A stretch of DNA of 64,000 nucleotides from assembly GCF_000934725.1 (NCBI RefSeq), contig NZ_JYNS01000001.1, positions 744,001 to 808,000 on the forward strand. Direction: 5' to 3'. The notes beneath the pieces are model-generated. The model was not told the origin of the DNA, did no database searches, and saw only the letters and a program-made list of their open reading frames with translations. The translations under genes were made by a program, and so were the position numbers. Positions within the stretch are counted from its first letter, which is position 1; each line of letters opens with the position of its first letter. The DNA is from Methyloterricola oryzae (GTDB lineage Bacteria > Pseudomonadota > Gammaproteobacteria > Methylococcales > Methylococcaceae). Shown piece by piece: positions 1 through 64,000 of the stretch.

Positions 1-311
1 GGATCACCTTCTCCATCGACGATTTCGGCACCGGTTACTCGTCTCTGCGCTATCTGAACGAACTGCCATTCTCCCAGCTCAAGATCGACCGTTCCTTTGT
101 CGCCAACGTGCTGCAAAACGGCAAAGATGCCGTGCTGGTCAAAACCATCATCAGCATGGGCAGGCAACTCAATTTGAGCATTCTGGCGGAAGGCGTGGAA
201 AATCAGGATCAGGCCGCGTTCCTGTTCGCCCAGGAATGCGATGCCTTCCAGGGCTATTATTTCGGTTACCCGGTGCCAGCGGAAGAACTGATCGCCCCTG
301 TGCTCCGATGA
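1..311 (+). CDS. EAL-domain protein (c-di-GMP phosphodiesterase), C-terminal part
   Basis: This is the 3' end of a gene that begins before the window; the reading frame is open from base 3 to a TGA at 309-311. The visible part holds late EAL-domain motifs: DDFGTGYSSL, the KIDRSF segment, AEGVE and QGYYF. In this family these include metal- and substrate-contacting residues for hydrolysis of cyclic di-GMP to pGpG. All visible signature residues are intact, so the domain is probably catalytically competent, although the EAL motif itself lies outside the window. The tail after the domain is only about ten residues, so EAL is the last domain. What sensor or GGDEF domains precede it cannot be seen. 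Confidence 0.93.
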   Translation, partial: ITFSIDDFGTGYSSLRYLNELPFSQLKIDRSFVANVLQNGKDAVLVKTIISMGRQLNLSILAEGVENQDQAAFLFAQECDAFQGYYFGYPVPAEELIAPVLR

Positions 312-465
312 AGCGAACCACAGGCAGCACAAGGCAACAACCGCCTAAGGCCCCGGATAGCCCCAGGCTTGAGGGACGCTGCGGGCGGGACCTATGCAGT
401 GTCCCGTAGGAAAAAGTCGCGGGTTCTTGATAAACTGAAACATCTGTTTACGCTAGGGTGATTTG

Positions 466-732
466 ATGAAGCATTGTTCGCTGAGCGGCGACGGCGCGAT
501 ACACGAAGCCGATCTGCACACGAGAGCCGCCGAGAACGGCCAGGAAGCGACGGAATGTCAGGGCGGCGGCTGCGGACCGGCGGTCGAATTTTCAGCCAGC
601 ATCCGCTCCTGTGAGGGTGATGAAGTGTTCCGGGTCCATGCCCAGTACGAGAACGTGCCGGACGCGCTGGACAGCTTTGCCGCGCTGGATCACCTGGTGT
701 GGCAAGTGCGCAATTTTCAGGATAACAGCTAG
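466..732 (+). CDS. Small acidic hypothetical protein
   Basis: This open frame of 88 codons starts at ATG 466; a TTG at 463 directly before it is an alternative start. The predicted protein is soluble, mildly acidic, and has a CQGGGCG stretch in its first half and an aromatic C-terminal part (ALDHLVWQVRNFQ). I see no signal peptide or membrane segment and do not recognise the family. No strong ribosome-binding site precedes it. It lies in the same direction as the EAL gene, 154 bases downstream, and its stop is immediately followed by a repeat element. It is supported only by frame and composition, so it may be a small real gene or a chance frame. Confidence 0.45.
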   Translation: MKHCSLSGDGAIHEADLHTRAAENGQEATECQGGGCGPAVEFSASIRSCEGDEVFRVHAQYENVPDALDSFAALDHLVWQVRNFQDNS

Positions 733-738
733 CCGATC

Positions 739-898
739 CGGAGCCTCAGGGGGCGTGAAAAATCGTAGCGCGCGGCCCAAGGGCAAGGAGCCCGGAGCGC
801 AGGAACCGCAGTGTACGTGGGGTACATGAGGACTCCGAGCAACGCGCGACGCAGCAATCGGGACGCGCAGTAGATTTTTTGACCGCCTCTCAGGTCCG
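739..898. repeat. MITE-like intergenic repeat with imperfect terminal inverted repeats
   Basis: The ends are imperfect inverted repeats of about 25 bases: the left end (739-765) reads toward GGGGGCGTGAAAAATC and the right end (873-898), read on the other strand, toward GAGGCGGTCAAAAAATC. Inside is a short palindrome around TGTAC...GTACA (about 812-826) and GC-rich arms that can also pair. The right end runs through the stop codon of the minus-strand gene at 890. Non-coding elements of this general design are widespread in GC-rich gammaproteobacteria; that comparison is from memory. Confidence 0.55.
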
Positions 899-2257
899 CT
901 CCAGAGCCCCGTGGACGATGATATCGTTGTCCAAGGCATGGTAATGGCACTTGTCGATGCATAGCAGCGGTCGGTCCACAGACTGGCAGGGCTCGCTGAC
1001 GGCCTTGACGCCGCCGATGAGTTTGGGCGTCACCGTGATGACACAGTAATCCACCAGGCGGTCACGAAGGAAGCAGTTGATGACCGCGCCGCCACCCTCC
1101 ACCATGATGCTGCGCAGCCCCATGCCCCGCAGCACCTGCAGGGTGGCGCGCAAATCCACCATTCCGTGTTCGTTCTTTCCCGTCACCACGACCTGCGCGC
1201 CGCGTTCCGACAATTCGGCCATCCGTTCCGGCGGCGCTTCCTCGGTGGTAATGATGATGGGCTTGCCGCCATCCCCACTAAGAAGCCTCGCATCGAGCGG
1301 GAAGCGCAGGGTCTTGTCCAACACCACAGCCCGTGGCGCCGGGCCAAATTCACCCACCGGAGGCAGTTGCGGATCGTCGCTGAGGACCGTATTGATGCCC
1401 AGCAGCAGGGCGTCATGCCGCGCACGCAGGAAATCGGTCAAGCGCACGGCGCGCTCGGAGCGCAGTTCGTCACCGCAACCGGCGTCCAGCGCAATGCTGC
1501 CATCCAGGCTCTGGGCATAGGCCAGGGTCACGAAGGGGGCGGCCGACTCCGACTGCCGGTGCGCCTCCAGCCGATCCAACAGAGGCTCGATGAACACGAA
1601 CTCGGTGGATTCCTCGGCGTTCATGCGCAAGGAAAGCAGGTGCTGCATCTTGCGCGCCTTGGTGCGGAGGTACCCCTCGTTCTCGGCATTGAACGGGATC
1701 TCGATGGGAATGCGCTCGGTGACATCCACCCCCAGTTCGCGCAGCTCGCCGATCTTGCGCGGATTATTGGTGATCAGGCGCACGGAATGCACCTTCAAAT
1801 CCTTCAGGATGGCCGCGGCAATGCCGTAGTCGCGTTCGTCTTCCCGGTGACCCAGGCGCAAATTCGCCTCCACCGTATCGAGCCCCTGGTCTTGCAGGTT
1901 GTAGGCCTGCAGTTTCTTTAGCAGGCCGATGCCACGCCCTTCCTGGCGCAGGTAGAGAAGAACGCCGCACTCGCTGCCGCCGATGATGGCCAGCGCCCGG
2001 TCCAACTGATCGCCGCAGTCGCAGCGCATGGAGCCGAACACGTCGCCGGTGAGACACTCGGAATGAACCCGCACCGGCACGTCCAACGCGCCTTCCACAT
2101 CGCCCTTCACCAGCGCCAGATGCTCCTTGTTGTCCGGCCGGTTCTCGTAGTAGTAGAGCATGAACTCGCCGTGGCGCGTGGGAATTCGCGTGCGCACCAC
2201 GTTGCGCACCATGGGCTGGCCGGAGGACGATTGCTGGCTGGTGGATCGCTGGGTCAT
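890..2257 (-). CDS. GTP cyclohydrolase II fused to RibD-type pyrimidine reductase
   Basis: The 455-residue protein has two riboflavin-pathway domains. Residues about 25-200 form GTP cyclohydrolase II, with the zinc-site cysteines in the ECLTG...SMRCDCGDQL region and the EGRGIGLL segment. Residues about 240-455 match the RibD C-terminal reductase (FVTLAYAQSLDGSIA, LLLGINTVLSDDPQL, VEGGGAVINCFL). The usual partner domains, DHBP synthase (RibB) and the RibD deaminase, are absent. The cyclohydrolase product is the 2,5-diamino pyrimidinone phosphate; coupling it directly to a reductase would suit a reduce-first route as in fungi and archaea, but that is inference. I chose the ATG at 2255-2257 because homology begins shortly after it; 26 upstream codons remain open. 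I saw no FMN riboswitch upstream. No other rib genes are nearby. Confidence 0.9.
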   Translation of the reverse strand: MTQRSTSQQSSSGQPMVRNVVRTRIPTRHGEFMLYYYENRPDNKEHLALVKGDVEGALDVPVRVHSECLTGDVFGSMRCDCGDQLDRALAIIGGSECGVLLYLRQEGRGIGLLKKLQAYNLQDQGLDTVEANLRLGHREDERDYGIAAAILKDLKVHSVRLITNNPRKIGELRELGVDVTERIPIEIPFNAENEGYLRTKARKMQHLLSLRMNAEESTEFVFIEPLLDRLEAHRQSESAAPFVTLAYAQSLDGSIALDAGCGDELRSERAVRLTDFLRARHDALLLGINTVLSDDPQLPPVGEFGPAPRAVVLDKTLRFPLDARLLSGDGGKPIIITTEEAPPERMAELSERGAQVVVTGKNEHGMVDLRATLQVLRGMGLRSIMVEGGGAVINCFLRDRLVDYCVITVTPKLIGGVKAVSEPCQSVDRPLLCIDKCHYHALDNDIIVHGALERT

Positions 2258-2642
2258 GGAGTCTACTGTGAAAATCGCGCCGGAAAGGGCTCGGCGGGCT
2301 CGATGCCTAATATAGCCTGCCGCCGCACCAGGCAAGCACCTATTTTACCTGGGATTGACCCGTGACTGGACGAATTCCGCATTTCAGCGGCGTCCGCCGG
2401 TATTGCGGGATTGGTCCGGGACTTGCAGTTCACCGAGGGCAGAGGCCGGCGCGGCGCCACCTTTCGGAGCGAAGGGGCGACGCCGCGACAGCCGGGATAA
2501 CAAGAAATGCCGCTTACGCGGCCGGGGCACAAGAGGGCGGGCATGGCGTTGCAATGCACCAAGAAGGATCGGACGCACTTTTTTAACGCAGCAATGGCTG
2601 GCACCCTATAGCCCCTACGCGCACGATCCGAGGATACCTTCC
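2258..2642. other. Intergenic region between divergent genes
   Basis: These 385 bases separate the minus-strand riboflavin fusion gene from the plus-strand Anbu gene and must hold both promoters. A TATATT-like element at about 2311-2316 read on the minus strand is a possible -10 for the riboflavin gene. I looked for an RFN-type FMN riboswitch and did not find its conserved boxes. Frames that cross the region have no ribosome-binding site and no recognisable protein. Confidence 0.5.
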
Positions 2643-3401
2643 ATGACCTATTGCCTGGCCATCAAGCTCGACGAGGGCCTGGTTCTCGCCTCCGACTCGA
2701 GAACCAATGCTGGCGTTGATTACGCGAGCGTTTACAGCAAGATGTACCGATTCGACCTGCACCAGGACCGCTTCATGGTCCTGCTGTCCGCGGGCAACCT
2801 GGCCACCACTCAAGCGGTGGTGAACCAACTGCGGCGCGATCTGGAGAACCCGGCGTCTATGATGAACCTGAATACCGCACCTTATCTCTTCGATGCCGCG
2901 ACGTACGTGGGCAACGTCAGTGTGAGCGCGCAACAGAGCCACTCCCTGGCCATGCAGCGCAGCGGCATCAGCACGGAGGCCAGCTTCATCCTGGGAGGGC
3001 AGATTCAGGGGCAGCCGCCGGAAATCTTCCTGATCTATCCCCAGGGCAATGCCATTACCCCGTCCCTGGACACGCCCTATCTGCAGATTGGCGAGACCAA
3101 GTACGGCAAGCCGGTCCTGGTACGCACCATGGCGGCGGGCCTGTCCCTCGAAGATGCCGCGCGCTGCGCCCTGGTGTCCCTGGATTCCACCATGAAGAGC
3201 AATATCTCCGTGGGACCGCCGCTGGAATTGATGATTTACCGGACGGATTCGTTTCAGGTTGGGCATTACCTCAACTTTGACGTGTCCAGCACGTTCTACA
3301 ACGATATGCGCAATCAATGGTGCGAAGGCATCCGCAGCGCCTTCGACCGCCTGCCGCGCTTCGACTGGGAAGTGCCGCCGGGCGTGGAAGCGGTTAATTG
3401 A
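2643..3401 (+). CDS. Anbu-type proteasome-like peptidase
   Basis: The 252-residue product belongs to the Ntn-hydrolase proteasome/HslV superfamily and matches the bacterial Anbu family (COG3484). It starts MTYCLAIKLDEGLVLASDSR: Thr2 would become the N-terminal nucleophile after removal of Met, and the DSRTNAG and YSKMYRF segments sit where the fold's Asp and Lys are expected. ATG 2643 is preferred over an upstream in-frame extension of 96 codons because it gives the exact Anbu N-terminus and has a GAGG ribosome-binding site upstream. Anbu genes typically neighbour transglutaminase, alpha-E and circularly permuted ATP-grasp genes; here two giant transglutaminase/DUF2126 genes follow. Substrate and physiological role of Anbu remain unsettled. 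Confidence 0.92.
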   Translation: MTYCLAIKLDEGLVLASDSRTNAGVDYASVYSKMYRFDLHQDRFMVLLSAGNLATTQAVVNQLRRDLENPASMMNLNTAPYLFDAATYVGNVSVSAQQSHSLAMQRSGISTEASFILGGQIQGQPPEIFLIYPQGNAITPSLDTPYLQIGETKYGKPVLVRTMAAGLSLEDAARCALVSLDSTMKSNISVGPPLELMIYRTDSFQVGHYLNFDVSSTFYNDMRNQWCEGIRSAFDRLPRFDWEVPPGVEAVN

Positions 3402-3502
3402 TGGCCGGGCCGGTCGCGGTGACGCGGCGCGAGCTGGCAGTGGGATCAACTTGGCGCACGCACCAGATTTGGCCAGCGTGCCACCTATTGGAGCAATGAG
3501 CA

Positions 3503-6500
3503 TTGGCAATCCATGTCGGCATAGACCACATCACCACCTACCGCTATGACCGGGATGTCAGGCTCTCGCCGCAACTGATCCGGCTGCGGCCGGCCCCGCA
3601 TACGCGCACGCCCGTCCACGATTACAAGCTGCTGGTGGAGCCCGAGGAGCACCGGCTGTACTGGCAGCAGGACCCCTTCGGCAATTTGCTGGCGCGGGCC
3701 GTCTTTCCCGAACCGGTGCGGCACCTTAGGGTCGCCGTGCACCTGGTGGCGGAACTGACCGTGATTAACCCCTTCGACTTCTTCGTGGAGAAGTACGCGG
3801 ACAACTACCCCTTCCGCTACGACGCCCTCCTGCGCAAGGAACTCGAACCCTATTTCGAGATCACCGAACAGGGCCCGCTGCTGCGGCGCTGGCTGGCATC
3901 CGTCTCGCGCAAGCCGCAGCCCATCGTCGATTTCCTGGTGGGCCTGAACCAGCGCCTGCAGCAGGACATCAATTACAGCATCCGCCTCGACCCCGGCATC
4001 CAGACCTGCGAACAAACCCTGGGCAAGGCGCTGGGTTCCTGCCGGGACAGCGGCTGGCTGCTGGTGCAGATCCTGCGCCATCTCGGTTTGGCGGCGCGCT
4101 TTGTCTCCGGCTACCTGGTTCAGCTTACGGCAGACCAGAAAGCCCTGGACGGTCCCTCCGGTCCCGAGGAGGATTTCACCGACCTTCATGCCTGGACCGA
4201 GGTGTACATCCCGGGCGCCGGCTGGGTCGGCCTGGACCCCACCTCCGGCCTGTTCGCCGGCGAGGGCCATATTCCCCTTTCCTGCACGCCGGACCCAGTC
4301 AGCGCGGCCCCCATCACCGGGTTTTCCGACCCCTGCGAGGTGGAGTTCGAATACAGCAACACCGTGCGCCGGGTGCTGGAAGACCCGCGGGTCACCAAGC
4401 CCTTCACCGACGAGCAGTGGCTGGACATCCAGCGTCTCGGGCGCAGCCTGGATCAGGAACTCCAGGCCCTGGACATCCGCCTGACCATGGGCGGCGAACC
4501 CACCTTCGTCTCCGTGGACGACATGGAGAGCGCGCAGTGGAACACCGACGCCCTCGGCACCCACAAGCGGGAGCGCGCCGGACACCTGTTGAAACGGCTC
4601 AAGGCCAGCTTCGCGCCGGGCGGTCTGCTGCACTACGGGCAGGGCAAATGGTATCCGGGTGAACCGTTGCCGCGCTGGGCTCTGGGCTGCTTCTGGCGGA
4701 ATGATGGCCAGGCTTTGTGGCGCGACGAGAATCTGATCGCCGACGAGCAGCGCGACTATGGCCACACCGAGCGGGATTCCCAGCGCTTCGGCGAGGCGCT
4801 GGCGCGCCGCCTGGGACTGGCAGAAGGACATCTGCTGCCCGGCTACGAGGATTGGATCTATTACCTCTGGCGCGAGTCCTGCCAGCCCGAGAACTACAAT
4901 CCGGTCGCCATTCCCTGGGCGCCGCAATACCGCGACGATCTCAGCCTGGCCCTGTCGCGCGGCCTGGACCGCGCCGTCGGCCATGCCCTGCCCCTAGGCT
5001 GGGATTGGAACGGTGGCCGCTGGCGATCCGGCGACTGGGTGTTCAGCCGCGACCGCATGTATCTCTCGCCGGGCAGCTCACCCATGGGGTTGCGCCTGCC
5101 CATTTCGCAACTGCCCTGGGCCATGGAAGTTGAGCAGGAAGTGGTGGAATACCTGCAGCCGCCCAGGCCCACCGGCGTCACCTGGACCTCCGAGCCGATG
5201 CCGCCACCGGAGCGCCCCCTCCCGCTGAGCGCCGATGCCCAGCCCGAAGAGATCCGGCGCCGCTACCGGCAATGGGTGGGCGTGCCGCACACGGCGCTCT
5301 GCATCGAGGCGCGCGGCGGCCGCCTGCATGTGTTCATGCCGCCCATCGCCGTCCTGGAGCACTACCAATCCCTGCTGTCGGCGGTGGAGGCCACGGCGGC
5401 GGAGTTGGCCATTCCCGTCATCGTGGAAGGATACGAGCCGCCGCAGGACCACAGGCTCAGCTTCCTCAAGGTGACGCCCGACCCGGGGGTGATCGAAGTC
5501 AACATCCACCCCGCGTCCAATTGGGAGGAACTGGAGGAGAACACCGTCCAGTTGTACGAAGACGCCCGCCTCTCGCGCCTGGGCACCGAAAAGTTCATGC
5601 TGGATGGACGCCACACCGGCACCGGCGGCGGCAACCATGTCACCCTGGGCGGCAGGACGCCGGCTGACAGCCCGTTCCTGCGCCGGCCCGATTTGCTGCG
5701 TTCGCTCATCACCTACTGGCAGCACCATCCATCCCTGTCCTATCTTTTCTCGGGCCTGTTCGTGGGCCCCACATCCCAGGCGCCACGCGTCGATGAGCAG
5801 GGAAGCCGGGTGCTGGACGAGTTGGAAGTCAGCTTTTCCGAACTGGAACAGCGCCAGGAGCCCTGGGTGGTTGACCGGGTTCTGCGCAACTTCCTGGTGG
5901 ACCTGACCGGCAACACCCACCGCGCCGAGTTTTCCATCGACAAGCTGTTCTCTCCCGACTCCAGCGCCGGGCGCCAGGGGTTGCTTGAGTTCCGCGGGTT
6001 CGAGATGCCGCCCCACGCACGCATGAGCCTGGCGCAGATGCTGTTGCTGCGGACCATGGTGGTTCATTTCTGGAAGCAGCCCTACCGCCACCCGCTGGTA
6101 CCCTGGGGCACGGCCCTGCACGACCGTTTTACCCTGCCCCACTATGTGTGGAGCGATTTCCTCCAGGTCCTCGAGGAGCTCCGCGCGGCGGGCTATCCCC
6201 TGCGCCCGGAATGGTACGAGGCCTTCCTGGAATTTCGCTTCCCGGTGTTCGGACGCGTGGATTACCAGGGCGTGCATCTGGAACTGCGCATGGGCCTGGA
6301 ACCCTGGCTGGTGCTGGGAGAAGAGACAGTCACCCACCGCCAGGCGCGGGTGGTGGACTCCTCCGTGGAGAAACTGCAGGTCACCGCCCGCGGGCTGGAT
6401 GCGGAGCGCTTCCTGGTCACTTGCAATGGGCGGCGATTACCCCTCAAGTCGACGGGTCAGGGGGGCGAATACGTGGCCGGCGTGCGTTACAAGGCATGGA

Positions 6501-6853
6501 AGTCCGCCTTCGGCCTGCATCCCACCGTAGAGGTGCACGCTCCCCTGGTGTTCGATCTGATCGACCGCAAGCTCGGACGCTCCATCGGCGGCTGTGTCTA
6601 TCACGTCGCCCACCCCGGCGGCCTGGCCTACGACAGCTTCCCCATCAATGCCTACGAAGCCGAGGCACGCCGCATCTCGCGCTTCTGGGACTGGGGCCAT
6701 ACCCGTGGCAACACGCCGGCGCCGGCCTGGGCGCAGGCCCTGCACGACACGCGGATCGCCACGGATGGGGATCTGTTGCGGGACCCTCCGCCGGAGCGGG
6801 AAAACACCTTCTTTCCGCATACCCTGGACCTGCGCCGCCTGGAACCGACTTGA
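3503..6853 (+). CDS. Transglutaminase/DUF2126 protein, intact catalytic residues
   Basis: A 1116-residue protein: an N-terminal bacterial transglutaminase-type beta region (about 1-90), a transglutaminase-like core (about 150-265) and a long DUF2126 region (about 320-1100). The core shows a full thiol triad: Cys180 in GSCRDSGW, His in LHAWTEVY and Asp in VGLDPTSG. The DUF2126 part keeps GGEPTF (Glu332), VNIHP, GGGNH (Asn711, His712), HRAEF and EFRGFEMPPH; DUF2126 has been proposed to be related to glutamine-synthetase-like amidoligases, so a peptide-ligating or amide-cleaving role is plausible. The start is TTG 3503 with GGAG upstream; an ATG at 3496 is out of frame. It follows the Anbu gene by 101 bases and is probably cotranscribed. 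Confidence 0.9.
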   Translation: MAIHVGIDHITTYRYDRDVRLSPQLIRLRPAPHTRTPVHDYKLLVEPEEHRLYWQQDPFGNLLARAVFPEPVRHLRVAVHLVAELTVINPFDFFVEKYADNYPFRYDALLRKELEPYFEITEQGPLLRRWLASVSRKPQPIVDFLVGLNQRLQQDINYSIRLDPGIQTCEQTLGKALGSCRDSGWLLVQILRHLGLAARFVSGYLVQLTADQKALDGPSGPEEDFTDLHAWTEVYIPGAGWVGLDPTSGLFAGEGHIPLSCTPDPVSAAPITGFSDPCEVEFEYSNTVRRVLEDPRVTKPFTDEQWLDIQRLGRSLDQELQALDIRLTMGGEPTFVSVDDMESAQWNTDALGTHKRERAGHLLKRLKASFAPGGLLHYGQGKWYPGEPLPRWALGCFWRNDGQALWRDENLIADEQRDYGHTERDSQRFGEALARRLGLAEGHLLPGYEDWIYYLWRESCQPENYNPVAIPWAPQYRDDLSLALSRGLDRAVGHALPLGWDWNGGRWRSGDWVFSRDRMYLSPGSSPMGLRLPISQLPWAMEVEQEVVEYLQPPRPTGVTWTSEPMPPPERPLPLSADAQPEEIRRRYRQWVGVPHTALCIEARGGRLHVFMPPIAVLEHYQSLLSAVEATAAELAIPVIVEGYEPPQDHRLSFLKVTPDPGVIEVNIHPASNWEELEENTVQLYEDARLSRLGTEKFMLDGRHTGTGGGNHVTLGGRTPADSPFLRRPDLLRSLITYWQHHPSLSYLFSGLFVGPTSQAPRVDEQGSRVLDELEVSFSELEQRQEPWVVDRVLRNFLVDLTGNTHRAEFSIDKLFSPDSSAGRQGLLEFRGFEMPPHARMSLAQMLLLRTMVVHFWKQPYRHPLVPWGTALHDRFTLPHYVWSDFLQVLEELRAAGYPLRPEWYEAFLEFRFPVFGRVDYQGVHLELRMGLEPWLVLGEETVTHRQARVVDSSVEKLQVTARGLDAERFLVTCNGRRLPLKSTGQGGEYVAGVRYKAWKSAFGLHPTVEVHAPLVFDLIDRKLGRSIGGCVYHVAHPGGLAYDSFPINAYEAEARRISRFWDWGHTRGNTPAPAWAQALHDTRIATDGDLLRDPPPERENTFFPHTLDLRRLEPT

Positions 6854-6943
6854 ATCCGGATCCGGCCGGCGGCGGCAGGCTGAAGTCCACACGTCTTCCG
6901 CCCGACCGGCCCGGTAACGTCCGACACTGACCACGCAGAGAGC

Positions 6944-9900
6944 ATGAATACCCGAATCGCCATCAAGCACTCGATCCAGCAGCGTTTCGACCGCAAGGTC
7001 GGATTGTCCACCCATTGGCTGCGGCTGCGCCCCGCGCCGCACACCCGCAGCGTGATCGAGGCCTATTCGCTCAAGGTGCAGACGGAACCGCATTTTCTCA
7101 ACTGGCTGCGCGACCCCTACGAAAACCATCTTGCCCGCCTGGACCTGCCCGAGCCTGTGACGGACCTGCGCCTTGAGGTGGAAGTGCTGGCGGAACTGCC
7201 CCAACTCAACCCCTTCGATTTTCTGGTGGAACCCCATGCCGCCAGCTTTCCGATCACCTACCCCGAGCAGTTGGTGAAGGAGCTGAAACCCTATCTGTGG
7301 GTCGGCAAACCCGGCCCCCGCCTGAGCCAATGGTTCGACGCCCTGGACATCGAGCCCGGCTACATCGTGGAACGCCTGGGGGACATCAATCTCAGGTTCT
7401 ACAACCAACTGCCCGCCTTCGGCACCCTGCAACCGGGTGCCGTGGACCCCGAGGTGGTGCTGGCGCGGGGTGGCGGCTCGGCCTGGGAAGTGGCCTGGAT
7501 CGCGACCCTGACCCTGCGCAAGCTTGGCCTTGCAGCCCGCTTCACCTCCGGTTATCACGTGGCGCTGGCGCCCGGCGAAGGCGGCTACGACATGGCCCGG
7601 CTGCACGCCTGGACCGAGGTCTATCTGCCCGGCGCGGGCTGGGTCGGCCTGGATCCGGCCGGCGGCGTCTTCGCGGCCGAAGGCCATATCCCCCTGGCTT
7701 CGGCCCCGGAGTATCTCAGGACCCTCCCGGTCATGGGCTATTTTGAACATTGCCAGGTGGAAAGCGAGGAATCCGCCAGCGTGCGCCGGCTCTCCCCCGC
7801 GGCCACGGCCTGGCCCTTCTCCGAAACCCAGTGGACGGATATCCGCGCCCTGGGTCAAAAGGTGGACGCCGACATCAAAGCACAGGGCATCGATCTCAAC
7901 CTGGGCCAAAGCCTGTCCTTTGTCTCCGCCTACAACCCGTCCGCGCCGGAATGGACCAGCACCGCGCTGGGACCCGACAAGACGCGGGCCGCCGAGGAAT
8001 TGCTGCTGCGCCTGAAAAAGCGCCTCGCCCCTGGCGGCTTGCTGCATCTAGGTCAGAGTGAATGGATGGGCGGCGAGCCTCTGCCCCGCTGGCGGCTCAG
8101 CGCCTTTTTCCGCGGCGACGGCTTTCCGATCTGGCGCGACGAGGCTTTGATCGGCCGCCGACAATCCGCGTTCAAGCTCAACCGCGAAGACGCCGCCCGC
8201 TTCGCGGAAGTGCTGGCCACCAGCCTCGGCCTGGCCAAACACTTCGTCACACCGGCTTATGAGGACGGACTGCATCAATTCTGGCTGCATCGACCCAGCC
8301 TGGGCGGCACCCCGGAACCCGAGGATTTGCGCGACCCGGAACGCCGTCGCGCACTGGCGGCGCAGTTGACCGGTGATCACAGCGAGCCGGCCGGGTATGT
8401 GCTGCCGCTGCGCTGGGATCCCGTCACCGATGCCTGGTCTAGCGGAACCTGGTCATTCCGGCGCGGCCGGCTGGTGCTCGTGCCCGGCGACTCCGCGCTG
8501 GGCTATCGCCTGCCCCTGGAGAGCCTACCCGTGGGGGATGCGGCGGCCGCCGACATGGAGCCCGAACGTTGCCAGTTCGACGAGCGGCCCTTGCTGCCGC
8601 GGGATTTCGGCGAACTCAACGCGCGCTTTGTGAGCGTTAGTCCGGCTTCGGCCGAACTGGAAACCGCGGACCCCGCCCGCACCGAAGCGCGCCCGCCCAG
8701 AACCGCCCTGTCCGTGCAGGTGCGCCACGGGCAGCTGTATGTGTTCATGCCGCCACTGTCCCATCTGGAGCATTACCTGGCGCTGGTCGCCGCCATCGAA
8801 TCCAGCGCGACGCAGGTGGGTATCTCCGTCATGCTGGAAGGCTACGAACCGCCGGAAGACCACCGGCTGTGGCGCCTGACCCTGGAGCCGGACGCCGGCT
8901 GCCTGAAATTGTGCCTGCCCGAGGTGGCGTCCTGCGCCGCACAGATCGAACTGCTGGGGGCCGCATTCACCGAAGCGGCGAACGCGGGCCTGCGCGCCGA
9001 GCGCATCATGAGCGACGGCAAGAGCCTGCCACCCGGCGGCCGCGCCGACATCCGCCTGGGCGGCACCGTGCCGGCCAAAAGCCCCTTCTTCAAACGTCCG
9101 GAACTGCTGCGCTCGCTCATCGTCTACTGGCAGCGCCATCCCAGCCTGTCGTATCTGTTCGCGGGCCGTTCCATTGGTCCCGGGGGCACGGCACCCCGAC
9201 CCGACGAGGGCCGTGACGATGCCCTGTACGAGTTGAGCATCGCCCTAGAGCGCATCCCCAAGGGCGAGTGCCCAACGCCCTGGACGCCGGACCGGCTGTT
9301 GCGCCATCTGCTCGCCGACCCGGCCGGGGACATGCGCCGCGCCGAGATTCGGGTCGACCAACTCTACCCGCCCGATCGCTCCAGCCTACGTCTGGGCCGC
9401 ACCATCCTGCGCGCCTTCGAGACACCGCCGCACCCGCGGCTTGCGGCGCTTCAGGGTCTGCTGGTCAAGGGCTTGCTGGCCCGCTTCGCCCTGAGTCCGT
9501 ACCCGGAACAGCTGCAAGAGTGGGGCTCGGCACTGCACGACCGCTTTATGCTGCCGGCCGTGCTGTGGGCGGACCTCCTCGATGTGCTGAATGATCTGAA
9601 CGCCGCGGGCCTGGCCTTCCAGCCCGACTGGTTCCAGCCGCTCCTGGAACTGCGTTTCCCCGTAATCGGGAAAGTGACCATGGGTGACATTTCGCTGGAA
9701 CTTCGCGAGGCGCATGAGCCTTGGCCGGTGCTGGCGGAGGAAACCACCGCAACCGGGACAGCCCGCTTCGTGGACTCGGCCAACGAAAAGGTGCAGGTCC
9801 GCTGCAGCGGCGTCACGCCCTCTCGTCACGCCCTGATTTGCAACGGTTACCGCGTTCCGCTCAGGTCCACCGCGATCCAGAGCGAGATGGTCGCCGGAAT

Positions 9901-10246
9901 TCGCTTCAAAGCCAGCGACCCCGTATCGACCCTGCACCCGACCCGATTCGCCGTGGCGGCCCTGGAACTGGATCTGGTAGACACCTGGACCGGCCACGTC
10001 ATCGGTGGATGCACCTATACGCCCCCACGCCCTCAATTGTTCGGCGCGATCACAGCCCCGCCACGCAGCAGCGAGAGTGGGGAAGACATTCCGCCACCCC
10101 CTCCGCACGCGGCCCCCGTGCTGATGCCGCCCTTCAGTTCCGGCGGAACCTTCCTCGGCAAAAGCGGCGGCGGCGTCCGCGCGGCCATTCCTGCGGTGCA
10201 AACGGATGAACGCTACCCCTATCTCCTGGATCTGGTAAGGCTTTAA
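6944..10246 (+). CDS. Transglutaminase/DUF2126 paralogue, predicted inactive
   Basis: This 1100-residue protein is collinear with the preceding gene product over its full length, which points to a tandem duplication. The transglutaminase cysteine is gone: residue 180 is Ala in GGSAWEV, at the same residue number as Cys180 of the neighbour, while the His (LHAWTEVY) and Asp (VGLDPAGG) remain. In the DUF2126 part GGEPTF has become GQSLSF (Glu to Ser323), GGGNH has become GGRAD (701-702), VNIHP has become LCLPE and HRAEF has become RRAEI. Structural motifs such as EGYEPP, HPSLSYLF and ALHDRF are kept. An open frame of 1100 codons with retained fold suggests a selected pseudoenzyme, not decay. A proline/glycine-rich stretch occupies residues about 1030-1085. 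Confidence 0.88.
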   Translation: MNTRIAIKHSIQQRFDRKVGLSTHWLRLRPAPHTRSVIEAYSLKVQTEPHFLNWLRDPYENHLARLDLPEPVTDLRLEVEVLAELPQLNPFDFLVEPHAASFPITYPEQLVKELKPYLWVGKPGPRLSQWFDALDIEPGYIVERLGDINLRFYNQLPAFGTLQPGAVDPEVVLARGGGSAWEVAWIATLTLRKLGLAARFTSGYHVALAPGEGGYDMARLHAWTEVYLPGAGWVGLDPAGGVFAAEGHIPLASAPEYLRTLPVMGYFEHCQVESEESASVRRLSPAATAWPFSETQWTDIRALGQKVDADIKAQGIDLNLGQSLSFVSAYNPSAPEWTSTALGPDKTRAAEELLLRLKKRLAPGGLLHLGQSEWMGGEPLPRWRLSAFFRGDGFPIWRDEALIGRRQSAFKLNREDAARFAEVLATSLGLAKHFVTPAYEDGLHQFWLHRPSLGGTPEPEDLRDPERRRALAAQLTGDHSEPAGYVLPLRWDPVTDAWSSGTWSFRRGRLVLVPGDSALGYRLPLESLPVGDAAAADMEPERCQFDERPLLPRDFGELNARFVSVSPASAELETADPARTEARPPRTALSVQVRHGQLYVFMPPLSHLEHYLALVAAIESSATQVGISVMLEGYEPPEDHRLWRLTLEPDAGCLKLCLPEVASCAAQIELLGAAFTEAANAGLRAERIMSDGKSLPPGGRADIRLGGTVPAKSPFFKRPELLRSLIVYWQRHPSLSYLFAGRSIGPGGTAPRPDEGRDDALYELSIALERIPKGECPTPWTPDRLLRHLLADPAGDMRRAEIRVDQLYPPDRSSLRLGRTILRAFETPPHPRLAALQGLLVKGLLARFALSPYPEQLQEWGSALHDRFMLPAVLWADLLDVLNDLNAAGLAFQPDWFQPLLELRFPVIGKVTMGDISLELREAHEPWPVLAEETTATGTARFVDSANEKVQVRCSGVTPSRHALICNGYRVPLRSTAIQSEMVAGIRFKASDPVSTLHPTRFAVAALELDLVDTWTGHVIGGCTYTPPRPQLFGAITAPPRSSESGEDIPPPPPHAAPVLMPPFSSGGTFLGKSGGGVRAAIPAVQTDERYPYLLDLVRL

Positions 10247-10376
10247 ACCTACGCGGCGCCCTCTTTCTCATGGGCGCGCCAGGTGTGACCGCACCGGTTA
10301 CGAACGGAACGGAGCTTTGTGAGATAATCCCGAAGCTTTGTCATCCATTCCGAACATTGTGGAGGTAGTTTTTCCC

Positions 10377-10796
10377 ATGCTGAAAGAAAATCCCAGGCTT
10401 CTGGTCAAGGCGTTCGTTCCGGTCGCGTTGTCTGCGCTCATCCTGCTGGCAGCGGGCTGCGGCGGCAAGGACGATTCCACCCCGGCTTCGTCGGCATCCT
10501 CATCCAGCACGAGTGCCCCATCGAAAGGGGGCGACTCCCATACGGTCAGCACCGCGGAACACGAGGCATTTGAAAAGAAGTACGTGGAGATGTGCATCAA
10601 GTCCCAGCAGAGCAGCGCCAACACGCAGTTGTCCAGCGATCAGGAACTGGGCAAGGTCTGCGGATGCATGGCGAAGGATGTCTCGAAGCGCCTGAGCAAG
10701 GCTGAAGTGGTTCACTTCCTGGACAAGAAGGAGTTCCCCTTCGAGCTGGTCATGATGACCGACGCCGCCGCGAACCACTGCCTTTCTCAGAAGTAA
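10377..10796 (+). CDS. Small predicted lipoprotein with C-terminal cysteine cluster
   Basis: The 139-residue product starts at ATG 10377, with GGAGG at 10361-10365; an upstream in-frame start at 10338 lacks such a site. A charged N-terminus and a hydrophobic segment lead to LLAAGC, a lipobox with the lipidated cysteine at residue 28. A serine-rich linker follows (about 34-55), then a domain with four cysteines (MCI, CGC and NHC) that could form two disulfides in the periplasm. I do not recognise the family. It lies 130 bases after the transglutaminase pair on the same strand and may or may not belong to that cluster. Confidence 0.75.
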   Translation: MLKENPRLLVKAFVPVALSALILLAAGCGGKDDSTPASSASSSSTSAPSKGGDSHTVSTAEHEAFEKKYVEMCIKSQQSSANTQLSSDQELGKVCGCMAKDVSKRLSKAEVVHFLDKKEFPFELVMMTDAAANHCLSQK

Positions 10797-10811
10797 GCCG
10801 CACCAGCCCGT

Positions 10812-10840
10812 CGGCAGGCCTCATTCTGTCGGGCCTGTCG
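10812..10840. terminator. Hairpin between convergent genes
   Basis: A 9-base-pair stem (CGGCAGGCC at 10812-10820 against GGCCTGTCG at 10832-10840, one G-T pair) with an 11-base loop sits 16 bases after the lipoprotein stop and before the 3' end of glgC. There is no clear T tract on the plus strand, so termination is plausible but not certain. Confidence 0.4.
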
Positions 10841-10937
10841 GTCGCGCGACCCGACATTGCGACGAGGGCCCACCCGACGCGGCTAGCGGAGGAATCCGCA
10901 GCCGCTATCGCCAAAACGCGGACGGTACCGCCCCGCG

Positions 10938-12209
10938 CTATCGCGCGAAGTGCACTTTCTGACCCAAACGGTCGGGCGTCACCAGCACGACTCCGCCAGC
11001 ACTCACAAAAAACCGCTTCCGGTCCTGTTCGACGTCTTCGCCCACCACGGTACCCGGTGGCACCCTGCACCCTCTGTCAATGATGGCTTTCTTGATGCGG
11101 CAGCCCTCTCCGATCGTCACTTCCGGCAGGATCACCGAGTAATCAACACTGGCAGCATCCTGTATTTGCACATTGCGGAACAGCACCGAGTTTCTCACCT
11201 CGCCGCCAGTGACGATGCATCCGCCAGCCACCATGGAATCCTCGACCACGCTGCGCTTTCCGCTGGGACCGGTTTCGAATTTGCCCGGGGGCGTCTGTGC
11301 CAGATACGTCCAGATCAACCACTCCGGATCGAAGATGTTGAGTTCCGAATTGGGTCGGACCAGTTCGATGTTGCTTTCCCAATAGGCGTCTACGGTTCCC
11401 ACGTCCCGCCAGTAGGCCTGGGACCCGGAGGAGGGATCGCGGAATGGGTACGCCTGTACGCGGCAGTTCTCGATCAGATCCGGGATGATGTCCTTGCCGA
11501 AATCGTGGGAGGAAGCCCCGTTGTCCGCATCCTTGATCAGTTGCTCGTAGAGGAATTCGCTATTGAAGATATAAATGCCCATGGACACCAGGGCCTGATC
11601 CGGGTGGTTGGGCATGGCTGGCGGATCGTCCGGTTTCTCGACGAAGGCGCGCACGCGCTGGCCGTTGTCGACCTCCATCACGCCGAAGGCCGTGGCCTCG
11701 TCCAGGGAAACCTGCATGCAGCCGATGGTAAGATCGGCTTCCTTTTCGACGTGATAGGCCAGCATGAGGCCGTAATCCATCTTGTAGATATGATCCCCGG
11801 CGAGGATCAGCACATATTTCGCGTCCCGCTGCCGGAAGATGTCCAGATTCTGGTAGACCGCGTCCGCCGTGCCCTCGTACCAGGTCTCCTGCATACGCTG
11901 CTGTGCCGGAAGAATGTCGATGAACTCATCCAACTCAGGGCGAAAAAAACTCCAGCCACGCTGCAGATGCCGGATCAATGAATCCGCCTTGTACTGGGTG
12001 AGGACGCCAATCTTGCGAATGCCTGAATTCAGGCAGTTGGACAAGGGGAAGTCAATGATGCGGAACTTGCCGCCGAAAGGAACGGCCGGCTTTGCCCGCC
12101 ATTCGGTTAGGTCGTGCAGGCGGCTGCCACGCCCGCCAGCGAGGATCAGCGCCAGCGTTTGTTTCGTGAGTCGGCTGACGAAACGCGGATTTTGATTGAT
12201 TTCACTCAT
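10938..12209 (-). CDS. glgC: Glucose-1-phosphate adenylyltransferase
   Basis: The 423-residue protein makes ADP-glucose from glucose 1-phosphate and ATP, the committed step of bacterial glycogen synthesis. The N-terminal nucleotidyltransferase motif LALILAGGRGSRL is followed by the family-specific KPAVPFGGKFRIIDF and WYEGTADAVYQNL segments, and by a C-terminal left-handed beta-helix region with the typical RNSVLF and GEGCRIKKAIID repeats. The length is normal for the bacterial homotetrameric enzyme. The start is ATG 12207-12209. No other glg genes adjoin it, so it is probably a single transcript, converging on the lipoprotein gene. Confidence 0.96.
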   Translation of the reverse strand: MSEINQNPRFVSRLTKQTLALILAGGRGSRLHDLTEWRAKPAVPFGGKFRIIDFPLSNCLNSGIRKIGVLTQYKADSLIRHLQRGWSFFRPELDEFIDILPAQQRMQETWYEGTADAVYQNLDIFRQRDAKYVLILAGDHIYKMDYGLMLAYHVEKEADLTIGCMQVSLDEATAFGVMEVDNGQRVRAFVEKPDDPPAMPNHPDQALVSMGIYIFNSEFLYEQLIKDADNGASSHDFGKDIIPDLIENCRVQAYPFRDPSSGSQAYWRDVGTVDAYWESNIELVRPNSELNIFDPEWLIWTYLAQTPPGKFETGPSGKRSVVEDSMVAGGCIVTGGEVRNSVLFRNVQIQDAASVDYSVILPEVTIGEGCRIKKAIIDRGCRVPPGTVVGEDVEQDRKRFFVSAGGVVLVTPDRLGQKVHFAR

Positions 12210-12618
12210 GACTGGAGCCCTTCCGAGATCTTATTTTTGTTTGCCTTCTGGCACCTTCGGCGCGCGCGGAAGACCATCGCTTCCGCCGCTTGATGCTGGT
12301 TGCACAGACGATGTTACACCCAATTGCATCCGATGCACCTGCGTGCATACCAAGGTCAACGGCAAACTGCGCCAACTAGCCTCCCCGGGCCTTGATGAAG
12401 CAGGACAGTTCATGTGCTTCCAACACGGCCAAAACACCCCACTTGACGCCGCATCGAGCCATGGGCAGCATTGTCCGGGAACTGCAAGCGTCTGCGGCGG
12501 TGATTCGGATCTTGATCCGCTACCCGCGCCCCGTCTCCCGCCAGAGACCGCTTGCTGTGGCAGCGCCCGCCGCATGACCGGATCGTTTGAAAACCGTTAC
12601 CCCAAACACGAGTCACCC
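12210..12618. other. Intergenic region between glgC and the STAS gene
   Basis: These 409 bases separate divergent genes and should hold the promoters of glgC and of the partner-switching cluster. An open plus-strand frame crosses the region into the STAS gene, but its translation is unlike any domain and lacks a ribosome-binding site; an ATG at 12574 is a possible alternative start for the STAS protein. I see no conserved regulatory element. Confidence 0.45.
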
Positions 12619-12987
12619 ATGAAGATTGACTGTGAGCAACTGCCTGGAGATGTCTGCAAACTCGTTCTGGCGGGACGCATGGACCTGCCGGGAACCGAGG
12701 CGATAGAGACCGAATTCTCCAAGCTGGCAGGACCGCCGCAGAGCCGGGTCCTGGTCGACCTGTCCGGCGTCAATTTTGTCACTTCCTATGGCATCCGCAT
12801 GCTGCTCTTCAATGCCAAGGGCGTTCACCGCCGCGGGGGCCGGATGGTCCTGCTGAACCCCGATCCGAATGTCACGCGTATCCTGGAGGTTGCTGGCATA
12901 GACAGCCTCATCCCGATCCGGGCGAATCTTACTGACGCCCTTGAACACCTGGATAGTCCGGGTGAACCTTTTGACGAGGACTCCTGA
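12619..12987 (+). CDS. STAS-domain anti-sigma factor antagonist (RsbV/SpoIIAA-like)
   Basis: The 122-residue protein is essentially one STAS domain. The motif VDLSGVNFVTSYGIRML carries the conserved serine at residue 56, which in this family is phosphorylated by a partner kinase and dephosphorylated by an RsbU-type phosphatase. Genes for both partners follow directly on the same strand (RsbW-like at 13021, RsbU-like at 13528), so this is the switch protein of a partner-switching module. ATG 12619 gives the standard domain start; ATG 12574 is possible. No sigma factor is encoded nearby, so the module may control a remote sigma factor or a non-transcriptional target. Confidence 0.88.
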   Translation: MKIDCEQLPGDVCKLVLAGRMDLPGTEAIETEFSKLAGPPQSRVLVDLSGVNFVTSYGIRMLLFNAKGVHRRGGRMVLLNPDPNVTRILEVAGIDSLIPIRANLTDALEHLDSPGEPFDEDS

Positions 12988-13020
12988 GGCCACGGTTCAT
13001 AGCGCTCACTAGCCGCTTGC

Positions 13021-13476
13021 GTGAGGCATGCGTCAGTGCAAGCTCAGGACATCCGGATCTGCAATGAGGCAACGGAACTGCGCCGCGTGAGCCAGTGGCT
13101 GGGCGAGCTCTGCGCTGACTGGGGCCTGCCGCCACCCCTGCTCTTCGATCTCGACGTATGCGCGCAGGAAGTGGTGACCAACATCATTGACCACGCATAC
13201 AGCGACAGGGGACTTCACCACATCGATCTGTCATGTTCCGTCGATGACGGCTTCGTCGAACTCGTCATCGAGGACAACGGCAAGCCCTTCGATCCGCTAC
13301 AGCACCCACCCGCGGACAGCGGAGTCAGCCTGGAAGACGTCAAAATCGGTGGCCTGGGCGTCCAACTTGTTCGCCGCCTCCTGAGTGACTGTTCTTACGC
13401 AAGGCGAGGCGGGCACAATGTGCTTACGCTCCGCCTCGCGACTCCGCCCGCGCCAACCGGGGAGTCCAGCCCATGA
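13021..13476 (+). CDS. Serine kinase/anti-sigma regulatory factor (RsbW-like HATPase)
   Basis: The 151-residue product is a small HATPase_c_2 protein. It shows the N box (DLDVCAQEVVTNIIDHAY), the G1 box (VIEDNGKPFDP) and the G2 region (GGLGVQLVRRL), all intact for ATP binding. Proteins of this type phosphorylate a STAS antagonist and bind either it or a target such as a sigma factor. The start is GTG 13021; there is no in-frame ATG near the domain start. It lies 33 bases after the STAS gene and 51 bases before the phosphatase gene, consistent with a three-gene operon. Confidence 0.87.
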   Translation: MRHASVQAQDIRICNEATELRRVSQWLGELCADWGLPPPLLFDLDVCAQEVVTNIIDHAYSDRGLHHIDLSCSVDDGFVELVIEDNGKPFDPLQHPPADSGVSLEDVKIGGLGVQLVRRLLSDCSYARRGGHNVLTLRLATPPAPTGESSP

Positions 13477-13527
13477 GCACGCCGCGAACCGCCGGGCAGG
13501 GCTATCTACGAATCCGCCGCCCCCACC

Positions 13528-14826
13528 ATGACTTCTAAGCGCAATTCCGTCTTCAGGCGCGCACAGGATCGGCGGGGCCAGCAAACCCCGCCCGAGCGGG
13601 AGGCAGGCGATCCCTTGCACGAAAGACGCTGCCAGGCCGAGCGTCGGAGCGAAAATCGCATCGAGCGCTTTGGGCTTCTGGCGGGCGTGTCCTCCGAACG
13701 ACTGGATGACCTGCTCGGGCACTGCCCGGTGCTGGAATTGGCGCCGGGTGAGACCTTGCTTGAAACAGGGCAGGAAAATCACGCGGTCTATCTCCTGCTC
13801 TCCGGAGGCCTGAAGGTACACCTGGATGAATCCAATACGGACGATTGCCTGCCTATCGCCCCCGGCGAATTTGTCGGCGAACTGTCCATCATCGACGGTG
13901 ACCCGGTTTCGGCCTGCGTCATAGCCGAGCGGCCCAGCCGTCTGCTGGTCATCGCCGAGGAGGAGTTCTGGGAAGGGCTGATGCCGATTCCCGCTGTGGC
14001 CCGCAATTTCCTGGCCGCCCTGTCCCAGAAGATGCGGACGGCCAGCCGCGTCATCGTCGAGCGCCTGCAACAGCAAATGGCGTATCGCCACATGTTGAAG
14101 GAACTGCAGATCGCGCGCGGCATTCAGGAAAGCATGCTGCCCAGCAGGTTCCCCCTGTTCCCGGAACGGAAGGAAGTGGATATCTTTGCGGCCATGCACG
14201 CGGCCAAGGAAGTGGGCGGGGATTTTTACGACGCGTTCTTCATCACGCCCCGCCAACTCTTCCTGTGTATCGGCGACGTCTCGGGCAAAGGCATTTCGGC
14301 CGCGCTCTTCATGGTGCGCTGCCTCACCCAGATCCGGACCGAAACCCGTTACGAGCATGCACCGCACGACATACTGCGGCGCATCAATAGGGCCTTGTGC
14401 GAGAACAACGAATCGGCCATGTTCGTTACCGTGTTCTGCGCCATTCTCGACATCGCCACCGGCGAGTTGGTCTATTCCAACGGTGGGCACAACGCCCCGC
14501 TCACCAGCAGCCAGGGCCAGTTTGATTTCATTCCCATGCCGCGCGGCGTGCTGATCGGGGTGCACCCCGATGCGCGCTTCAACTGCCTGAGCCGGACGCT
14601 GCAGCCTGGACAGGCCCTGCTGGCCTACACCGATGGCGTGACCGAAGCACTGAACGACAGCGACGAGCTTTTCGGTGACGACCGTCTGCGCGCGATCCTA
14701 TCGCAGCAAAGGCACGCCGACGCGCAAGGCCTGGTCGATGCGGTGCGCCGAGGAGTTAATGAGTTCATACAGGCGACCCCCCAGTCCGATGACATTACGC
14801 TCATCGCCCTGCGCTACCTCGGCTGA
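13528..14826 (+). CDS. Cyclic-nucleotide-binding-type PP2C/SpoIIE phosphatase (RsbU-like)
   Basis: The 432-residue protein has a charged N-terminal segment (about 1-45), a cNMP-binding-type domain (about 45-165, with FVGELSIIDGDPVSA resembling the phosphate-binding cassette), a short helical linker (about 165-205) and a SpoIIE/PP2C phosphatase domain. Metal-binding acidic motifs are visible: GGDFYDAF, GDVSGKGISAALF, YTDGVTEA and SDDITLIAL. In the partner-switching scheme it dephosphorylates the STAS protein encoded two genes upstream. The cassette lacks the usual RxxT/S arginine, reading DPVSACVIAE, so cAMP binding should not be assumed. It ends the three-gene cluster. Confidence 0.88.
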   Translation: MTSKRNSVFRRAQDRRGQQTPPEREAGDPLHERRCQAERRSENRIERFGLLAGVSSERLDDLLGHCPVLELAPGETLLETGQENHAVYLLLSGGLKVHLDESNTDDCLPIAPGEFVGELSIIDGDPVSACVIAERPSRLLVIAEEEFWEGLMPIPAVARNFLAALSQKMRTASRVIVERLQQQMAYRHMLKELQIARGIQESMLPSRFPLFPERKEVDIFAAMHAAKEVGGDFYDAFFITPRQLFLCIGDVSGKGISAALFMVRCLTQIRTETRYEHAPHDILRRINRALCENNESAMFVTVFCAILDIATGELVYSNGGHNAPLTSSQGQFDFIPMPRGVLIGVHPDARFNCLSRTLQPGQALLAYTDGVTEALNDSDELFGDDRLRAILSQQRHADAQGLVDAVRRGVNEFIQATPQSDDITLIALRYLG

Positions 14827-15028
14827 ATCATCGGCACCGCTCCCGACAGCGTGCAAACAAAGAGCCGATGCATCCACTCAAGCGCACCTGCACGAGATCG
14901 TCGTGCCTAGGTGCGCCGTTAAGGTTTCGTTCATGTAACCGAGGTTAAAAAGGAACCATGATCCGGGGCGCGCCGCTGGCCTGCGCGGATCGTGGCGCCA
15001 CCGGACAGCCGGCCGCTGTCGCATAAAC

Positions 15029-15054
15029 TTAAGCTCATTTAAGCCGAAATTAAG
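15029..15054. promoter_or_regulatory. Three helically phased TTAAG repeats, possible operator
   Basis: TTAAG occurs at 15029-15033, 15039-15043 and 15050-15054, that is with steps of 10 and 11 bases, one helical turn apart. Direct repeats with this spacing are typical of OmpR/PhoB-family response-regulator sites. They lie 85-110 bases before the gene at 15139 in a 312-base gene-free stretch (14827-15138) that otherwise shows nothing clear. The assignment rests on pattern alone. Confidence 0.3.
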
Positions 15055-15138
15055 TCAGACTGCCGAATAATCAGGACGAACGCGCGAGTCGCCTCCTGTG
15101 TTCCGCACACACTCGGCTAACAACGAAGGAAAGCCAAC

Positions 15139-15516
15139 ATGAACAGCGTCTACGTGAACCTCTATCCCACCGCGCATGCAGCCCTGAGCCTGCCTGCCAA
15201 GCTGCGTGCCAAGGGCGTGGAAATCGAGTGCCTGAAGGGAGCCGCCCCGGACGACGGGGAAGCAGACACCCAGCAGAGCAAGTACCGCATCGACTGCCCC
15301 GAGCAGGAATCCGGCGCCGTGGTCCGCTGGCTGGATGAATCGGGCCAGAGCCTGATGTACTGGGTCGTGAAGCCCGTGGGTGCCGATGCCATGCAGGTGC
15401 TCGACGCCGGCGAATTCAACTGGGTCGATGTGAACCATGCGATCCGCCTGTTCGATTCGAGACACCTGCTCCAGTTCTGGTTCGAGGATTATCTGGACAC
15501 CAGACTCGCGGCCTAG
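15139..15516 (+). CDS. Conserved-looking hypothetical protein, 125 residues
   Basis: The start at ATG 15139 is supported by GAAGGAAAG seven or so bases upstream. The protein is soluble with no signal peptide or membrane helix. The C-terminal half is rich in aromatic and acidic residues (QSLMYWVVKP, EFNWVDVNHAIRLFDSRHLLQFWFEDYL), suggesting a compact folded domain. I do not recognise the family. It is preceded by a long untranslated stretch with phased TTAAG repeats and followed by a hairpin, so it is likely a single-gene transcript. Confidence 0.7.
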   Translation: MNSVYVNLYPTAHAALSLPAKLRAKGVEIECLKGAAPDDGEADTQQSKYRIDCPEQESGAVVRWLDESGQSLMYWVVKPVGADAMQVLDAGEFNWVDVNHAIRLFDSRHLLQFWFEDYLDTRLAA

Positions 15517-15839
15517 GCCTTCATCAGCCGCTGCCTGCTTTGCAGCGGCGGCTGCCGCGGAACGGGGCCAGGGTGCCGTCGTCCGCTAAAGACACCACCC
15601 GCCTGATCGTGTCCCTGCGCTGCCGGCTTCCCCGAAGCCTGCAATTTCGCCGGTCATGCTAGCTAGAACCCCCGGTGGTCTGCCTTCGGCGCGGACCACG
15701 GAACTCTTTTTTCTTCCAAAGGTTCTCATGAGCTTGATAAGATTGGGCTTCGATCCCCAATTCCGGAGACGCGCCTTCGATCCGAAGGATCGGCTTCGCG
15801 TTACTTTACTTCCACAAGAACATGAGGGCGGTTTCCGTT
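15517..15839. other. Intergenic region with terminator-like hairpin
   Basis: Just after the upstream stop, CAGCCGCTGC (15525-15534) can pair with GCAGCGG...CTG (15542-15554), a GC-rich hairpin without a T tract. Further on, at about 15770-15800, a second short palindrome surrounds GATCCGAAGGATC. The rest of this 323-base stretch holds the promoter region of the gene at 15840; no convincing -35/-10 pair is visible. Confidence 0.4.
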
Positions 15840-16388
15840 ATGAGTGCACTTCCAAAAGCTTGCGAACAATGCCGATGCGACCGCGTCACCATCGGCGACG
15901 CGTATTATGAGGTCTCCCCGTGGCGTCGCTACTTCGGCACCCTGTTGATCTACGTGCCCTTGTTCGTGTCCGTACCATTCGTCATCCTGGGCAGCTTCGT
16001 CATCAGCGCGCACTTGCGCCTGCTGGGCGCCCGGAACCTCAAGACTTTCTGGGATTTCGTGCCGGGCTGGTCGACCCACCGCTACTCCAAACTGTCGGAC
16101 CAGATCACCTTCAAGATGGACCCGACCGCACCGTGGACGAATTCGAAGTTGTTCTGGATGTTCAACTGCAACTACTACTGCCCGCTGAGCGTGGCACTCT
16201 ATGAGTACAACACCTACCTGGTAAAGATGGTTGAGAACTTCTGGTGCCCGTTCTTCCACGAGCGCAAGGAAGACTATGCCGATGCGGCCATCGACAAATC
16301 GTATTGGCACATTCTTCCCGAGAACGTCGCGCAGCTTCATCCGGAAGACCGCGACTGCAAGATATGGAACGGCGAGGCGGAGGGCTGA
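15840..16388 (+). CDS. Hypothetical membrane protein with N-terminal CxxC
   Basis: The 182-residue product starts at ATG 15840, chosen over ATG 15822 because GAGGGCGG lies eight bases upstream. It opens with a CEQCRCD cysteine cluster that could bind a metal, followed by one long hydrophobic stretch (about residues 34-65), probably one or two membrane helices. The remainder is rich in Trp and Tyr with further cysteines (FNCNYYCPL, ENFWCPFF) and no charge pattern of an enzyme I know. A possible membrane metalloprotein or assembly factor is speculation; the family is unknown to me. Confidence 0.7.
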   Translation: MSALPKACEQCRCDRVTIGDAYYEVSPWRRYFGTLLIYVPLFVSVPFVILGSFVISAHLRLLGARNLKTFWDFVPGWSTHRYSKLSDQITFKMDPTAPWTNSKLFWMFNCNYYCPLSVALYEYNTYLVKMVENFWCPFFHERKEDYADAAIDKSYWHILPENVAQLHPEDRDCKIWNGEAEG

Positions 16389-16404
16389 TTGGCCAGCGCC
16401 CGGA

Positions 16405-17178
16405 TCAACGGGCGGGCAATGGCAGCTTCAGGGGCAAGGTAACGATCTGCGGGTAGCCGTCCAGTTCCAGGGTCAACCTCACGCTGCGTGCGCCGCGCGC
16501 TTCATCCCGAGCCGGAAAGAACAAGACGCCGTAGGCCATTTCTCCGGGCTGTATCCGTTGGTTGCGCAGCGCCTTGTGCGAAAGGTCGCTGCGCACCTTG
16601 TTCTCAAGCCCATACACCGCATCCGTGCCGCCGGTGAGCGCGCCCAGGCTGGCGCCGGCGATGGCGCCCTGGGCTACGGGCGTCGCGATTCCCCGACTCA
16701 ATACCACCGCCAGCGCGAAGCTGCCGATGGCGCCCGCCGTTCCCAGCAGGGCTGCGGAGGTGGCAGCATCGCCGGTGATCGTGCCCAGTTCGACCGCCTT
16801 GGCGGCCCGGTTGTACGCCTGCTCTGCGGTCAGAATGGGCCAGGCCTGCCCATCCATATCGATCAGGAAGGTCTGCTGCGGGTTGACCTTGACCACGGTC
16901 GCACTCTGATTGTCCACGCCAATCCGCACGGGCAGCAGTCCGGCCCCCACGATGTCGAAGCCGAAGGCCGTTTCGGCCTGGTCGGCATCGGTATAGGCGC
17001 TGGCGGTCACCTTCACACCTTGCACGTCGATATGATCGCCGGAGGTCACCGGCATGGGGATAGGCGCGACCTGGCCTTCCCGGTGAGCGCAGGAACTCGC
17101 CAGGACCAGGGCCGTCACTGCAGCCAGGATCCGCTTGGAAAGCTCGCGATGTCCGGCCGGGGGATGCGCGTGTTTCAT
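16405..17178 (-). CDS. Predicted lipoprotein with glycine-rich hydrophobic segment
   Basis: The 257-residue protein begins with a basic N-terminus, a hydrophobic stretch and LASSC, a lipobox with the acylated cysteine at residue 30. Residues about 130-175 form a glycine/alanine-rich hydrophobic segment resembling glycine-zipper or bitopic envelope proteins. The flanking parts look like beta-sandwich sequence. The ATG at 17176-17178 gives the signal peptide directly; a longer in-frame extension reads through the antisense of the MoxR gene and is rejected. It faces the MoxR gene across about 110 bases and converges on the gene at 15840. The family is not one I can name. Confidence 0.75.
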   Translation of the reverse strand: MKHAHPPAGHRELSKRILAAVTALVLASSCAHREGQVAPIPMPVTSGDHIDVQGVKVTASAYTDADQAETAFGFDIVGAGLLPVRIGVDNQSATVVKVNPQQTFLIDMDGQAWPILTAEQAYNRAAKAVELGTITGDAATSAALLGTAGAIGSFALAVVLSRGIATPVAQGAIAGASLGALTGGTDAVYGLENKVRSDLSHKALRNQRIQPGEMAYGVLFFPARDEARGARSVRLTLELDGYPQIVTLPLKLPLPAR

Positions 17179-17244
17179 GTTCGAGAATGCCCGCGTGTGA
17201 TGGATGCTCGCCCGCCGCGTCCGCTGGCCGGCCTCGGCTTCAAG

Positions 17245-17250
17245 TATAAT
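17245..17250 (+). promoter_or_regulatory. Candidate -10 element upstream of the MoxR gene
   Basis: A perfect TATAAT lies 37 bases before the ATG of the MoxR-like gene in the otherwise GC-rich divergent intergenic space. No good -35 box is visible 16-18 bases upstream, so it is either weak, activator-dependent or fortuitous. Confidence 0.35.
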
Positions 17251-17286
17251 GTGCTTCCCTGATAAACCAACGCGGCATACAGCATC

Positions 17287-18309
17287 ATGTCCGACCCCAT
17301 CATCCAGGAGCAGCCCCCGCAAACGGCTGGCCTGAGCGCCACCCAAGAAGCCTGGCGCGGACTGCAACAGTTCATCGCGCGCCAGGTGATCGGCCAGGAA
17401 AGGCTGATCGAACGCATGCTGATCGCACTGCTGGCGGACGGCCATATCCTGGTGGAAGGTGCGCCGGGGCTGGCCAAAACGCGGGCCATCAACGTGCTGG
17501 GACGCGGTGTGGAAGGCAATTTCCAGCGCATCCAGTTCACCCCGGACCTGCTGCCCGCCGACCTCACCGGAACCGAGATCTATCGCCCCCAGGATGGCTC
17601 CTTTCATTTCCAGGAAGGACCGCTTTTCCACAACCTCATCCTGGCGGACGAAATCAACCGCTCGCCGGCCAAGGTGCAGTCGGCCCTGCTCGAGGCCATG
17701 GCCGAACGGCAGATTACGGTGGGCCGCAAGACCTATCCGCTGCCGGACCTGTTCATGGTCATGGCCACGCAGAATCCCATCGAGCAGGAAGGCACCTACC
17801 CCTTGCCGGAAGCCCAGTTGGACCGCTTCCTCCTGTATGTCCGCATCGGCTATCCGGAAGCCGCCCATGAGCGCGAGATACTGCGGCTGGTGCGGGGCGA
17901 AGCCCGCGCGGCCCGGGGCAGCTCGGGGGAAACCGGCACGTTCGACCCGCTCCCGCAGAGGGTGCTGTTTGCAGGCCGTAGCGAAGTGTTGGACATCTAC
18001 ATGGCCGAGCCGCTGGAGGAGTACCTGCTGCAACTGGTCCTGGCCACCCGCAATCCCGGCGCCTACGGCCAGGAAATGGCGCGCTGGCTGCAATACGGCG
18101 CGAGCCCGCGCGCGACCATCGCCTTGGACCGCTGTTCCCGCGCCAAGGCCTGGTTGGCCGGTCGCGACTATGTGACGCCCGACGATATTCAGGCCATCGC
18201 CTATGATGTGCTGCGCCACCGCCTCATACTGTCCTATGAAGCCGAAGCCGAGGGCATCACCACGGACCAATGTATCCGTGAACTGATCAGGCGCGTGGCC
18301 GTGCCGTGA
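17287..18309 (+). CDS. MoxR-family AAA+ ATPase
   Basis: The 340-residue protein has the MoxR layout: Walker A as GAPGLAKT (about residues 58-65), Walker B as ILADEINRSPAKVQSALLEAM, the sensor-1 segment VMATQNPIEQEGTYPLPEAQLDRF, and a C-terminal lid ending near residue 335. MoxR ATPases act as chaperones that load metals or assemble complexes, normally with a VWA-domain protein encoded next door. Here the next gene on the strand is pyrE, 82 bases away, so the usual DUF58/VWA partner genes are missing locally. ATG 17287 matches the family start. Confidence 0.92.
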   Translation: MSDPIIQEQPPQTAGLSATQEAWRGLQQFIARQVIGQERLIERMLIALLADGHILVEGAPGLAKTRAINVLGRGVEGNFQRIQFTPDLLPADLTGTEIYRPQDGSFHFQEGPLFHNLILADEINRSPAKVQSALLEAMAERQITVGRKTYPLPDLFMVMATQNPIEQEGTYPLPEAQLDRFLLYVRIGYPEAAHEREILRLVRGEARAARGSSGETGTFDPLPQRVLFAGRSEVLDIYMAEPLEEYLLQLVLATRNPGAYGQEMARWLQYGASPRATIALDRCSRAKAWLAGRDYVTPDDIQAIAYDVLRHRLILSYEAEAEGITTDQCIRELIRRVAVP

Positions 18310-18391
18310 GCCGGACTTGCAATCGTCCCACTTTCTATGACACTAATAAGCAATTTTTAGCGCGACGCCTCACTGAAGGTTCAAACGACAC

Positions 18392-19042
18392 ATGCAGGAC
18401 TATCAGCACGAATTCATCGAATACGCCGTCGCATGCGGGGTCCTGCGTTTTGGTTCGTTCACGCTGAAATCGGGCCGCACCAGTCCCTATTTCTTCAACA
18501 CCGGGCTATTCGACACCGGCGCGCGGCTCGGCCGGCTGGGTGAGTTCTACGCCCGTGCGCTGATCCACCGCGGCCTTCGCGCCGACGTGCTCTATGGCCC
18601 GGCCTACAAGGGCATTCCCCTGGTGTGCACGACGGCCATCGCGCTCGCCCGCCAAACGGGGGAGGACGTTCCGTTCGCCTTCAACCGCAAGGAGGCCAAG
18701 GATCACGGCGAAGGCGGCCACCTGGTCGGGTCGGCCCTGTTGGGATCGGTGCTGATCCTGGATGACGTGATAACGGCCGGCACCTCGGTCAGGGAATCCG
18801 TTGCCATCATCGAAAGCGCCGGCGCCAGGCCCTGCGGCGTGCTCATCAGCCTGGACCGTCAGGAAACGGGACCGGACGGGCGATCCGCCGTCGAGGACGT
18901 GCGAGAGCGCTTTGGCATCGACGTGTATTCCATCGTCACCGTCAGCGACGTGATCGAGTACCTCCGCGGCCGGGGACAATCCCGCGAGCTGGACGCCATT
19001 CAGGCCTATCGGGCGGAATTCGGCGCGGTCGCAGCGTGCTGA
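18392..19042 (+). CDS. pyrE: Orotate phosphoribosyltransferase
   Basis: The 216-residue enzyme joins orotate and PRPP to form orotidine 5'-phosphate in pyrimidine synthesis. The PRPP-binding loop [13 protein letters not shown] is intact, as are the TSPYFFNTG and [15 protein letters not shown] segments characteristic of PyrE. Length and start (ATG 18392) are typical of gammaproteobacterial PyrE. Its position close to argB, algC, dut, coaBC and radC repeats an arrangement seen in pseudomonads. The end lies 29 bases before the preferred start of the DUF4124 gene. Confidence 0.96.
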
Positions 19043-19071
19043 AGGCAACGCGACGATCGCTGCTGCTCCCC

Positions 19072-20067
19072 ATGCCCCAAACTCGCATCAAGATTCTCTT
19101 GCTCCTGGCCGCCGCAGTCCTCTCGGCGACAGCCGGTGCCGAGACCTTTCGCTGGATCGATGAGACAGGGAATGTGCATTACTCAGACCAAGTGCCTCCG
19201 GAAGATGCCAAGCACCAGCGTTCGCGGCTGGACAAGCAGGGCCGTGAGATCGATGTGATCGAAGGCGCCAAGACCGCCGAACAAATGGATCAGGAAAAGC
19301 GTCTCAGGAGCCTGCGAGCCGAGCAGCGCCGGGTGCTTGCCGAGCAACGCGATCGCGATCAATCGCTGCTGCGGACTTATGGCACCGAGCAGGAAATGAC
19401 GCTGACGCTGCAAAACAAGCTGGCCACGGTGGACTCGGTCATACGCGTGACTGAGTCCAATCGCGAGCGTCAGGAAATCCTGCTGGACTCGCAGCGCAAG
19501 CGCGCGGCTGACGCTGAGTTGAAGGGGCAAGCAGTGCCCAAGATACTGCGTGATTCCATCGAGGCTATCCAGCGTCAGATTGCCGCCTACACGGAGCAGA
19601 TCAACAAGCTTGAGGATGACAAGAAAACCATCAACGAGGCTTTCGGCAGGGACCGGCTTCGCCTGCAGGAATTGAGGTCCGCGGGGCAGGACCCCTTGCA
19701 GTTCGCACTCATGAACGAGCTCAAACTGATGCCCGGTGAGATGCCCATCGTCAGCGCGGTGTCATGCCGTCCGGGCCCTGCCTGCGACAAGGTCTGGGAA
19801 GCCGCCAAGTCCTTCATTCGTGCCCGCTCCGGCAAACCGCTCGTGACCGATACCAGCAAGGTCCTGCAAACCGCGATCCCCCTGCAGGATCAGGACTTCT
19901 CCCTGGTGGTCACGCGCAGCTCCGGCAAGGGGGAAGACACGGTTTTCCTGGATGCCCGCTGCAGGCTTTCCAGTCTCGGCGACGAATTGTGTGCCAGTCC
20001 CCGCGTCCGCGAAATTCGCGCGGCATTCGCCACCTATGTGCAGATGGCGGTCGCCGCCTCGCCCTAA
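19072..20067 (+). CDS. DUF4124 domain protein with signal peptide and coiled coil
   Basis: The 331-residue product has a signal peptide (about residues 1-24, ending SATAGA-E), then a DUF4124 module marked by FRWIDETGNVHYSDQVPPEDA. Residues about 70-200 are rich in Glu, Arg, Gln and Leu with heptad-like spacing and probably form a long coiled coil. The C-terminal part has a CRPGPACDK segment and a second cysteine pair that may form disulfides. The protein is expected in the periplasm; its role is unknown. ATG 19072 is preferred because it begins the signal peptide; a GTG at 19036 overlaps pyrE and would add 12 residues. Confidence 0.8.
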   Translation: MPQTRIKILLLLAAAVLSATAGAETFRWIDETGNVHYSDQVPPEDAKHQRSRLDKQGREIDVIEGAKTAEQMDQEKRLRSLRAEQRRVLAEQRDRDQSLLRTYGTEQEMTLTLQNKLATVDSVIRVTESNRERQEILLDSQRKRAADAELKGQAVPKILRDSIEAIQRQIAAYTEQINKLEDDKKTINEAFGRDRLRLQELRSAGQDPLQFALMNELKLMPGEMPIVSAVSCRPGPACDKVWEAAKSFIRARSGKPLVTDTSKVLQTAIPLQDQDFSLVVTRSSGKGEDTVFLDARCRLSSLGDELCASPRVREIRAAFATYVQMAVAASP

Positions 20068-20089
20068 CCGACTCGGCTCATCGCTGCCC

Positions 20090-21503
<1,414 letters not shown>

Positions 21504-21583
21504 GGTGCTAAGTGTGTGCGGCTCAGTTCAACAATAGACAGCTTGCTGTTTTACTAACTTCACATATTCCCGGATGCCTAATT

Positions 21584-21637
21584 TGTAGGAGCGGGCTCTA
21601 GCCCGCGAACATCACGGCCTGGAGGCCGCTCCCACAA
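21584..21637. repeat. REP-like palindromic element
   Basis: The outer arms TGTAGGAGCGG and CCGCTCCCACA face each other, and an inner palindrome surrounds GGGCTCTAGCCC; a further GGCCTGGAGGCC lies in the right half. A half copy recurs at about 29452-29481. Elements of this kind are typical REP sequences of GC-rich gammaproteobacteria. Confidence 0.6.
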
Positions 21638-21822
21638 TCCGGACGACCTGGGGTATTGAGCCCGTTTGCCGCGCCGAGCACCGCAGCTTTCGATGGGGAT
21701 TACCCGAAGGGGCGCGGGAAGGATGCCGCGCGGCGGCAGAGGGACAGGGATGGCCCTTCTGCCGACTCCCGGAGAAAGCAAGGAGCGCAGGGAACAAGCG
21801 GCAACCGGGTGCCCTTTCTTTT

Positions 21823-21858
21823 GGTTCCTTTTCTTTGGGCATGCAAAGAAAAGGAACC
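21823..21858. repeat. Perfect 15-base-pair hairpin
   Basis: GGTTCCTTTTCTTTG at 21823-21837 is exactly complementary to 21844-21858, with a six-base loop. It directly abuts repeat copy B. It may be part of the same dispersed element or a terminator between algC and yunG. Together with the REP element it fills most of the 447-base gene-free stretch 21504-21950; nothing coding is visible there. Confidence 0.55.
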
Positions 21859-21912
21859 CGACCGTGGGTTCGGAAACGCACATCAAAATGCAGGCTGTCG
21901 CGAAGAGACGCC
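21857..21912 (+). repeat. Dispersed repeat, copy B
   Basis: This plus-strand stretch starts CCCGACCGTGGGTTCGG and runs through CACATCAA to a GTCGCGAAGAGAC stem. It matches the inverted copy A at 21005-21060 over about 55 bases with scattered differences. The pair encloses the YunG-like gene and the REP element. Confidence 0.6.
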
Positions 21913-21950
21913 AAGCTTTCTTGAGCCATGGAATCCAGGCAAATCGCTCA

Positions 21951-24338
21951 TCAAAACGGCAACCGGATATCCGGTTTCACCTGCACCAACAAATCCCTGA
22001 ACACCCCCTGAATCCTCGCCAACGCCTTCTCGTTGTCGGCCTCGAAACGCAACACCAGGGACGGCGTGGTATTGGAAGGCCGCACCAGCCCCCAGCCGTC
22101 GATGAAGTCCACGCGCAGGCCGTCAATATCGGACAGCCGGGCTTCAGGGAACTCGGCCAGCGCCTTGAGCTTCTCGACCAGGGCGAAATTCTCGCCCTCT
22201 TCCGTCTCGACCTGCAATTCCGGCGTATTCACGCTGTCCGGCAGTTCGGCGAACACTTCGGCCGTGCTGCGCGGGTCGCCGGAGAGTATCTCGACAAGGC
22301 GGGCGCAGGCATAGACGGCGTCATCGAAACCGAACCAACGCTCCTTGAAAAAGATGTGCCCGCTCATCTCGCCAGCCAGCATGGCGCCGGTTTCCTTCAT
22401 CTTGGCCTTGAGCATGGAATGCCCGGTTTTCCACATGAGCGGTCGGCCACCGTTCTTGACGATCTGGCTGGCCAGTTGGCGCGTGCACTTGACGTCGAAA
22501 ATGATATCGGCGCCGGGCTGGCGCGAGAGCACGTCCGCCGCATACAGCATCATCTGCCGGTCCGGCCAGATGATCTTGCCATCGCAATCCACCACGCCCA
22601 GGCGGTCGCCATCGCCATCGAAGGCCACCCCAAGATCGGCCTGTGCGCTTACCACGGCATCAATGAGGGCCGTGAGGTTCTCCGGCTTGCTAGGGTCGGG
22701 ATGATGGTTCGGGAAGTTTCCGTCGACCTCACTGAACAGTTCCACCACCTCACAGCCCAGTGTCTTCATGAGGGCAGGTGCGAGCTTCGCGGCGACACCG
22801 TTGCCGCAGTCCATGACGATCTTCATGGGTCGGCCGAGCTGGGTGTCATCCATCACGCGCTCGATGTAATCGGGCATCAAGTCACGGTTCTCGATCTTGC
22901 CGATGCCGTGGATGAAGTCCTTGGCCTCGATGCGCTCGCGCAGTTTCTGCACCTGCTCTCCGGCCAGCGTATCGCCGGCGATGACGATCTTCAGTCCATT
23001 ATATTTCGGGGGATTGTGGCTGCCGGTCACCATGACCCCGGACTTGCCGTTGAGCACATGGGTGGCGAAATAAAGCAGCGGCGTGGGCGCCAGCCCCAGG
23101 TCCACCACGGTGCGGCCAGTGGCCTGCAGGCCCTTGGCCAGGGCCTGGCTGAACTCCTGGCTGGAATGCCGTCCGTCGCGGGCGATCATCACCCGCTGCT
23201 CGCCCTTGACGTGGCACTCGCTGCCTATGGCGCGCCCGATCTCGTAGACCAGCTCGGCGGTCAAGGTCTCGCCCACCACGCCGCGAATATCGTAGGCGCG
23301 GAAGATGGAAGCCGGCACGGTGGTAACGGCGGAGCCTTCCGGAGCCGGCACGGGCGGCGCCGGTACGGCAGGGGCTTCAGGCCGCCCGACGGCCTGCTCC
23401 CCGGACGCCGGCACAGGCTGGAATCCCTGCGCCATGGCCTCGTGCTTCAGTTGCGCAATCTTGTGTACGATGAACTCGCTGTCGCCGATGCGGATGGGAT
23501 AGTTGCCCAGGGCGCGGCCCCGCATCAGGTCACGCACGAGTTGCGCGACGCTCTCCTGATCGTTGTGATAAGCGCCAAGCAGCCAACGGCCCAGGGAATA
23601 GAAAGCACCCGCTGTCAGAAGGATGCCCAGGAGGGGGAACACGAAAAACCAGCCGTCGGCAAAAAAGGACACGCCCTTGACCCGGTAAGCCACCTTCCAC
23701 GATGCGCCGGGGACATCCACCGTGCCGGCAGGCGTGGTTTCCTGCAGTTCGGCGTCGCCTGTGCGTTTGACCGAGAGATCGCCCTGGCGCAACTCGAGGG
23801 CAACGCCGGATGCGCCGAGAACGGCTTCCAGCAGCTTGGGCGAGACACTGGCCAGCAGCACGCCGCCGCCCTCCAGCTTGCGAGCCAGCGCCAGATGCTG
23901 GTGGGGCGTGTTGGCACCATGGAAGGCCGGCGGTGGCGCTTGTTCCACCGCCTCATGGGCCATCTGCAGGTCGGCGAAGCCCATGTGGGGCGGCCGGGTC
24001 TCATCCAGGGCCTCGGAGCGCTCCGCAAGCAGGCGTACCTGCAGCGCCGAAGGCACGGCGCGCGTAAGTCGGGCTTCGGTCTCCTGAAGCAGAGCAGCAT
24101 TGCCGCTGGCAAGTATCTGCGCATAGCGCGAATCCGCCGCCAGGCCCTCCACGCTGCCTATCAGCATGTCCAGTGTGTTGCGCAGACTGCGCGCCGCCGC
24201 TTCGGCCGCCTGCCGCGCCGCTTCCTGCTCCGCCGAGCGCGCCGACTGCCAGGCCGCCACATAGACGCCCGTTCCGGTGACCAGCACCGCGGCTAACGCC
24301 GCCACCGCCAACAGGGTGAGGAATCGCTGCAGATTCAT
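21951..24338 (-). CDS. algC: Phosphomannomutase/phosphoglucomutase, membrane-anchored long form
   Basis: The 795-residue protein combines an N-terminal sensor-like region with a full alpha-D-phosphohexomutase. Membrane helices at about 6-28 and 228-250 flank a roughly 200-residue periplasmic domain; a proline-rich linker (about 310-340) leads to the mutase from about 343. The catalytic phosphoserine is Ser440 in VTGSHNPP, the metal loop reads AFDGDGDRLG, and the sugar loop is GEMSGHIFF. AlgC interconverts mannose and glucose 1- and 6-phosphates for exopolysaccharide and LPS precursors. Long AlgC forms with this N-terminal extension occur in pseudomonads. It is followed by dut and coaBC in upstream position on the same strand (coaBC - dut - algC order of transcription). 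Confidence 0.94.
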   Translation of the reverse strand: MNLQRFLTLLAVAALAAVLVTGTGVYVAAWQSARSAEQEAARQAAEAAARSLRNTLDMLIGSVEGLAADSRYAQILASGNAALLQETEARLTRAVPSALQVRLLAERSEALDETRPPHMGFADLQMAHEAVEQAPPPAFHGANTPHQHLALARKLEGGGVLLASVSPKLLEAVLGASGVALELRQGDLSVKRTGDAELQETTPAGTVDVPGASWKVAYRVKGVSFFADGWFFVFPLLGILLTAGAFYSLGRWLLGAYHNDQESVAQLVRDLMRGRALGNYPIRIGDSEFIVHKIAQLKHEAMAQGFQPVPASGEQAVGRPEAPAVPAPPVPAPEGSAVTTVPASIFRAYDIRGVVGETLTAELVYEIGRAIGSECHVKGEQRVMIARDGRHSSQEFSQALAKGLQATGRTVVDLGLAPTPLLYFATHVLNGKSGVMVTGSHNPPKYNGLKIVIAGDTLAGEQVQKLRERIEAKDFIHGIGKIENRDLMPDYIERVMDDTQLGRPMKIVMDCGNGVAAKLAPALMKTLGCEVVELFSEVDGNFPNHHPDPSKPENLTALIDAVVSAQADLGVAFDGDGDRLGVVDCDGKIIWPDRQMMLYAADVLSRQPGADIIFDVKCTRQLASQIVKNGGRPLMWKTGHSMLKAKMKETGAMLAGEMSGHIFFKERWFGFDDAVYACARLVEILSGDPRSTAEVFAELPDSVNTPELQVETEEGENFALVEKLKALAEFPEARLSDIDGLRVDFIDGWGLVRPSNTTPSLVLRFEADNEKALARIQGVFRDLLVQVKPDIRLPF

Positions 24339-24350
24339 CCCGGCAGCCGC

Positions 24351-24806
24351 CTATTGCCGTCCCGTGTGGCCAAATCCACCCGCGGCGCGCTGGCTCTCGG
24401 AAAATTCCTCGACCCGCTCGAACGCCACCTGCACGACAGGGACGAAGACCATCTGCGCCAGGCGGTCGCCAACCTGAATTTCGTAAGGCTGGTTGCTCCG
24501 ATTCCAGCAGGACACCATAACCTGGCCCTGATAGTCCGAGTCGATGAGGCCCACCAGATTGCCCAGCACGATACCGTGCTTGTGGCCCAGGCCCGAGCGC
24601 GGCAAGAGGACGGCCGCCAGCGCCGGATCCTCGATGTGGATGGCGAGTCCGGTGGGAATCAGATGGGTGCTCCCCGGCTCCAACGTCAAGGGAGCTTCCA
24701 GGCAGGCCCGAAGGTCCAGCCCGGCGGAGCCGTGGGTGGCGTATTCGGGAAAGGGGATCGTATGCCCAATGCGCTCATCGAGGATCTTAAGCTGTATTTT
24801 TCGCAT
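24351..24806 (-). CDS. dut: Deoxyuridine triphosphate nucleotidohydrolase
   Basis: The 151-residue trimeric dUTPase hydrolyses dUTP to dUMP and pyrophosphate, keeping uracil out of DNA and supplying thymidylate synthesis. Its motifs are in order: [32 protein letters not shown], and the glycine-rich C-terminal arm [13 protein letters not shown] 24804-24806 is the standard start and overlaps the 3' end of coaBC by 20 bases, implying translational coupling; an earlier in-frame start at 24821 would add five residues. AlgC begins 12 bases further on. Confidence 0.96.
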
Positions 24807-26028
24807 GAAATCGTTTTGCAATCAGTTCCACCAATTGTGCCCCGACACGCTGCTTGGAAGCCATCTCCAGCCGCGCCGAGCCGCCATTCCAGAAAACCTG
24901 CAAGGCATTCAACTCGCTGTCGAATCCGCCCTCGGCCTGGCCCACCAGGTTGGCCGCGATCATGTCCAGCCGCTTGGACTGAAGCTTGCCGCGGGCATAG
25001 TCTTCCAGCCCGTGGGTTTCCGCCGCGAACCCGACGGTGAACGGCGGATTCGGCAGGGCCGCCACCTCCGCCAGGATATCCCGGGTCCGCGCCAGTTGCA
25101 GGCTGATGCGCTCATCGTTCTTCTTGATCTTGCGCTCCTCTGCGACTGCCGGGGTATAGTCGGCAACGGCCGCCGCGCCGATGTAGATATCCTGCTCACC
25201 GATGCGCCGAAAAACGGCGAGGCGCATGTCTTCGGCACTTTCCACAGCCACGCGGTCCACCCCGCGTGGCGCCTCCAGCGCCACAGGCCCCGACACCAGG
25301 AGCACCCGGGCGCCTGCCGCCGCCGCGGCAGCGGCCACGGCATAGCCCATCTTGCCGGAACTACGGTTGCTGATGAAACGCACCGGGTCGATGGGTTCGC
25401 GGGTAGGGCCCGCGCTCACCAGCACCTTCAGGCCGGCCAGTGGCCCGGACGCCGAACCGAGTGCCAGTTGTTCGACGATCTCCGCCGGCTCGAGCATGCG
25501 CCCCCAACCCGTCTCGCCGCAGGCCTGCTCGCCTTGAGCCGGCCCCAGCACGCGCATCCCCCGGCCCTCAATGACCTGCAGGTTTTCGCGGGTCGCCGGA
25601 TTATCCCACATGGCTCGATTCATGGCCGGCGCCAGGGCGATGGGGCATTCTGCCGCCAGGCACAACGCCGCCAGCAGGTCGCCGGCGAGACCCGCGCGCA
25701 GCCGGGCCATGAAATCCGCGGTGGCCGGGGCGATCAGCAGCAGATCGGCCCAGCGCGCCAGGCTGATGTGCCCCATGGCCGACTCCTCGGCCGGGTCCAA
25801 AAGCCCCGTGTGCACCGGGTTGCCCGAAAGTGCCTGAAAGGTGAGCGGCCCGACGAAAGCGGTGGCGGCATCGGTCATGACCACGCGCACCTCGACCCCA
25901 GCAGTTTTGAGCAGACGGGTGAGCTCGGCAGCCTTGTAAGCGGCGATGCCCCCCGTGACCCCGAGCAGGATGCGCTTGCCGGTCAATTGCGTCAAAACAG
26001 CGTCAAGTCCATGTTGGAAAGAGGCCAA
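24787..26028 (-). CDS. coaBC: Bifunctional phosphopantothenoylcysteine decarboxylase/synthetase
   Basis: The 413-residue enzyme carries out two steps of coenzyme A synthesis. The N-terminal flavin-dependent decarboxylase (CoaC, about 15-190) has the [14 protein letters not shown] start and the [16 protein letters not shown] active-site region. The C-terminal synthetase (CoaB, about 200-413) shows [27 protein letters not shown] and KIKKNDE. The start at ATG 26026-26028 gives a short lead into the CoaC domain. It is divergent from radC with 76 bases between, and overlaps dut at its 3' end. Confidence 0.96.
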
Positions 26029-26104
26029 TTATGGCAAGTTTGGCCCCGGCCTTCTATGCTTTTGCGGCGATAATGCGCCGAATATCAAGCAAGTGAGGTG
26101 CACC

Positions 26105-26782
26105 ATGCCGATCACGGACTGGCCGGATGACGAAAAGCCCAGGGAGAAGCTACTGCTGAAGGGCCCGGGGGCATTGTCCGACGCGGAGCTGCTAGCCATC
26201 TTCCTGCGCACCGGCATCAAGGGCAAGACCGCCGTGGACCTGGCGCGTGAACAACTGTCGCGCTTCGGTTCCTTGCGGGCCCTGCTGGACGCCGACTTCG
26301 ACCAATTCACCGCCACCCCGGGGCTGGGCAGCGCCAAATACGCCCTGCTGCAAGCGGTGCTGGAAATGGCGCGCCGTCACATGGACTCGCAGCTGCGCCG
26401 CGGCGAGGCCCTCACCAGTCCCAGCCTCACCCGCCGGTACCTGGCCTCCGTCCTGCGGGCCTATCCCTTCGAAGTGTTTGCCTGCCTGCTGCTGGACAAC
26501 CAGCACCGGGTCATCCGCTACGAGGAACTGTTCCGCGGCACCATCGACGGCGCCAGCGTCTATCCCCGCGAAGTGGTGAAGCTGGCGCTGGCCGCCAATG
26601 CCGCCGCCGTCATCCTCGCCCACAACCACCCCTCCGGCATTGCCGAACCCAGCGAGGCGGACCGGCAACTCACTCAGAAACTCAAGCAGGCTCTAGGCCT
26701 GGTCGACATTCGCGTGCTCGACCACTTCATCGTCGGCGACGACCCGGAGGCCTATTCCTTTGCCGAGCACGGCCTGATCTAG
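26105..26782 (+). CDS. radC: RadC-family JAB1/MPN-domain protein
   Basis: The 225-residue protein has an N-terminal helix-hairpin-helix-like region ([17 protein letters not shown]) and a C-terminal JAMM metal-binding domain with the motif HNHPSG and a downstream Asp in [15 protein letters not shown]. RadC was once linked to repair, but its biochemical role is still unclear. ATG 26105 is in the expected place, divergent from coaBC, which is the classical arrangement. It converges on the CopD-like gene, whose stop lies six bases away. Confidence 0.94.
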
Positions 26783-26787
26783 GCGCC

Positions 26788-27249
26788 TCAGGACCAGAGC
26801 GGATAGCGCCCGGCAGCGGCGGCCGCCGTCACGATCAGGCCAAGGATCAGGTTCAGTCCAACCAGTTGGCGTATCTGCCCCAGCGCAGCCCCCGCCGCCT
26901 CCCAGTTCTCCTCGATGACGCCGTTACGCAGTTTTTTCAGGGAGGCCCAGTTGATGTGGCCGAACACGGCGAACATGATCAGCCCCAGGGTCAGCATCAG
27001 GTGCACATGCCAGCCCACATTGGCGAAGCCGCCCAGGCCATGGATGACCCAGAACCCCGTGACCAGCAGCAGCACGATGGCCACCTTGACCCAGGGAAAA
27101 AAACGCTCGAACACCCGCAACCACAAGCGCAGGCGTTCGGGGCTCTGGAACAGTTCCACGGCGGTGGGGCGCAGCACCACGTAGGCGAAAAACATGCCGC
27201 CGACCCAGACGACGGCGGCCAACATGTGCAAGGCTATGGCGAGTGACAT
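26788..27249 (-). CDS. CopD-like integral membrane protein
   Basis: The 153-residue protein has four predicted membrane helices and begins MSLAIALHMLAAVVWVGGMFFAYVVL in part, the pattern of the CopD domain family, with conserved histidines in the first and third helices (LHMLAA, WHVHLM). CopD relatives are linked to copper handling, and some small members are haem-dependent; no copC or other copper gene is adjacent, so a specific metal role is not shown. The length matches stand-alone small CopD-like proteins. It is transcribed alone after rsmE on the same strand, 86 bases downstream. Confidence 0.8.
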   Translation of the reverse strand: MSLAIALHMLAAVVWVGGMFFAYVVLRPTAVELFQSPERLRLWLRVFERFFPWVKVAIVLLLVTGFWVIHGLGGFANVGWHVHLMLTLGLIMFAVFGHINWASLKKLRNGVIEENWEAAGAALGQIRQLVGLNLILGLIVTAAAAAGRYPLWS

Positions 27250-27335
27250 GGTTTGAACTCCTGGAGGTTATTGAAAGCGTTGGGGCATCCGCGGACGGCA
27301 TGGGGTTCCCTGTGCAATGGGGACAGCGATGGGGT

Positions 27336-28076
27336 TCACGCGCAGTCTCCACCCAGATCGCCCCACAGGGTCTGGATCGCCGCCAGGGCGGCCAGGGCGG
27401 CGGTCTCGGTGCGCAGCACCCGGGGTCCCAGGCGCAAGGGCGTGAATCCCGCGGCGATGGCGGCGCTACGCTCCCGTTCGCTGAAGCCGCCCTCCGGGCC
27501 GGACAGCAGGGTGATTGCGCCATCCGGGCGCGGCAAGTCCATCAGGGATATCCCGCCGACGGGATGCAGGATCAGGCGCGTGCCGTTCTGCGCGCCTATC
27601 CAGGCATCCAGATTGGCAGGCGCTGAAATCAGCGGCAATCGGTTACGGCCGCATTGCTCGCAGGCGCTGCGGACGACGCCTTGCCAGTGTTTGAGACGCT
27701 GGGCTTGCTTCGCGCCGTCCAGTTGCACCACGCAGTGCTCGGTGAACAAGGGCGTCAACTGGCTCACGCCCAGTTCCACGGCCTTTTGTATGGCCAGATC
27801 CATGCGCTCGCCACGGGAAATCCCCAGTCCCAGGTGGGTGAACAATGGCGATTCGCTCTCCCGCGCGCGGCGCTCGCCCAGATCCAACCGCACGCCCTCG
27901 CGATGGGCTTCCAGCACCCGCGCGGGGAACTCCCCGCCTTCTCCGTTAAACACCACCAGGTCGGCGCCGGGCTTGAGCCGCAGCACGCTGCGCAGGTAAT
28001 GGGCGCTTTCCTCGTCCAGGCTCAGCATTTCGCCACTCTGCAAAGGCAAGGGCAGATAGAGCCGGGAAATGCGCAT
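27336..28076 (-). CDS. rsmE: 16S rRNA (uracil-1498-N3)-methyltransferase
   Basis: The 246-residue SPOUT-class enzyme methylates U1498 in the decoding centre of 16S rRNA using S-adenosylmethionine. The N-terminal PUA-like part (HYLRSVLRLKPGADLVVFNGEG) and the C-terminal knot with LLSGPEGGFSERE and LGPRVLRTETAALAAL are clear. Its ATG immediately follows the bioA stop, so the two genes are translationally linked, an arrangement also known from pseudomonads. Confidence 0.95.
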   Translation of the reverse strand: MRISRLYLPLPLQSGEMLSLDEESAHYLRSVLRLKPGADLVVFNGEGGEFPARVLEAHREGVRLDLGERRARESESPLFTHLGLGISRGERMDLAIQKAVELGVSQLTPLFTEHCVVQLDGAKQAQRLKHWQGVVRSACEQCGRNRLPLISAPANLDAWIGAQNGTRLILHPVGGISLMDLPRPDGAITLLSGPEGGFSERERSAAIAAGFTPLRLGPRVLRTETAALAALAAIQTLWGDLGGDCA

Positions 28077-29432
28077 TCAGTCCTCCGTCGCCCGGCAGAC
28101 GCCCTCATAAGCCACGTCGGCCATGAAGCGGATTTCCTCGTCACTGATCACATAGGGCGGCATGAAATAGATGACGTTGCCCAAAGGCCGCAGCAGCACG
28201 CCCCGATCCAGCCCATGGCGGTAGACGGAAAGGCCTCGCCGTTCCTGCCAGGGATAAGGCTCGCGGGAAGCCTTGTCCTTGACCAGCTCGATGGCCAGGA
28301 TCATGCCGGTCTGGCGTACCTCGGCCACATGGGGGTGGTCCGCAAACACCGCCGCCGCCTCGCTCATCGTTTTGGACTTATCACGATTGCGCGCAATCAC
28401 ATCGTCCCGCTCGAACAGGTCCAGGGTGGCCAGGGCCACGGCACAGGCTAGTGCGTTCCCGGTATAGCTGTGGGAATGCAGGAAGGCTTTCTGGCTGGCA
28501 TAGTCGTCGTAAAAGGCCTGGTAAATGGATTCCCGGGTCAGCACGGCGGACAGGGGCAGATACCCGCCCGTCAATCCCTTGGACAGGCACAGGAAATCCG
28601 GGGTGATGCCCGCCTGCTCGAACGCAAACAGCGTTCCCGTCCGGCCAAAACCCACGGCGATCTCGTCGGCGATCAGGTGCACGCCGTGCCGGTCGCAGGC
28701 CTCGCGCAGGCGCTGCAGGTAGACAGGCGGGTACATGCGCATGCCGCCGGCGCATTGCACCAGGGGCTCGACAATGACAGCGCAGGCTTCCTCGGCATGG
28801 GATGCCAGGGCCGATTCCATGTCGGCAAAGCGGCGCAGCGCATGCGCATCCCAGGATTCGCCCGGTGCCCGGTGATAACAGTCCGGCGAGGGCACGCTGA
28901 TCACATCCATCAGCAAGGGGGCGTAGGTTTCTTTGTACAGGGGCACATTGCCCACCGCCAGGGCACCCAGGGTTTCGCCGTGGTAGCTGTTCTCCAGGGT
29001 GATGAAGCGCGTCTTGCGGGTCCGCCCCAGATTGCGCCAATGGTGGTAGCTCATCTTCAGCGCCACCTCCACCGCCGAGGAACCGTTATCGGCGTAGAAG
29101 CAGCGGGAGAGTCCAGGCGGTGCGAGGCTGACGAGGCGCTCGGCCAGGCGCACCGCCGGTTCGTGGGCGAAGCCGGCCAGGATCACATGCTCCAGTTCCT
29201 CCGCCTGGGCGCGCAGGGCGGCGTTGATGTACGGGTTCGCGTGCCCGAACAGGTTTACCCACCAGGAGCTGATGGCATCCAGATAACGCTTGCCCTCGAA
29301 GTCCTCCAGCCAGACGCCCTGGCCACGGCGGATCGGAACGGGGGGCAGCGCCTCGTGGTCCTTCATCTGCGTGCAGGGATGCCAGAGAACCGCCAGGTCG
29401 CGGTCTATGAGTGCCTGGTTGCCCCGTAACAT
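28077..29432 (-). CDS. bioA: Adenosylmethionine-8-amino-7-oxononanoate aminotransferase
   Basis: The 451-residue class III aminotransferase converts 7-keto-8-aminopelargonate to 7,8-diaminopelargonate in biotin synthesis, using S-adenosylmethionine as amino donor. The BioA-specific start LWHPCTQMKDHE, the substrate-binding SSWWVNLFGH, the Asp of LIADEIAVGFGRTG and the pyridoxal-phosphate lysine in LSKGLTGGYLPL are visible. Start ATG 29430-29432 fits. No other biotin genes lie in the window. It is the first gene of a bioA-rsmE unit. Confidence 0.96.
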   Translation of the reverse strand: MLRGNQALIDRDLAVLWHPCTQMKDHEALPPVPIRRGQGVWLEDFEGKRYLDAISSWWVNLFGHANPYINAALRAQAEELEHVILAGFAHEPAVRLAERLVSLAPPGLSRCFYADNGSSAVEVALKMSYHHWRNLGRTRKTRFITLENSYHGETLGALAVGNVPLYKETYAPLLMDVISVPSPDCYHRAPGESWDAHALRRFADMESALASHAEEACAVIVEPLVQCAGGMRMYPPVYLQRLREACDRHGVHLIADEIAVGFGRTGTLFAFEQAGITPDFLCLSKGLTGGYLPLSAVLTRESIYQAFYDDYASQKAFLHSHSYTGNALACAVALATLDLFERDDVIARNRDKSKTMSEAAAVFADHPHVAEVRQTGMILAIELVKDKASREPYPWQERRGLSVYRHGLDRGVLLRPLGNVIYFMPPYVISDEEIRFMADVAYEGVCRATED

Positions 29433-29451
29433 GCTAGCTCGCTCGCAGCCT

Positions 29452-29481
29452 TACGAATCGCGGCCCGGAGGCCGCTCCTAC
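29452..29481. repeat. Half copy of the REP-like element
   Basis: GCGGCCCGGAGGCCGCTCCTAC corresponds, with a few changes, to the right half of the element at 21584-21637. It lies in the short gap between bioA and metF and touches the metF stop codon. Confidence 0.45.
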
Positions 29482-30350
29482 CGCGCTTCGGCGGGATCGC
29501 CCAGCCCCAGGTTGTCCCAGATGGTCAGGGTCGCTTCCGCCTGGTTGAGGGTATAGAAATGCAAGCCCGGCGAACCCTGCTCCAGCAGGCGGCGGCACAG
29601 GTCCGTGACCACCTCGATGCCAAAGGCGCGAATGGACTGGCGGTCATCCCCGAACACTTCCAGGCGCTTGCGTATCCAGCGCGGGATATCCGCTCCGCAC
29701 AAGTCGGAAAAGCGCGCCAACTGGGAGTAGTTGGTGATGGGCATGATGCCAGGCACGATGGGAATGTCGATGCCGGCCTTCTCGCAATCGTCGATGAAGC
29801 GGAAATAGGCTTCCGGATTGTAGAAATACTGGGTGATGGCGCTGTTGGCGCCCGCCTCCACCTTGCGCTTGAAATTACGCAGGTCCGCCTCGTAATTGGG
29901 CGCCTGCGGGTGCATTTCCGGATAGGCGGCCACCTCGATATGGAAATGGCTGTCCATCTCCTGACGGATGTAGGCCACCAGTTCGTTGGCGTAGCGGAAC
30001 TCGCCGGCGGAGAGCATGCCGGACGGCATGTCGCCGCGCAGGGCCACGATATGCCGTATGCCCTGGTCCTTATAAGCCTGCAGCACCTCGCGGATGTTCT
30101 CGCGGGTGGAGGCGACGCAGGAAAGATGGGGCGCTGCCTCGATGCCCGTGTTGCGCTGGATGTCCACCACGGTTTCGAAGGTCTTTTCCCGCGTGGAACC
30201 GCCCGCGCCGAAGGTCACGGAACAGAAGCGCGGCTTCAGCCGGGCGAGCTTCAGCGTCGTCGCGCGGAGGTTCTCGGTGGCCTGGTCGGTCTTGGGCGGG
30301 AAGAATTCGAAGCTGAAGGTCTGGGCGTATTTCTTTTGAGAATCCATCAT
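29478..30350 (-). CDS. metF: 5,10-methylenetetrahydrofolate reductase
   Basis: The 290-residue flavoprotein reduces methylene- to methyl-tetrahydrofolate for methionine synthesis. Recognisable segments are FSFEFFPPKTD at the N-terminus, SVTFGAGGSTR, LRGDMPSG and NSAITQYFYNPEAYFRF. ATG 30348-30350 is preferred to the TTG seven codons upstream; a second ATG follows directly. The gene stands alone, separated from bioA by about 45 bases with repeat sequence, and is divergent from the small membrane-protein gene at 30544. Confidence 0.95.
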   Translation of the reverse strand: MMDSQKKYAQTFSFEFFPPKTDQATENLRATTLKLARLKPRFCSVTFGAGGSTREKTFETVVDIQRNTGIEAAPHLSCVASTRENIREVLQAYKDQGIRHIVALRGDMPSGMLSAGEFRYANELVAYIRQEMDSHFHIEVAAYPEMHPQAPNYEADLRNFKRKVEAGANSAITQYFYNPEAYFRFIDDCEKAGIDIPIVPGIMPITNYSQLARFSDLCGADIPRWIRKRLEVFGDDRQSIRAFGIEVVTDLCRRLLEQGSPGLHFYTLNQAEATLTIWDNLGLGDPAEAR

Positions 30351-30543
30351 GGGAAAAGCCTGTCGTTCCAAAGGTTCGGGCGGCGCGCGAGGCTCGGTCC
30401 CCGACGGGAAGGCCGCGGATGGATTTCCGCGGCTCCGGCCGCATCTTGCGGCAGCGCGCAGCTTACCGCAAACTTTCGGCTGCAGGAACGCTCAAAGTAC
30501 AAGGGTCCCGCATCGCGGACCACCAACCCGTGTCCCACAAGCC

Positions 30544-30723
30544 ATGAGCCTATTCAATTACGTTGCCCTGTTCACCGTCGCGGTCTTCGGCATCGTCTTC
30601 CTGGACGAGGACTCCACCAGCGTCTCTCCCCAGGAATGGGTGCTGTTCGCGGTGATGATCTATGCCGCCCTGTCGTTTTTCCGCCAATACAAGGAATTGG
30701 TCTCCAAGGAACGGCGCCGCTGA
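30544..30723 (+). CDS. Small two-helix membrane protein
   Basis: This 59-residue product consists of two hydrophobic segments (about residues 6-20 and 31-47) joined by an acidic loop (DEDSTSVSPQEW) and a basic tail (KERRR). The topology suggests an inner-membrane hairpin with the tail in the cytoplasm. ATG 30544 is the start that yields only this module; the long upstream in-frame extension has non-coding character. It ends five bases before the stop of the convergent mutM gene. The function is unknown to me. Confidence 0.6.
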   Translation: MSLFNYVALFTVAVFGIVFLDEDSTSVSPQEWVLFAVMIYAALSFFRQYKELVSKERRR

Positions 30724-30727
30724 GAAC

Positions 30728-31543
30728 TCAGCGCTGACAGCGCGGGCAGTAGCAACTGGCCCGCTGGCCGATGCGCTCGCTCCGGATCGTCGTCCCGCAG
30801 GCTTTGCAGGGCTCGCCCTCGCGGCCATAGACGTTGAGGGTCTGCTGGAAATAGCCGGGGCGTCCGGCCTCGTTGACGAAATCGCGCAAGGTCGTTCCAC
30901 CCTGGGCGATGGCCGCCTGTAAGACCTCGACGATAGCTTGCGCCAGCCGGCCATAACGGCGTGCGCTGATGCTGCCCGCCTCGCGGCCCGGATGGATGCC
31001 CGCCATGAACAGCGCCTCGCTGGCGTAGATGTTTCCCACGCCCACCACCAGATGACTGTCCATGATGAAGGCCTTGACCGCCGCCGCGCGGCCCCGCGCG
31101 CGACGGTGCAGATAAGCCCCGCCGAATTCGGGCGAGAAGGGTTCCACGCCCAGTTCCGCCAGCAAGGGATGGGCTGCCGCGTCGCCTTCCACCCAGAGCA
31201 GGCAGCCGAAACGACGCGGGTCGTGGTAGCGCAGGCAGGCGCCGCCCTCGAGAAGAAAGTCCACGTGATCGTGCTTGCGCGGCGGGACTGCCGGATCGGT
31301 GATGCGAAGACTTCCTGACATGCCCAGGTGCGCCAGCAAGGTGCCCGCGCCTGCATCGAACAGGAGATACTTGCCGCGCCGCCCAACCCCGCCGATGGGG
31401 CGACCCTCCAACTTGGCGGACAGGTCCGGCGGAACGGGCCAGCGCAAACGCCCGTCGCGGACCTCTACCCTTTGAATAATCCGGCCCGCCACATGGGGCT
31501 CGATGCCCCGGCGGGTGGTTTCGACTTCCGGCAGTTCAGGCAC
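30728..31543 (-). CDS. mutM: Formamidopyrimidine-DNA glycosylase
   Basis: The 271-residue bifunctional glycosylase/AP lyase removes 8-oxoguanine and formamidopyrimidines. It starts [14 protein letters not shown], so the catalytic Pro becomes N-terminal after Met removal and Glu follows it; the GKYLLF lysine and the C-terminal zinc finger (CKACGT and CYCPRCQR) are intact. Length is standard. It lies 35 bases downstream of the ABC exporter operon on the same strand and may be cotranscribed with it. Confidence 0.97.
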
Positions 31544-31578
31544 GGCGCAAGCGAAAGGCGCTTCCAGCGGTTGTCGCC

Positions 31579-32544
31579 CTACTCCACGTCCTCGCCTTCG
31601 GTCTCCATCTCCTCTTCCATGCCCGCGGCTTCGCCCTCCACGGTCGGTTCGCTCCCGTCATCCTCGTCCTCGCCTTCTTCCTCCTGCCCGGTGGATGCGC
31701 CCGGCGACGGGCTGGGCTGTGGTTTCTGCAAGGCCAGCAAGGACTTGGCCATGTCCGTTGCCACCACATATTTGAGGCCCCAGTCGGGCCTGGCCAGCAC
31801 CAGGTCGGGCTCGCGCTGCAGGATCACGAATTCCACCGGCCCGTGATCGCTGAAGGCGATCCTGGCGATATCGCCCTGTGCGGGCTGGTCCAGACGCTTA
31901 ACGTCTATCGCCCGCGCCGTCTGCCAGGCCATGACGAGGTCATTGATGCCGGCATCGGCCTCGCTGCTCGGCTCGATGGTCCAGTGCCCGTCGGCAGATT
32001 TGTCGGCCTTGATGCCAGGCAACAGCAGACTCTGGATGTGGGCGTCATCGGGCAGCAGCTTCTTGTCCACGTAATCCGTGGCCGGCGCGGTCAGATGATG
32101 GGAAAAATCGTCATTCACCAGATGCAGGGTATCGCCGACCCAGACATAGCGGCGCATGTCGATGGGGTCGGAACCGCCAAAGATCAGGGTCACCTTACCC
32201 AGGGTCAGCTTGGCCTTGGGCTTGTCCAATTCGTATTTGCTCTGATCCTCGGGCACGAACGGATAGCGCGCCTCGCTCTCTGCATTGGCGATGTCCAGCA
32301 ACTGGCGCATGCGGATCTCGTTGGCGGGGGCGCTGAAGGGCGCGGTCAGCCACCAGTGGCCTTCGCGCTTCTCGAAAACGATGACTTCCTTGTTCTCAAG
32401 CACGATATGGTCGATGGTGCTCTCGTCCAGATCGGTCAGATGCACGACCTGCGGCTCTTCGACGCCGGGCTCATAGACCACCAGGGCAGCGAGCGCCAGG
32501 ACGACAGACAGGAGTAGCAGATTCAGCAACAGCCTCGTTTTCAT
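31579..32544 (-). CDS. DUF4340 protein of the ABC exporter operon
   Basis: The 321-residue protein has an N-terminal membrane anchor (about residues 5-25) and a periplasmic DUF4340 region recognisable by the repeated pattern around [31 protein letters not shown] in part. The C-terminal about 45 residues are extremely acidic and Glu-rich. DUF4340 genes are regularly found next to GldG-like genes. Its ATG overlaps the stop of the GldG-like gene by one base, so it is the last member of a four-gene operon. A role as an auxiliary subunit of the transporter is inference. Confidence 0.82.
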
Positions 32545-33947
32545 CAGCGTCTCCGACGATTGAACCAGATGAGCGCGCCGGCCCCGATCAGGAGGAAGGG
32601 CAGCAGGAACAGGAAGCCGATGGCAATGCTACCGGAAGCCGCAGACGAAAGGTTCAGCGTGCGGTCGGACGCAGCCTTGGCGGGAATATTGAGGAAGGCC
32701 TCGTTCTGACTGAGCCAGTGGATCATGTTCAGGCCCAGGTTCAGATTGCCCCCGTTGCCCAGGAAGGCGTTGGTAAGGAAGTCGCCGTCGCCCACCACCA
32801 GCACCCGCTGCTCGGCAGGCTTGGTTTCCTTGGCTTGGCCGGCCTCTGTGGCCTCGGGCTTGTCGCCGTCCGTCTTGGGCTTGGGCCTCACCAAGGCATA
32901 AGCAATCTCCAGCGGGCCCTCACGCTCGCTGGTATTGGCGTCGAACTGAATCTTGTCCTTGATGGGGCCGGTCTCGGTCCAGGAGCGCTTCAGGGTACCC
33001 AGGATGGGCGTGCGCTCGAAGTCTACCTCGCCCTCCTTTTCGATCGCGGCGGCGCCCGGGTACAAGCTCATCATCTCGAAGCCCAGGGTCACCGGATGCG
33101 GCGGATACTCCGCCACCAGGGCAAAGGTGGGGTCGTTGATGCCGAACAACTGGGTGGAGGCGTCAACCACCGTGCCCGGCAGGAATTTCAGCCCCAGCTG
33201 CTGGGCCAGCGGCGCCAGTCCCTTGATATCACCAGGCTCCGCGAGCCATAGAAGATTGCCGCCTTTCTTCACGTAGGCCTGGATCAGGCTCACCTCGCCG
33301 GGCAGTAGGTTGACCTCGGGACTGGCCAGCACCAGCAAATCCGTGTTGTCCGGAATATCGGGGGTCACCGCCAGATTGACCATGGAAACGCCGATACCCT
33401 TGCGCCCCAGTTCATCGCCGAACTGGCCCAGGTCGTGGTTGGCCTGGCCCTTGGGCGAGCGCTCGCCGTGACCTTCCAGAAACACCACGTGCTGTTCCTT
33501 GGCATGGACCAGGCGCTGCAGGGCATTGGCGATGGCGCTTTCGGTTGCTTCCTGAACCTGCTCGCTGCGGCCCTGGTACTCGATGATGAGTTCGCCGTCC
33601 ACCGTGATCCCCAACTCGCGCACCTTGTCCGGCTGCAAATCGGGATTGACGAAGGCCAGGGCCAGGTCGGGCTTCTTGCGGCTGAAGCGGCCCACCTGAT
33701 CGGTAATGCGCTGGCGCAAGCCTTTGTCCTCACGGGCATAGGCGGTGACCTTGGCCGGACCCTGAAGCAGGTCAAGCACCTTGGAGCTAGCCTCGGACAA
33801 GGTGTTGCGCCCGCCGGCGGTCCAGTCGAACTGGGTGGAATAACGCGTGCTCAGCCAGGCGAGCAGGCCAATCGCGGCCAGGAACAGCAGGGTGAAGCTC
33901 AGGTTCTGGAGGCGGATCTCCAGATGGGTGCGGGCGTTGATCTTCAT
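32544..33947 (-). CDS. GldG-family ABC exporter auxiliary protein
   Basis: The 467-residue protein has a membrane helix near each end (about 14-34 and 440-462) with a large periplasmic region between, the layout of GldG/ABC-transporter auxiliary proteins. Visible landmarks are STQFDWTAGGRNTLSEAS, VVFLEGHGERSP and VLVVGDGDFLTNAFLGNGGN. A charged low-complexity insert rich in Lys, Glu and Ala lies at about 365-390. Gliding is not implied: homologues are common in non-gliding proteobacteria. Its start overlaps the stop of the permease gene by four bases (ATGA). Confidence 0.85.
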   Translation of the reverse strand: MKINARTHLEIRLQNLSFTLLFLAAIGLLAWLSTRYSTQFDWTAGGRNTLSEASSKVLDLLQGPAKVTAYAREDKGLRQRITDQVGRFSRKKPDLALAFVNPDLQPDKVRELGITVDGELIIEYQGRSEQVQEATESAIANALQRLVHAKEQHVVFLEGHGERSPKGQANHDLGQFGDELGRKGIGVSMVNLAVTPDIPDNTDLLVLASPEVNLLPGEVSLIQAYVKKGGNLLWLAEPGDIKGLAPLAQQLGLKFLPGTVVDASTQLFGINDPTFALVAEYPPHPVTLGFEMMSLYPGAAAIEKEGEVDFERTPILGTLKRSWTETGPIKDKIQFDANTSEREGPLEIAYALVRPKPKTDGDKPEATEAGQAKETKPAEQRVLVVGDGDFLTNAFLGNGGNLNLGLNMIHWLSQNEAFLNIPAKAASDRTLNLSSAASGSIAIGFLFLLPFLLIGAGALIWFNRRRR

Positions 33948-34699
33948 TTTTGCAGGCGGTCGTTATCCAGGGTGTGTACGCTCAGCACCAGGAAAGCCAG
34001 GATGAACAGAATGAAATAGGCCAGGTCCGTGGTGCTCACCAGGCCTTTAAGCAGGCTCTCGTAGTGGCGCAGCATGGACAGGTATTCCAGCAGACCGCTG
34101 CCCTGGCCTTCCTCCTTACCCGACCAGTCGATGATCCAAAGCCCTAAGAGTGCGCCGAAGGTGGAGATGGCGGCCACTGTCGGCTGCTGCGCCAGGCTGG
34201 AGATGAACAGGCCGACGGCGGCAAAGCCCGCCAGCAGCAGGCTCAGGGCCAGCACGCAGGCCGCCAGCTTGCCGAAGTCCAAGCCGCCGCCCAACAAAAG
34301 CGAGATCGGCATGGCGGTGATCATCACCACCATGATCATGAGAAAGGCCAAGACGCCCAGGTATTTCCCCAGAATGATCTCCGTCATGGAGACCGGCGCG
34401 GTGAACAGCAGGCTCAGTGTGCGGTTGCGCCGCTCCTCGCTGATCAGGCGCATGGTCAATAGCGGCGTCACCAGCAGCAGGATGACGCCGGCATTGCCGA
34501 ACAAGGGCACCACGATCAGGTCGGTGATGCCGGGCGCGTCCTCCATTCCGGCGATGCGCGGTTGCAGCATCAGGTAGTAGTCGAGTTGGGCCAGGAACAT
34601 GTAGGCGAGGATGAGCTGGATCACGCCGAGGATGGACCAGGCCAGGGGCGAAAGGAACATCGTGCGGAGTTCGCGCCCCGCAATGGTGAAGGCCATCAT
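33944..34699 (-). CDS. ABC exporter permease (GldF-like)
   Basis: The 251-residue protein has six predicted membrane helices, of the ABC-2 permease type, with the LISEERRNRTLSLLFTAPVSMTEIILGKYLG segment (quoted in part) typical of this group. It begins MMAFTIAGRELRTMF. It lies six bases downstream of the ATP-binding subunit and overlaps the GldG-like gene. Together they form a predicted exporter of unknown substrate. Confidence 0.87.
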   Translation of the reverse strand: MMAFTIAGRELRTMFLSPLAWSILGVIQLILAYMFLAQLDYYLMLQPRIAGMEDAPGITDLIVVPLFGNAGVILLLVTPLLTMRLISEERRNRTLSLLFTAPVSMTEIILGKYLGVLAFLMIMVVMITAMPISLLLGGGLDFGKLAACVLALSLLLAGFAAVGLFISSLAQQPTVAAISTFGALLGLWIIDWSGKEEGQGSGLLEYLSMLRHYESLLKGLVSTTDLAYFILFILAFLVLSVHTLDNDRLQK

Positions 34700-34705
34700 T
34701 GCCTC

Positions 34706-35641
34706 TTATGCCTCCGTCTGGGTGCTGTGTTGGGTGATGTCGATGAAGATCTGTTCCATGCTGCGCCGCTCCGGGGTCAGTTCAATGAGTCCCCAGCCTC
34801 CAGCTACCACGGCGGCGGCGATCTGCTCCGCCGGATTCCGGTCCTTGTCGTGGAAGATGCGGTAGCGGTGCTCGCCCAGTTCGGTGATGGACTGCACGCC
34901 CTCGATGCCATAGAGGCGCATGAGTTCCGGCATTTCGCGGGTGCCGAGCAGCACGCTGGAGGCGCGCATCTGTTGCTCCAGGCCCTGGATGCTGTCGTTC
35001 AGCACCAGCTTGCCCTGATGGATGATCTGCACCCGCGTGCAGGACTCCTGCACTTCCGGCAGGATGTGGGTGGACAGAATGATGCCGTGCTCGCGCCCCA
35101 GGTCACGGATCAGCTCGCGGATCTCGCGGATCTGGATGGGATCCAGGCCCACCGTGGGCTCGTCCAGGATGATCACGGCGGGCGTGTGCAGGATGGCCTG
35201 GGCGATGCCCACCCGCTGCTGATAGCCCTTGGACAGGTTGTTTATGAGGCGCTGGCCCACCTCGGTCAGACCGCAGCGCTCCTTGGCGTTGTCCACCGCG
35301 CGGCGCGCTTTATCCCGCGGGATACGGTGCAGGCTGGAGCAGTAATCCAGGTATTCGTCCACCGTCAGTTCCCGATACACCGGCGGATTCTCCGGCAGAT
35401 AGCCCAGCTCGCGCTTGGCCTCCTTCGGATTGTCCAGGATGTCGATGCCGTTGATGAGGATCTGGCCGACGGTCGGCGCCAGGTTGCCGCAGATCATCTG
35501 CATGGTGGTGGACTTCCCGGCGCCGTTGGGCCCCAGAAATCCCAGGATCTCGCCTTTCTCCAGGGAGAAGCTGACGTTGTTCACGGCACACTGGCCGCCG
35601 TAATAGCGCGAAAGTTGTTCGACTTGAATGAGGCTGCTCAT
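34706..35641 (-). CDS. ABC exporter ATP-binding protein (GldA-like)
   Basis: The 311-residue protein has a complete ATPase cassette: Walker A GPNGAGKST, the Q loop in LGYLPENPPVYREL, the signature LSKGYQQRVGIAQA, Walker B VIILDEPTVGLDP and the switch His in LSTHILPE. After the cassette (about residue 230) a C-terminal domain of about 80 residues is present, usual for this subfamily. ATG 35639-35641 is preferred over a start six codons upstream. It is the first gene of the four-gene exporter operon. Confidence 0.92.
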   Translation of the reverse strand: MSSLIQVEQLSRYYGGQCAVNNVSFSLEKGEILGFLGPNGAGKSTTMQMICGNLAPTVGQILINGIDILDNPKEAKRELGYLPENPPVYRELTVDEYLDYCSSLHRIPRDKARRAVDNAKERCGLTEVGQRLINNLSKGYQQRVGIAQAILHTPAVIILDEPTVGLDPIQIREIRELIRDLGREHGIILSTHILPEVQESCTRVQIIHQGKLVLNDSIQGLEQQMRASSVLLGTREMPELMRLYGIEGVQSITELGEHRYRIFHDKDRNPAEQIAAAVVAGGWGLIELTPERRSMEQIFIDITQHSTQTEA

Positions 35642-36237
35642 GGCGTCGCTAAGATACAAAAAAATCCTGTCAAGACAAGTGTCGCCGAGTGGCTACCGAA
35701 TCGCCGATTCGCTGTAAGGTCGGCGCCCAGATGGCGGCGCATCGAGAGTCTGCAGAAACTTAGGGATAGGCGATCTGGGCTCAAGGAAACGCTCTGCAAT
35801 GCCTGCCGGCGTCGCTGTCTTTTTGCGGAGATTATCAACCGGAACGCAGGCGCGCGTCCATTCGCAAGCCCCCTTAGGCGCCCTGGCTGCAGGCTGCCGA
35901 AGGCGGAGCGCCCGGCGCCCCGAAAAAGATTGACCGCCCCGGCTCTTTCCCTGTATAGAAGTCACGGGCTGCTTTCGACCGACAGAGATCGACTTGTCAA
36001 CGTTCTCCCTTTAGATGGTGAATTTTTCGGATGTAATCTTGTTTTCCTGATCCGCCCGAGACTTCCCGCCGCCCCGCGATCACCCCCCTCTCCGCCGAAC
36101 CAGTGGGCGAGGGATAAGGGAAACCGGCCTTGGCCGGTGAGTTTGGCGCTCTTTGTGGCCGATTCGCTGCTCATCATCCACGACAACAACATGCCCCGCT
36201 CTGACGGGGTTCAATAATGTGCGGAGGAGATTTTGTT
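35642..36237. other. Intergenic region upstream of pntA
   Basis: These 596 bases separate the divergent exporter operon and pntAB. Two small inverted repeats are visible: ACCGGCC/GGCCGGT at 36123-36138 and CCCCG/CGGGG at 36194-36209, the latter within the presumed pntA leader. Frames crossing the region have no ribosome-binding site or recognisable content. I see no promoter that stands out. Confidence 0.45.
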
Positions 36238-37797
36238 ATGAGAATAGGGGTTCCCAAAGAGATACACGCAGGGGAGAAGCGTGTTGCGACAACGCCGGAA
36301 GTGGCCGAGAAACTGCAGAAACTGGGGTTCTCGGTGGCCGTGGAGACGGGTGCCGGCGATGCTGCCAATTTTTCCGACGAGACCTACCGGGAGGCGGGCG
36401 TCGAGATCATCAGCGACGCCAGCTCCTTATGGGCGTCCTCGGACATCGTGCTCAAGGTCCGCGCCCCGGAAGCGCGCCCGGACCTCGGGATCAACGAGGT
36501 GGAACTGCTGCGGGAAGGCGGCAACCTGATCAGCTTCATCTGGCCCGGCCAGAACCCCGATCTCCTGGATCAGCTCGCCGCGCGCAAGGCCACCGTCCTG
36601 GCCATGGACATGGTGCCGCGCATCTCCCGCGCGCAAAAGCTGGACGCCCTGAGCTCCATGGCCAACATCGCCGGCTACCGCGCCGTGGTGGAAGCCGCCC
36701 ACCACTTCGGCCGCTTCTTCACCGGCCAGATCACCGCCGCGGGCAAGGTGCCGCCGGCCAAGGTGTTCATCATCGGCGTGGGCGTGGCGGGACTGGCGGC
36801 CATCGGCGCCGCCGCGGGCCTCGGAGCCATCGTGCGCGCCTCCGACACCCGTCCCGAGGTGAAGGATCAGGTGAAATCCCTGGGCGCCGAGTTCGTCGAT
36901 GTGGACTACCAGGAGGAAGGCACCGGCGTCGGCGGCTACGCCAAGGTCATGTCCGAGGGCTACCAGAAGGCCCAGCGCGAACTCTACGCCCGCCAGGCGA
37001 TGGATGTGGACATCATCATCACCACCGCCCTGATCCCCGGCAAGCCTGCGCCCAAACTGATCACAGCCGGCATGGTGGAGAGCATGAAGCCCGGCAGCGT
37101 CATCGTCGACCTGGCGTCCGAGCAGGGCGGCAACTGCGAACTGACCGTGCCCGGCGAGGTGGTGGTGCGCCACGGCGTCACCATCATCGGCTACACCGAC
37201 CTGCCCAGCCGCCTGTCCAAACAGTCCAGCACCCTCTACGCCACCAACCTGCTGCGCATGCTGGAGGAATTGTGCAAGACCAAGGACGGCAACATCGACG
37301 TCAACATGGAAGATGAGGTCATCCGCGGCGCCACCGTCATCAAGGACGGCAGCATCACCTATCCACCCCCTCCTCCGCGCATTTCCGCCGCGCCGGCCCA
37401 GCCGGCCGCTGCCGCCAAACCCGTGGAACCGCCCAAGCCCAAGGCCGAGCTGCCCGCCTGGGCCAAATCCGCCATCACCCTGGGCCTGGGCGCCCTGGCG
37501 TTCTTCGGTCTGGGCGCCACCGCGCCGGCCGCCTTCATGGCCCATTTCACCGTGTTCGTGCTGGCCTGCTTCGTGGGCTACATGGTGATCTGGAACGTGA
37601 CGCCGGCCCTGCACACCCCCCTGATGAGCGTCACCAACGCCATCAGCAGCATCATCGCCATCGGCGCGCTGATCCAGATTTCTTCCCCGGGCGCGATACT
37701 GACCGGGCTGGCGGCGCTCGCCATCGCGTTGACTTCGGTCAACATGATGGGCGGCTTCTGGGTCACTCAGCGCATGCTGCGCATGTTCCGTAAATAA
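36238..37797 (+). CDS. pntA: NAD(P) transhydrogenase subunit alpha
   Basis: The 519-residue protein carries both the NAD(H)-binding domain I (about 1-370) and the four-helix alpha part of the membrane domain (about 405-519), as in the E. coli two-gene type. The start MRIGVPKEIHAGEKRVATTP, the nucleotide fold VFIIGVGVAGLAAIGAA and the GYTDLPSRL segment are diagnostic. A proline/alanine-rich linker lies at about 375-405. ATG 36238 has GCGGAGGAG upstream and is preferred over ATG 36217. With PntB it couples hydride transfer between NADH and NADP+ to proton movement across the inner membrane. Confidence 0.96.
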   Translation: MRIGVPKEIHAGEKRVATTPEVAEKLQKLGFSVAVETGAGDAANFSDETYREAGVEIISDASSLWASSDIVLKVRAPEARPDLGINEVELLREGGNLISFIWPGQNPDLLDQLAARKATVLAMDMVPRISRAQKLDALSSMANIAGYRAVVEAAHHFGRFFTGQITAAGKVPPAKVFIIGVGVAGLAAIGAAAGLGAIVRASDTRPEVKDQVKSLGAEFVDVDYQEEGTGVGGYAKVMSEGYQKAQRELYARQAMDVDIIITTALIPGKPAPKLITAGMVESMKPGSVIVDLASEQGGNCELTVPGEVVVRHGVTIIGYTDLPSRLSKQSSTLYATNLLRMLEELCKTKDGNIDVNMEDEVIRGATVIKDGSITYPPPPPRISAAPAQPAAAAKPVEPPKPKAELPAWAKSAITLGLGALAFFGLGATAPAAFMAHFTVFVLACFVGYMVIWNVTPALHTPLMSVTNAISSIIAIGALIQISSPGAILTGLAALAIALTSVNMMGGFWVTQRMLRMFRK

Positions 37798-37812
37798 TCG
37801 GGGGAAATAACA

Positions 37813-39210
37813 ATGTCAGAAGGATTAGTTACCGTATCGTATATCGGTGCGACCATCCTGTTCATCCTGAGCCTGGGCGGGCTCTCCAATCCTGAGACCG
37901 CAAGACGCGGCAATCTCTACGGCATCGTCGGAATGTCCATCGCCATCCTGGCGACGGTGTTCGGGCCCAAGGTCAACAGCTACGTGCCCATCATCCTGGC
38001 CATGCTCATCGGCGGCGGCGTGGGCGTGTTCGCCGCCATCAAGGTCAAGATGACCGAGATGCCGGAACTGGTGGCCCTGATGCACAGCCTGGTAGGTCTC
38101 GCCGCCGTGCTGGTGGGTTACGCCAACTACATCGATCCGACCTCCAGCTTCGCAGGGGCGGAGAAGACCATCCACGAACTGGAGATCTACATCGGCATCC
38201 TCATCGGCGCCGTCACTTTCTCCGGCTCCGTGATCGCCTTCGGCAAGCTGTCCGGCAAGATCAGCGGCAAACCGATGCTCCTGCCTGGGCGCCACTGGAT
38301 CAACCTGGCCGGCCTGCTGGTGGTGATCTTCGTGGGCAAGCTGTTCCTCGGCGTCGAGGGCTTCATGGGCATCTTCTGGCTGCTGGTGATGAGCGCCATT
38401 GCGCTGGCCTTCGGCGTGCACATGGTCATGGCCATCGGCGGCGCCGACATGCCGGTGGTGGTCTCCATGCTCAACAGCTACTCGGGATGGGCCGCCTCGG
38501 CCACGGGCTTCATGCTGTCCAATGACCTGCTGATCGTCACCGGTGCCCTGGTGGGCTCTTCCGGCGCCATCCTGTCCTACATCATGTGCCGCGCCATGAA
38601 CCGCAACTTCGTGTCGGTGATCGCCGGCGGTTTCGGCACCGAAGGCGGCGCGCCGGCAGCGGCCGGTGCGGAGCCGGCCGGCGAGGTGCAGCCCATCAGC
38701 GCCGAGGAGACCGCGGAACTGTTGCGAGAGGCGTCCAATGTCATCATCGTGCCGGGCTACGGCATGGCGGTGGCCCAGGCCCAGCACACGGTGTTCGAGA
38801 TCACCAAGGTGCTGCGCGATCGCGGCGTCAACGTGCGTTTCGGCATCCACCCGGTGGCGGGACGCATGCCCGGCCACATGAACGTGCTGCTGGCAGAAGC
38901 GAAAGTGCCCTACGACATCGTGCTGGAGATGGACGAGATCAACGAGGACTTCCCGGAAACCGACGTGGCCATGGTCATCGGCGCCAACGACATCGTCAAT
39001 CCGGGCGCCCAGGACGATCCCAACAGTCCCATCGCCGGCATGCCGGTGCTGGAGGTGTGGAAAGCCAAGACCTCCATCGTGATGAAGCGCTCCATGGCCT
39101 CGGGCTATGCGGGCGTGGACAACCCGCTGTTCTACAAGGACAACAACCGCATGCTCTTCGGCGACGCCAAGAAGATGCTGGACGAAGTGCTGGTCGTCCT
39201 CAAGAGCTGA
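37813..39210 (+). CDS. pntB: NAD(P) transhydrogenase subunit beta
   Basis: The 465-residue partner of PntA has about nine membrane helices (1-265) followed by the NADP(H)-binding domain III (about 290-465). The latter is marked by [37 protein letters not shown] (in part) and [15 protein letters not shown]. It starts 15 bases after the pntA stop, so the two genes form an operon. All signature segments are intact. Confidence 0.97.
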
Positions 39211-39217
39211 CGCGCCG

Positions 39218-39241
39218 GGCGGCGGCTACCCAGCCGCCGCC
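39218..39241 (+). terminator. GC-rich hairpin after pntB
   Basis: A perfect 10-base-pair stem (GGCGGCGGCT at 39218-39227 with AGCCGCCGCC at 39232-39241) closes a four-base loop eight bases after the pntB stop. The following sequence is only mildly T-rich, so it is a probable rather than a textbook terminator. Confidence 0.55.
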
Positions 39242-39456
39242 TTCCACCATTCCCTCCGGGAGTCGCCGCCCTGTCTATACTTGCTCAGAGCGGCCCCCAC
39301 CGAACTATCAGAACAGGCTGAACCGGGGCGTCCGCCAGGGCGCCAAGCGGTTTGGCGCGGCCGATTTCCGCCGATCATCGGGTTGCCTTCGCAGCCGTCC
39401 ACTTCAGCGACCGCCTAATGCGCGCGAGATCCCTAAGATCAATCCTGGGAGGCTTT

Positions 39457-41925
39457 ATGCTGCGCAAACAACTGCTTTGGGGGCTCGCCGGCTTTCTGGC
39501 GTTATTCGTGCTGGCCAATGGCGTCGCTTTGTATGCCTTGGAGTCCACCTCGTCACATTTCGGGCAACTCATGGATACGCAGCTGGTGCTGCAGAAGCGC
39601 ATCCAGGAAGGCTATGCCCAGGGTCTGCAGATGGGCCAGGCCCTGCGCAACATCCTGCTCGACCCCGCCAACAAGACAGCCTACGAAAACCTGGCCAAGG
39701 CGCAGCAGGACTTCGACACGGCGCTCCGCGAAGCCGCCGCCGTATCGTCAATCCTCAAGGTGCATGAAAAGGAGTTGACCGAGGTCGCCACATTCGCCGG
39801 AAAGCAGCGGGACATGCAGAAAGAGCTTTTGCGCCAGATCCAGCAAGGCAACCGGCCCGCGGCCGAACAAATCCTCAACCAGCAGGAAACGCCGGCCTGG
39901 CGGGAGATCAAGAAGCGCCTGCTGGACGCGCTGAGCTCACTGGCCGAGAGCAACCAGGCGGAAAAGCTGAACGTCCAGGCACAAGCGCAAAGCGCCCTCT
40001 GGACCGGCATCCTGCTGTCATTGCTCACCGCCGTGTTCGTGGCCGGCGGCGGCTACTGGTTGTTCCGCCGAATTTTCCAGATCCTGGGGGGCGAGCCCGC
40101 TGAAGCGGCGCGGCTCGTGCGCCGGGTGGCGGACGGCGATCTGAACGTCGAATTCGACAAGCAGGTAGAGCCCATGAGCCTCATCGGCTCGCTGGCGCAG
40201 TTGGTGACTGCCATCCGCAGCCTGACCGCAGAGATGCGCAAGGTCTGCGATGCGGCGACGCTCGGGCATTTGTCTGAACGCTCCGCGCCTGAACGCTACC
40301 AGGGCGAGTACCGCCGTATCCTGCAGGGTTTCAACGAGACGCTGGATGCCATGACCGGCCCCCTGCATGTGGCCGCCGACTATGTCGACCGCATCGCCCA
40401 CGGCGACATACCCCCGCTCATCACCGAGCAGTATGCAGGGGAGTTCAACCTGATCCGGAAAAACCTGAACACCTGCATAGCGGCCCTGGAGCGCATGGAT
40501 GGCGATGTGCTGCAACTCGCACGCGCAGCGCGCGAGGGGCGGCTCTCCGCTCGCGCGGACACGGCCGCCCATGAGGGCGCATTTCGCAACATCGTGGCCG
40601 GCTTCAATGGCACCCTCGACGCGGTTACCGGCCCCATAGGCATCGCGGCCAACTATGTGGACCGCATTGCCCGTGGCGACTTGCCGCCCAAGATCACGGA
40701 GGAATTCGCCGGCGACTTCAACATCATCAAGAACAACCTCAATGCCGCCATCGACAACGTCAATGCCCTGGTCACCGATGTCCACAGACTGGCCCAGGCG
40801 GCCGTGGAAGGCCAGTTGTCCGTCCGCGCCGACGCCCCCCGCCACCATGGCGACTACCGGCGCATCGTGGAGGGAGTGAACGGCACCCTGGACGCCATCG
40901 TCGGTCCGATCCGGGATGTCTCTGAAGCCTTGGCGGCCCTGGCCCAGGGCGACCTCACCCACGAGATCGAAGCCAGTTACCAAGGCGACTTCGCCCGGCT
41001 GAAGGACGACGTCAACACCACCATCCGCAACCTGGGGCTGAGCGTCAAGAGCATCCAGGAAGCCACGGACGCTATCCATTCCGCCGCCCGCGAAATTGCC
41101 CAGAGCAGCAGCGAACTGTCCTCGCGCATCGAAGAACAGGCCTCCGGACTGGAACAGGCCGCGACGCAGATGGACGTCCTGGCCGCCACTGTCAAGCGCA
41201 ACGCCGGCAATGCGGGACAAGCCGACCGCATGGCCAAAACCGCCTCCGAGGTGGCCGGGCGCGGCGGCACCATCATCCACAAGGTGATGGAGACCATGGA
41301 GGAAATCGACGAAAGTTCGCGCAAGGTGGTAGAGATCATCGCCGTCATCGACGGCATCGCCTTCCAGACCAATATCCTCGCCCTGAACGCCGCGGTGGAG
41401 GCGGCCCGGGCGGGAGAGCACGGGCGCGGCTTCGCCGTGGTTGCGGCGGAAGTGCGCAACCTGGCCCAGCGTTCAGCGTCGGCCGCAAAAGAAATTCACA
41501 CCCTGATCGGCGAGTCCGTGAAGAAGGTGGAAGGCGGCGCCAAGCTGGAGCGCGAAACCGGCGAAACCATGGACGAGATTGTCGGCGCCGTGAACCAGGT
41601 GACCGGCATCATCACCGGCATTGCCGAAGAATCTCGGGCGCAAAGCGATGGCATCGGGCTGGTCAACCAGGCTGTGGCTCGCGTGGGCGTCGTCACCCAG
41701 CAGAATACCGCCCTGGTGGAGATGACCGCCATGTCGGCGGAATCACTGGAATTGCAGGTAGCATCCCTGTCCGAGCTGGTATCCCATTTCAGGGTTGCAG
41801 AAGCAGGAAACGCAACGGCCACGGCAAGGCCTGCCCAAAGTCTGCCGCCACCCGAGCCTGGCATGGCCCCGCCCCCGCCGACCGCTTCCGTCGCTGCGGA
41901 CGAGGACGACTGGAGCCAGTTCTGA
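39457..41925 (+). CDS. Methyl-accepting chemotaxis protein with repeated HAMP-like modules
   Basis: The 822-residue receptor starts at ATG 39457 with GGGAGG upstream. Helices at about 6-28 and 188-208 bound a small helical periplasmic sensor. A canonical HAMP (about 210-262) is followed by repeated HAMP-like units at about 300-345, 390-435 and 480-530 (for example [19 protein letters not shown]). The signalling tip [20 protein letters not shown] lies near residues 630-650. The protein ends DDWSQF, matching the xWxxF tether that recruits CheR/CheB in some receptors. The ligand is unknown. No che genes are adjacent. Confidence 0.92.
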
Positions 41926-41959
41926 ATCATCGGCGGCCGCCACAACGGTGGCCCCAGGT

Positions 41960-43213
41960 TTAGTGGGTAACGGCTCGCCCGGCTCCCATTTCCGCTTGCA
42001 AGGAATTCAGTTCCTCTTCAACGCCAGCCGCGTGGGTCAGCTCCGCCACGTTCTGCTTGGTGAAAAAGCCCTCGAAGTCGCCGAAGCGCTGGACGTACTC
42101 GATGATCAGCGAGGAATGTTCCGAGGCGCTGGAGAAGATCTGCTTCAGCCCCTCTTCCTTTGAACCGATCACGTCCAACAGGAATGACTTGCCCTGCCGA
42201 GCGATCTCCCCTACCACGTAATCGATATTCTCCTTGCCACCGCGCTCCCCGTCGCGCACCGCCAGGGCGATGTGGTGCAGGCGCGGGCCGTAGTTGCGCA
42301 CGAAGTTCTCGGTGGGCGAAGGCAGGCCGTCCAGGTGGTTCACGAAATAGGGCGTGTTGTTGGCGGTGAAGACCTTGGCCGGACTGCGCAGCTCGCTGGA
42401 GAAGTGCACGCTCTTGGTGACATTGGTGGACGAGTTCTGGTCCTTGATATCGAAGGACCCCCAATAGTAGTAGCTGGACCAGGACAGCCATTCCAGAATG
42501 GCCACCTCGCGGTTCTGGCTGTAGACGCGCGTGGCCAGGTGGTCGATGGGCAGGATCAGATCGTCCAGCTTCAACTTGGCTTGCAGTTCCTTGGCAGCCA
42601 GATAGACATCCTGCACGTCGCTGCGGATGCTGCTGAGCCCCAGTGAGTAGACGCGCAGGGCATCCGCGGGGCGCTCCAGATAAGCCACGATGTTGTGGGT
42701 GTATGGCGAGGGTTTGCTGACGGCCAGGTTCCCCGGCAGCTCCAGCTTGCGGATATCGTCCTGGGAAAAGAAGCGGAACTCCCGGCTCTTCTGCAGTTCC
42801 ACCACGCCATGGAGATCAGTGACCCGCAGCACCTCGCCAATGTAGCGGCTGTTGGGCTTCTTGGCGCCGATGGGATACACCTCGTTGAGACTGCGGAAGA
42901 TGCCCCGGGTGTTCGGATCCTTCACCTCGCGCACCAGCAGGTCCGGGTAGTCCATGTTGACCCGCAGGACATGGGTGAAGTGGGACTCGCTCTCCAAGGT
43001 GACCAGGTAGTGATAGGGCGTCATCAAGCACAGCTCGCCGATGTACTCGATGCTGCGCCCCGGATCCACCGTGATCATCAGGGCATCGATCTCGCGGATC
43101 ATGTCCGTCAGACCGAGGCGGTCGCGCTCCTCCAGGAGTCTGGGCAGGTATTGTTCGAAAAAAGCGGAATTTTCTTTGTCGCCGTGGCGTTCCAGGGCAT
43201 ACGAATGGGACAT
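41960..43213 (-). CDS. HPPD/VOC-superfamily dioxygenase-like protein
   Basis: The 417-residue protein resembles 4-hydroxyphenylpyruvate dioxygenase in its C-terminal half. Candidate iron ligands are His225 (PIDHLATRV), His314 (LHHIALAV) and Glu372 (SLIIEYVQR), at spacing compatible with the vicinal-oxygen-chelate fold; FGDFEGFFTKQNV resembles the HPPD FGxGNFxxLF region loosely. The N-terminal 200 residues are longer than in HPPD and diverge from it. Substrate cannot be assigned; a tyrosine-catabolism role is not supported by neighbours. It converges on the chemoreceptor gene 34 bases away. Confidence 0.75.
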   Translation of the reverse strand: MSHSYALERHGDKENSAFFEQYLPRLLEERDRLGLTDMIREIDALMITVDPGRSIEYIGELCLMTPYHYLVTLESESHFTHVLRVNMDYPDLLVREVKDPNTRGIFRSLNEVYPIGAKKPNSRYIGEVLRVTDLHGVVELQKSREFRFFSQDDIRKLELPGNLAVSKPSPYTHNIVAYLERPADALRVYSLGLSSIRSDVQDVYLAAKELQAKLKLDDLILPIDHLATRVYSQNREVAILEWLSWSSYYYWGSFDIKDQNSSTNVTKSVHFSSELRSPAKVFTANNTPYFVNHLDGLPSPTENFVRNYGPRLHHIALAVRDGERGGKENIDYVVGEIARQGKSFLLDVIGSKEEGLKQIFSSASEHSSLIIEYVQRFGDFEGFFTKQNVAELTHAAGVEEELNSLQAEMGAGRAVTH

Positions 43214-43397
43214 GGCGGTTTAAAGCTCCTTGGCAGCCATTATTGAAATAACTCCTTACGCGACAAGAAACAAACGTGCCATGCCCGGCGAGGCCGCAGA
43301 TTGTCGCTCCGGCGGCCTGTTGGACGGAAACACGCGGAAGGGATGCACCGTTAAAGGAATATCCCGTGCACCAGATACGGGCATCGGGAAGGAATTA

Positions 43398-44306
43398 CTA
43401 CTTCAGTATCTTGAAGCGGGCCACGGCGCCAACGGTGTACTTGGAATGATCCACCGATTGCCCGTTGAACTCCACCTGGGCGGCGGAGGCATTCCCCAGC
43501 ACCAGCGCGAAGGGCGCCTCGCCGCGTATGGTCTTCACCGTGCCAGCGGAGAGCTTGCCGTAGATCAGGCGCTGTCCCGAGGCATCACGAATGGCGACCC
43601 AGGAATCCTCGGAAATCCGGACCGTGAGCTGGTCCGGCCCCTGCCCGACCGTGGACGCGACTGTCTCCTCCCGCGCCGGTTTGGCTGCGCTTGGCTCGGC
43701 CGCCGGCATTGCCGTCGGCGGTGGTGCCGTCACCTCGGCGACGGGCGGCGCCGACGCTTCGGCCGGCTGATCAGCAATCGCCGCCGGCTTTGGCGCGAGA
43801 GGCGCCTCGGACGGCTCCGGCAACCGGACTACAGGTTCGGCGACCGGCGGCAGCGCCGCCACCTCATCCGCTGGCGAAGCCGGCCCAGTCCAATATTGCA
43901 CCAGCCCGTCGCGATTCACCCACAGGACCGCCGCGGCCAGGCCGGCCAGCACGCCCACATAGATGCTCCAGCGCATCGGCCGCTCTTCGGCGTCCTCGGG
44001 CTCGGCGGGCGTGAGCTCAAGTTCACCGCCGGCGACCCGGTTGTAGGACTCGATCAAGGGCTCCGGGGAGAGCCCAACGACCTTGGCATAACTGCGCAGA
44101 TACCCGCGCACGAAAACCGGCGACGGCAGCTTCGCATAGTCCTCAGCCTCCAGGGCGGCTATTATCTTGGGCAGCACATGGAGCTGTGCCGCCACCGATT
44201 CGATGGATAGACTGTGATTTTCACGTGCGCGGCGCAGTTGGGATCCTGGACCTGTGAAGCCCTCACTCACCGGTGGGCTGGACCGCATATCCTGGGTGCT
44301 ACTCAT
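43398..44306 (-). CDS. rodZ: RodZ-like cytoskeletal membrane protein
   Basis: The 302-residue protein has a cytoplasmic helix-turn-helix domain (about 20-90, QLRRARENHSLSIESVAAQLHV in part), a single membrane helix (about 115-132), a long Pro/Ala-rich periplasmic linker, and a C-terminal DUF4115 beta domain (about 210-302, SWVAIRDASGQRLIYGKL). RodZ anchors MreB filaments and supports rod shape. ATG 44304-44306 is chosen because GGAGG precedes it; an ATG 18 codons upstream is less likely. Its usual neighbours ispG and pilF are absent here. Confidence 0.85.
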   Translation of the reverse strand: MSSTQDMRSSPPVSEGFTGPGSQLRRARENHSLSIESVAAQLHVLPKIIAALEAEDYAKLPSPVFVRGYLRSYAKVVGLSPEPLIESYNRVAGGELELTPAEPEDAEERPMRWSIYVGVLAGLAAAVLWVNRDGLVQYWTGPASPADEVAALPPVAEPVVRLPEPSEAPLAPKPAAIADQPAEASAPPVAEVTAPPPTAMPAAEPSAAKPAREETVASTVGQGPDQLTVRISEDSWVAIRDASGQRLIYGKLSAGTVKTIRGEAPFALVLGNASAAQVEFNGQSVDHSKYTVGAVARFKILK

Positions 44307-44409
44307 GCTCCTCCGTTGCGGAAACTGCTGATAGTCCGAATAAAGCTGATTTAGTGTCACTCATCGCCGGCCCGCTGACAAGCACCTGCGCCGGCACAAG
44401 GAAAACGCC

Positions 44410-45252
44410 ATGCAACCGGAAAACCCGCCCAAACAAGACGCCTGTACTTCAGCCTTTTACAACGTCATGCTGGAACACTCCGCGCTCGTGGTGGCCCACC
44501 CGGATGACGAAATTCTCTGGGCCAGTTCGGTCGCAGGCAAGGTCGGACAGGTGCTCATCTGCTTCCTGGCCTATCCCGCCGACACGCAGTCAGGCCCGGC
44601 CCGAAAGCGCAGCCTCGAGGAACATCCGGTGCGGGGCATCCAGTCTCTGGGACTGGACGAAGCGGATAGCTTCAATGGCGCCGACTGGAGAGTGCCGGTC
44701 CTCAACGAATATGGCATCGAACTGTCGAAGAAGCCGGAAGCGGAAGCCGCCTACCGGAAAAACGCCTCTACCTTGCGCGCCATGCTGCGGGAACGCCTGA
44801 CGGGGGTGCGTAACGTCATCACCCATAATCCTTGGGGCGAATACGGCCACGAAGACCATATCCAGGTCTACCGGGTCCTCAGCGCGCTGCGCCAGGAACT
44901 AGGCTTCCAACTCTGGTTCAGCAATTACGTGAGCAACCGGTCCCTGGAACTCATGCTGGCTTACGTGACGCCGGATCCGGACGACTATCTGAGCCTGCCC
45001 ACCGATCCGGCGCTGACCCGGGCCGCGGTGGAGGTCTACCGGCGCAACGACTGCTGGACCTGGTACCCCGATTGGCAGTGGTTCGATTTCGAGTGCTTCG
45101 TCCGCGATCGCGATTTTCCCGCCGAATCCCCCATCAACGGTCGCTGGATTCCCGTCAACCTGATCAAATTCGCCCACCGGCCGGCCAAGCCGACACAGCC
45201 GCCGGGCCTCAAGCAGAAAGCAGGGAAAGTGCTGCGCAAGTTCCTCAAGTAA
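44410..45252 (+). CDS. PIG-L-family deacetylase-like protein
   Basis: The 280-residue protein carries the zinc-site motif VVAHPDDEILWAS near residues 27-39 and a second site NPWGEYGHEDHIQVYR near 139-154, as in PIG-L/LmbE N-acetylglucosaminyl deacetylases. The region between is normal in length; the C-terminal 100 residues are Trp-rich (DCWTWYPDWQWFDFE) and end in a basic tail. Substrates in this family are N-acetylated sugars of glycolipids, glycopeptides or mycothiol-like thiols; none can be assigned here. ATG 44410 has AAGGA upstream. It converges on the permease gene with eight bases between. Confidence 0.85.
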   Translation: MQPENPPKQDACTSAFYNVMLEHSALVVAHPDDEILWASSVAGKVGQVLICFLAYPADTQSGPARKRSLEEHPVRGIQSLGLDEADSFNGADWRVPVLNEYGIELSKKPEAEAAYRKNASTLRAMLRERLTGVRNVITHNPWGEYGHEDHIQVYRVLSALRQELGFQLWFSNYVSNRSLELMLAYVTPDPDDYLSLPTDPALTRAAVEVYRRNDCWTWYPDWQWFDFECFVRDRDFPAESPINGRWIPVNLIKFAHRPAKPTQPPGLKQKAGKVLRKFLK

Positions 45253-45260
45253 GGCCTGCC

Positions 45261-46637
45261 TCAGCCCTCGCCGCGCGCGGCGCCCACCGCGCGCTTGCGC
45301 CACCAGTAATAGGGCACGCCGGCCGCCAGGATCGCCAGCCCCACCAAGGCGTTATGACGCTCGACCGGGTCCAGCAGCAGGGTAACCACGAAAGCCACCG
45401 TCACCAGAATGAACAAAGCCGGCGTCAACGGATAGCCCGTGCAACGATAAGGCCTGGGATGGTCCGGCAGGCGCCGGCGCAACCGCCACACGGCCGCCAC
45501 CGTCATGGCATAGAACAGGAAACTGGCGAACACCACGAAAGCCGTGATGTCGTGAAACTCCTTCAGGTACAGCACCAGCAGGATGGCCCACAGGGCCTGG
45601 CTCCAGATGGCCACCGAGGGCGTGCCGTGGCGCGGATGAATCCAGTTCAGCCTCTTGGGGACCAGCCCGTCCTGGCCCATGGCGTAGAACGCGCGGGAAG
45701 AGCACAGAAGGTTGGGATTGGCCGCTCCCATCACCGATATTGCCACCAGCAATGTCAGGTAAGCCGCCACCTGGGGGGAGAAGATACGCATCACCGCCAG
45801 GTACGGTACCTGTTGGTCGGCGCCTGCGGGCAGTTGGCGCATTTCGGCGAAGGGCACCACTTCCAGGTAGATCGCGTTCACCGCCGTATAGGTGACGATC
45901 AGCAGCAGCATTCCAAAGATCAACCCCTGCGGCAGATGCCGCTCCGGCCGCCGCAGTTCGGCGGCGTTGAAGGGCAGTTGATACCAGCCCTCGTAGGCCC
46001 AGAAAATGCCGGTAAAGGCGGTCAGCAGTCCCGATACCTTGAGCGACTGCACCGCGGGATCGCTCGCAGTCGTCGGTGCGACGCCATGACCCGCCGCGGC
46101 AAAGGCGCCGCCCAGCACGATGAGGCCCAGCGCCCCCAGCTTGGCGAATGTGGAGAGATTCTGCAGCAGAGCCCCCAAGGTCACGCCGAAATGGTTCACC
46201 GTCGCCAGCAGGAAGATCATCAGCGAGGCGACCCCCACCACCGACAAGGGATGGGCCGCCTTGTCGATCTGCAGAAGAGGCAGCAGATACTCGGCGAAAG
46301 CCGTGGCCAGAGCCGCCATGGTGCCGCTGTTGATGGCCCAGAAGAAGACCCAGCCGTACAGGAATCCGACCGCCGGCCCCCAACCCTCGCGCAGGAAAGC
46401 ATACTGCCCGCCGGCTTCGGGAAACATGGCGCCGAGTTCCGCATAAGCGAAAGCGCCGAACAGGCACACCAGCCCCAGCCCGATCCACAGTGCGAAGATC
46501 CAGCCTTCGCTGGGCAGGCTCTGGGCCACGCTCAAAGGCTTCATGAAGATGCCGGAGCCGATGACGGCGCCCACGGTGATGGAAATTGCGCTGGTTAGCC
46601 CCAGGCGGCGCTTGAGATGACCTGATTCCTGATGCAT
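45261..46637 (-). CDS. APC-superfamily amino acid permease
   Basis: The 458-residue protein has about twelve membrane helices and the APC consensus near its start (SAISITVGAVIGSGIFMKPL), including the glycine-rich unwound part of helix 1. A WAYEGWYQLPFNAAELRRPERHLP segment (quoted in part) in helix 6 and its following loop resembles the LAT/serine-threonine exchanger branch. It probably moves amino acids by proton symport or exchange; the substrate is not determinable. ATG 46635-46637 gives the family start. The upstream in-frame extension of 40 codons is non-coding in character. Confidence 0.88.
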   Translation of the reverse strand: MHQESGHLKRRLGLTSAISITVGAVIGSGIFMKPLSVAQSLPSEGWIFALWIGLGLVCLFGAFAYAELGAMFPEAGGQYAFLREGWGPAVGFLYGWVFFWAINSGTMAALATAFAEYLLPLLQIDKAAHPLSVVGVASLMIFLLATVNHFGVTLGALLQNLSTFAKLGALGLIVLGGAFAAAGHGVAPTTASDPAVQSLKVSGLLTAFTGIFWAYEGWYQLPFNAAELRRPERHLPQGLIFGMLLLIVTYTAVNAIYLEVVPFAEMRQLPAGADQQVPYLAVMRIFSPQVAAYLTLLVAISVMGAANPNLLCSSRAFYAMGQDGLVPKRLNWIHPRHGTPSVAIWSQALWAILLVLYLKEFHDITAFVVFASFLFYAMTVAAVWRLRRRLPDHPRPYRCTGYPLTPALFILVTVAFVVTLLLDPVERHNALVGLAILAAGVPYYWWRKRAVGAARGEG

Positions 46638-46750
46638 GAGTCGGAAGCGGCTTGGGATTGAAGAATTGGAGGTAGCCTGACTATCGTGCCACAAACAAGA
46701 TAACCCCGCCCGAGCGGCTGTCAATTGAAGGCTGGTGCTTCCGCCTGTTG

Positions 46751-46839
46751 CCCGCATAGGATGTGCTTCACGAAGTGAAGCACATCCTATGCGGGGTGTC
46801 TCGAACGATGCGCTCCTAACGTCGGCACATCCTATGGCC
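46751..46839. repeat. Palindromic repeat, copy 1
   Basis: The first 45 bases form a perfect hairpin: 46751-46771 (starting CCCGCATAGGATGTGC) is exactly complementary to 46775-46795, leaving a three-base loop. The unit continues through GTCTCGA-CGATGCGC and GTCGGCA to CCTATG. A second, partly decayed copy in the same orientation lies at 47475-47562. The two flank the nucleotidyltransferase-like gene. Confidence 0.75.
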
Positions 46840-46932
46840 CTACTCGATAGGGCAATCGTCGCCTCATGATCGAACCTGATAGGTGTTGGATTGGATCAAC
46901 GTATTTCCCTGCGTATCATCCGATTCGGCAGG

Positions 46933-47427
46933 ATGAACAGATATTCTCAATTACTGGTTAGGCGTCACGTGCAGCAACTGTTCACCTTCGGAGGAAACGA
47001 CCACCTCCTGCAAGCGCTCCTGGCTGAGAGCGTCCGATTTCTTGTGGTCGGGGGCCTCGCAGTGAAGTTCTACGCGGCCGAACGTGAGGCCGATGACCTA
47101 GATCTTCTCTTGGAGCAATCACCCGAGAATGCCACTCGCCTCTTTCGTGCGTTCGCAAATATGGAAATCACCCCAGCGTTTCCGCAGGAAGCGATTGCTG
47201 CGCCGTCGGAGCGCCCGCAGCACTTGCCCATGAAGTCAACCCTTCACTACGCTGATCTCATAACTCGGCCAGACATTGACTTTGAGGCGGAGTGGGCGAA
47301 TTCACAGGAGGCACTCGTCTGGCAAAACCGAGTGCGCTTCGCCTCACGCGACCTACTTCTGAAGCTGAAGCGTGGCAGTGCTCGAGAGAAAGACGTTGCC
47401 GACGTCGCGCTCCTCGGTGACGCCTAA
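46933..47427 (+). CDS. Nucleotidyltransferase-fold protein, possible gene cassette
   Basis: The protein of up to 164 residues resembles the nucleotidyltransferase superfamily of toxin-antitoxin/AbiEii type: a VVGGLAVKFYA glycine helix followed by EADDLDLLLE, in which the acidic pair would bind metal. The start is uncertain: ATG 46933, GTG 46969 and TTG 46891 are all in frame and none has a good ribosome-binding site. Base composition looks less GC-rich than the neighbours. GTTAGGC lies at 46957 and the stop codon is embedded in GCCTAAC at 47422-47428, the border pattern of integron cassettes. The gene stands alone between two copies of a palindromic repeat. Confidence 0.7.
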   Translation: MNRYSQLLVRRHVQQLFTFGGNDHLLQALLAESVRFLVVGGLAVKFYAAEREADDLDLLLEQSPENATRLFRAFANMEITPAFPQEAIAAPSERPQHLPMKSTLHYADLITRPDIDFEAEWANSQEALVWQNRVRFASRDLLLKLKRGSAREKDVADVALLGDA

Positions 47428-47474
47428 CCCTTCGCTCGAGTGGACCGCCACCGGCAAGCCGCTTGGCCCCTCAG
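47422..47474 (+). other. attC-like left half-site
   Basis: The stretch begins GCCTAAC (the RYYYAAC core, containing the gene's stop codon), continues TTCGCTCGAG and TGGAC, forms a small hairpin CGGC-AA-GCCG (47452-47461), and then a CCCCTCAG arm. This matches the left arm and tip of chromosomal-integron attC sites as I know them. The expected closing GTTRRRY core is missing; the palindromic repeat copy 2 starts instead at 47475. The reading as a truncated attC is inference. Confidence 0.4.
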
Positions 47475-47562
47475 CCCGCATAGGATGTGCTTCACGAAGT
47501 GAAGCGCATCATGCGGTGGTTGTCTCGAGCGATGCGCCTTTTATCGTCGGCACTCCCTATGC
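47475..47562. repeat. Palindromic repeat, copy 2
   Basis: The left arm of copy 1 is preserved exactly (CCCGCATAGGATGTGC and on to the GAA loop), but the right arm has a substitution and a two-base loss, so the hairpin is imperfect. The unit then follows copy 1 through TGTCTCGAGCGATGCGC and GTCGGCA to CCTATGCC. It ends about 100 bases before the stop of the next minus-strand gene. Confidence 0.7.
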
Positions 47563-47659
47563 CGCTGCAGGTCATTTACGAAGCCCTCGGGCGGCTTCAG
47601 GATGATTCCATAACCGTTCTGATCTATGACCCGAAGTCCGCCCGACCGGTACCATGCGC

Positions 47660-49738
47660 TCAGTAGCGCAGCTTCAGCGTGGGGTCTCCGATGGTGCTCC
47701 AGAAGTAGCTGCGCTTGCGCTGCAGGCTGCGCCAGCGGCGGTCGCTGCCCGGATTGACCGCGATGGGATCGGCGGTCCGCTCGTTCAGGCCGGCCTTGTC
47801 CGCCTCGGCGAAGAAGTAGGACCGCCACCCGAAGCCGAAGCGCCCGCTGCTCTTGACCTCCTTGTAAAAACCGTCGGGGACGTCGTTGAAGACCTTGTTG
47901 CGCGCCAGCAGGCCGAGGCCGTTGGCATAGAACATCAGGCTCTCGCCGTTGGCCACCCCGCCGTAGTAGTCGGCCTGCCCGTAGGTCGGGTCGTTGTACG
48001 GTACTCGCTCCGCATTTTTGGGGCGCATCACCTCGCAGCCCTCGTGGACGAAGAAGGACTGTCCCGAGGACTGCAACACGCCGGTTTCCCACATGGTGCG
48101 GTAGATGTGGAAATTGGCATCCACGGTGAGCCCTTCGAAGGAGGGCGTCAGCACCCAGTCCGGACCCCGGCGCTCACTGACCCAGCGCCAGACATGGGTG
48201 CCGGTGGCGTCGTACCCGCCCGTCGCCAATGCCAGGTAATAGGAAAGCGGCGTGAGCCCGAACTGAGAGTTCACGCCGTCGGAATGGGCGGATATCCCGC
48301 GTAGCACCGCCGGTTCCTTGAGCCAGTTGACGTAGTCGATCAGCATGGCGTTGTCCACCTCGGTGGACGCCTGGAAGCCGTCCGAAGTCTGGCGCAGCAG
48401 GTTGTTGAACGAGGTGGGCGACCGCAGTCCGCTGTTGAGGGCGCGTATCGCCGAAGTGCGGAACGGCAGCCCGCTGTCGTAGCCCAGACGGAAGCGATGG
48501 CTGCGGGCAATGTAGTCCGCCACCAGCTTGCGCTCTAAGTTTCCGTCGCGTCGCCAGATCACCCTGGCCGGGTAGTTGTAGCGCAATTCCTGCGGCCGGC
48601 CATTGGCATCCAGGGGCGAGGTCTTGCCGTCCAGATCGGTTGGGGCGGTGGGCATCACTGCGACGCGGCGCGGGTCGATGCGGCTCACCACGATCTCGGG
48701 TCGGGCAATGCGGTTGGGCCTGAGCCGGTCCGCAGCGCTGACTTCCGGGCTGGGTTCTTCAAGGCTGGTGATGTTCAGGATCAGCCAGCGGTTGGGCAGC
48801 GCATTGGCGATGACGGAATGGTCCTGGATATAGAACACGTCCTGGTATGTGTTGTCCGTCGCTTGATAGTGCGGCGTATAGATGTACTGCCCGTTCTGCG
48901 GGTATTGCTCCGTGGGCTCCAGTGGCAGCGCCTTGTAGCTGGTGACGCTGAGCGTTGGCCTGTAGAGGTTTTCCCAGTTGCCATCCATGTCGCCCAGCAC
49001 CACCTCCGCCCGCGGCGTGATGAACTCGGCGCCCAGTCCCAGGAAGTGCCCCGAGTAGCCCGTGACGGGCTGGGCGCCGCTAGTCAGGCTGATGGGATTG
49101 TCGGCATAGGCGTTCTCCTTGACGAAGACGCTGCGCACGATGCTGGCATCGGGAAAGGAGCCCACCAGCAACACCCCGGCCAGGGGATAGTGGCTCCGCA
49201 CCTCCTGCAGGAAGCGCCGCAGGGCCAGCAAGGTGCGCCCGTCCTGGTGCGCCGGACCATCATAAACGCTGGCCTCGACAAAATAGGGAAAGAAGCCGTC
49301 GGACGCGATGTCGTTGCCCAGGTGTGCGAGCCACAGAGACATCTCGAAACGCGACATCTGGATGGCCGGGTCGTCGGTCACCAGACGGGGATCCACCAGC
49401 ACGATCACCACCCCGTTGGGCGTGCCGTAGTAGGGTTCCGGATTGGGGAACAGTGCTTTGAGGGAGTTGATCTCCGCAGTGCCATCGGCGTTGATGTCGA
49501 ACGGCGTGTAATGGCTCATCAAGGTGGCAAAACTCGGCCGCGGTGGGGGTGGCGGCGGAGGCGGCGGGAGAGGCGGATCGTTGGTCGGATCGCAATCCAG
49601 ACAGATCCGGCCGGTTCCCGGCTTGGCCGGCACCACCACATCGCCTCGTGGCAGGGCGGATGCTTGAAAGGAAAGCGTCGACAAAACGAGGGAGAGCGCG
49701 GCCAGGCCGCGAATTCCCAGTGCAATTAAGGAATTCAT
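47660..49738 (-). CDS. Secreted protein with possible clan CD peptidase dyad
   Basis: The 692-residue product starts at ATG 49736-49738 with a signal peptide (about 1-28) followed by a CLDC pair and a run of ten or so prolines (about 53-63). A large domain follows with GVLLVGSFPDASIVRSV (about 190), resembling the gingipain/C25 beta-strand segment. A His485 in ISAHSDG and Cys568 in FFVHEGCEVMRP follow hydrophobic strands at the distance and in the order expected for the His-Cys dyad of clan CD peptidases. An isolated DINADGTAEIN segment near residue 80 looks like a calcium-binding dockerin/EF-type loop. The family is otherwise unknown to me; it could be a cell-surface or exported protease. 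Confidence 0.65.
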   Translation of the reverse strand: MNSLIALGIRGLAALSLVLSTLSFQASALPRGDVVVPAKPGTGRICLDCDPTNDPPLPPPPPPPPPRPSFATLMSHYTPFDINADGTAEINSLKALFPNPEPYYGTPNGVVIVLVDPRLVTDDPAIQMSRFEMSLWLAHLGNDIASDGFFPYFVEASVYDGPAHQDGRTLLALRRFLQEVRSHYPLAGVLLVGSFPDASIVRSVFVKENAYADNPISLTSGAQPVTGYSGHFLGLGAEFITPRAEVVLGDMDGNWENLYRPTLSVTSYKALPLEPTEQYPQNGQYIYTPHYQATDNTYQDVFYIQDHSVIANALPNRWLILNITSLEEPSPEVSAADRLRPNRIARPEIVVSRIDPRRVAVMPTAPTDLDGKTSPLDANGRPQELRYNYPARVIWRRDGNLERKLVADYIARSHRFRLGYDSGLPFRTSAIRALNSGLRSPTSFNNLLRQTSDGFQASTEVDNAMLIDYVNWLKEPAVLRGISAHSDGVNSQFGLTPLSYYLALATGGYDATGTHVWRWVSERRGPDWVLTPSFEGLTVDANFHIYRTMWETGVLQSSGQSFFVHEGCEVMRPKNAERVPYNDPTYGQADYYGGVANGESLMFYANGLGLLARNKVFNDVPDGFYKEVKSSGRFGFGWRSYFFAEADKAGLNERTADPIAVNPGSDRRWRSLQRKRSYFWSTIGDPTLKLRY

Positions 49739-50062
49739 GTTGGTACCCCCGACGAAACAAGGTTGACGGTAACCAGGGCTCCCCGACAGCTCAAAGGCAG
49801 CGGACGGGTGAGTCTTGGTGCACATACGATGTGCGCAAACCTAAGGGTCCGTCAGCGAACAAGTGTCCGGAATGTTGGTGCCGACACGGCTTGACTTTGT
49901 CCGTTTCGCGGTTTTGCTTTCGCGCCGGCAACTATCCAGCCGAGCGGAAATCCGGTTTCACACGGCACCTCACGTCCGCCACCCTTCGGGCGGCAGCGCC
50001 TTGCAGGCCGGCTCTCCTTCCGGTCCAGCCGTGCGCCTGACAGCCCGTTCCGGGCACGGCTT
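49739..50062. other. Intergenic region upstream of the secreted-protein gene
   Basis: This 324-base stretch lies between the start of the secreted-protein gene and the stop of gspB, both on the minus strand. It should contain the promoter of the former. I see GC-rich inverted segments near 49980-50050 but no distinct hairpin with a T tract and no clear promoter. Confidence 0.4.
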
Positions 50063-50776
50063 TCAATGATCGATGCGGTAGCGCGCCCCGTCCAGTTCCA
50101 GGCTGAGGCCGTTGGGCAGGATGTCCACCAGCACGACGCCGCCGGGAAGGTGGTCGCCGGGTACGCGCCGGGACATGTTGATGACGGCGAAACGCTCGGC
50201 GGGATTGTCGGAATAGGCGAGGACGTTGATCTTCAAGGCCCGTATCGCCTTAGGCAGTTGCTCCTCGGCAGGCAGGTCGTCGGGTTCGGTCATCCTCCGC
50301 CGCGGCGCCGGGCGGGATGCGGCCTCCGTAGACTCCTCGTCGAACGTGGCAGCCTGCTCGCGCCTGGCCTTGGGCGCCGGAGTGCGTGCCGCCTTGACCG
50401 CTTGGGGCGGAAGGGTCGCGGCCACCTGCGGTGGCGCCGTTGGGGCGGGCGTGGCCTGATTCAACTCGGCCAACCGCTTCTCCAACTCCATCAGCTTCTC
50501 CGCGATCTGCGGCGGCGGGGTCGCCTGCATCGCTTGGGGCGCGGGTGTTGGTTTCGCGGCCAGCGCGGCTGCGGATGGATCGGCATGACGCCCCTGCAGC
50601 CAAAGATAGACGAGCACACCCGCGTTGACGGTCAGCAACAGGAGCAGGGCGGCAGCCCAGATGGCCCGGCGCGTCCGCTTCGGCGGCGCATCCAGTTCCA
50701 GGGTCGGCAGAGAGGGCACCTGCCCCAGCCGACGCTCCCGCTCCGATTTTTTCAGTGCCTCCAGGATATACGACAT
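50063..50776 (-). CDS. gspB: Type II secretion GspB-type protein
   Basis: The 237-residue protein starts MSYILEALKKSERERRLGQVP, the signature of GspB/ExeB, followed by a membrane helix (about 38-60), an Ala/Pro-rich periplasmic linker, and a C-terminal T2SSB domain (about 175-237, INVLAYSDNPAERFAVINM). In Aeromonas ExeB works with ExeA to help assemble the secretin through the peptidoglycan layer. It lies 15 bases downstream of the gspA gene. No other gsp genes are in the window. Confidence 0.88.
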   Translation of the reverse strand: MSYILEALKKSERERRLGQVPSLPTLELDAPPKRTRRAIWAAALLLLLTVNAGVLVYLWLQGRHADPSAAALAAKPTPAPQAMQATPPPQIAEKLMELEKRLAELNQATPAPTAPPQVAATLPPQAVKAARTPAPKARREQAATFDEESTEAASRPAPRRRMTEPDDLPAEEQLPKAIRALKINVLAYSDNPAERFAVINMSRRVPGDHLPGGVVLVDILPNGLSLELDGARYRIDH

Positions 50777-50791
50777 GGTGATCCTCCGGGA

Positions 50792-52546
50792 TCAGTCTTT
50801 GCGGGCCCCGAGCCTGGGACCTGTCAGACTGGCGTCGAGTTCTTCCAAGTTGATCATGGTGAGCGGGCCCACCTGCCCGTCCTGCAGCAGGCCCTGTTCC
50901 TTCTGGAACACGGCGACCCGCGACTTGAGCTTTTCATCGAACACCAACGCCGCCCCCGCTGCTGCCGGCATTTTCAGCACATCGCGAATCCAGCGCACCG
51001 TCTCGCCCTTGTCGCCCACGCGCGCACTGGACTTGCCAAAGGGCGGCTTCCATAGGATCAGCGCCGCGCCGTGCCAGTACCGCTCCAGTTCCTCAACGGT
51101 CGGGCGTACCTCTCGGCCCTCGACTTCCAGAACGGGACCGGTCTGCGCCGCCACCAGCAAGCCGAAGCGGCGAGCGCCTTCGGTCGGCTGCAATTCCAGC
51201 AGGGCCGGTCGGTTGAGTGCCACGAGTTGCGGCCAGGCCGTAGTCATTTCCAGGCAACGCAGCCCCTGCAAGCGCGCATAGGTGCAGGCATCCGTGCCGC
51301 CCGCCGGCGCCTGCGTCCCCCAGAGGGCAAGCAAACGGGGCATGGCCTGGTCACGCTGTTCCGGCAGGCTGTTCAGCACCTCGGCCAAAGGCCGGTCCGG
51401 GGGCGGAGCAGGAACAGCGGTGGGCGGTGGGGAGGCCTCCACAGGGCGCGCTGACGCTGTCGGACTGGGCGGGGACACGTCATTGGGCGAAGATGTCGGC
51501 ACGCCTTCAGGACTCGCGCTAGGAACAACCGTTGGATCCGGCGATGGCGCAACGGCCACGATGACTGGCGTCGGTGCTGGCGCGTAGCGAATCGCGCTGG
51601 CCACCTTTGGCTTGCTCGGTATATCCGGCGCCAGCAGTTCGTCGAGCGGAAGATAGCCCTGATGCTGCGCTACCGCCAGCATGGCGAGCACCGCGGCCAC
51701 CGCCGCCAGCGTGTAGACGCGGCCCGGCTGTCCGGATTGCTCGGGCAGCACCTCGCCCGCGGCCTTGCGCACAATGGCCGGCGTCACCTCGAACTGACCC
51801 AGGGCGTAAGCCCCCAGCAGGGCGCGGTCACAGATCAGGTTGATGAGCCGCGGGATACCCCCGGTGCGGCGGTAGATCTGTTTGACGGCGGAGGGCGTGA
51901 ACAGACGCAGGTGCACGCCACTGACGGCCAGGCGGTGCTGAATGTAGGCATCGGTATCCCCAAGCGATAAAGGCTTGAGGTGATAGCGGGCGGTGATGCG
52001 CTGAGACAGCTGCCGCAACTGGGGCCGTCCGAGCAAGGCCTTCAGTTCCGGCTGCCCCACCAGAATGATCTGCAGCAGCTTGGTTTCGTTGGTTTCCAGG
52101 TTGGTCAGCAGTCTCACCTGCTCCAGCACGTCGTAGCTCAGGTTCTGCGCCTCGTCGATGAGCACCACGGTGCGCCGGCCGCGGGCGTGGGCGTCGAGCA
52201 GATGGTGGTTGAGCAGGTCGATGAGCTGCTTGATGGTCGCCCTGTGCGCAGGATGGGTGATGCGCAGTTCGTCGCAGATGGCCGCCAGCAGTTCTTTCGC
52301 ATTCAGCCTGGGATTGAAGATCAAGGCAATGTCCACATCCTCGGGCAGCTGCTCCAGCAGGCAGCGGCACAGCGTGGTCTTGCCGGTCCCCACCTCGCCG
52401 GTGAGCGCCACGAAGCCGCCGCCGGCGCTGATTCCGAACAGCAGGTGCGCCAGCGCCTCCCGATGCTGCGGGCTCAGGTAGACGAAGCGTGGATTGGGCG
52501 CGATGGAAAAAGGAGGGCTGGAAAAATTGAAATGCTGTTCGTACAT
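50792..52546 (-). CDS. gspA: Type II secretion GspA/ExeA-type ATPase
   Basis: The 584-residue protein combines a cytoplasmic AAA ATPase (Walker A LTGEVGTGKTTL, Walker B VVLIDEAQNL, about 1-265), a membrane helix near 285-303, a Pro/Ser/Thr-rich linker (about 320-410) and a C-terminal region ending in a peptidoglycan-binding-type fold (about 510-575, VAVFQKEQGLLQDGQVGPLT). The start MYEQHFNFSSPPFSIAPNP is typical; ATG 52544-52546 is preferred to a GTG eight codons upstream. It is paired with gspB immediately downstream. Confidence 0.9.
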   Translation of the reverse strand: MYEQHFNFSSPPFSIAPNPRFVYLSPQHREALAHLLFGISAGGGFVALTGEVGTGKTTLCRCLLEQLPEDVDIALIFNPRLNAKELLAAICDELRITHPAHRATIKQLIDLLNHHLLDAHARGRRTVVLIDEAQNLSYDVLEQVRLLTNLETNETKLLQIILVGQPELKALLGRPQLRQLSQRITARYHLKPLSLGDTDAYIQHRLAVSGVHLRLFTPSAVKQIYRRTGGIPRLINLICDRALLGAYALGQFEVTPAIVRKAAGEVLPEQSGQPGRVYTLAAVAAVLAMLAVAQHQGYLPLDELLAPDIPSKPKVASAIRYAPAPTPVIVAVAPSPDPTVVPSASPEGVPTSSPNDVSPPSPTASARPVEASPPPTAVPAPPPDRPLAEVLNSLPEQRDQAMPRLLALWGTQAPAGGTDACTYARLQGLRCLEMTTAWPQLVALNRPALLELQPTEGARRFGLLVAAQTGPVLEVEGREVRPTVEELERYWHGAALILWKPPFGKSSARVGDKGETVRWIRDVLKMPAAAGAALVFDEKLKSRVAVFQKEQGLLQDGQVGPLTMINLEELDASLTGPRLGARKD

Positions 52547-52710
52547 GGACGTAGGGGGTCCCTGGAACACGTGGCCGCGGCGGTCCTGCCCTAATGGCCG
52601 CCCCGCGTGGCGGCATCTGGCAATAGGACATTCTAACCGCTTGCGCCGCTTGTGCCACCCGCCAACCTAAGAAGGCGCCAGCCACGGGGTGCTCCCCTGA
52701 GGCGTCCGAT

Positions 52711-53694
52711 TCAGTCCAGTCCCGCCCGGTCGACGATGCCCTGCTCGCAGTCGTCGCGCCCCCCCGCCGACAGATCCAGCACGTCGCGCAACCGGCTGGT
52801 GTCGGTCAGCGCCCCCTGCAGCGACACGCGCAGTTCGCTGATCAGGGTGCGGCGCGTATCGATGTCACCGACGCAATGGATGCTCAAGGCCTTCCCGGTG
52901 CCCGGCCCGAAGCTCTGTTCGAAAGCCTGGCGCAGCGCGTCCGCCCTCACCTCCCTGCCCAGGTACGCCGCCATCGCGGCCTGCAGGCGCGAGCCGTTGA
53001 TCTGATCCAGCAGTCCGACCGCGGTGCGGAAGTATTCGTCGGCGCTCCCCGGGAAGCAGCTGCCGTGTTTGCTGTACTCATGGCGCTCCAGGTAGGAGGC
53101 GACGCCCGGCATGGCAATGGCCAGCCGCCGGCGAGTGGATTCGCCGATACGCGGATCAGGCAACAGTTCCCAAGCGCCCCGCTTGTCGGACGCGCGATCC
53201 CGGCCCGCAACGCCACAGTAGGCTTTGCTCTCCGGCTGCGGCCAGAGGCCGTGCAGGGAGAAATGGGTTGCGTCCGGACCGACGGCGGACTGACTGCGGC
53301 ACTCAGTCTTGTTCGGCCGGGTCTCGCAAAAGGCTGGTTGCCAGCTGGCGGCCAAGAGGTAGCGCGCTGCCAACGGAGCCGCCTCTTCAGCTTGGCCGCC
53401 ACCCGCCAGAGTGCCGCAGCTCTCGTCCACCCAGCGCAGTTCGGGCTGCACTCCGCTCAGCTGGACCTGCAGATAGCGGCCGCCTGGCGCATTGCGGCCC
53501 GACACGGCATAGCGCTGGCCCGCCGTAAGCCGCACTGATCCCGGGTTGCTCCCTTTCTTGATGCTCTGTACTGCCGGGCAGGCGTCGCGAGCGAGAAACT
53601 GACCCTGCAGCGGCTCGAAAGCCAGGACGGAGGAAGAGAACAGAAGCAAGGCTTCCAGCATCAACAGCAGTATCGAGTGCATGGGTTCACGCAT
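52711..53694 (-). CDS. Secreted ribonuclease T2 family protein
   Basis: The 327-residue product has a signal peptide (about 1-25), a roughly 100-residue N-terminal region not found in the classical enzyme, and an RNase T2 domain (about 115-290). Both catalytic segments are present: FSLHGLWP with His148, and YLERHEYSKHGSC with His205, Glu206, Lys209 and His210. The enzyme would act on RNA in the periplasm or outside the cell through 2',3'-cyclic phosphates. Multiple cysteines suggest disulfides. Two closely spaced ATG codons (53694 and 53682) are possible starts. Confidence 0.88.
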   Translation of the reverse strand: MREPMHSILLLMLEALLLFSSSVLAFEPLQGQFLARDACPAVQSIKKGSNPGSVRLTAGQRYAVSGRNAPGGRYLQVQLSGVQPELRWVDESCGTLAGGGQAEEAAPLAARYLLAASWQPAFCETRPNKTECRSQSAVGPDATHFSLHGLWPQPESKAYCGVAGRDRASDKRGAWELLPDPRIGESTRRRLAIAMPGVASYLERHEYSKHGSCFPGSADEYFRTAVGLLDQINGSRLQAAMAAYLGREVRADALRQAFEQSFGPGTGKALSIHCVGDIDTRRTLISELRVSLQGALTDTSRLRDVLDLSAGGRDDCEQGIVDRAGLD

Positions 53695-53882
53695 CCAGAG
53701 TGAAATATCGGACGATTAAACACCCGGCGGCCTGCCAAGGCGACCCTGTCCCCACCACTTGCAAACTTGAGAGGCGCGCGCGGTCGCGGTAGCCTTACCC
53801 CTTGCATAGTACGAGACCCGATAGAGGGCAGCGGCAGGAACGGCAAACCCAAGGCCGATTCGCCCCTAAGATTCCTATTCCC

Positions 53883-54101
53883 ATGAGCTCCGAACCCATA
53901 GCCGCCCGAGAGGATATTATCTGCCGTTGCAGCGGCACGACGCAGGAGCAGATCCGCCGCTATGTGGAAAAAGGCGTGGCGGACCTGGACGGTATTTCCC
54001 GGGCATCGGGCGCCTGTTCCGGCTGCGGGGGCTGCGAGAGTGACCTGCTGACCCTGATCGCCGCATTGGATAAGTCCCGTGCAGAGCCTGTCCCCGAGTA
54101 G
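53883..54101 (+). CDS. BFD-type [2Fe-2S] protein
   Basis: The 72-residue protein matches the bacterioferritin-associated ferredoxin/(2Fe-2S)-binding fold: IICRCSGTTQEQI then SGACSGCGGCE, giving the CxC...CxxC ligand pattern with an extra cysteine. Such proteins reduce bacterioferritin or act as small modules in other redox systems; no bacterioferritin gene is adjacent. ATG 53883 gives the normal length. Its last 23 bases overlap the start of the RNase J gene, so the two are translationally coupled. Confidence 0.8.
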   Translation: MSSEPIAAREDIICRCSGTTQEQIRRYVEKGVADLDGISRASGACSGCGGCESDLLTLIAALDKSRAEPVPE

Positions 54102-55473
54102 AGACGAGGTCCTGTTCCTGCCCCTGGGCGGGACTGGCGAAATCGGCATGAACCTGACCCTCTACGGTCATGACGGGGCATGGATCGCCGTGGATCTGGG
54201 CATCACCTTCGGTGGGGATGACTTTCCCCAGCACCCCATCCTCATGGCCGATCCGGCCTTCATCGCCGCGCGGCGCGAGCGCCTGAAAGGCATCGTCCTC
54301 ACCCACGGCCATGAGGACCACATCGGTGCCCTGCCCTACCTGTGGCAGCGACTGCGCTGCCCTGTCTACGCCACCCCGTTCACGGCCGCCCTGGTGCGGT
54401 CCAAGCTGAACCGGGGCGGCGTGAGCGATGTGCCGCTGACGGAAATCGAATTGGGCGGGCGCTGCGCGCTTGGCCCGTTCACCGTGGAGTTCATCCACAT
54501 GACGCACTCCATACCGGAGCCCAATGCCCTTCTGATCCAGACGCCAGTCGGCCACGTGCTGCACACCGGTGACTGGAAGTTGGACGATAGGCCCGTCGTC
54601 GGCCGGGGCTATGATTATCAGCGCCTGCATGGGCTGCGCCGCTCGCCGCTGCTGGCGATGGCCTGTGATTCCACCAACGCCACGGTGCCCGGCCGCACCG
54701 GCTCCGAATCAGATCTGTTCGAGCCCCTGCTGGCGATGGGAAGAACCGCCAAGGGAAGGATCGTCGCGACCGCCTTTGCCAGCAATGTCGCCCGCCTGAT
54801 CACCCTGGCCCGGGTGGCGGAGGCGCTGGAGCGGCGCTTCGGCGTGGTGGGCGAATCCATGGAACGCATGGTTTCGGCGGCCAGGGCAACCGGATACTGG
54901 CCGGATGACCTGCCACCCCTGGTGGACTCGCGCCATCTGGGCCATCTTCCGACGGGAGAGGTGCTGGCGGCCTGCACCGGCAGTCAGGGCGAACCCCGCT
55001 CGGCTCTCGCGCGCATCGCCCAGGATCTGCACCGGGACTTGCTGCTGGACCCCGACGATCTGGTTGTCTTCTCGTCGCGGGCGATACCCGGTAACGAGCG
55101 CTCCATTCGGAGGTTACATCGCCATTTGCAGGGACGCGGCCTTCGCATCGTCACCGATCAAGACGCCCAGGTGCATGTCTCCGGACATCCGGCCCAGGAG
55201 GAGTTGAAACAGTTGTACAACTGGGTAAGGCCGCCAATCGTGATTCCGGTACACGGCACGCCCCGGCACCTGCGCGCCAATGCCGAGTTGGCGCGAACCT
55301 GCCACGTGCCCGAGGTATTCCTGGCGCGCAACGGCGATGTGTGCCGCCTCAGCCGTTGGGGAGTGGAGAAACTGGGTCAGGTGGAGACGGGACGCCTCAG
55401 CCGCCATCCGGACGGCAAGCTGCAGCCAGTCGATGCGGTATTGCTGCAGCGGATGCGGGAGCAGGCCCATTGA
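54079..55473 (+). CDS. RNase J-type metallo-beta-lactamase/beta-CASP nuclease, short form
   Basis: The 464-residue protein has the zinc motif LTHGHEDHIGALPYL, further ligands in MTHSIPEPN and HTGDWKLDD, and beta-CASP motifs including ASNVARL, CTGSQGEPRSALARIA, SSRAIPGNE and VSGHPAQEELKQL, ending with PVHGTPRHL. It therefore looks like an active RNase J (5' exo- and endonuclease). The C-terminal domain of about 100 residues in typical RNase J is lacking; that domain supports dimerisation in the Gram-positive enzymes. Start is GTG 54079, inside the BFD gene. The coupling to an iron-sulfur protein is unusual. Confidence 0.88.
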   Translation: MQSLSPSRDEVLFLPLGGTGEIGMNLTLYGHDGAWIAVDLGITFGGDDFPQHPILMADPAFIAARRERLKGIVLTHGHEDHIGALPYLWQRLRCPVYATPFTAALVRSKLNRGGVSDVPLTEIELGGRCALGPFTVEFIHMTHSIPEPNALLIQTPVGHVLHTGDWKLDDRPVVGRGYDYQRLHGLRRSPLLAMACDSTNATVPGRTGSESDLFEPLLAMGRTAKGRIVATAFASNVARLITLARVAEALERRFGVVGESMERMVSAARATGYWPDDLPPLVDSRHLGHLPTGEVLAACTGSQGEPRSALARIAQDLHRDLLLDPDDLVVFSSRAIPGNERSIRRLHRHLQGRGLRIVTDQDAQVHVSGHPAQEELKQLYNWVRPPIVIPVHGTPRHLRANAELARTCHVPEVFLARNGDVCRLSRWGVEKLGQVETGRLSRHPDGKLQPVDAVLLQRMREQAH

Positions 55474-55553
55474 ACGGCATGGACCTTCGGGTCCCAGGCT
55501 CTGAGGCAGAGGCAACGTCCTGGTCCTCCTTTGCCAGGTAGAAAATCAGACAA

Positions 55554-55763
55554 TTATTCACAGCTAATAAATATAAAAAACCTTGTAAGTCAAGCCTTAC
55601 ACGGTGGTGTGGCACATTTTATATCTAATTGAAAAATGGCTGGTTTATTCTGACCAAAATAGTTCCACTCCAAGCCAAGGTCCTGACACGGTTGAGATTA
55701 ACTGGGGACAAAATCGACTTGTGCACGGAGTTATCCACAGAATCTGTGAATAGTTGTGGATTT
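55554..55763. promoter_or_regulatory. AT-rich region with DnaA boxes, candidate origin or DnaA-binding site
   Basis: Two perfect DnaA boxes are present: TTATTCACA at 55554-55562 and TTATCCACA at 55731-55739. A one-mismatch box on the minus strand lies at 55745-55753 (CTATTCACA) and a two-mismatch box at 55755-55763. The first is followed by an AT-rich run (about 55562-55582) that could serve as an unwinding element. The whole gene-free stretch 55474-56087 is strikingly more AT-rich than its surroundings. No dnaA, dnaN, gidA or mioC gene is in the window, so oriC is a candidate and a titration site (datA/DARS-like) an alternative. Confidence 0.45.
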
Positions 55764-56087
55764 GTACGAACCAGACATCAGACCCGCCTCGGAAATCTAG
55801 CCGTGCTGGCGGACTCCGTAATCTCCGGGGATGGCGCGCCACCAAGTCCGAAGTAGAATGACCCTTTGTCAGTACATGCACTGAACTGGGGCTCATGCCC
55901 CGAAACGCGCCATCGGTCCCGAATACCCGGACAGGCAGAAAGGCACCTGTCAACGGTATCTGAAAGCGCCGGGCTGGGGGCATGTTCCATGCTTTAGAAT
56001 ATCTCGAAGCCGGCCCTGACATTGCCGCAAGGGAATGGACGCCAGTGTCGGGCTGCGCCCGGGCATGGTTTTCCGGAGATTTCATCG

Positions 56088-56489
56088 ATGAACAACCCGT
56101 TCGAAATTGAGCGACTGCAATCCCTGGTAGACAGTCAGAAGGCGGTGATACAGGCCTTGCAGCGTGAAAACGCGCAACTGACCGCCCAGCTTGAAGTGTA
56201 TTCCGTGCAGAGCCGAAAGCTGGTCGAAGTTTCAAACCGCCTGCAGGCGCAATCGACGGCCGCCTTGGAAGTACAGATGGAACGGCTGCGCCAGATCCAG
56301 GCCCATCTGCAGGAGGTTCAGGAGCTGGCACAAGGTGTTTGCACCCTGGTGGACGCGCCGCATCACCTGCTGGTCCGCGCATCCACTCCTCCGGATGAAC
56401 TGCGGCGCGTGCTCAAGGCCGCCCTCCCGGAAATTCTCGCGCTGCTGACCGAGACGAACTGTCACGAGGCGCCGGCACACTCTGTCTGA
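56088..56489 (+). CDS. Hypothetical coiled-coil protein
   Basis: The 133-residue product starts at ATG 56088 with GGAG upstream. Residues about 5-80 are rich in Gln, Leu and Glu with heptad-like spacing (a long coiled coil), followed by a small globular tail with two cysteines (GVCTLV and TNCHE). There is no signal peptide or membrane helix. The family is not recognised; the position next to a DnaA-box region is worth noting but does not assign a role. It converges on hypX. Confidence 0.65.
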   Translation: MNNPFEIERLQSLVDSQKAVIQALQRENAQLTAQLEVYSVQSRKLVEVSNRLQAQSTAALEVQMERLRQIQAHLQEVQELAQGVCTLVDAPHHLLVRASTPPDELRRVLKAALPEILALLTETNCHEAPAHSV

Positions 56490-56540
56490 GCACCGGCGTG
56501 GCCTCAACGCCTGGAGCGCCGTCCCGCTTCCCTTGCCGGT

Positions 56541-58391
56541 TCAGGCCGCGCGCACGGCGCTGGCGCTTTGCTCGTCGGGCGCCCTGCCCCCCAACGACGC
56601 CGACCATCCAGCAGCCGCCAGAGCGCAGCGGTTCGCCTCCTCCCCTCGCGCCGCATCGCAGTGTTCATTGCCGCAGGCCTGCTCCAGGGCGACCGAGCAT
56701 TTCAGGTGGCCAGGACGCGGCTGTTTGCGCACAAAGGCGGTGCGGGCCAGGTGGTAGCTGCGGTCCTCGCCCCAGAAGTTCCGGCTCATCTCCACCAGTT
56801 CCTCGATCCGGTATTGCTCCAGGGGCTTGACCGCCTCATCGGCTTCCCGCGCCGCGCGTTTGTCCGCCAGCAACTTTTCAAAATCGGGGCGGCTGGCCAT
56901 GGCCTCGGCGATCCGGATGATCTGTTCGCGGAAGCGGCCGAAACTGCCATTGCCCAGATCGTCCTGAATCACCACGTCGTCGATCAGGCCCATGGCTTTG
57001 GCCTCGTGCACGCTCACCGGCAGGCACTGCTCGGTGAGTTGCAGGGCGCGCTCGATCCCGACCCGCTTGGGCAGGGTATAGGTCCAATACTCCGAGCCAT
57101 ACAATCCGCCCATGCCCTTGTAATGGGGGTTGAGGACGATGCCCTCGCGGGCCAGCACGCGGTCCGCGGCAGTGGCCATCATAACCCCGCCGGCGCCGGC
57201 GCTGCCGTACAGGGCGGCGATGGTCAGCTGGTCGGTGGCGGTCAGCAGGCTGCGCACGAAATCGTCCATGGCATTGATGTTTTCCCAGGATTCCTGCGCC
57301 GGGTCCGCCGCCGCCTCGATCAGGTTCAGGTGGATGCCGTTGGACCAGAAATCCCGCCCGCCCATCAGCACGATCACCCGCATGGGCCGCTGCCGCGCGT
57401 ACAGCATGGCCTGCTCCAGCCGGCGGCAGTGATCGGTTCCCATGGCGCCGTTGTAGAAGCGGAAGTTCAAGTAGCCGACGTCGTTGTGTTCCTCATACCA
57501 AATGTCGCGAAAGCTGGCCGCCCGCGCCGGAGCCTGCACCGGCAGGGGCACTTCCGGAACATCGGACAACTGATCGCCGAGAACCATAGTGGCCGGTAGC
57601 TTGAAGTGCTCGGCGGCGTCCCCCCTGCGGCGCAGGTGGGAAATCCAGACGGCGCCGTCCACCGCTGCCCGGCAGATGGCGCCGTGGCGCTTCGCGATGA
57701 TCTGGCCGGGCTTGCCTACCAGGGTGCCTTCCTCGTGGGCACCGAACAGATAGACCGGTATGCCGCCGATCTCGTCCAGCACGCCGGGCGCGCCGTCGCC
57801 GGAGCGGATCTTGCGCAGGATGGTCGCCACGGAATCGCTTTCCCAGTCGATCCGCCGTGCCTCGAACTTGACGAAAGGACGGTAGCGCCCGCGCACGCCG
57901 GGCCTTGAATAGTCCAGGGGCGCGGGCACGAACAAGCCGCTCTGGAACCGGCGCACCGCGACCAGCATGGCCCGTACCGCAGCCCGCGTCACTTCGTCCC
58001 GGTACAGACTGCTCTTGCTGGCCTCGCGCATCTTGAATTCGTAGGTGGCCCAGATGGGCCCGGAATCCACATGCTCGGCGGCCTGCACCACGGTCACCCC
58101 CCATTCCGGCTCGCGGTTGAGGATCGACCAGTCCAGGGAGTTTCCGCCGCGGTCGCCGACGATGCCGGGGTGCAGGATAAGGCAGGTGTGCTGTTCCCAG
58201 ATGTCCCTGGGGATGACCTGGGCCAGCATCGGGCAGAGAATCAGCTCGGGCCGGAACTGGTTGACCGCCTCCCGCATCGCGTCGCCCGTCGTGGCGACGG
58301 CGACGCCGACCCAATGCCCGAGGGCCTTGAGTTCCACGTGGGCGTGTTGGGTCAGGCTGTTGTAGGCGCTGGACAGCAGCAGAATGCGCAT
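56541..58391 (-). CDS. hypX: HypX/HoxX hydrogenase maturation protein
   Basis: The 616-residue protein fuses an N-terminal formyltransferase-like domain (about 1-260; LILHPGIVGDRGGNSLDW and HVDSGPIWAT) to an enoyl-CoA hydratase/isomerase-like domain (about 290-560; NPHYKGMGGLYGSEYWTYTLP). HypX makes the active-site carbon monoxide ligand of aerobic [NiFe] hydrogenases from formyl-tetrahydrofolate. About 50 C-terminal residues after the ARTAFVRKQ segment look non-conserved. No hydrogenase or other hyp genes are in the window, so its partners must lie elsewhere. Start is ATG 58389-58391. Confidence 0.88.
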   Translation of the reverse strand: MRILLLSSAYNSLTQHAHVELKALGHWVGVAVATTGDAMREAVNQFRPELILCPMLAQVIPRDIWEQHTCLILHPGIVGDRGGNSLDWSILNREPEWGVTVVQAAEHVDSGPIWATYEFKMREASKSSLYRDEVTRAAVRAMLVAVRRFQSGLFVPAPLDYSRPGVRGRYRPFVKFEARRIDWESDSVATILRKIRSGDGAPGVLDEIGGIPVYLFGAHEEGTLVGKPGQIIAKRHGAICRAAVDGAVWISHLRRRGDAAEHFKLPATMVLGDQLSDVPEVPLPVQAPARAASFRDIWYEEHNDVGYLNFRFYNGAMGTDHCRRLEQAMLYARQRPMRVIVLMGGRDFWSNGIHLNLIEAAADPAQESWENINAMDDFVRSLLTATDQLTIAALYGSAGAGGVMMATAADRVLAREGIVLNPHYKGMGGLYGSEYWTYTLPKRVGIERALQLTEQCLPVSVHEAKAMGLIDDVVIQDDLGNGSFGRFREQIIRIAEAMASRPDFEKLLADKRAAREADEAVKPLEQYRIEELVEMSRNFWGEDRSYHLARTAFVRKQPRPGHLKCSVALEQACGNEHCDAARGEEANRCALAAAGWSASLGGRAPDEQSASAVRAA

Positions 58392-58446
58392 GGTGGAACC
58401 CTCCTGTTGATCAGATCAAGGCTCGGCGAGCCGAGGCAATCGGTAC

Positions 58447-59535
58447 TCAAAATGCGTTCAGTGCGGTTTTGTGGGCCTCCAAGTGGCGTTCGGTCAGCGA
58501 TGGAGCAGGCTTTGGGCCTTGGGGGCGAAAGCGCGCGCGGTAATCCTGTGGATTGATGCCGATATTGCGCAAAAAGGCCCTGCGCATGCGCTCCTGATCT
58601 CCGAAACCAGCCATCACGGCAATGCTGTCGATGCGATGGTCGGTGGAACCGAGGAGATGCCGGGCCGCGTCGACCCGCGCCTTCTCCACGAACTTGGCCG
58701 GTGTCATCCCGGTTTCTTCCTGGAACACCCGGGCAAAATTGCGGGTGCTCATGGCCATGTGCTCGGCCAGGATCTCGATGCGCAGATCCTCGGCGGGGTT
58801 TTCCATGATCCAAATCTGCAATTTGCGCAGGTCCTGGTTCTTGGTGGCTTCGCTCACCAGATAGCCGCTGAACTGGGATTGTCCGCCGGGGCGTTTGAGG
58901 AACATCACCAGGTAGCGGGCAACGTTCAGTGCCTGCTCCTGGCCCCAGTCCTCTTCCACCAGGGACAACGCGAGATCGATGCCGGAGGTGATGCCGCCCG
59001 ATGTCGAGATGGGCGCGTCGCGGACGAAGATCCGATCGGGCTCGACCTTGATCAAGGGGTAGTCGGCGGTCAGCCGATCGCAGTAAGCCCAATGTGTGGT
59101 GGCGCAGCGGCCGTCCAGCAAGCCGGTCTTGGCCAGGAGGAAGGCGCCGGTGCAGACCGAGACCAGACGCCGCACCCGCGAGGACATGTAGAGCACCCAG
59201 GCCATCAGGTCCGGGTCGGCCAGGATTGCGTTGACGTCGGGAGAGCCCGGCATGATGAGGGTGTCGATGTCGCCGTTGACTTCACCGTAGGCCCCATCGG
59301 CGTGAATCCTGAGGCCACAGGAGGCGGTGACAGGGCCCGCCTGTTTGGCCAGCACCCGGATGTTGTAGACCGGTTCGGTAGACAGCCCCGCCATCTGCCT
59401 GCCCAGATTGGTGAAGGAGAACACCTCCATGGGACCGGTGAGGTCGATGATCTCGACACCATCGAAGGCGACGATGGCGACATTCCTCACCCGGTGGGGA
59501 AACAACTCCGCGTGCGATTCTGGCTTTCGGACCAT
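58447..59535 (-). CDS. GlxA-family AraC-type transcriptional regulator
   Basis: The 362-residue regulator has an N-terminal DJ-1/PfpI-like domain (about 18-190), with the nucleophile-elbow cysteine in LVSVCTGAFLLAKTG, and a C-terminal AraC/XylS DNA-binding region of two helix-turn-helix motifs (about 240-330, IEILAEHMAMSTRNFARVF). Family members sense small metabolites; the effector here is unknown. ATG 59533-59535 has GGAGAGGTGG upstream. It is read in the same direction as hypX, which begins 55 bases downstream, so it may regulate or be cotranscribed with hypX. Confidence 0.88.
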   Translation of the reverse strand: MVRKPESHAELFPHRVRNVAIVAFDGVEIIDLTGPMEVFSFTNLGRQMAGLSTEPVYNIRVLAKQAGPVTASCGLRIHADGAYGEVNGDIDTLIMPGSPDVNAILADPDLMAWVLYMSSRVRRLVSVCTGAFLLAKTGLLDGRCATTHWAYCDRLTADYPLIKVEPDRIFVRDAPISTSGGITSGIDLALSLVEEDWGQEQALNVARYLVMFLKRPGGQSQFSGYLVSEATKNQDLRKLQIWIMENPAEDLRIEILAEHMAMSTRNFARVFQEETGMTPAKFVEKARVDAARHLLGSTDHRIDSIAVMAGFGDQERMRRAFLRNIGINPQDYRARFRPQGPKPAPSLTERHLEAHKTALNAF

Positions 59536-59822
59536 GGCAATACCACCTCTCCTGATCGGTTGCTCCACGCCACCTTCTGATGGCTCCGCCCTGCGCCCAG
59601 CCTGGCCAAGCCTGCGGGGGGGCAAGCCCCTCGCATTGCCTGCGCCAGATCGGTGCAAAATGGGGATGAGTGACATGCTCGCGCCAAGTTGGCGCGGGCA
59701 CAATGACAATCTGCCCTCTTTTTCTGCCAAACCGATCGGACACACATGAGGACATTACCTTTGGGTCGTTTCCGGACTGTCAGGACAAAGCCTCGGAAAT
59801 CGCGGCAAAGGGCACTGAACGT

Positions 59823-60707
59823 CTAAAGCTGACGCAAAGCCCCTCGCGCCAACTCAAGGATCCGGTCTGTCAGGATCTGCCTGGCGCTGGTCTTGCGCCA
59901 GACCAGCCCGACAATGCGCCGCGGGGCGGGTTCGGTGAAGGGCAGGTAGCGGATCTCCGGATCGTCGGAGCGGGCGGCGATTCGGGGCATCAGGGTGAGG
60001 CCGCTGCCCGCCTTGACCATCATGCGCAGGGTTTCCAGGCTGGTGGCACGAAAATCCGCTTCTTCATGACCGCCGTGCTGGTAACACACATCCAGAGCCT
60101 GATCCCGCAGGCAATGGCCTTCATCCAATAGCAGCAGCTTCACCTGGCGCAATTCGGCCGGGTCAATCTGCGCGCGGCCTGCCCACGGATGGGTGGCTGG
60201 AAGCGCCAGCAGGAAAGGATCCTCGAAGATCTTCATCGCCACCAGCGCCGGGTCGTTCACCGGCAGCGCCAGCAGGGCCGCATCGCACTGGCCCGCCTTG
60301 AGACGCTCCACCAGGACGTCGGTCTTCTCTTCCACCAGGAGCAGCTTCAGCTTGGGCAGAGCCCGGCTTATCTCCGGCACCAGGCAGGGAAAGACATAGC
60401 TGGCCAGGGTGGGAAACGCACCCAGGCGGAAGCTTCCGGCCAGCGGGTCGCGGGAGCTCTCGGCGATGGTCTTGATCAGGTCCACCTCGCCCAGGATGCG
60501 CCGGCTCGCCTCCAGGATACGCTCGCCCGGCTCGGTCAGGCGCACCGAGCGGTTGCTGCGTTCGAACAGCGTGACGCCCAGTTCTTCCTCCAGTTTCTTG
60601 ATCTGCATGCTGAGGGTGGGCTGGCTGACGAAGCAGGCTTCGGCCGCCTGACTGAAGTTCTTCAGGTCGGCGACGGTCACTAGATATCGAATATCCCGAA
60701 GATTCAT
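59823..60707 (-). CDS. oxyR: Hydrogen peroxide-sensing LysR-type regulator
   Basis: The 294-residue protein has the LysR winged-helix N-terminus (MNLRDIRYLVTVADLKNFSQAA, quoted in part below 20 residues elsewhere) and the OxyR redox site DEGHCLRDQALDVC. The two sensor cysteines fall at residues 199 and 208, the same numbering as in E. coli, and FRATSLETLRMMV follows as usual. Oxidation to a disulfide switches the tetramer to its activating form. It is divergently transcribed from a small secreted-protein gene, and a near-consensus OxyR operator lies in the 169-base gap. Confidence 0.95.
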   Translation of the reverse strand: MNLRDIRYLVTVADLKNFSQAAEACFVSQPTLSMQIKKLEEELGVTLFERSNRSVRLTEPGERILEASRRILGEVDLIKTIAESSRDPLAGSFRLGAFPTLASYVFPCLVPEISRALPKLKLLLVEEKTDVLVERLKAGQCDAALLALPVNDPALVAMKIFEDPFLLALPATHPWAGRAQIDPAELRQVKLLLLDEGHCLRDQALDVCYQHGGHEEADFRATSLETLRMMVKAGSGLTLMPRIAARSDDPEIRYLPFTEPAPRRIVGLVWRKTSARQILTDRILELARGALRQL

Positions 60708-60743
60708 GACGGCTCAGGCTGGGCGTTGGCGAGGCCATTAATT

Positions 60744-60780
60744 ATAGATATGGTCGATTATAAAAATAAGAACAAACGAT
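60744..60780. promoter_or_regulatory. Candidate OxyR operator
   Basis: The sequence has the OxyR consensus layout of four tetranucleotides with seven-base spacers: ATAG (60744-60747), CGAT (60755-60758), ATAA (60766-60769) and CGAT (60777-60780), against ATAG-N7-CTAT-N7-ATAG-N7-CTAT. That is 13 of 16 positions with exact spacing. It lies 37 bases from the oxyR start and about 97 bases from the start of the divergent gene, so it could serve both oxyR autoregulation and activation of the small gene. Confidence 0.6.
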
Positions 60781-60876
60781 TTTATTTATTTATGCAAGCA
60801 CCCCAGACTATCTCCCAAGCCAGACGGCCGACCGGACTGGCTGATCCATCAACCCGATACCAACAGGAGCACGACC

Positions 60877-61188
60877 ATGAACACTTCGATCCGTCACATC
60901 ATCACCGCCGCCGCTATCGTTAGCGCTTCCGCCACGGGCAATGCCTGGGCCCACGGGGCGCAGGACGCCGGCATGCACCCCATCGCAGATGCGGCCATCG
61001 TCTACAACAACACGGCCTATGCCCAGACCCAATCCAGCCCGCCCCAAACGGCAAGCGCCGGCGAAGCCGCCACCGTCCTCGTGCTCTATGTGGACCAGGC
61101 CCACGGCCCGGCCATATACAGCTACCCAGGCCGCGCGGAAGTGCAGGCCATTGAAAGCTGCGCCGCGCCGCGCTGGGTGGTCCAATGA
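60877..61188 (+). CDS. Small secreted protein divergent from oxyR
   Basis: The 103-residue product has a typical signal peptide with a likely cleavage after AWA at residue 25, giving a mature protein of about 78 residues. It starts at ATG 60877 with AGGAG upstream. The mature part begins HGAQDAGMHP and has one cysteine; its middle is Gln/Ser/Ala-rich. I do not recognise the family. The position opposite oxyR with a shared candidate operator suggests peroxide-linked expression. Its TGA overlaps the ATG of a second small frame (61185-61346). Confidence 0.7.
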   Translation: MNTSIRHIITAAAIVSASATGNAWAHGAQDAGMHPIADAAIVYNNTAYAQTQSSPPQTASAGEAATVLVLYVDQAHGPAIYSYPGRAEVQAIESCAAPRWVVQ

Positions 61189-61346
61189 CCGGCGTGGAGA
61201 TTGGCATGCTGGCCGAGATGACCGCCACACTGGCCTTCTCCCTCGGGTATTGCCTGCGCTTCGACCACCGCATGGAGCGATTGCAGGCCGAGTCGGGCAA
61301 CGCGTCTGAACCGGTCAGTCCAGGGAGGATGGATGCCAATACGTAG
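61185..61346 (+). CDS. Translationally coupled 53-residue protein
   Basis: This frame starts at the ATG in an ATGA overlap with the stop of the preceding gene and ends at TAG 61344-61346. It has no ribosome-binding site of its own beyond the coupling context. The product MTGVEIGMLAEM... has one moderately hydrophobic segment (about 13-24) with a cysteine and a polar C-terminal half; no signal peptide is clear. The four-base overlap is the best evidence that it is real; a short chance frame cannot be excluded. Confidence 0.45.
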   Translation: MTGVEIGMLAEMTATLAFSLGYCLRFDHRMERLQAESGNASEPVSPGRMDANT

Positions 61347-61536
61347 CGAGATAACACCAGCCGGGCAAGGAATCGCCCGGCTGTCCGCCCGTCCAGGCTT
61401 TACCCGACACCGCGGATGTGCGCCGCGCCGCTTGGTGCCATAATTCGCCCGGACCCCGGTCGACTGCCGGGCTCGGCGCCGCGGCACATGCCCGCCGGCA
61501 ACCTCGGACTTCCAATCAAGCAATCGCAGGCTCACC

Positions 61537-64000
61537 ATGAACGTTCCCGCCAAGAGCCAATGGACCGTCAGCGCCAGCAGCGGCGATGCCCGCGCCGCCA
61601 TCGACGACGCCTATTCCACCCACTGGGCCTGTGCGCCAGGCGCGGACTCCTGGCTGGTTATCGACCTGGGCCAAGCCGCGACCCTGGGCGGTATCGAGAT
61701 CTACTGGGGCCGGTTGTTCGCGGACGTCTACACCATCGAATCCTCGCTGGACGGCCAGGCCTGGTCGCCGCTGTGCGCCACCGCCTATGGGGAGGGCGGT
61801 CAGAATGTGTTCGCCTTTCCGCCCGCTGAAGCCCGCTACCTGCGCTGGCGCGGGGCCAACAAGTCCCAGGACAAGGGCGTGGAGATCGTGGAGATCAATG
61901 TTTACGGTCCCGAGAACGCCGCCAAGGTGTTGGAGCCGGGACGCATCGCCGCCTTGGGCCATGGCGCGGTGCGTATCCCCACGGGCGAGAGCCTGACCGT
62001 GGATTTCGGCTATGTGCGCTCGCCCTTGGGCGTTCTGGTGAAATGGGGGGCGGACTACGGCAAGCACTTTTCCGTGCACCTGTCCGACGACGGCGAGACC
62101 TTCCGGGAGGTCGGCCGCATCGACACGGGCAACGGGGATTACGACAACTTCTACTGGCGCATCACCACCAGCCGTTACCTGCGCTTCAGCGTGCACCAGG
62201 CCAGCAGCCCGGAGGGCGTCGTGATCGAGGAACTCAAGCTGCGCATCCTCAACAAGGACCGCATGCCCATCGGCCAACTGGAGCGGGCGGCACAGGCCGC
62301 GCGCGCCGACCTCTATCCCCAGTCCTTGCTGGCCCGCCAACTTTACTGGACCGTTCTGGGTGAATGGGACCACCCGGAAGAGGCCCTGTTCGACGAATAC
62401 GGCAACCTGGAGCCGCAGATGGGCTCGGCCCAGATCATGCCCCTGCTGCGGCTGGACGGCGCCTTGCACGGCGCGGCGGGGGCAGAGGACCTGGCCCAGA
62501 GCCTGGCCGAAGGTTCCCTGCCGATCCCCTCGGTCGCCTGGTCGCAGTCCGGGCTTGCGCTCACTTCGACGGCCCTGGCGCGCGGCGGCGCCGCATTCGT
62601 GGAACACCGGCTGAGCAATCCCACGTCGCGGCATCTTTCGGGCTCCCTGGTCCTGGCCCTGCGCCCGGTGCAGATCAATCCCTACTGGCAGCACGGCGGC
62701 CACGCCCCGGTCAATGCCATCGAGGTGGAGGGGCGGCAGATCCGGGTCAATGGGCGCCCTTTCGCGGCCCTGTCCCGCGCCCCGGACAGCCTGACGGTCT
62801 GCGATTTCGACCAGGGCGATGTGGTCAGCCAGATCGCGCAAGGCCCGCTGCCGACAGGGGCCAGCCTGCAATCGATGTCCGGTCTGGTGAGCGCCGCCTT
62901 CGAGTTCGCATTCGAACTAGCGCCCGGCGATAGCACGTCGGTCGTCGTGGCGGCGGCCCTGCGCGAGGGCGTTACGCTCGATGCCGCGGTCGACTTCCCG
63001 TCCCTCAAGGCGGCGACCCTCTCCGCCTGGCGCGAGAAGATCGGCCCGCGCCGGATCAGCGTCGGCGACCTCGAAGTCAGCGACACGGTGGAGGCCCAGA
63101 CAGGCCTGATCCTGGTGAACGCCACGCGGCACGCCTTCAAGCCAGGGCCGCGCAATTACGACCGGGTCTGGATCCGCGACGGTTCATCCCAGGCGCTGGC
63201 CCTCCTCTACGCCGGCCTGATCGAGGAAGCCAAGACCTATGCGGCCTGGTATGCGGAGCGGGTCTATCCCAACGGCATGGTGCCGCCTATCCTCAACCCG
63301 GACGGCACGGTCAACCGCGGCTATGGCAGCGATATCGAATTCGACGCCCAGGGGCAGTTGGTGGACATGGTCGCCGACATCTACCGCATCAGCGGCGACC
63401 AGGATTTCCTGCGCGCGGTCTACGAACCCGTGCTGCGCGCCACCCGCTTCATCGAGGAACTGGTCGCCCGCACCAACGCCATCCATGAACCGGAAAGCCG
63501 CTTCTATGGCCTGCTGGCGCCTTCCATCAGCCATGAGGGCTACAACAAGCCCACCTACAGCTACTGGGACGATTTCTTTGCCTTGAGCGCCTACCGCAAT
63601 GCGGCCTGGCTGGCGAGGGAACTGGGCGATGAGGCCACCGCCGCCGAGATGGAAGCCAAGGGCAAGGACTTCGCCGCCAACCTGGCGCGCTCCATGCGCC
63701 TGACCGCCGAGCGACGGGGGCTGGGCCTGGTGCCCGCCTCCGCGGACCGCGATGACGTCGACCCCACCTCCACCTCCATCGTGTTCGAACTCCTGCGGGT
63801 GGACGACGTGCTGCCCGCCGAGTGCATAGGGCCTACCTACGACATGTACCGCGAACACCTGGAAGTGATCCGCAAGCCCGATTTCAAGGGTGGCTTCACC
63901 CCTTACGAGATCCGCAACCTGAATGCCTTCGTGGCCCTGGGCCGGTTGGAGGATGCCTACGGACTATTAACGGATTCCCTGAGCTGGCGTCGCCCGCCCG
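61537..64000 (+). CDS. Large six-hairpin glycosidase-like protein, 3' end beyond window
   Basis: The frame opens at ATG 61537 and has no stop before the window ends (821 codons visible). The N-terminal 130 residues resemble an F5/8-type-C (discoidin) carbohydrate-binding module (SWLVIDLGQAATLGGIEIYW, at the 20-residue limit), and a second similar module seems to follow at about 150-245 (YDNFYWRITTSRYLRFSV). From about 520 on, NYDRVWIRDGSSQALALLYAG, quoted here in part, and repeated helical segments fit an (alpha/alpha)6-barrel glycosidase such as an amylo-alpha-1,6-glucosidase-like enzyme. No signal peptide is visible. The substrate cannot be assigned. Confidence 0.75.
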   Translation, partial: MNVPAKSQWTVSASSGDARAAIDDAYSTHWACAPGADSWLVIDLGQAATLGGIEIYWGRLFADVYTIESSLDGQAWSPLCATAYGEGGQNVFAFPPAEARYLRWRGANKSQDKGVEIVEINVYGPENAAKVLEPGRIAALGHGAVRIPTGESLTVDFGYVRSPLGVLVKWGADYGKHFSVHLSDDGETFREVGRIDTGNGDYDNFYWRITTSRYLRFSVHQASSPEGVVIEELKLRILNKDRMPIGQLERAAQAARADLYPQSLLARQLYWTVLGEWDHPEEALFDEYGNLEPQMGSAQIMPLLRLDGALHGAAGAEDLAQSLAEGSLPIPSVAWSQSGLALTSTALARGGAAFVEHRLSNPTSRHLSGSLVLALRPVQINPYWQHGGHAPVNAIEVEGRQIRVNGRPFAALSRAPDSLTVCDFDQGDVVSQIAQGPLPTGASLQSMSGLVSAAFEFAFELAPGDSTSVVVAAALREGVTLDAAVDFPSLKAATLSAWREKIGPRRISVGDLEVSDTVEAQTGLILVNATRHAFKPGPRNYDRVWIRDGSSQALALLYAGLIEEAKTYAAWYAERVYPNGMVPPILNPDGTVNRGYGSDIEFDAQGQLVDMVADIYRISGDQDFLRAVYEPVLRATRFIEELVARTNAIHEPESRFYGLLAPSISHEGYNKPTYSYWDDFFALSAYRNAAWLARELGDEATAAEMEAKGKDFAANLARSMRLTAERRGLGLVPASADRDDVDPTSTSIVFELLRVDDVLPAECIGPTYDMYREHLEVIRKPDFKGGFTPYEIRNLNAFVALGRLEDAYGLLTDSLSWRRPP

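Follow-up and report, generated by a model that had tools for sequence, protein, structure and literature searches.

A full-length DUF2126 paralogue stripped of its catalytic motifs is maintained beside its intact sister gene in three bacterial phyla and is a probable pseudoenzyme subunit

Two adjacent genes of Methyloterricola oryzae raise the question of why a full-length copy of an enzyme that has lost its catalytic motifs should be kept directly behind a copy that has retained them. The genes lie in a 64,000-nucleotide stretch of contig NZ_JYNS01000001.1, called the window here, and their products are designated P1 (upstream) and P2 (downstream); P3 stands for the single canonical DUF2126 member, as found in other genomes. 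P1 and P2 are the only full-length copies in their own genome. Each matches the Pfam families Bact_transglu_N, Transglut_core and DUF2126 above the cut-off, and the three domains of P2 follow one another as they do in the DUF2126/COG4196 transglutaminase-amidoligase proteins (PF08379, PF01841 and PF09899). The two proteins align over 1053 residues with 42% identity (BLASTP), and P2 is approximately 43–46% identical to the canonical P3 proteins. P2 belongs to DUF2126 (PF09899) with a score of 830 bits against a cut-off of 27, spanning profile positions 1–771 of 826, compared to 1216 bits for P1. No NCBIfam model matched either protein. The first-pass annotation, which was made from the letters alone, had described full-length, collinear tandem paralogues with an intact 3.3 kb frame in P2, and this is borne out.

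The same is true of the residue changes that it listed. The Cys at position 180 of P1 is replaced by Ala in P2 and the transglutaminase His and Asp are kept (His229/221 and Asp245/237 in P1/P2, respectively). In the DUF2126 part, GGEPTF has become GQSLSF, VNIHP has become LCLPE, GGGNH has become GGRAD and HRAEF has become RRAEI. The motif set of P1 is complete (GSCRD, GGEPTF, VNIHP, GGGNH and HRAEF), and P1 is presumed to be the catalytic member of the pair, its activity being assumed from these intact motifs. Coordinates are collected in Table 1.

Table 1. Location of the P1–P2 pair, its neighbours and related loci. Plain numbers are window positions; other locations carry a locus or contig handle.
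Feature	Location	Strand	Remarks
GTP cyclohydrolase II gene, window	890-2335		Divergent to the pair
Anbu, HslV/proteasome-like Ntn-hydrolase homologue	2643..3401	+	Upstream neighbour of P1; Proteasome Pfam match
P1	3503..6853	+	Transglut_N + Transglut_core + DUF2126; intact frame; TTG start; 1116 aa
Cys180 codon of P1	4040..4042	+	Presumed transglutaminase nucleophile; GSCRD invariant in all P1/P3
Gap, P1 stop to P2 start	6854..6943	+	90 nt
P2	6944..10246	+	Full-length pseudoenzyme paralogue of P1; intact frame; ATG start; 1100 aa
Ala180 codon of P2	7481..7483	+	P1 counterpart is Cys
GTP cyclohydrolase II gene, genome G004	L043:11064-11738		Divergent to the pair
Second Anbu of the window's genome	L067:6837-10379; G000:C1 ~606.8-610.4 kb		
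P2 of a Myxococcales MAG	L113:3835-7050		
ParA/MinD-like P-loop proteins	L033:3562-4377; L036:3743-4504; L045:13529-14251; L048:13144-13848		
~700-aa DUF2126 paralogues	L109:11261-12844; L115:9318-11414; L117:1-1998; L062:3995-6118		

The pair is not unique to this genome; a Cys-to-Ala change confined to it had been named by the first-pass annotation as a sign of decay. Complete pairs were counted at 23 loci, the window and 22 others, in at least 23 genomes of three phyla, and in every one of them (Gammaproteobacteria, Planctomycetota and Myxococcota) a P1-type gene is immediately followed by P2. Two further genomes, which are outside this count, carry P1 and P2 genes at contig ends. Many genomes of the same family encode P2-type proteins with ~45–60% identity to the window P2, and the P1-type neighbours upstream in same-family genomes are ~67–75% identical to the window P1. 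The genomes of other relatives have P3 alone, and some carry P3 together with the pair. A scan of named genomes placed P2 in Methylotetracoccus, Methylolobus, Methylumidiphilus and uncultured MAGs within the Methylococcaceae and, beyond that family, in Chromatiaceae and Thiotrichales MAGs, in Rhodopirellula/Aporhodopirellula (Planctomycetota) and in one Myxococcales MAG. In a set of 311 genomes from the order, P2s with high scores are restricted to the family of the window, and in the planctomycete order they occur in 1 of 196 genomes. Class-wide, a P1-type protein is present in 4 of 369 genomes, the same four that hold P2; here, P1-type means a score of at least 2120 bits, all other members reaching 1835 bits at most. 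As the pair is both rare and patchy, its transfer as one unit is suggested.

The two genes are also closely linked in arrangement. The stop codon of P1 and the start codon of P2 share an ATGA overlap in 20 of the 22 non-window pairs, those at L117 and L090 being counted using an in-frame alternative P2 start; the genes are separated in the window and in two other pairs. Over eight species pairs, dN/dS was 0.05–0.19 for P2 and 0.035–0.10 for P1, values that describe the clade and not the window genes, whose genome had no near relative in the comparison. The first-pass annotation had named a ratio near one as the mark of decay, and the values for P2 are far from it. A decaying duplicate heading for loss would have explained the missing catalytic motifs and the rate of evolution of P2, which is about twice that of P1. 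Instead, intact frames of ~1100 residues persist in three phyla under these low ratios, and P2 forms one old clade with newly conserved positions, so that decay is rejected on dN/dS and distribution and is regarded as extremely improbable.

In a maximum-likelihood tree, P2 sequences form one clade (SH-aLRT 100), as do P1 sequences (SH-aLRT 100), and the subclades of the two broadly mirror each other. All aligned P1 and P3 sequences have GSCRD and intact DUF2126 motifs; P2s lack the latter and, with one exception, the Cys. GGEPTF, E-x-NIHP, GGGNH, HRAEF and LEFR, which are fully or almost invariant throughout P1 and P3, are altered in all P2s. Positions invariant in P1/P3 and lost in P2 include C180, R181, G331, P333, T334, D339 and K382, as well as E665, N667, H704, N711, H712 and E829. 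At the same time, P2 has 29 invariant positions of its own, the Glu equivalent to P1 E809 is retained, and the transglutaminase His and Asp are mostly kept and nearly invariant. The Cys site is occupied by A, S, P, V or D, the single exception among readable P2s being the one at L113. By its alignment, therefore, the P2 clade is defined by loss of the DUF2126 motifs and not by loss of the Cys, which was probably secondary and repeated. This changes the earlier expectation of a conserved Ala-180 clade always beside a Cys-180 gene: the clade does always stand beside a GSCRD-bearing P1, but residue 180 is not always Ala, and a single Ala-180 lineage is rejected.

The exceptional P2, from the Myxococcales MAG, has GSCWD and the transglutaminase His and Asp and has lost the DUF2126 motifs. 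Its sequence suggests either that the ligase site decayed before the transglutaminase site or that the Cys was regained. This Cys-bearing P2 may sit at the base of the clade, which would mean a single Cys loss, or within it, which would require several losses or a regain; an AU test speaks against the basal placement (p = 0.036), with long branches involved. Given the near-invariant His and Asp and the Cys of the Myxococcota protein, some P2s may keep transglutaminase activity.

These retained residues bring in the possibility that P2 was neofunctionalised, that is, that it acquired a new residue set for another reaction or ligand and acts in the same pathway as P1 without being its subunit. 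The 29 P2-specific invariants, the conserved His, Asp and Glu and the purifying selection are all in keeping with this. The replaced catalytic positions vary among P2s, however, as seen at the Cys site, which is expected of relaxed sites and not of re-tooled ones, and genes that are constantly adjacent and mostly overlap by ATGA are more in keeping with a subunit. Neofunctionalisation is thus considered unlikely.

The structural model of P2 (pLDDT 72.8) matches the bacterial transglutaminase-like protein 3isr over residues 1–286 (Z 21.5), and residues ~292–907 match glutamine synthetases (GS) and YbdK with Z scores of ~9–10 and an rmsd of ~4 Å over 250–280 residues. Support for a GS-like fold of the DUF2126 part is moderate and by itself not decisive. 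The P1 model was poor (pLDDT 54.4) and could not usefully be searched for fold matches. From the matches of the P2 model, DUF2126 is likely to be a GS-fold carboxylate-amine ligase, which agrees with the name given to it in Pfam. Going by the order of the motifs, GGEPTF would resemble the first metal-binding strand, GGGNH the motif NGSGMH of GS and LEFR the motif RIEVR of GS. The DUF2126 motifs would then be metal and ATP ligands, an assignment that comes from fold similarity and motif order and not from a residue-level superposition. P2 has lost these motif residues and, judged by the model, has kept the fold.

The first-pass annotation had also proposed Anbu as a partner, and P2 could in principle scaffold or regulate Anbu or the ATP-grasp/Alpha-E proteins, without catalysis, in place of P1. 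Upstream sequence could be read for 19 pairs, and on that side Anbu directly adjoins 2 of them, the window pair and a pair in one further genome. Anbu homologues adjoin canonical DUF2126 proteins and rarely the pair, ATP-grasp/Alpha-E genes are beside the pair in few loci, and the constant neighbour is P1. In addition, the window's own genome has a second Anbu ~140 kb away, beside ATP-grasp and Alpha-E genes and with no DUF2126 gene there. CP-ATP-grasp was found in all 23 pair-bearing genomes tested, which would suit such a scaffold, but also in 9 of the 12 genomes of the family that lack the pair, and so the ATP-grasp link does not discriminate. Consequently, Anbu is rejected as a conserved partner on synteny, ATP-grasp is rejected as a discriminating companion, and a scaffold for either is judged improbable, more so than neofunctionalisation.

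The second Anbu is 73% identical to the window Anbu and is divergent from the CP-ATP-grasp and Alpha-E genes. A GTP cyclohydrolase II gene is divergent to the pair both in the window and in genome G004. Anbu is located between this gene and the pair in the window only; G004 shares the arrangement and lacks Anbu at the locus, so the place of Anbu beside the pair was gained or lost locally.

The reading that we hold to be probable is that P2 serves P1 as a dedicated pseudoenzyme subunit. In its favour are the single clade, the constant adjacency, the gene overlap, purifying selection, motif loss, the P2-specific invariants and the transglutaminase- and GS-like folds. Against it are the 90-nt gap in the window, the two other separated pairs, the kept His and Asp and the Cys of the Myxococcota P2. 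The core of the earlier proposal, that P2 is maintained as a non-catalytic partner of P1, is thus supported, and a physical complex of the two is what we infer.

A history consistent with these results would begin with a bifunctional ancestor, in which a transglutaminase-like Cys enzyme was fused to a GS-fold amidoligase (DUF2126). After gene duplication, the ligase motifs would have disappeared from the downstream copy, as did the Cys nucleophile in most lineages, and this copy would have retained its fold to become an obligate partner. P1 and P2 would be co-translated and form a heteromer, in which P2 may act like a prozyme by activating or stabilising P1, by completing intersubunit sites or by holding substrate. 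GS-fold enzymes form active sites between subunits. The pair would probably work within the peptide-ligation or tagging chemistry that others have suggested for Alpha-E and circularly permuted ATP-grasp genes, and the ATP-grasp gene is present in all pair-bearing genomes tested. Whether the full form of this proposal holds, we regard as evenly balanced: P1 and P2 would be an obligate heteromeric transglutaminase/amidoligase in which the full-length paralogue, dead in both respects, is indispensable as a structural or allosteric subunit, and the pair a horizontally transferred, so far undescribed bacterial system of the prozyme type for peptide ligation or tagging.

The closest parallel is found in the prozymes of trypanosomatids, namely AdoMetDC/prozyme and the deoxyhypusine synthase pair, where a dead paralogue is kept with its active sister and where interaction and activation have been demonstrated (PMC5201418, PMC3663545). 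P2 is likewise a dead paralogue that is kept as one clade with a presumed active sister. The enzymes are unrelated, P1–P2 is a tandem pair from bacteria in which two domains have degenerated, and interaction and activation would apply to it by analogy. Another inactive and bacterial transglutaminase-like protein is encoded beside an ATP-grasp gene; unlike P2, it is a membrane protein with a periplasmic domain, has no DUF2126 and has no described active tandem paralogue. Band 4.2 (EPB42) is a eukaryotic membrane-skeleton protein, for which we know of no tandem active sister and no ligase domain. The human protein is an inactive transglutaminase homologue (PMC10318531).

As described in the available excerpts of two reports, the Anbu operon comprises Anbu, ATP-grasp, Alpha-E and one transglutaminase-like protein (PMC6376114, PMC5666114), and in the excerpt of the former Anbu showed no detectable peptidase activity and no specific complexes were seen between products of the operon (PMC6376114). 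The window resembles this operon in having Anbu upstream of the pair; its ATP-grasp and Alpha-E genes are elsewhere in the genome. These excerpts do not mention an inactive full-length transglutaminase paralogue (PMC6376114, PMC5666114), which the window has. In the literature searched, with incomplete coverage, there was no description of such an active/dead pair, DUF2126 was not found by name and PF09899 was named in one paper; nor did the literature yield a substrate or reaction for the DUF2126/Alpha-E/ATP-grasp/Anbu group, which is widespread in bacteria. An active/dead pair that crosses phyla, usually with overlapping genes, means that at least this branch of the gene group probably acts as a heteromer. 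If so, this might account for the little activity seen with single proteins of the group, and P2 would be an unusual prokaryotic pseudoenzyme, with two degenerate catalytic domains maintained by selection. The pair points to an undescribed enzyme complex with its own dead copy as a component.

Two other kinds of gene were observed around these loci. In one genus, the gene for a ParA/MinD-like P-loop protein precedes P1, and in another family such a gene follows ATP-grasp/Alpha-E and a transglutaminase; it is possibly a further member of the DUF2126/Alpha-E/ATP-grasp/Anbu gene group. Finally, a DUF2126 paralogue of ~700 residues without the transglutaminase part is sometimes near the P1–P2 pair, and in L109 and L115 it adjoins a separate, short transglutaminase.

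Follow-up and report, generated by a model that had tools for sequence, protein, structure and literature searches.

The window, the whole 64,000-nucleotide stretch of Methyloterricola oryzae DNA that was analysed, carries an oxyR gene on the reverse strand (59823-60707) and, divergent from it, an open reading frame of 103 amino acids on the forward strand (60877-61188), both at the positions given in the preliminary description. Between oxyR and the gene for this predicted exported protein sits a candidate OxyR operator (60744-60780). The 103-aa frame overlaps by ATGA with a second frame of 53 amino acids on the same strand (61185-61346), whose end is also the upper limit of the region first described. 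Downstream of oxyR and on its strand lies a gene for an AraC-type regulator with a DJ-1/PfpI domain by Pfam (58447-59745), and a further frame at 61537-63999, which runs past the window end, encodes F5/8 type C (discoidin) domains and has a weak six-hairpin glycosidase match.

The oxyR product, 294 residues long, was assigned by Pfam, NCBIfam and structure alignment. It belongs to the LysR family, with the LysR helix-turn-helix (PF00126, 1.4e-24) and the LysR substrate domain (PF03466, 9.3e-48), and it could be aligned with two OxyR proteins of known structure, 4x6g and 1i6a. The pair of redox cysteines, C199 and C208 in E. coli numbering, is kept, with GHCLRDQALDVC of the window protein lining up with GHCLRDQAMGFC of the E. 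coli OxyR in 1i6a. OxyR PRK11151 was the top of 57 NCBIfam models at 298.6 bits, below its equivalog cut-off of 329, a threshold that picks out near equivalogs of E. coli OxyR and is no defining biochemical feature; the operator evidence set out below argues for OxyR.

An OxyR-spaced set of tetranucleotides had been proposed for the intergenic region, and it was found exactly at 60744-60780 on the forward strand. Here ATAG-N7-CGAT-N7-ATAA-N7-CGAT agrees with the consensus ATAG-N7-CTAT-N7-ATAG-N7-CTAT at 13 of 16 positions, and the four tetranucleotides at 7-nt spacing 5' of a putative promoter are a feature of OxyR-regulon membership. Chance would yield 0.02 sites with as few as three mismatches per 64-kb window, and in a scan of the whole 4.9-Mb genome this was the sole site with three or fewer. 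As the backwards control pattern, run at equal stringency with both strands counted, also found two sites in the genome, the score by itself is suggestive and no proof, and the motif score as sole proof of an OxyR site was rejected. OxyR sites that have been verified by experiment in P. aeruginosa score 12-13 of 16 (PMC5720770), and the window site matches the consensus as well as they do.

The promoter was read with the help of relatives of the 103-aa protein. A probable -10 hexamer, CAGACT (60804-60809, forward strand), lies at a distance from the operator that is constant among these relatives, which have TATAGT, CAGAAT or CACAAT just 5' of a conserved CCAAGCC. This CCAAGCC is the probable transcription start and is followed by a 5'-end hairpin, AGCCAG...CTGGCT, the two together spanning 60815-60842 on the forward strand, as judged from the spacing and hairpin in relatives. 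Each of the 28 family members with an operator has CCAAGCC 33-35 nt after the operator end and, since a -10-like hexamer precedes CCAAGCC, the operator would adjoin the expected -35 position, which is the geometry of an OxyR-activated promoter. The hairpin is found at the 5' end of most leaders, with a mean z of -1.3, and may stabilise the transcript; its paired letters vary between species.

A ribosome binding site, AGGAG, is recognisable in the sequence at 60865-60869 (forward strand), ahead of the 103-aa gene. The protein starts with what was judged by eye to be a Sec signal peptide (SASATGNAWA-HG), which supports the earlier suggestion that the product is exported. That it belongs to no known family also stands, with no match to the window protein in Pfam or NCBIfam and none above the Pfam cut-off for five of its relatives. 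AlphaFold gave no confident fold for two alignments of the family (pLDDT 51 and 46), a result in keeping with flexibility of the repeat protein or with limited depth of the alignment.

The 53-aa product is a small single-TM protein, predicted as the second gene of a putative operon and recognised by its homology to a 49-aa protein. In two other genomes, G006 and G016, the gene for this 49-aa homologue is found by itself downstream of this operator, facing away from oxyR, and the relative of the 103-aa gene is found with its own operator on a different contig. As the 49-aa gene is alone there, two predicted OxyR-controlled modules appear to be joined in the window genome and to lie apart in these two. 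Tiny single-TM proteins of 35-50 residues with the pattern MTxVEIxL...SxGxC recur across Methylococcales (L169-L185), mostly without the operator.

The family of the 103-aa protein has no name in the libraries searched and is here given the working name YSYP; the target family is thus new, and the kind of regulation is known. Its members are small and predicted to be exported, and they share YV[DNS]xA[YHS]GxAIYSYP in one to three imperfect repeats; in the window protein, the first repeat is degenerate and one copy, VLYVDQAHGPAIYSYP, is intact. The first relatives came from a search of related genomes with the 103-aa protein. Used as query against around 85,000 species genomes, the family alignment returned 20 loci, all in Methylococcales (Methylomonas, Methylobacter, Methylovulum, Methyloglobulus, Methylocaldum and further members of the order); queried with only the window protein, a set of named genomes gave no match. 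By kinship the window genome falls in the same taxonomic family as Methylocaldum. Within the order, 53 of 301 genomes have YSYP, and a class-wide draw of 369 genomes found it in two only, both Methylococcales. No plasmid record matched. A second YSYP copy in the window genome has no operator. No description of the YSYP family or of a methanotroph OxyR operator was found in the literature searched, which covered few subscription papers.

Among 56 distinct YSYP proteins, 28 have an operator scoring 12-14 of 16 within 300 nt upstream and the remainder score 11 or less. In all 28 the spacings of the four tetranucleotides are kept, and the start codon follows the operator at 118-207 nt. The common form, with few departures, is ATWG-N7-CTAT-N7-ATAA-AAACAAT-CRAT-TTTATTTAT. 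Across 21 non-redundant sites, the tetranucleotide columns average 1.63 bits, spacers 1 and 2 average 0.66 and the third spacer 1.71. The preliminary description had made its reading depend on conservation of the tetranucleotides among relatives carrying both genes, and the reading came through; this degree of conservation 5' of half of the relatives is well beyond chance. Peroxide control would not be the sole role of the family, given that half of its members, the second copy of the window genome included, lack the operator. Another operator of perfect pattern with the TTTATTTAT flank was seen near a contig end in G290 (L160:201-237).

The distribution of the operator also follows that of OxyR, which was present at E<=1e-60 in all 29 operator-bearing genomes as against 9 of 24 genomes with an operator-less YSYP. 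The Fisher p of 2e-7 for this co-occurrence ignores kinship, and the cases are not phylogenetically independent. On the gene tree the association is mostly that of one clade, with three changes of operator state in all, so that it does not amount to 53 independent cases; paired contrasts number two to three independent ones, and the sign test is not significant. Within the operator clade the sole decayed operator (L060) belongs to G098, in which no close match to OxyR was found.

Viewed from the side of oxyR, the motif lies 5' of the gene at 20 of 39 oxyR loci and is always oriented to the divergent gene. At these 20 loci the divergent genes encode seven peroxiredoxins, three catalases, one peroxidase, two YSYP proteins, two small TM proteins and five DUF815 proteins. 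A search among relatives for the divergent pair, as had been suggested, turned up a second case with operator in G143 beside that of the window, and oxyR adjoins a YSYP gene at five loci in divergent, tandem and convergent arrangements. In Methylovulum the motif precedes a gene pair for a peroxiredoxin and a disulphide reductase. The five DUF815 cases are all from Methylomonas (L107, L108, L115, L118 and L120), where the OxyR-type site beside oxyR faces the ATPase gene at 250-350 nt with no evident gene between them; the gap possibly holds a small RNA or an unannotated gene. In the window genome (G000), a search found no PF00199 catalase, nor did 12 peroxiredoxin-family loci show a strong OxyR motif nearby, and so the YSYP promoter may be the only strong OxyR target of this genome.

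Because the same motif precedes both the YSYP relatives and the catalase and peroxiredoxin genes of sister species, the YSYP gene is read as OxyR-controlled, and the 103-aa gene is predicted to belong to the methanotroph OxyR regulon, with a probability that we put at roughly 0.8. The idea of a new regulon member, first raised in the preliminary description, thus gains support from comparative sequence evidence, namely the conservation of the site, its co-occurrence with OxyR and its place before catalase, peroxidase and peroxiredoxin genes.

Other explanations of the site were weighed against this one. It lies 5' of oxyR, 36 bp from the start codon, which is where autoregulatory sites of LysR-type proteins are classically placed, and the motif is found 5' of about half of the oxyR genes (20/39); it could therefore serve oxyR only, the divergent small gene being no target. 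This is improbable, however, as the operator also accompanies the YSYP gene in genomes that have oxyR at another location (Methylovulum, Methylomonas and others), stands at a fixed distance from that gene's own conserved start region and, when beside oxyR, always has its asymmetric motif oriented to the divergent gene. Use of the site by some other LysR-type regulator was judged very improbable: T-N11-A dyads are common to LysR-family sites, each genome has many LysR proteins and two motif matches adjoin other LysR genes (L152 and L162), but beside oxyR the motif precedes genes for catalase, peroxidase and peroxiredoxin, and no operator-bearing genome lacked OxyR (29/29). As to the 103-aa frame itself, it is short, of no known family and on a long tree branch, as a non-coding frame might be, yet such a reading is scarcely credible with the motif and start conserved in 53 genomes, a ribosome site present and the signal-peptide start conserved.

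A different question is what the YSYP protein does, and here the gene neighbourhoods offer a rival to a role in the envelope. A kinase gene lies near a YSYP member at 8 of 47 loci and a response-regulator gene at 8, seven of them shared, in at least six genera, and the second YSYP copy of the window genome is among them. The neighbours are a large membrane-bound hybrid histidine kinase and/or a REC-LuxR regulator (L021, L027, L050, L052, L054, L056, L195 and L196), and at L057 the REC-LuxR regulator only. YSYP proteins could then be secreted signals or accessory sensor proteins for the kinase and its LuxR-type regulator, and OxyR control would feed in peroxide stress; small periplasmic proteins such as CpxP are known to feed back on kinases and provide a precedent. 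This proposal is compatible with membership of the OxyR regulon and competes only with the suggestion of envelope protection taken up below. It seems unlikely, if still worth entertaining, since neither the window copy nor most of the copies with an operator have such a kinase beside them, the N-terminal membrane part of the kinase (around 500 residues) has no Pfam match and the adjacency could instead mean that the regulator controls the YSYP gene. The same N-terminal part has a cysteine cluster, CSIC...CSLCC...C. MxaY/MxaB, the lanthanide switch of Methylotuvimicrobium buryatense (PMC5018670), resembles these loci in having a histidine kinase and a response regulator in the same methanotroph order; identity of the neighbouring kinase with it was not supported, and no methanol dehydrogenase genes were noticed at the loci.

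Set beside the OxyR regulon of gammaproteobacteria (katG and ahpC in E. coli; katB, ahpB, ahpCF and phnW in P. aeruginosa), the window has the same elements: an OxyR with two redox cysteines, a four-tetranucleotide operator with 7-nt spacers next to the -35 and a gene divergent from oxyR. It differs in the target, a predicted exported, non-enzymatic repeat protein of a Methylococcales family, and in that conservation upstream of the YSYP genes extends to the third spacer, AAACAAT, and to the 5' leader. Small, exported, stress-regulated accessory proteins of the periplasm are known in CpxP, Spy and ZraP, which are sometimes encoded beside a two-component system and are controlled by CpxR, BaeR and ZraR. 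YSYP, likened to them in general character only, is similar in size, predicted export, presumed stress regulation and occasional two-component neighbours, and unlike them it would answer to OxyR and has Tyr-rich repeats and no predicted fold.

In the mechanism we propose, cytoplasmic peroxide would oxidise OxyR through a switch of the C199-C208 type, and the oxidised protein, bound at 60744-60780 directly 5' of a poor promoter, would activate rightward transcription. The resulting mRNA would span both small genes and carry a hairpin in its leader, and it would give rise to the Sec-exported, tyrosine-repeat YSYP protein, destined for the periplasm or cell surface, and to the 53-aa single-TM protein. 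As the YSYP gene stands opposite oxyR where other Methylococcales have a gene for catalase, peroxidase or peroxiredoxin, it is regarded as a probable part of the peroxide defence regulon. Our leading guess on its function, a tentative one with the odds against it, is a protective or remodelling role in the envelope during oxidant stress, in which tyrosines exposed on the protein would serve as sites of oxidation or cross-linking. A more speculative and rather doubtful idea is that the exported tyrosine-repeat peptides (YGxAIYSYP units), produced together with a tiny membrane partner, are a non-enzymatic peroxide defence peculiar to methanotrophs. They would quench oxidants or form dityrosine cross-links as a material of the envelope, or be processed into a peptide ligand of an adjacent membrane-bound hybrid kinase, and would take the place of catalase in the oxyR-divergent slot.

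The control of oxidative stress in methanotrophs is nearly uncharted, and a methanotroph transcriptome paper noted that the regulators involved remain unclear (PMC6373157). The present analysis gives a concrete predicted model of the OxyR operator for Methylococcales together with a list of predicted targets, among them a lineage-specific, predicted exported family with a testable inducer. With a YSYP gene in the slot of catalase and peroxiredoxin genes, and no PF00199 catalase in the window genome, the possibility that this family represents a new form of peroxide protection is directly open to test.
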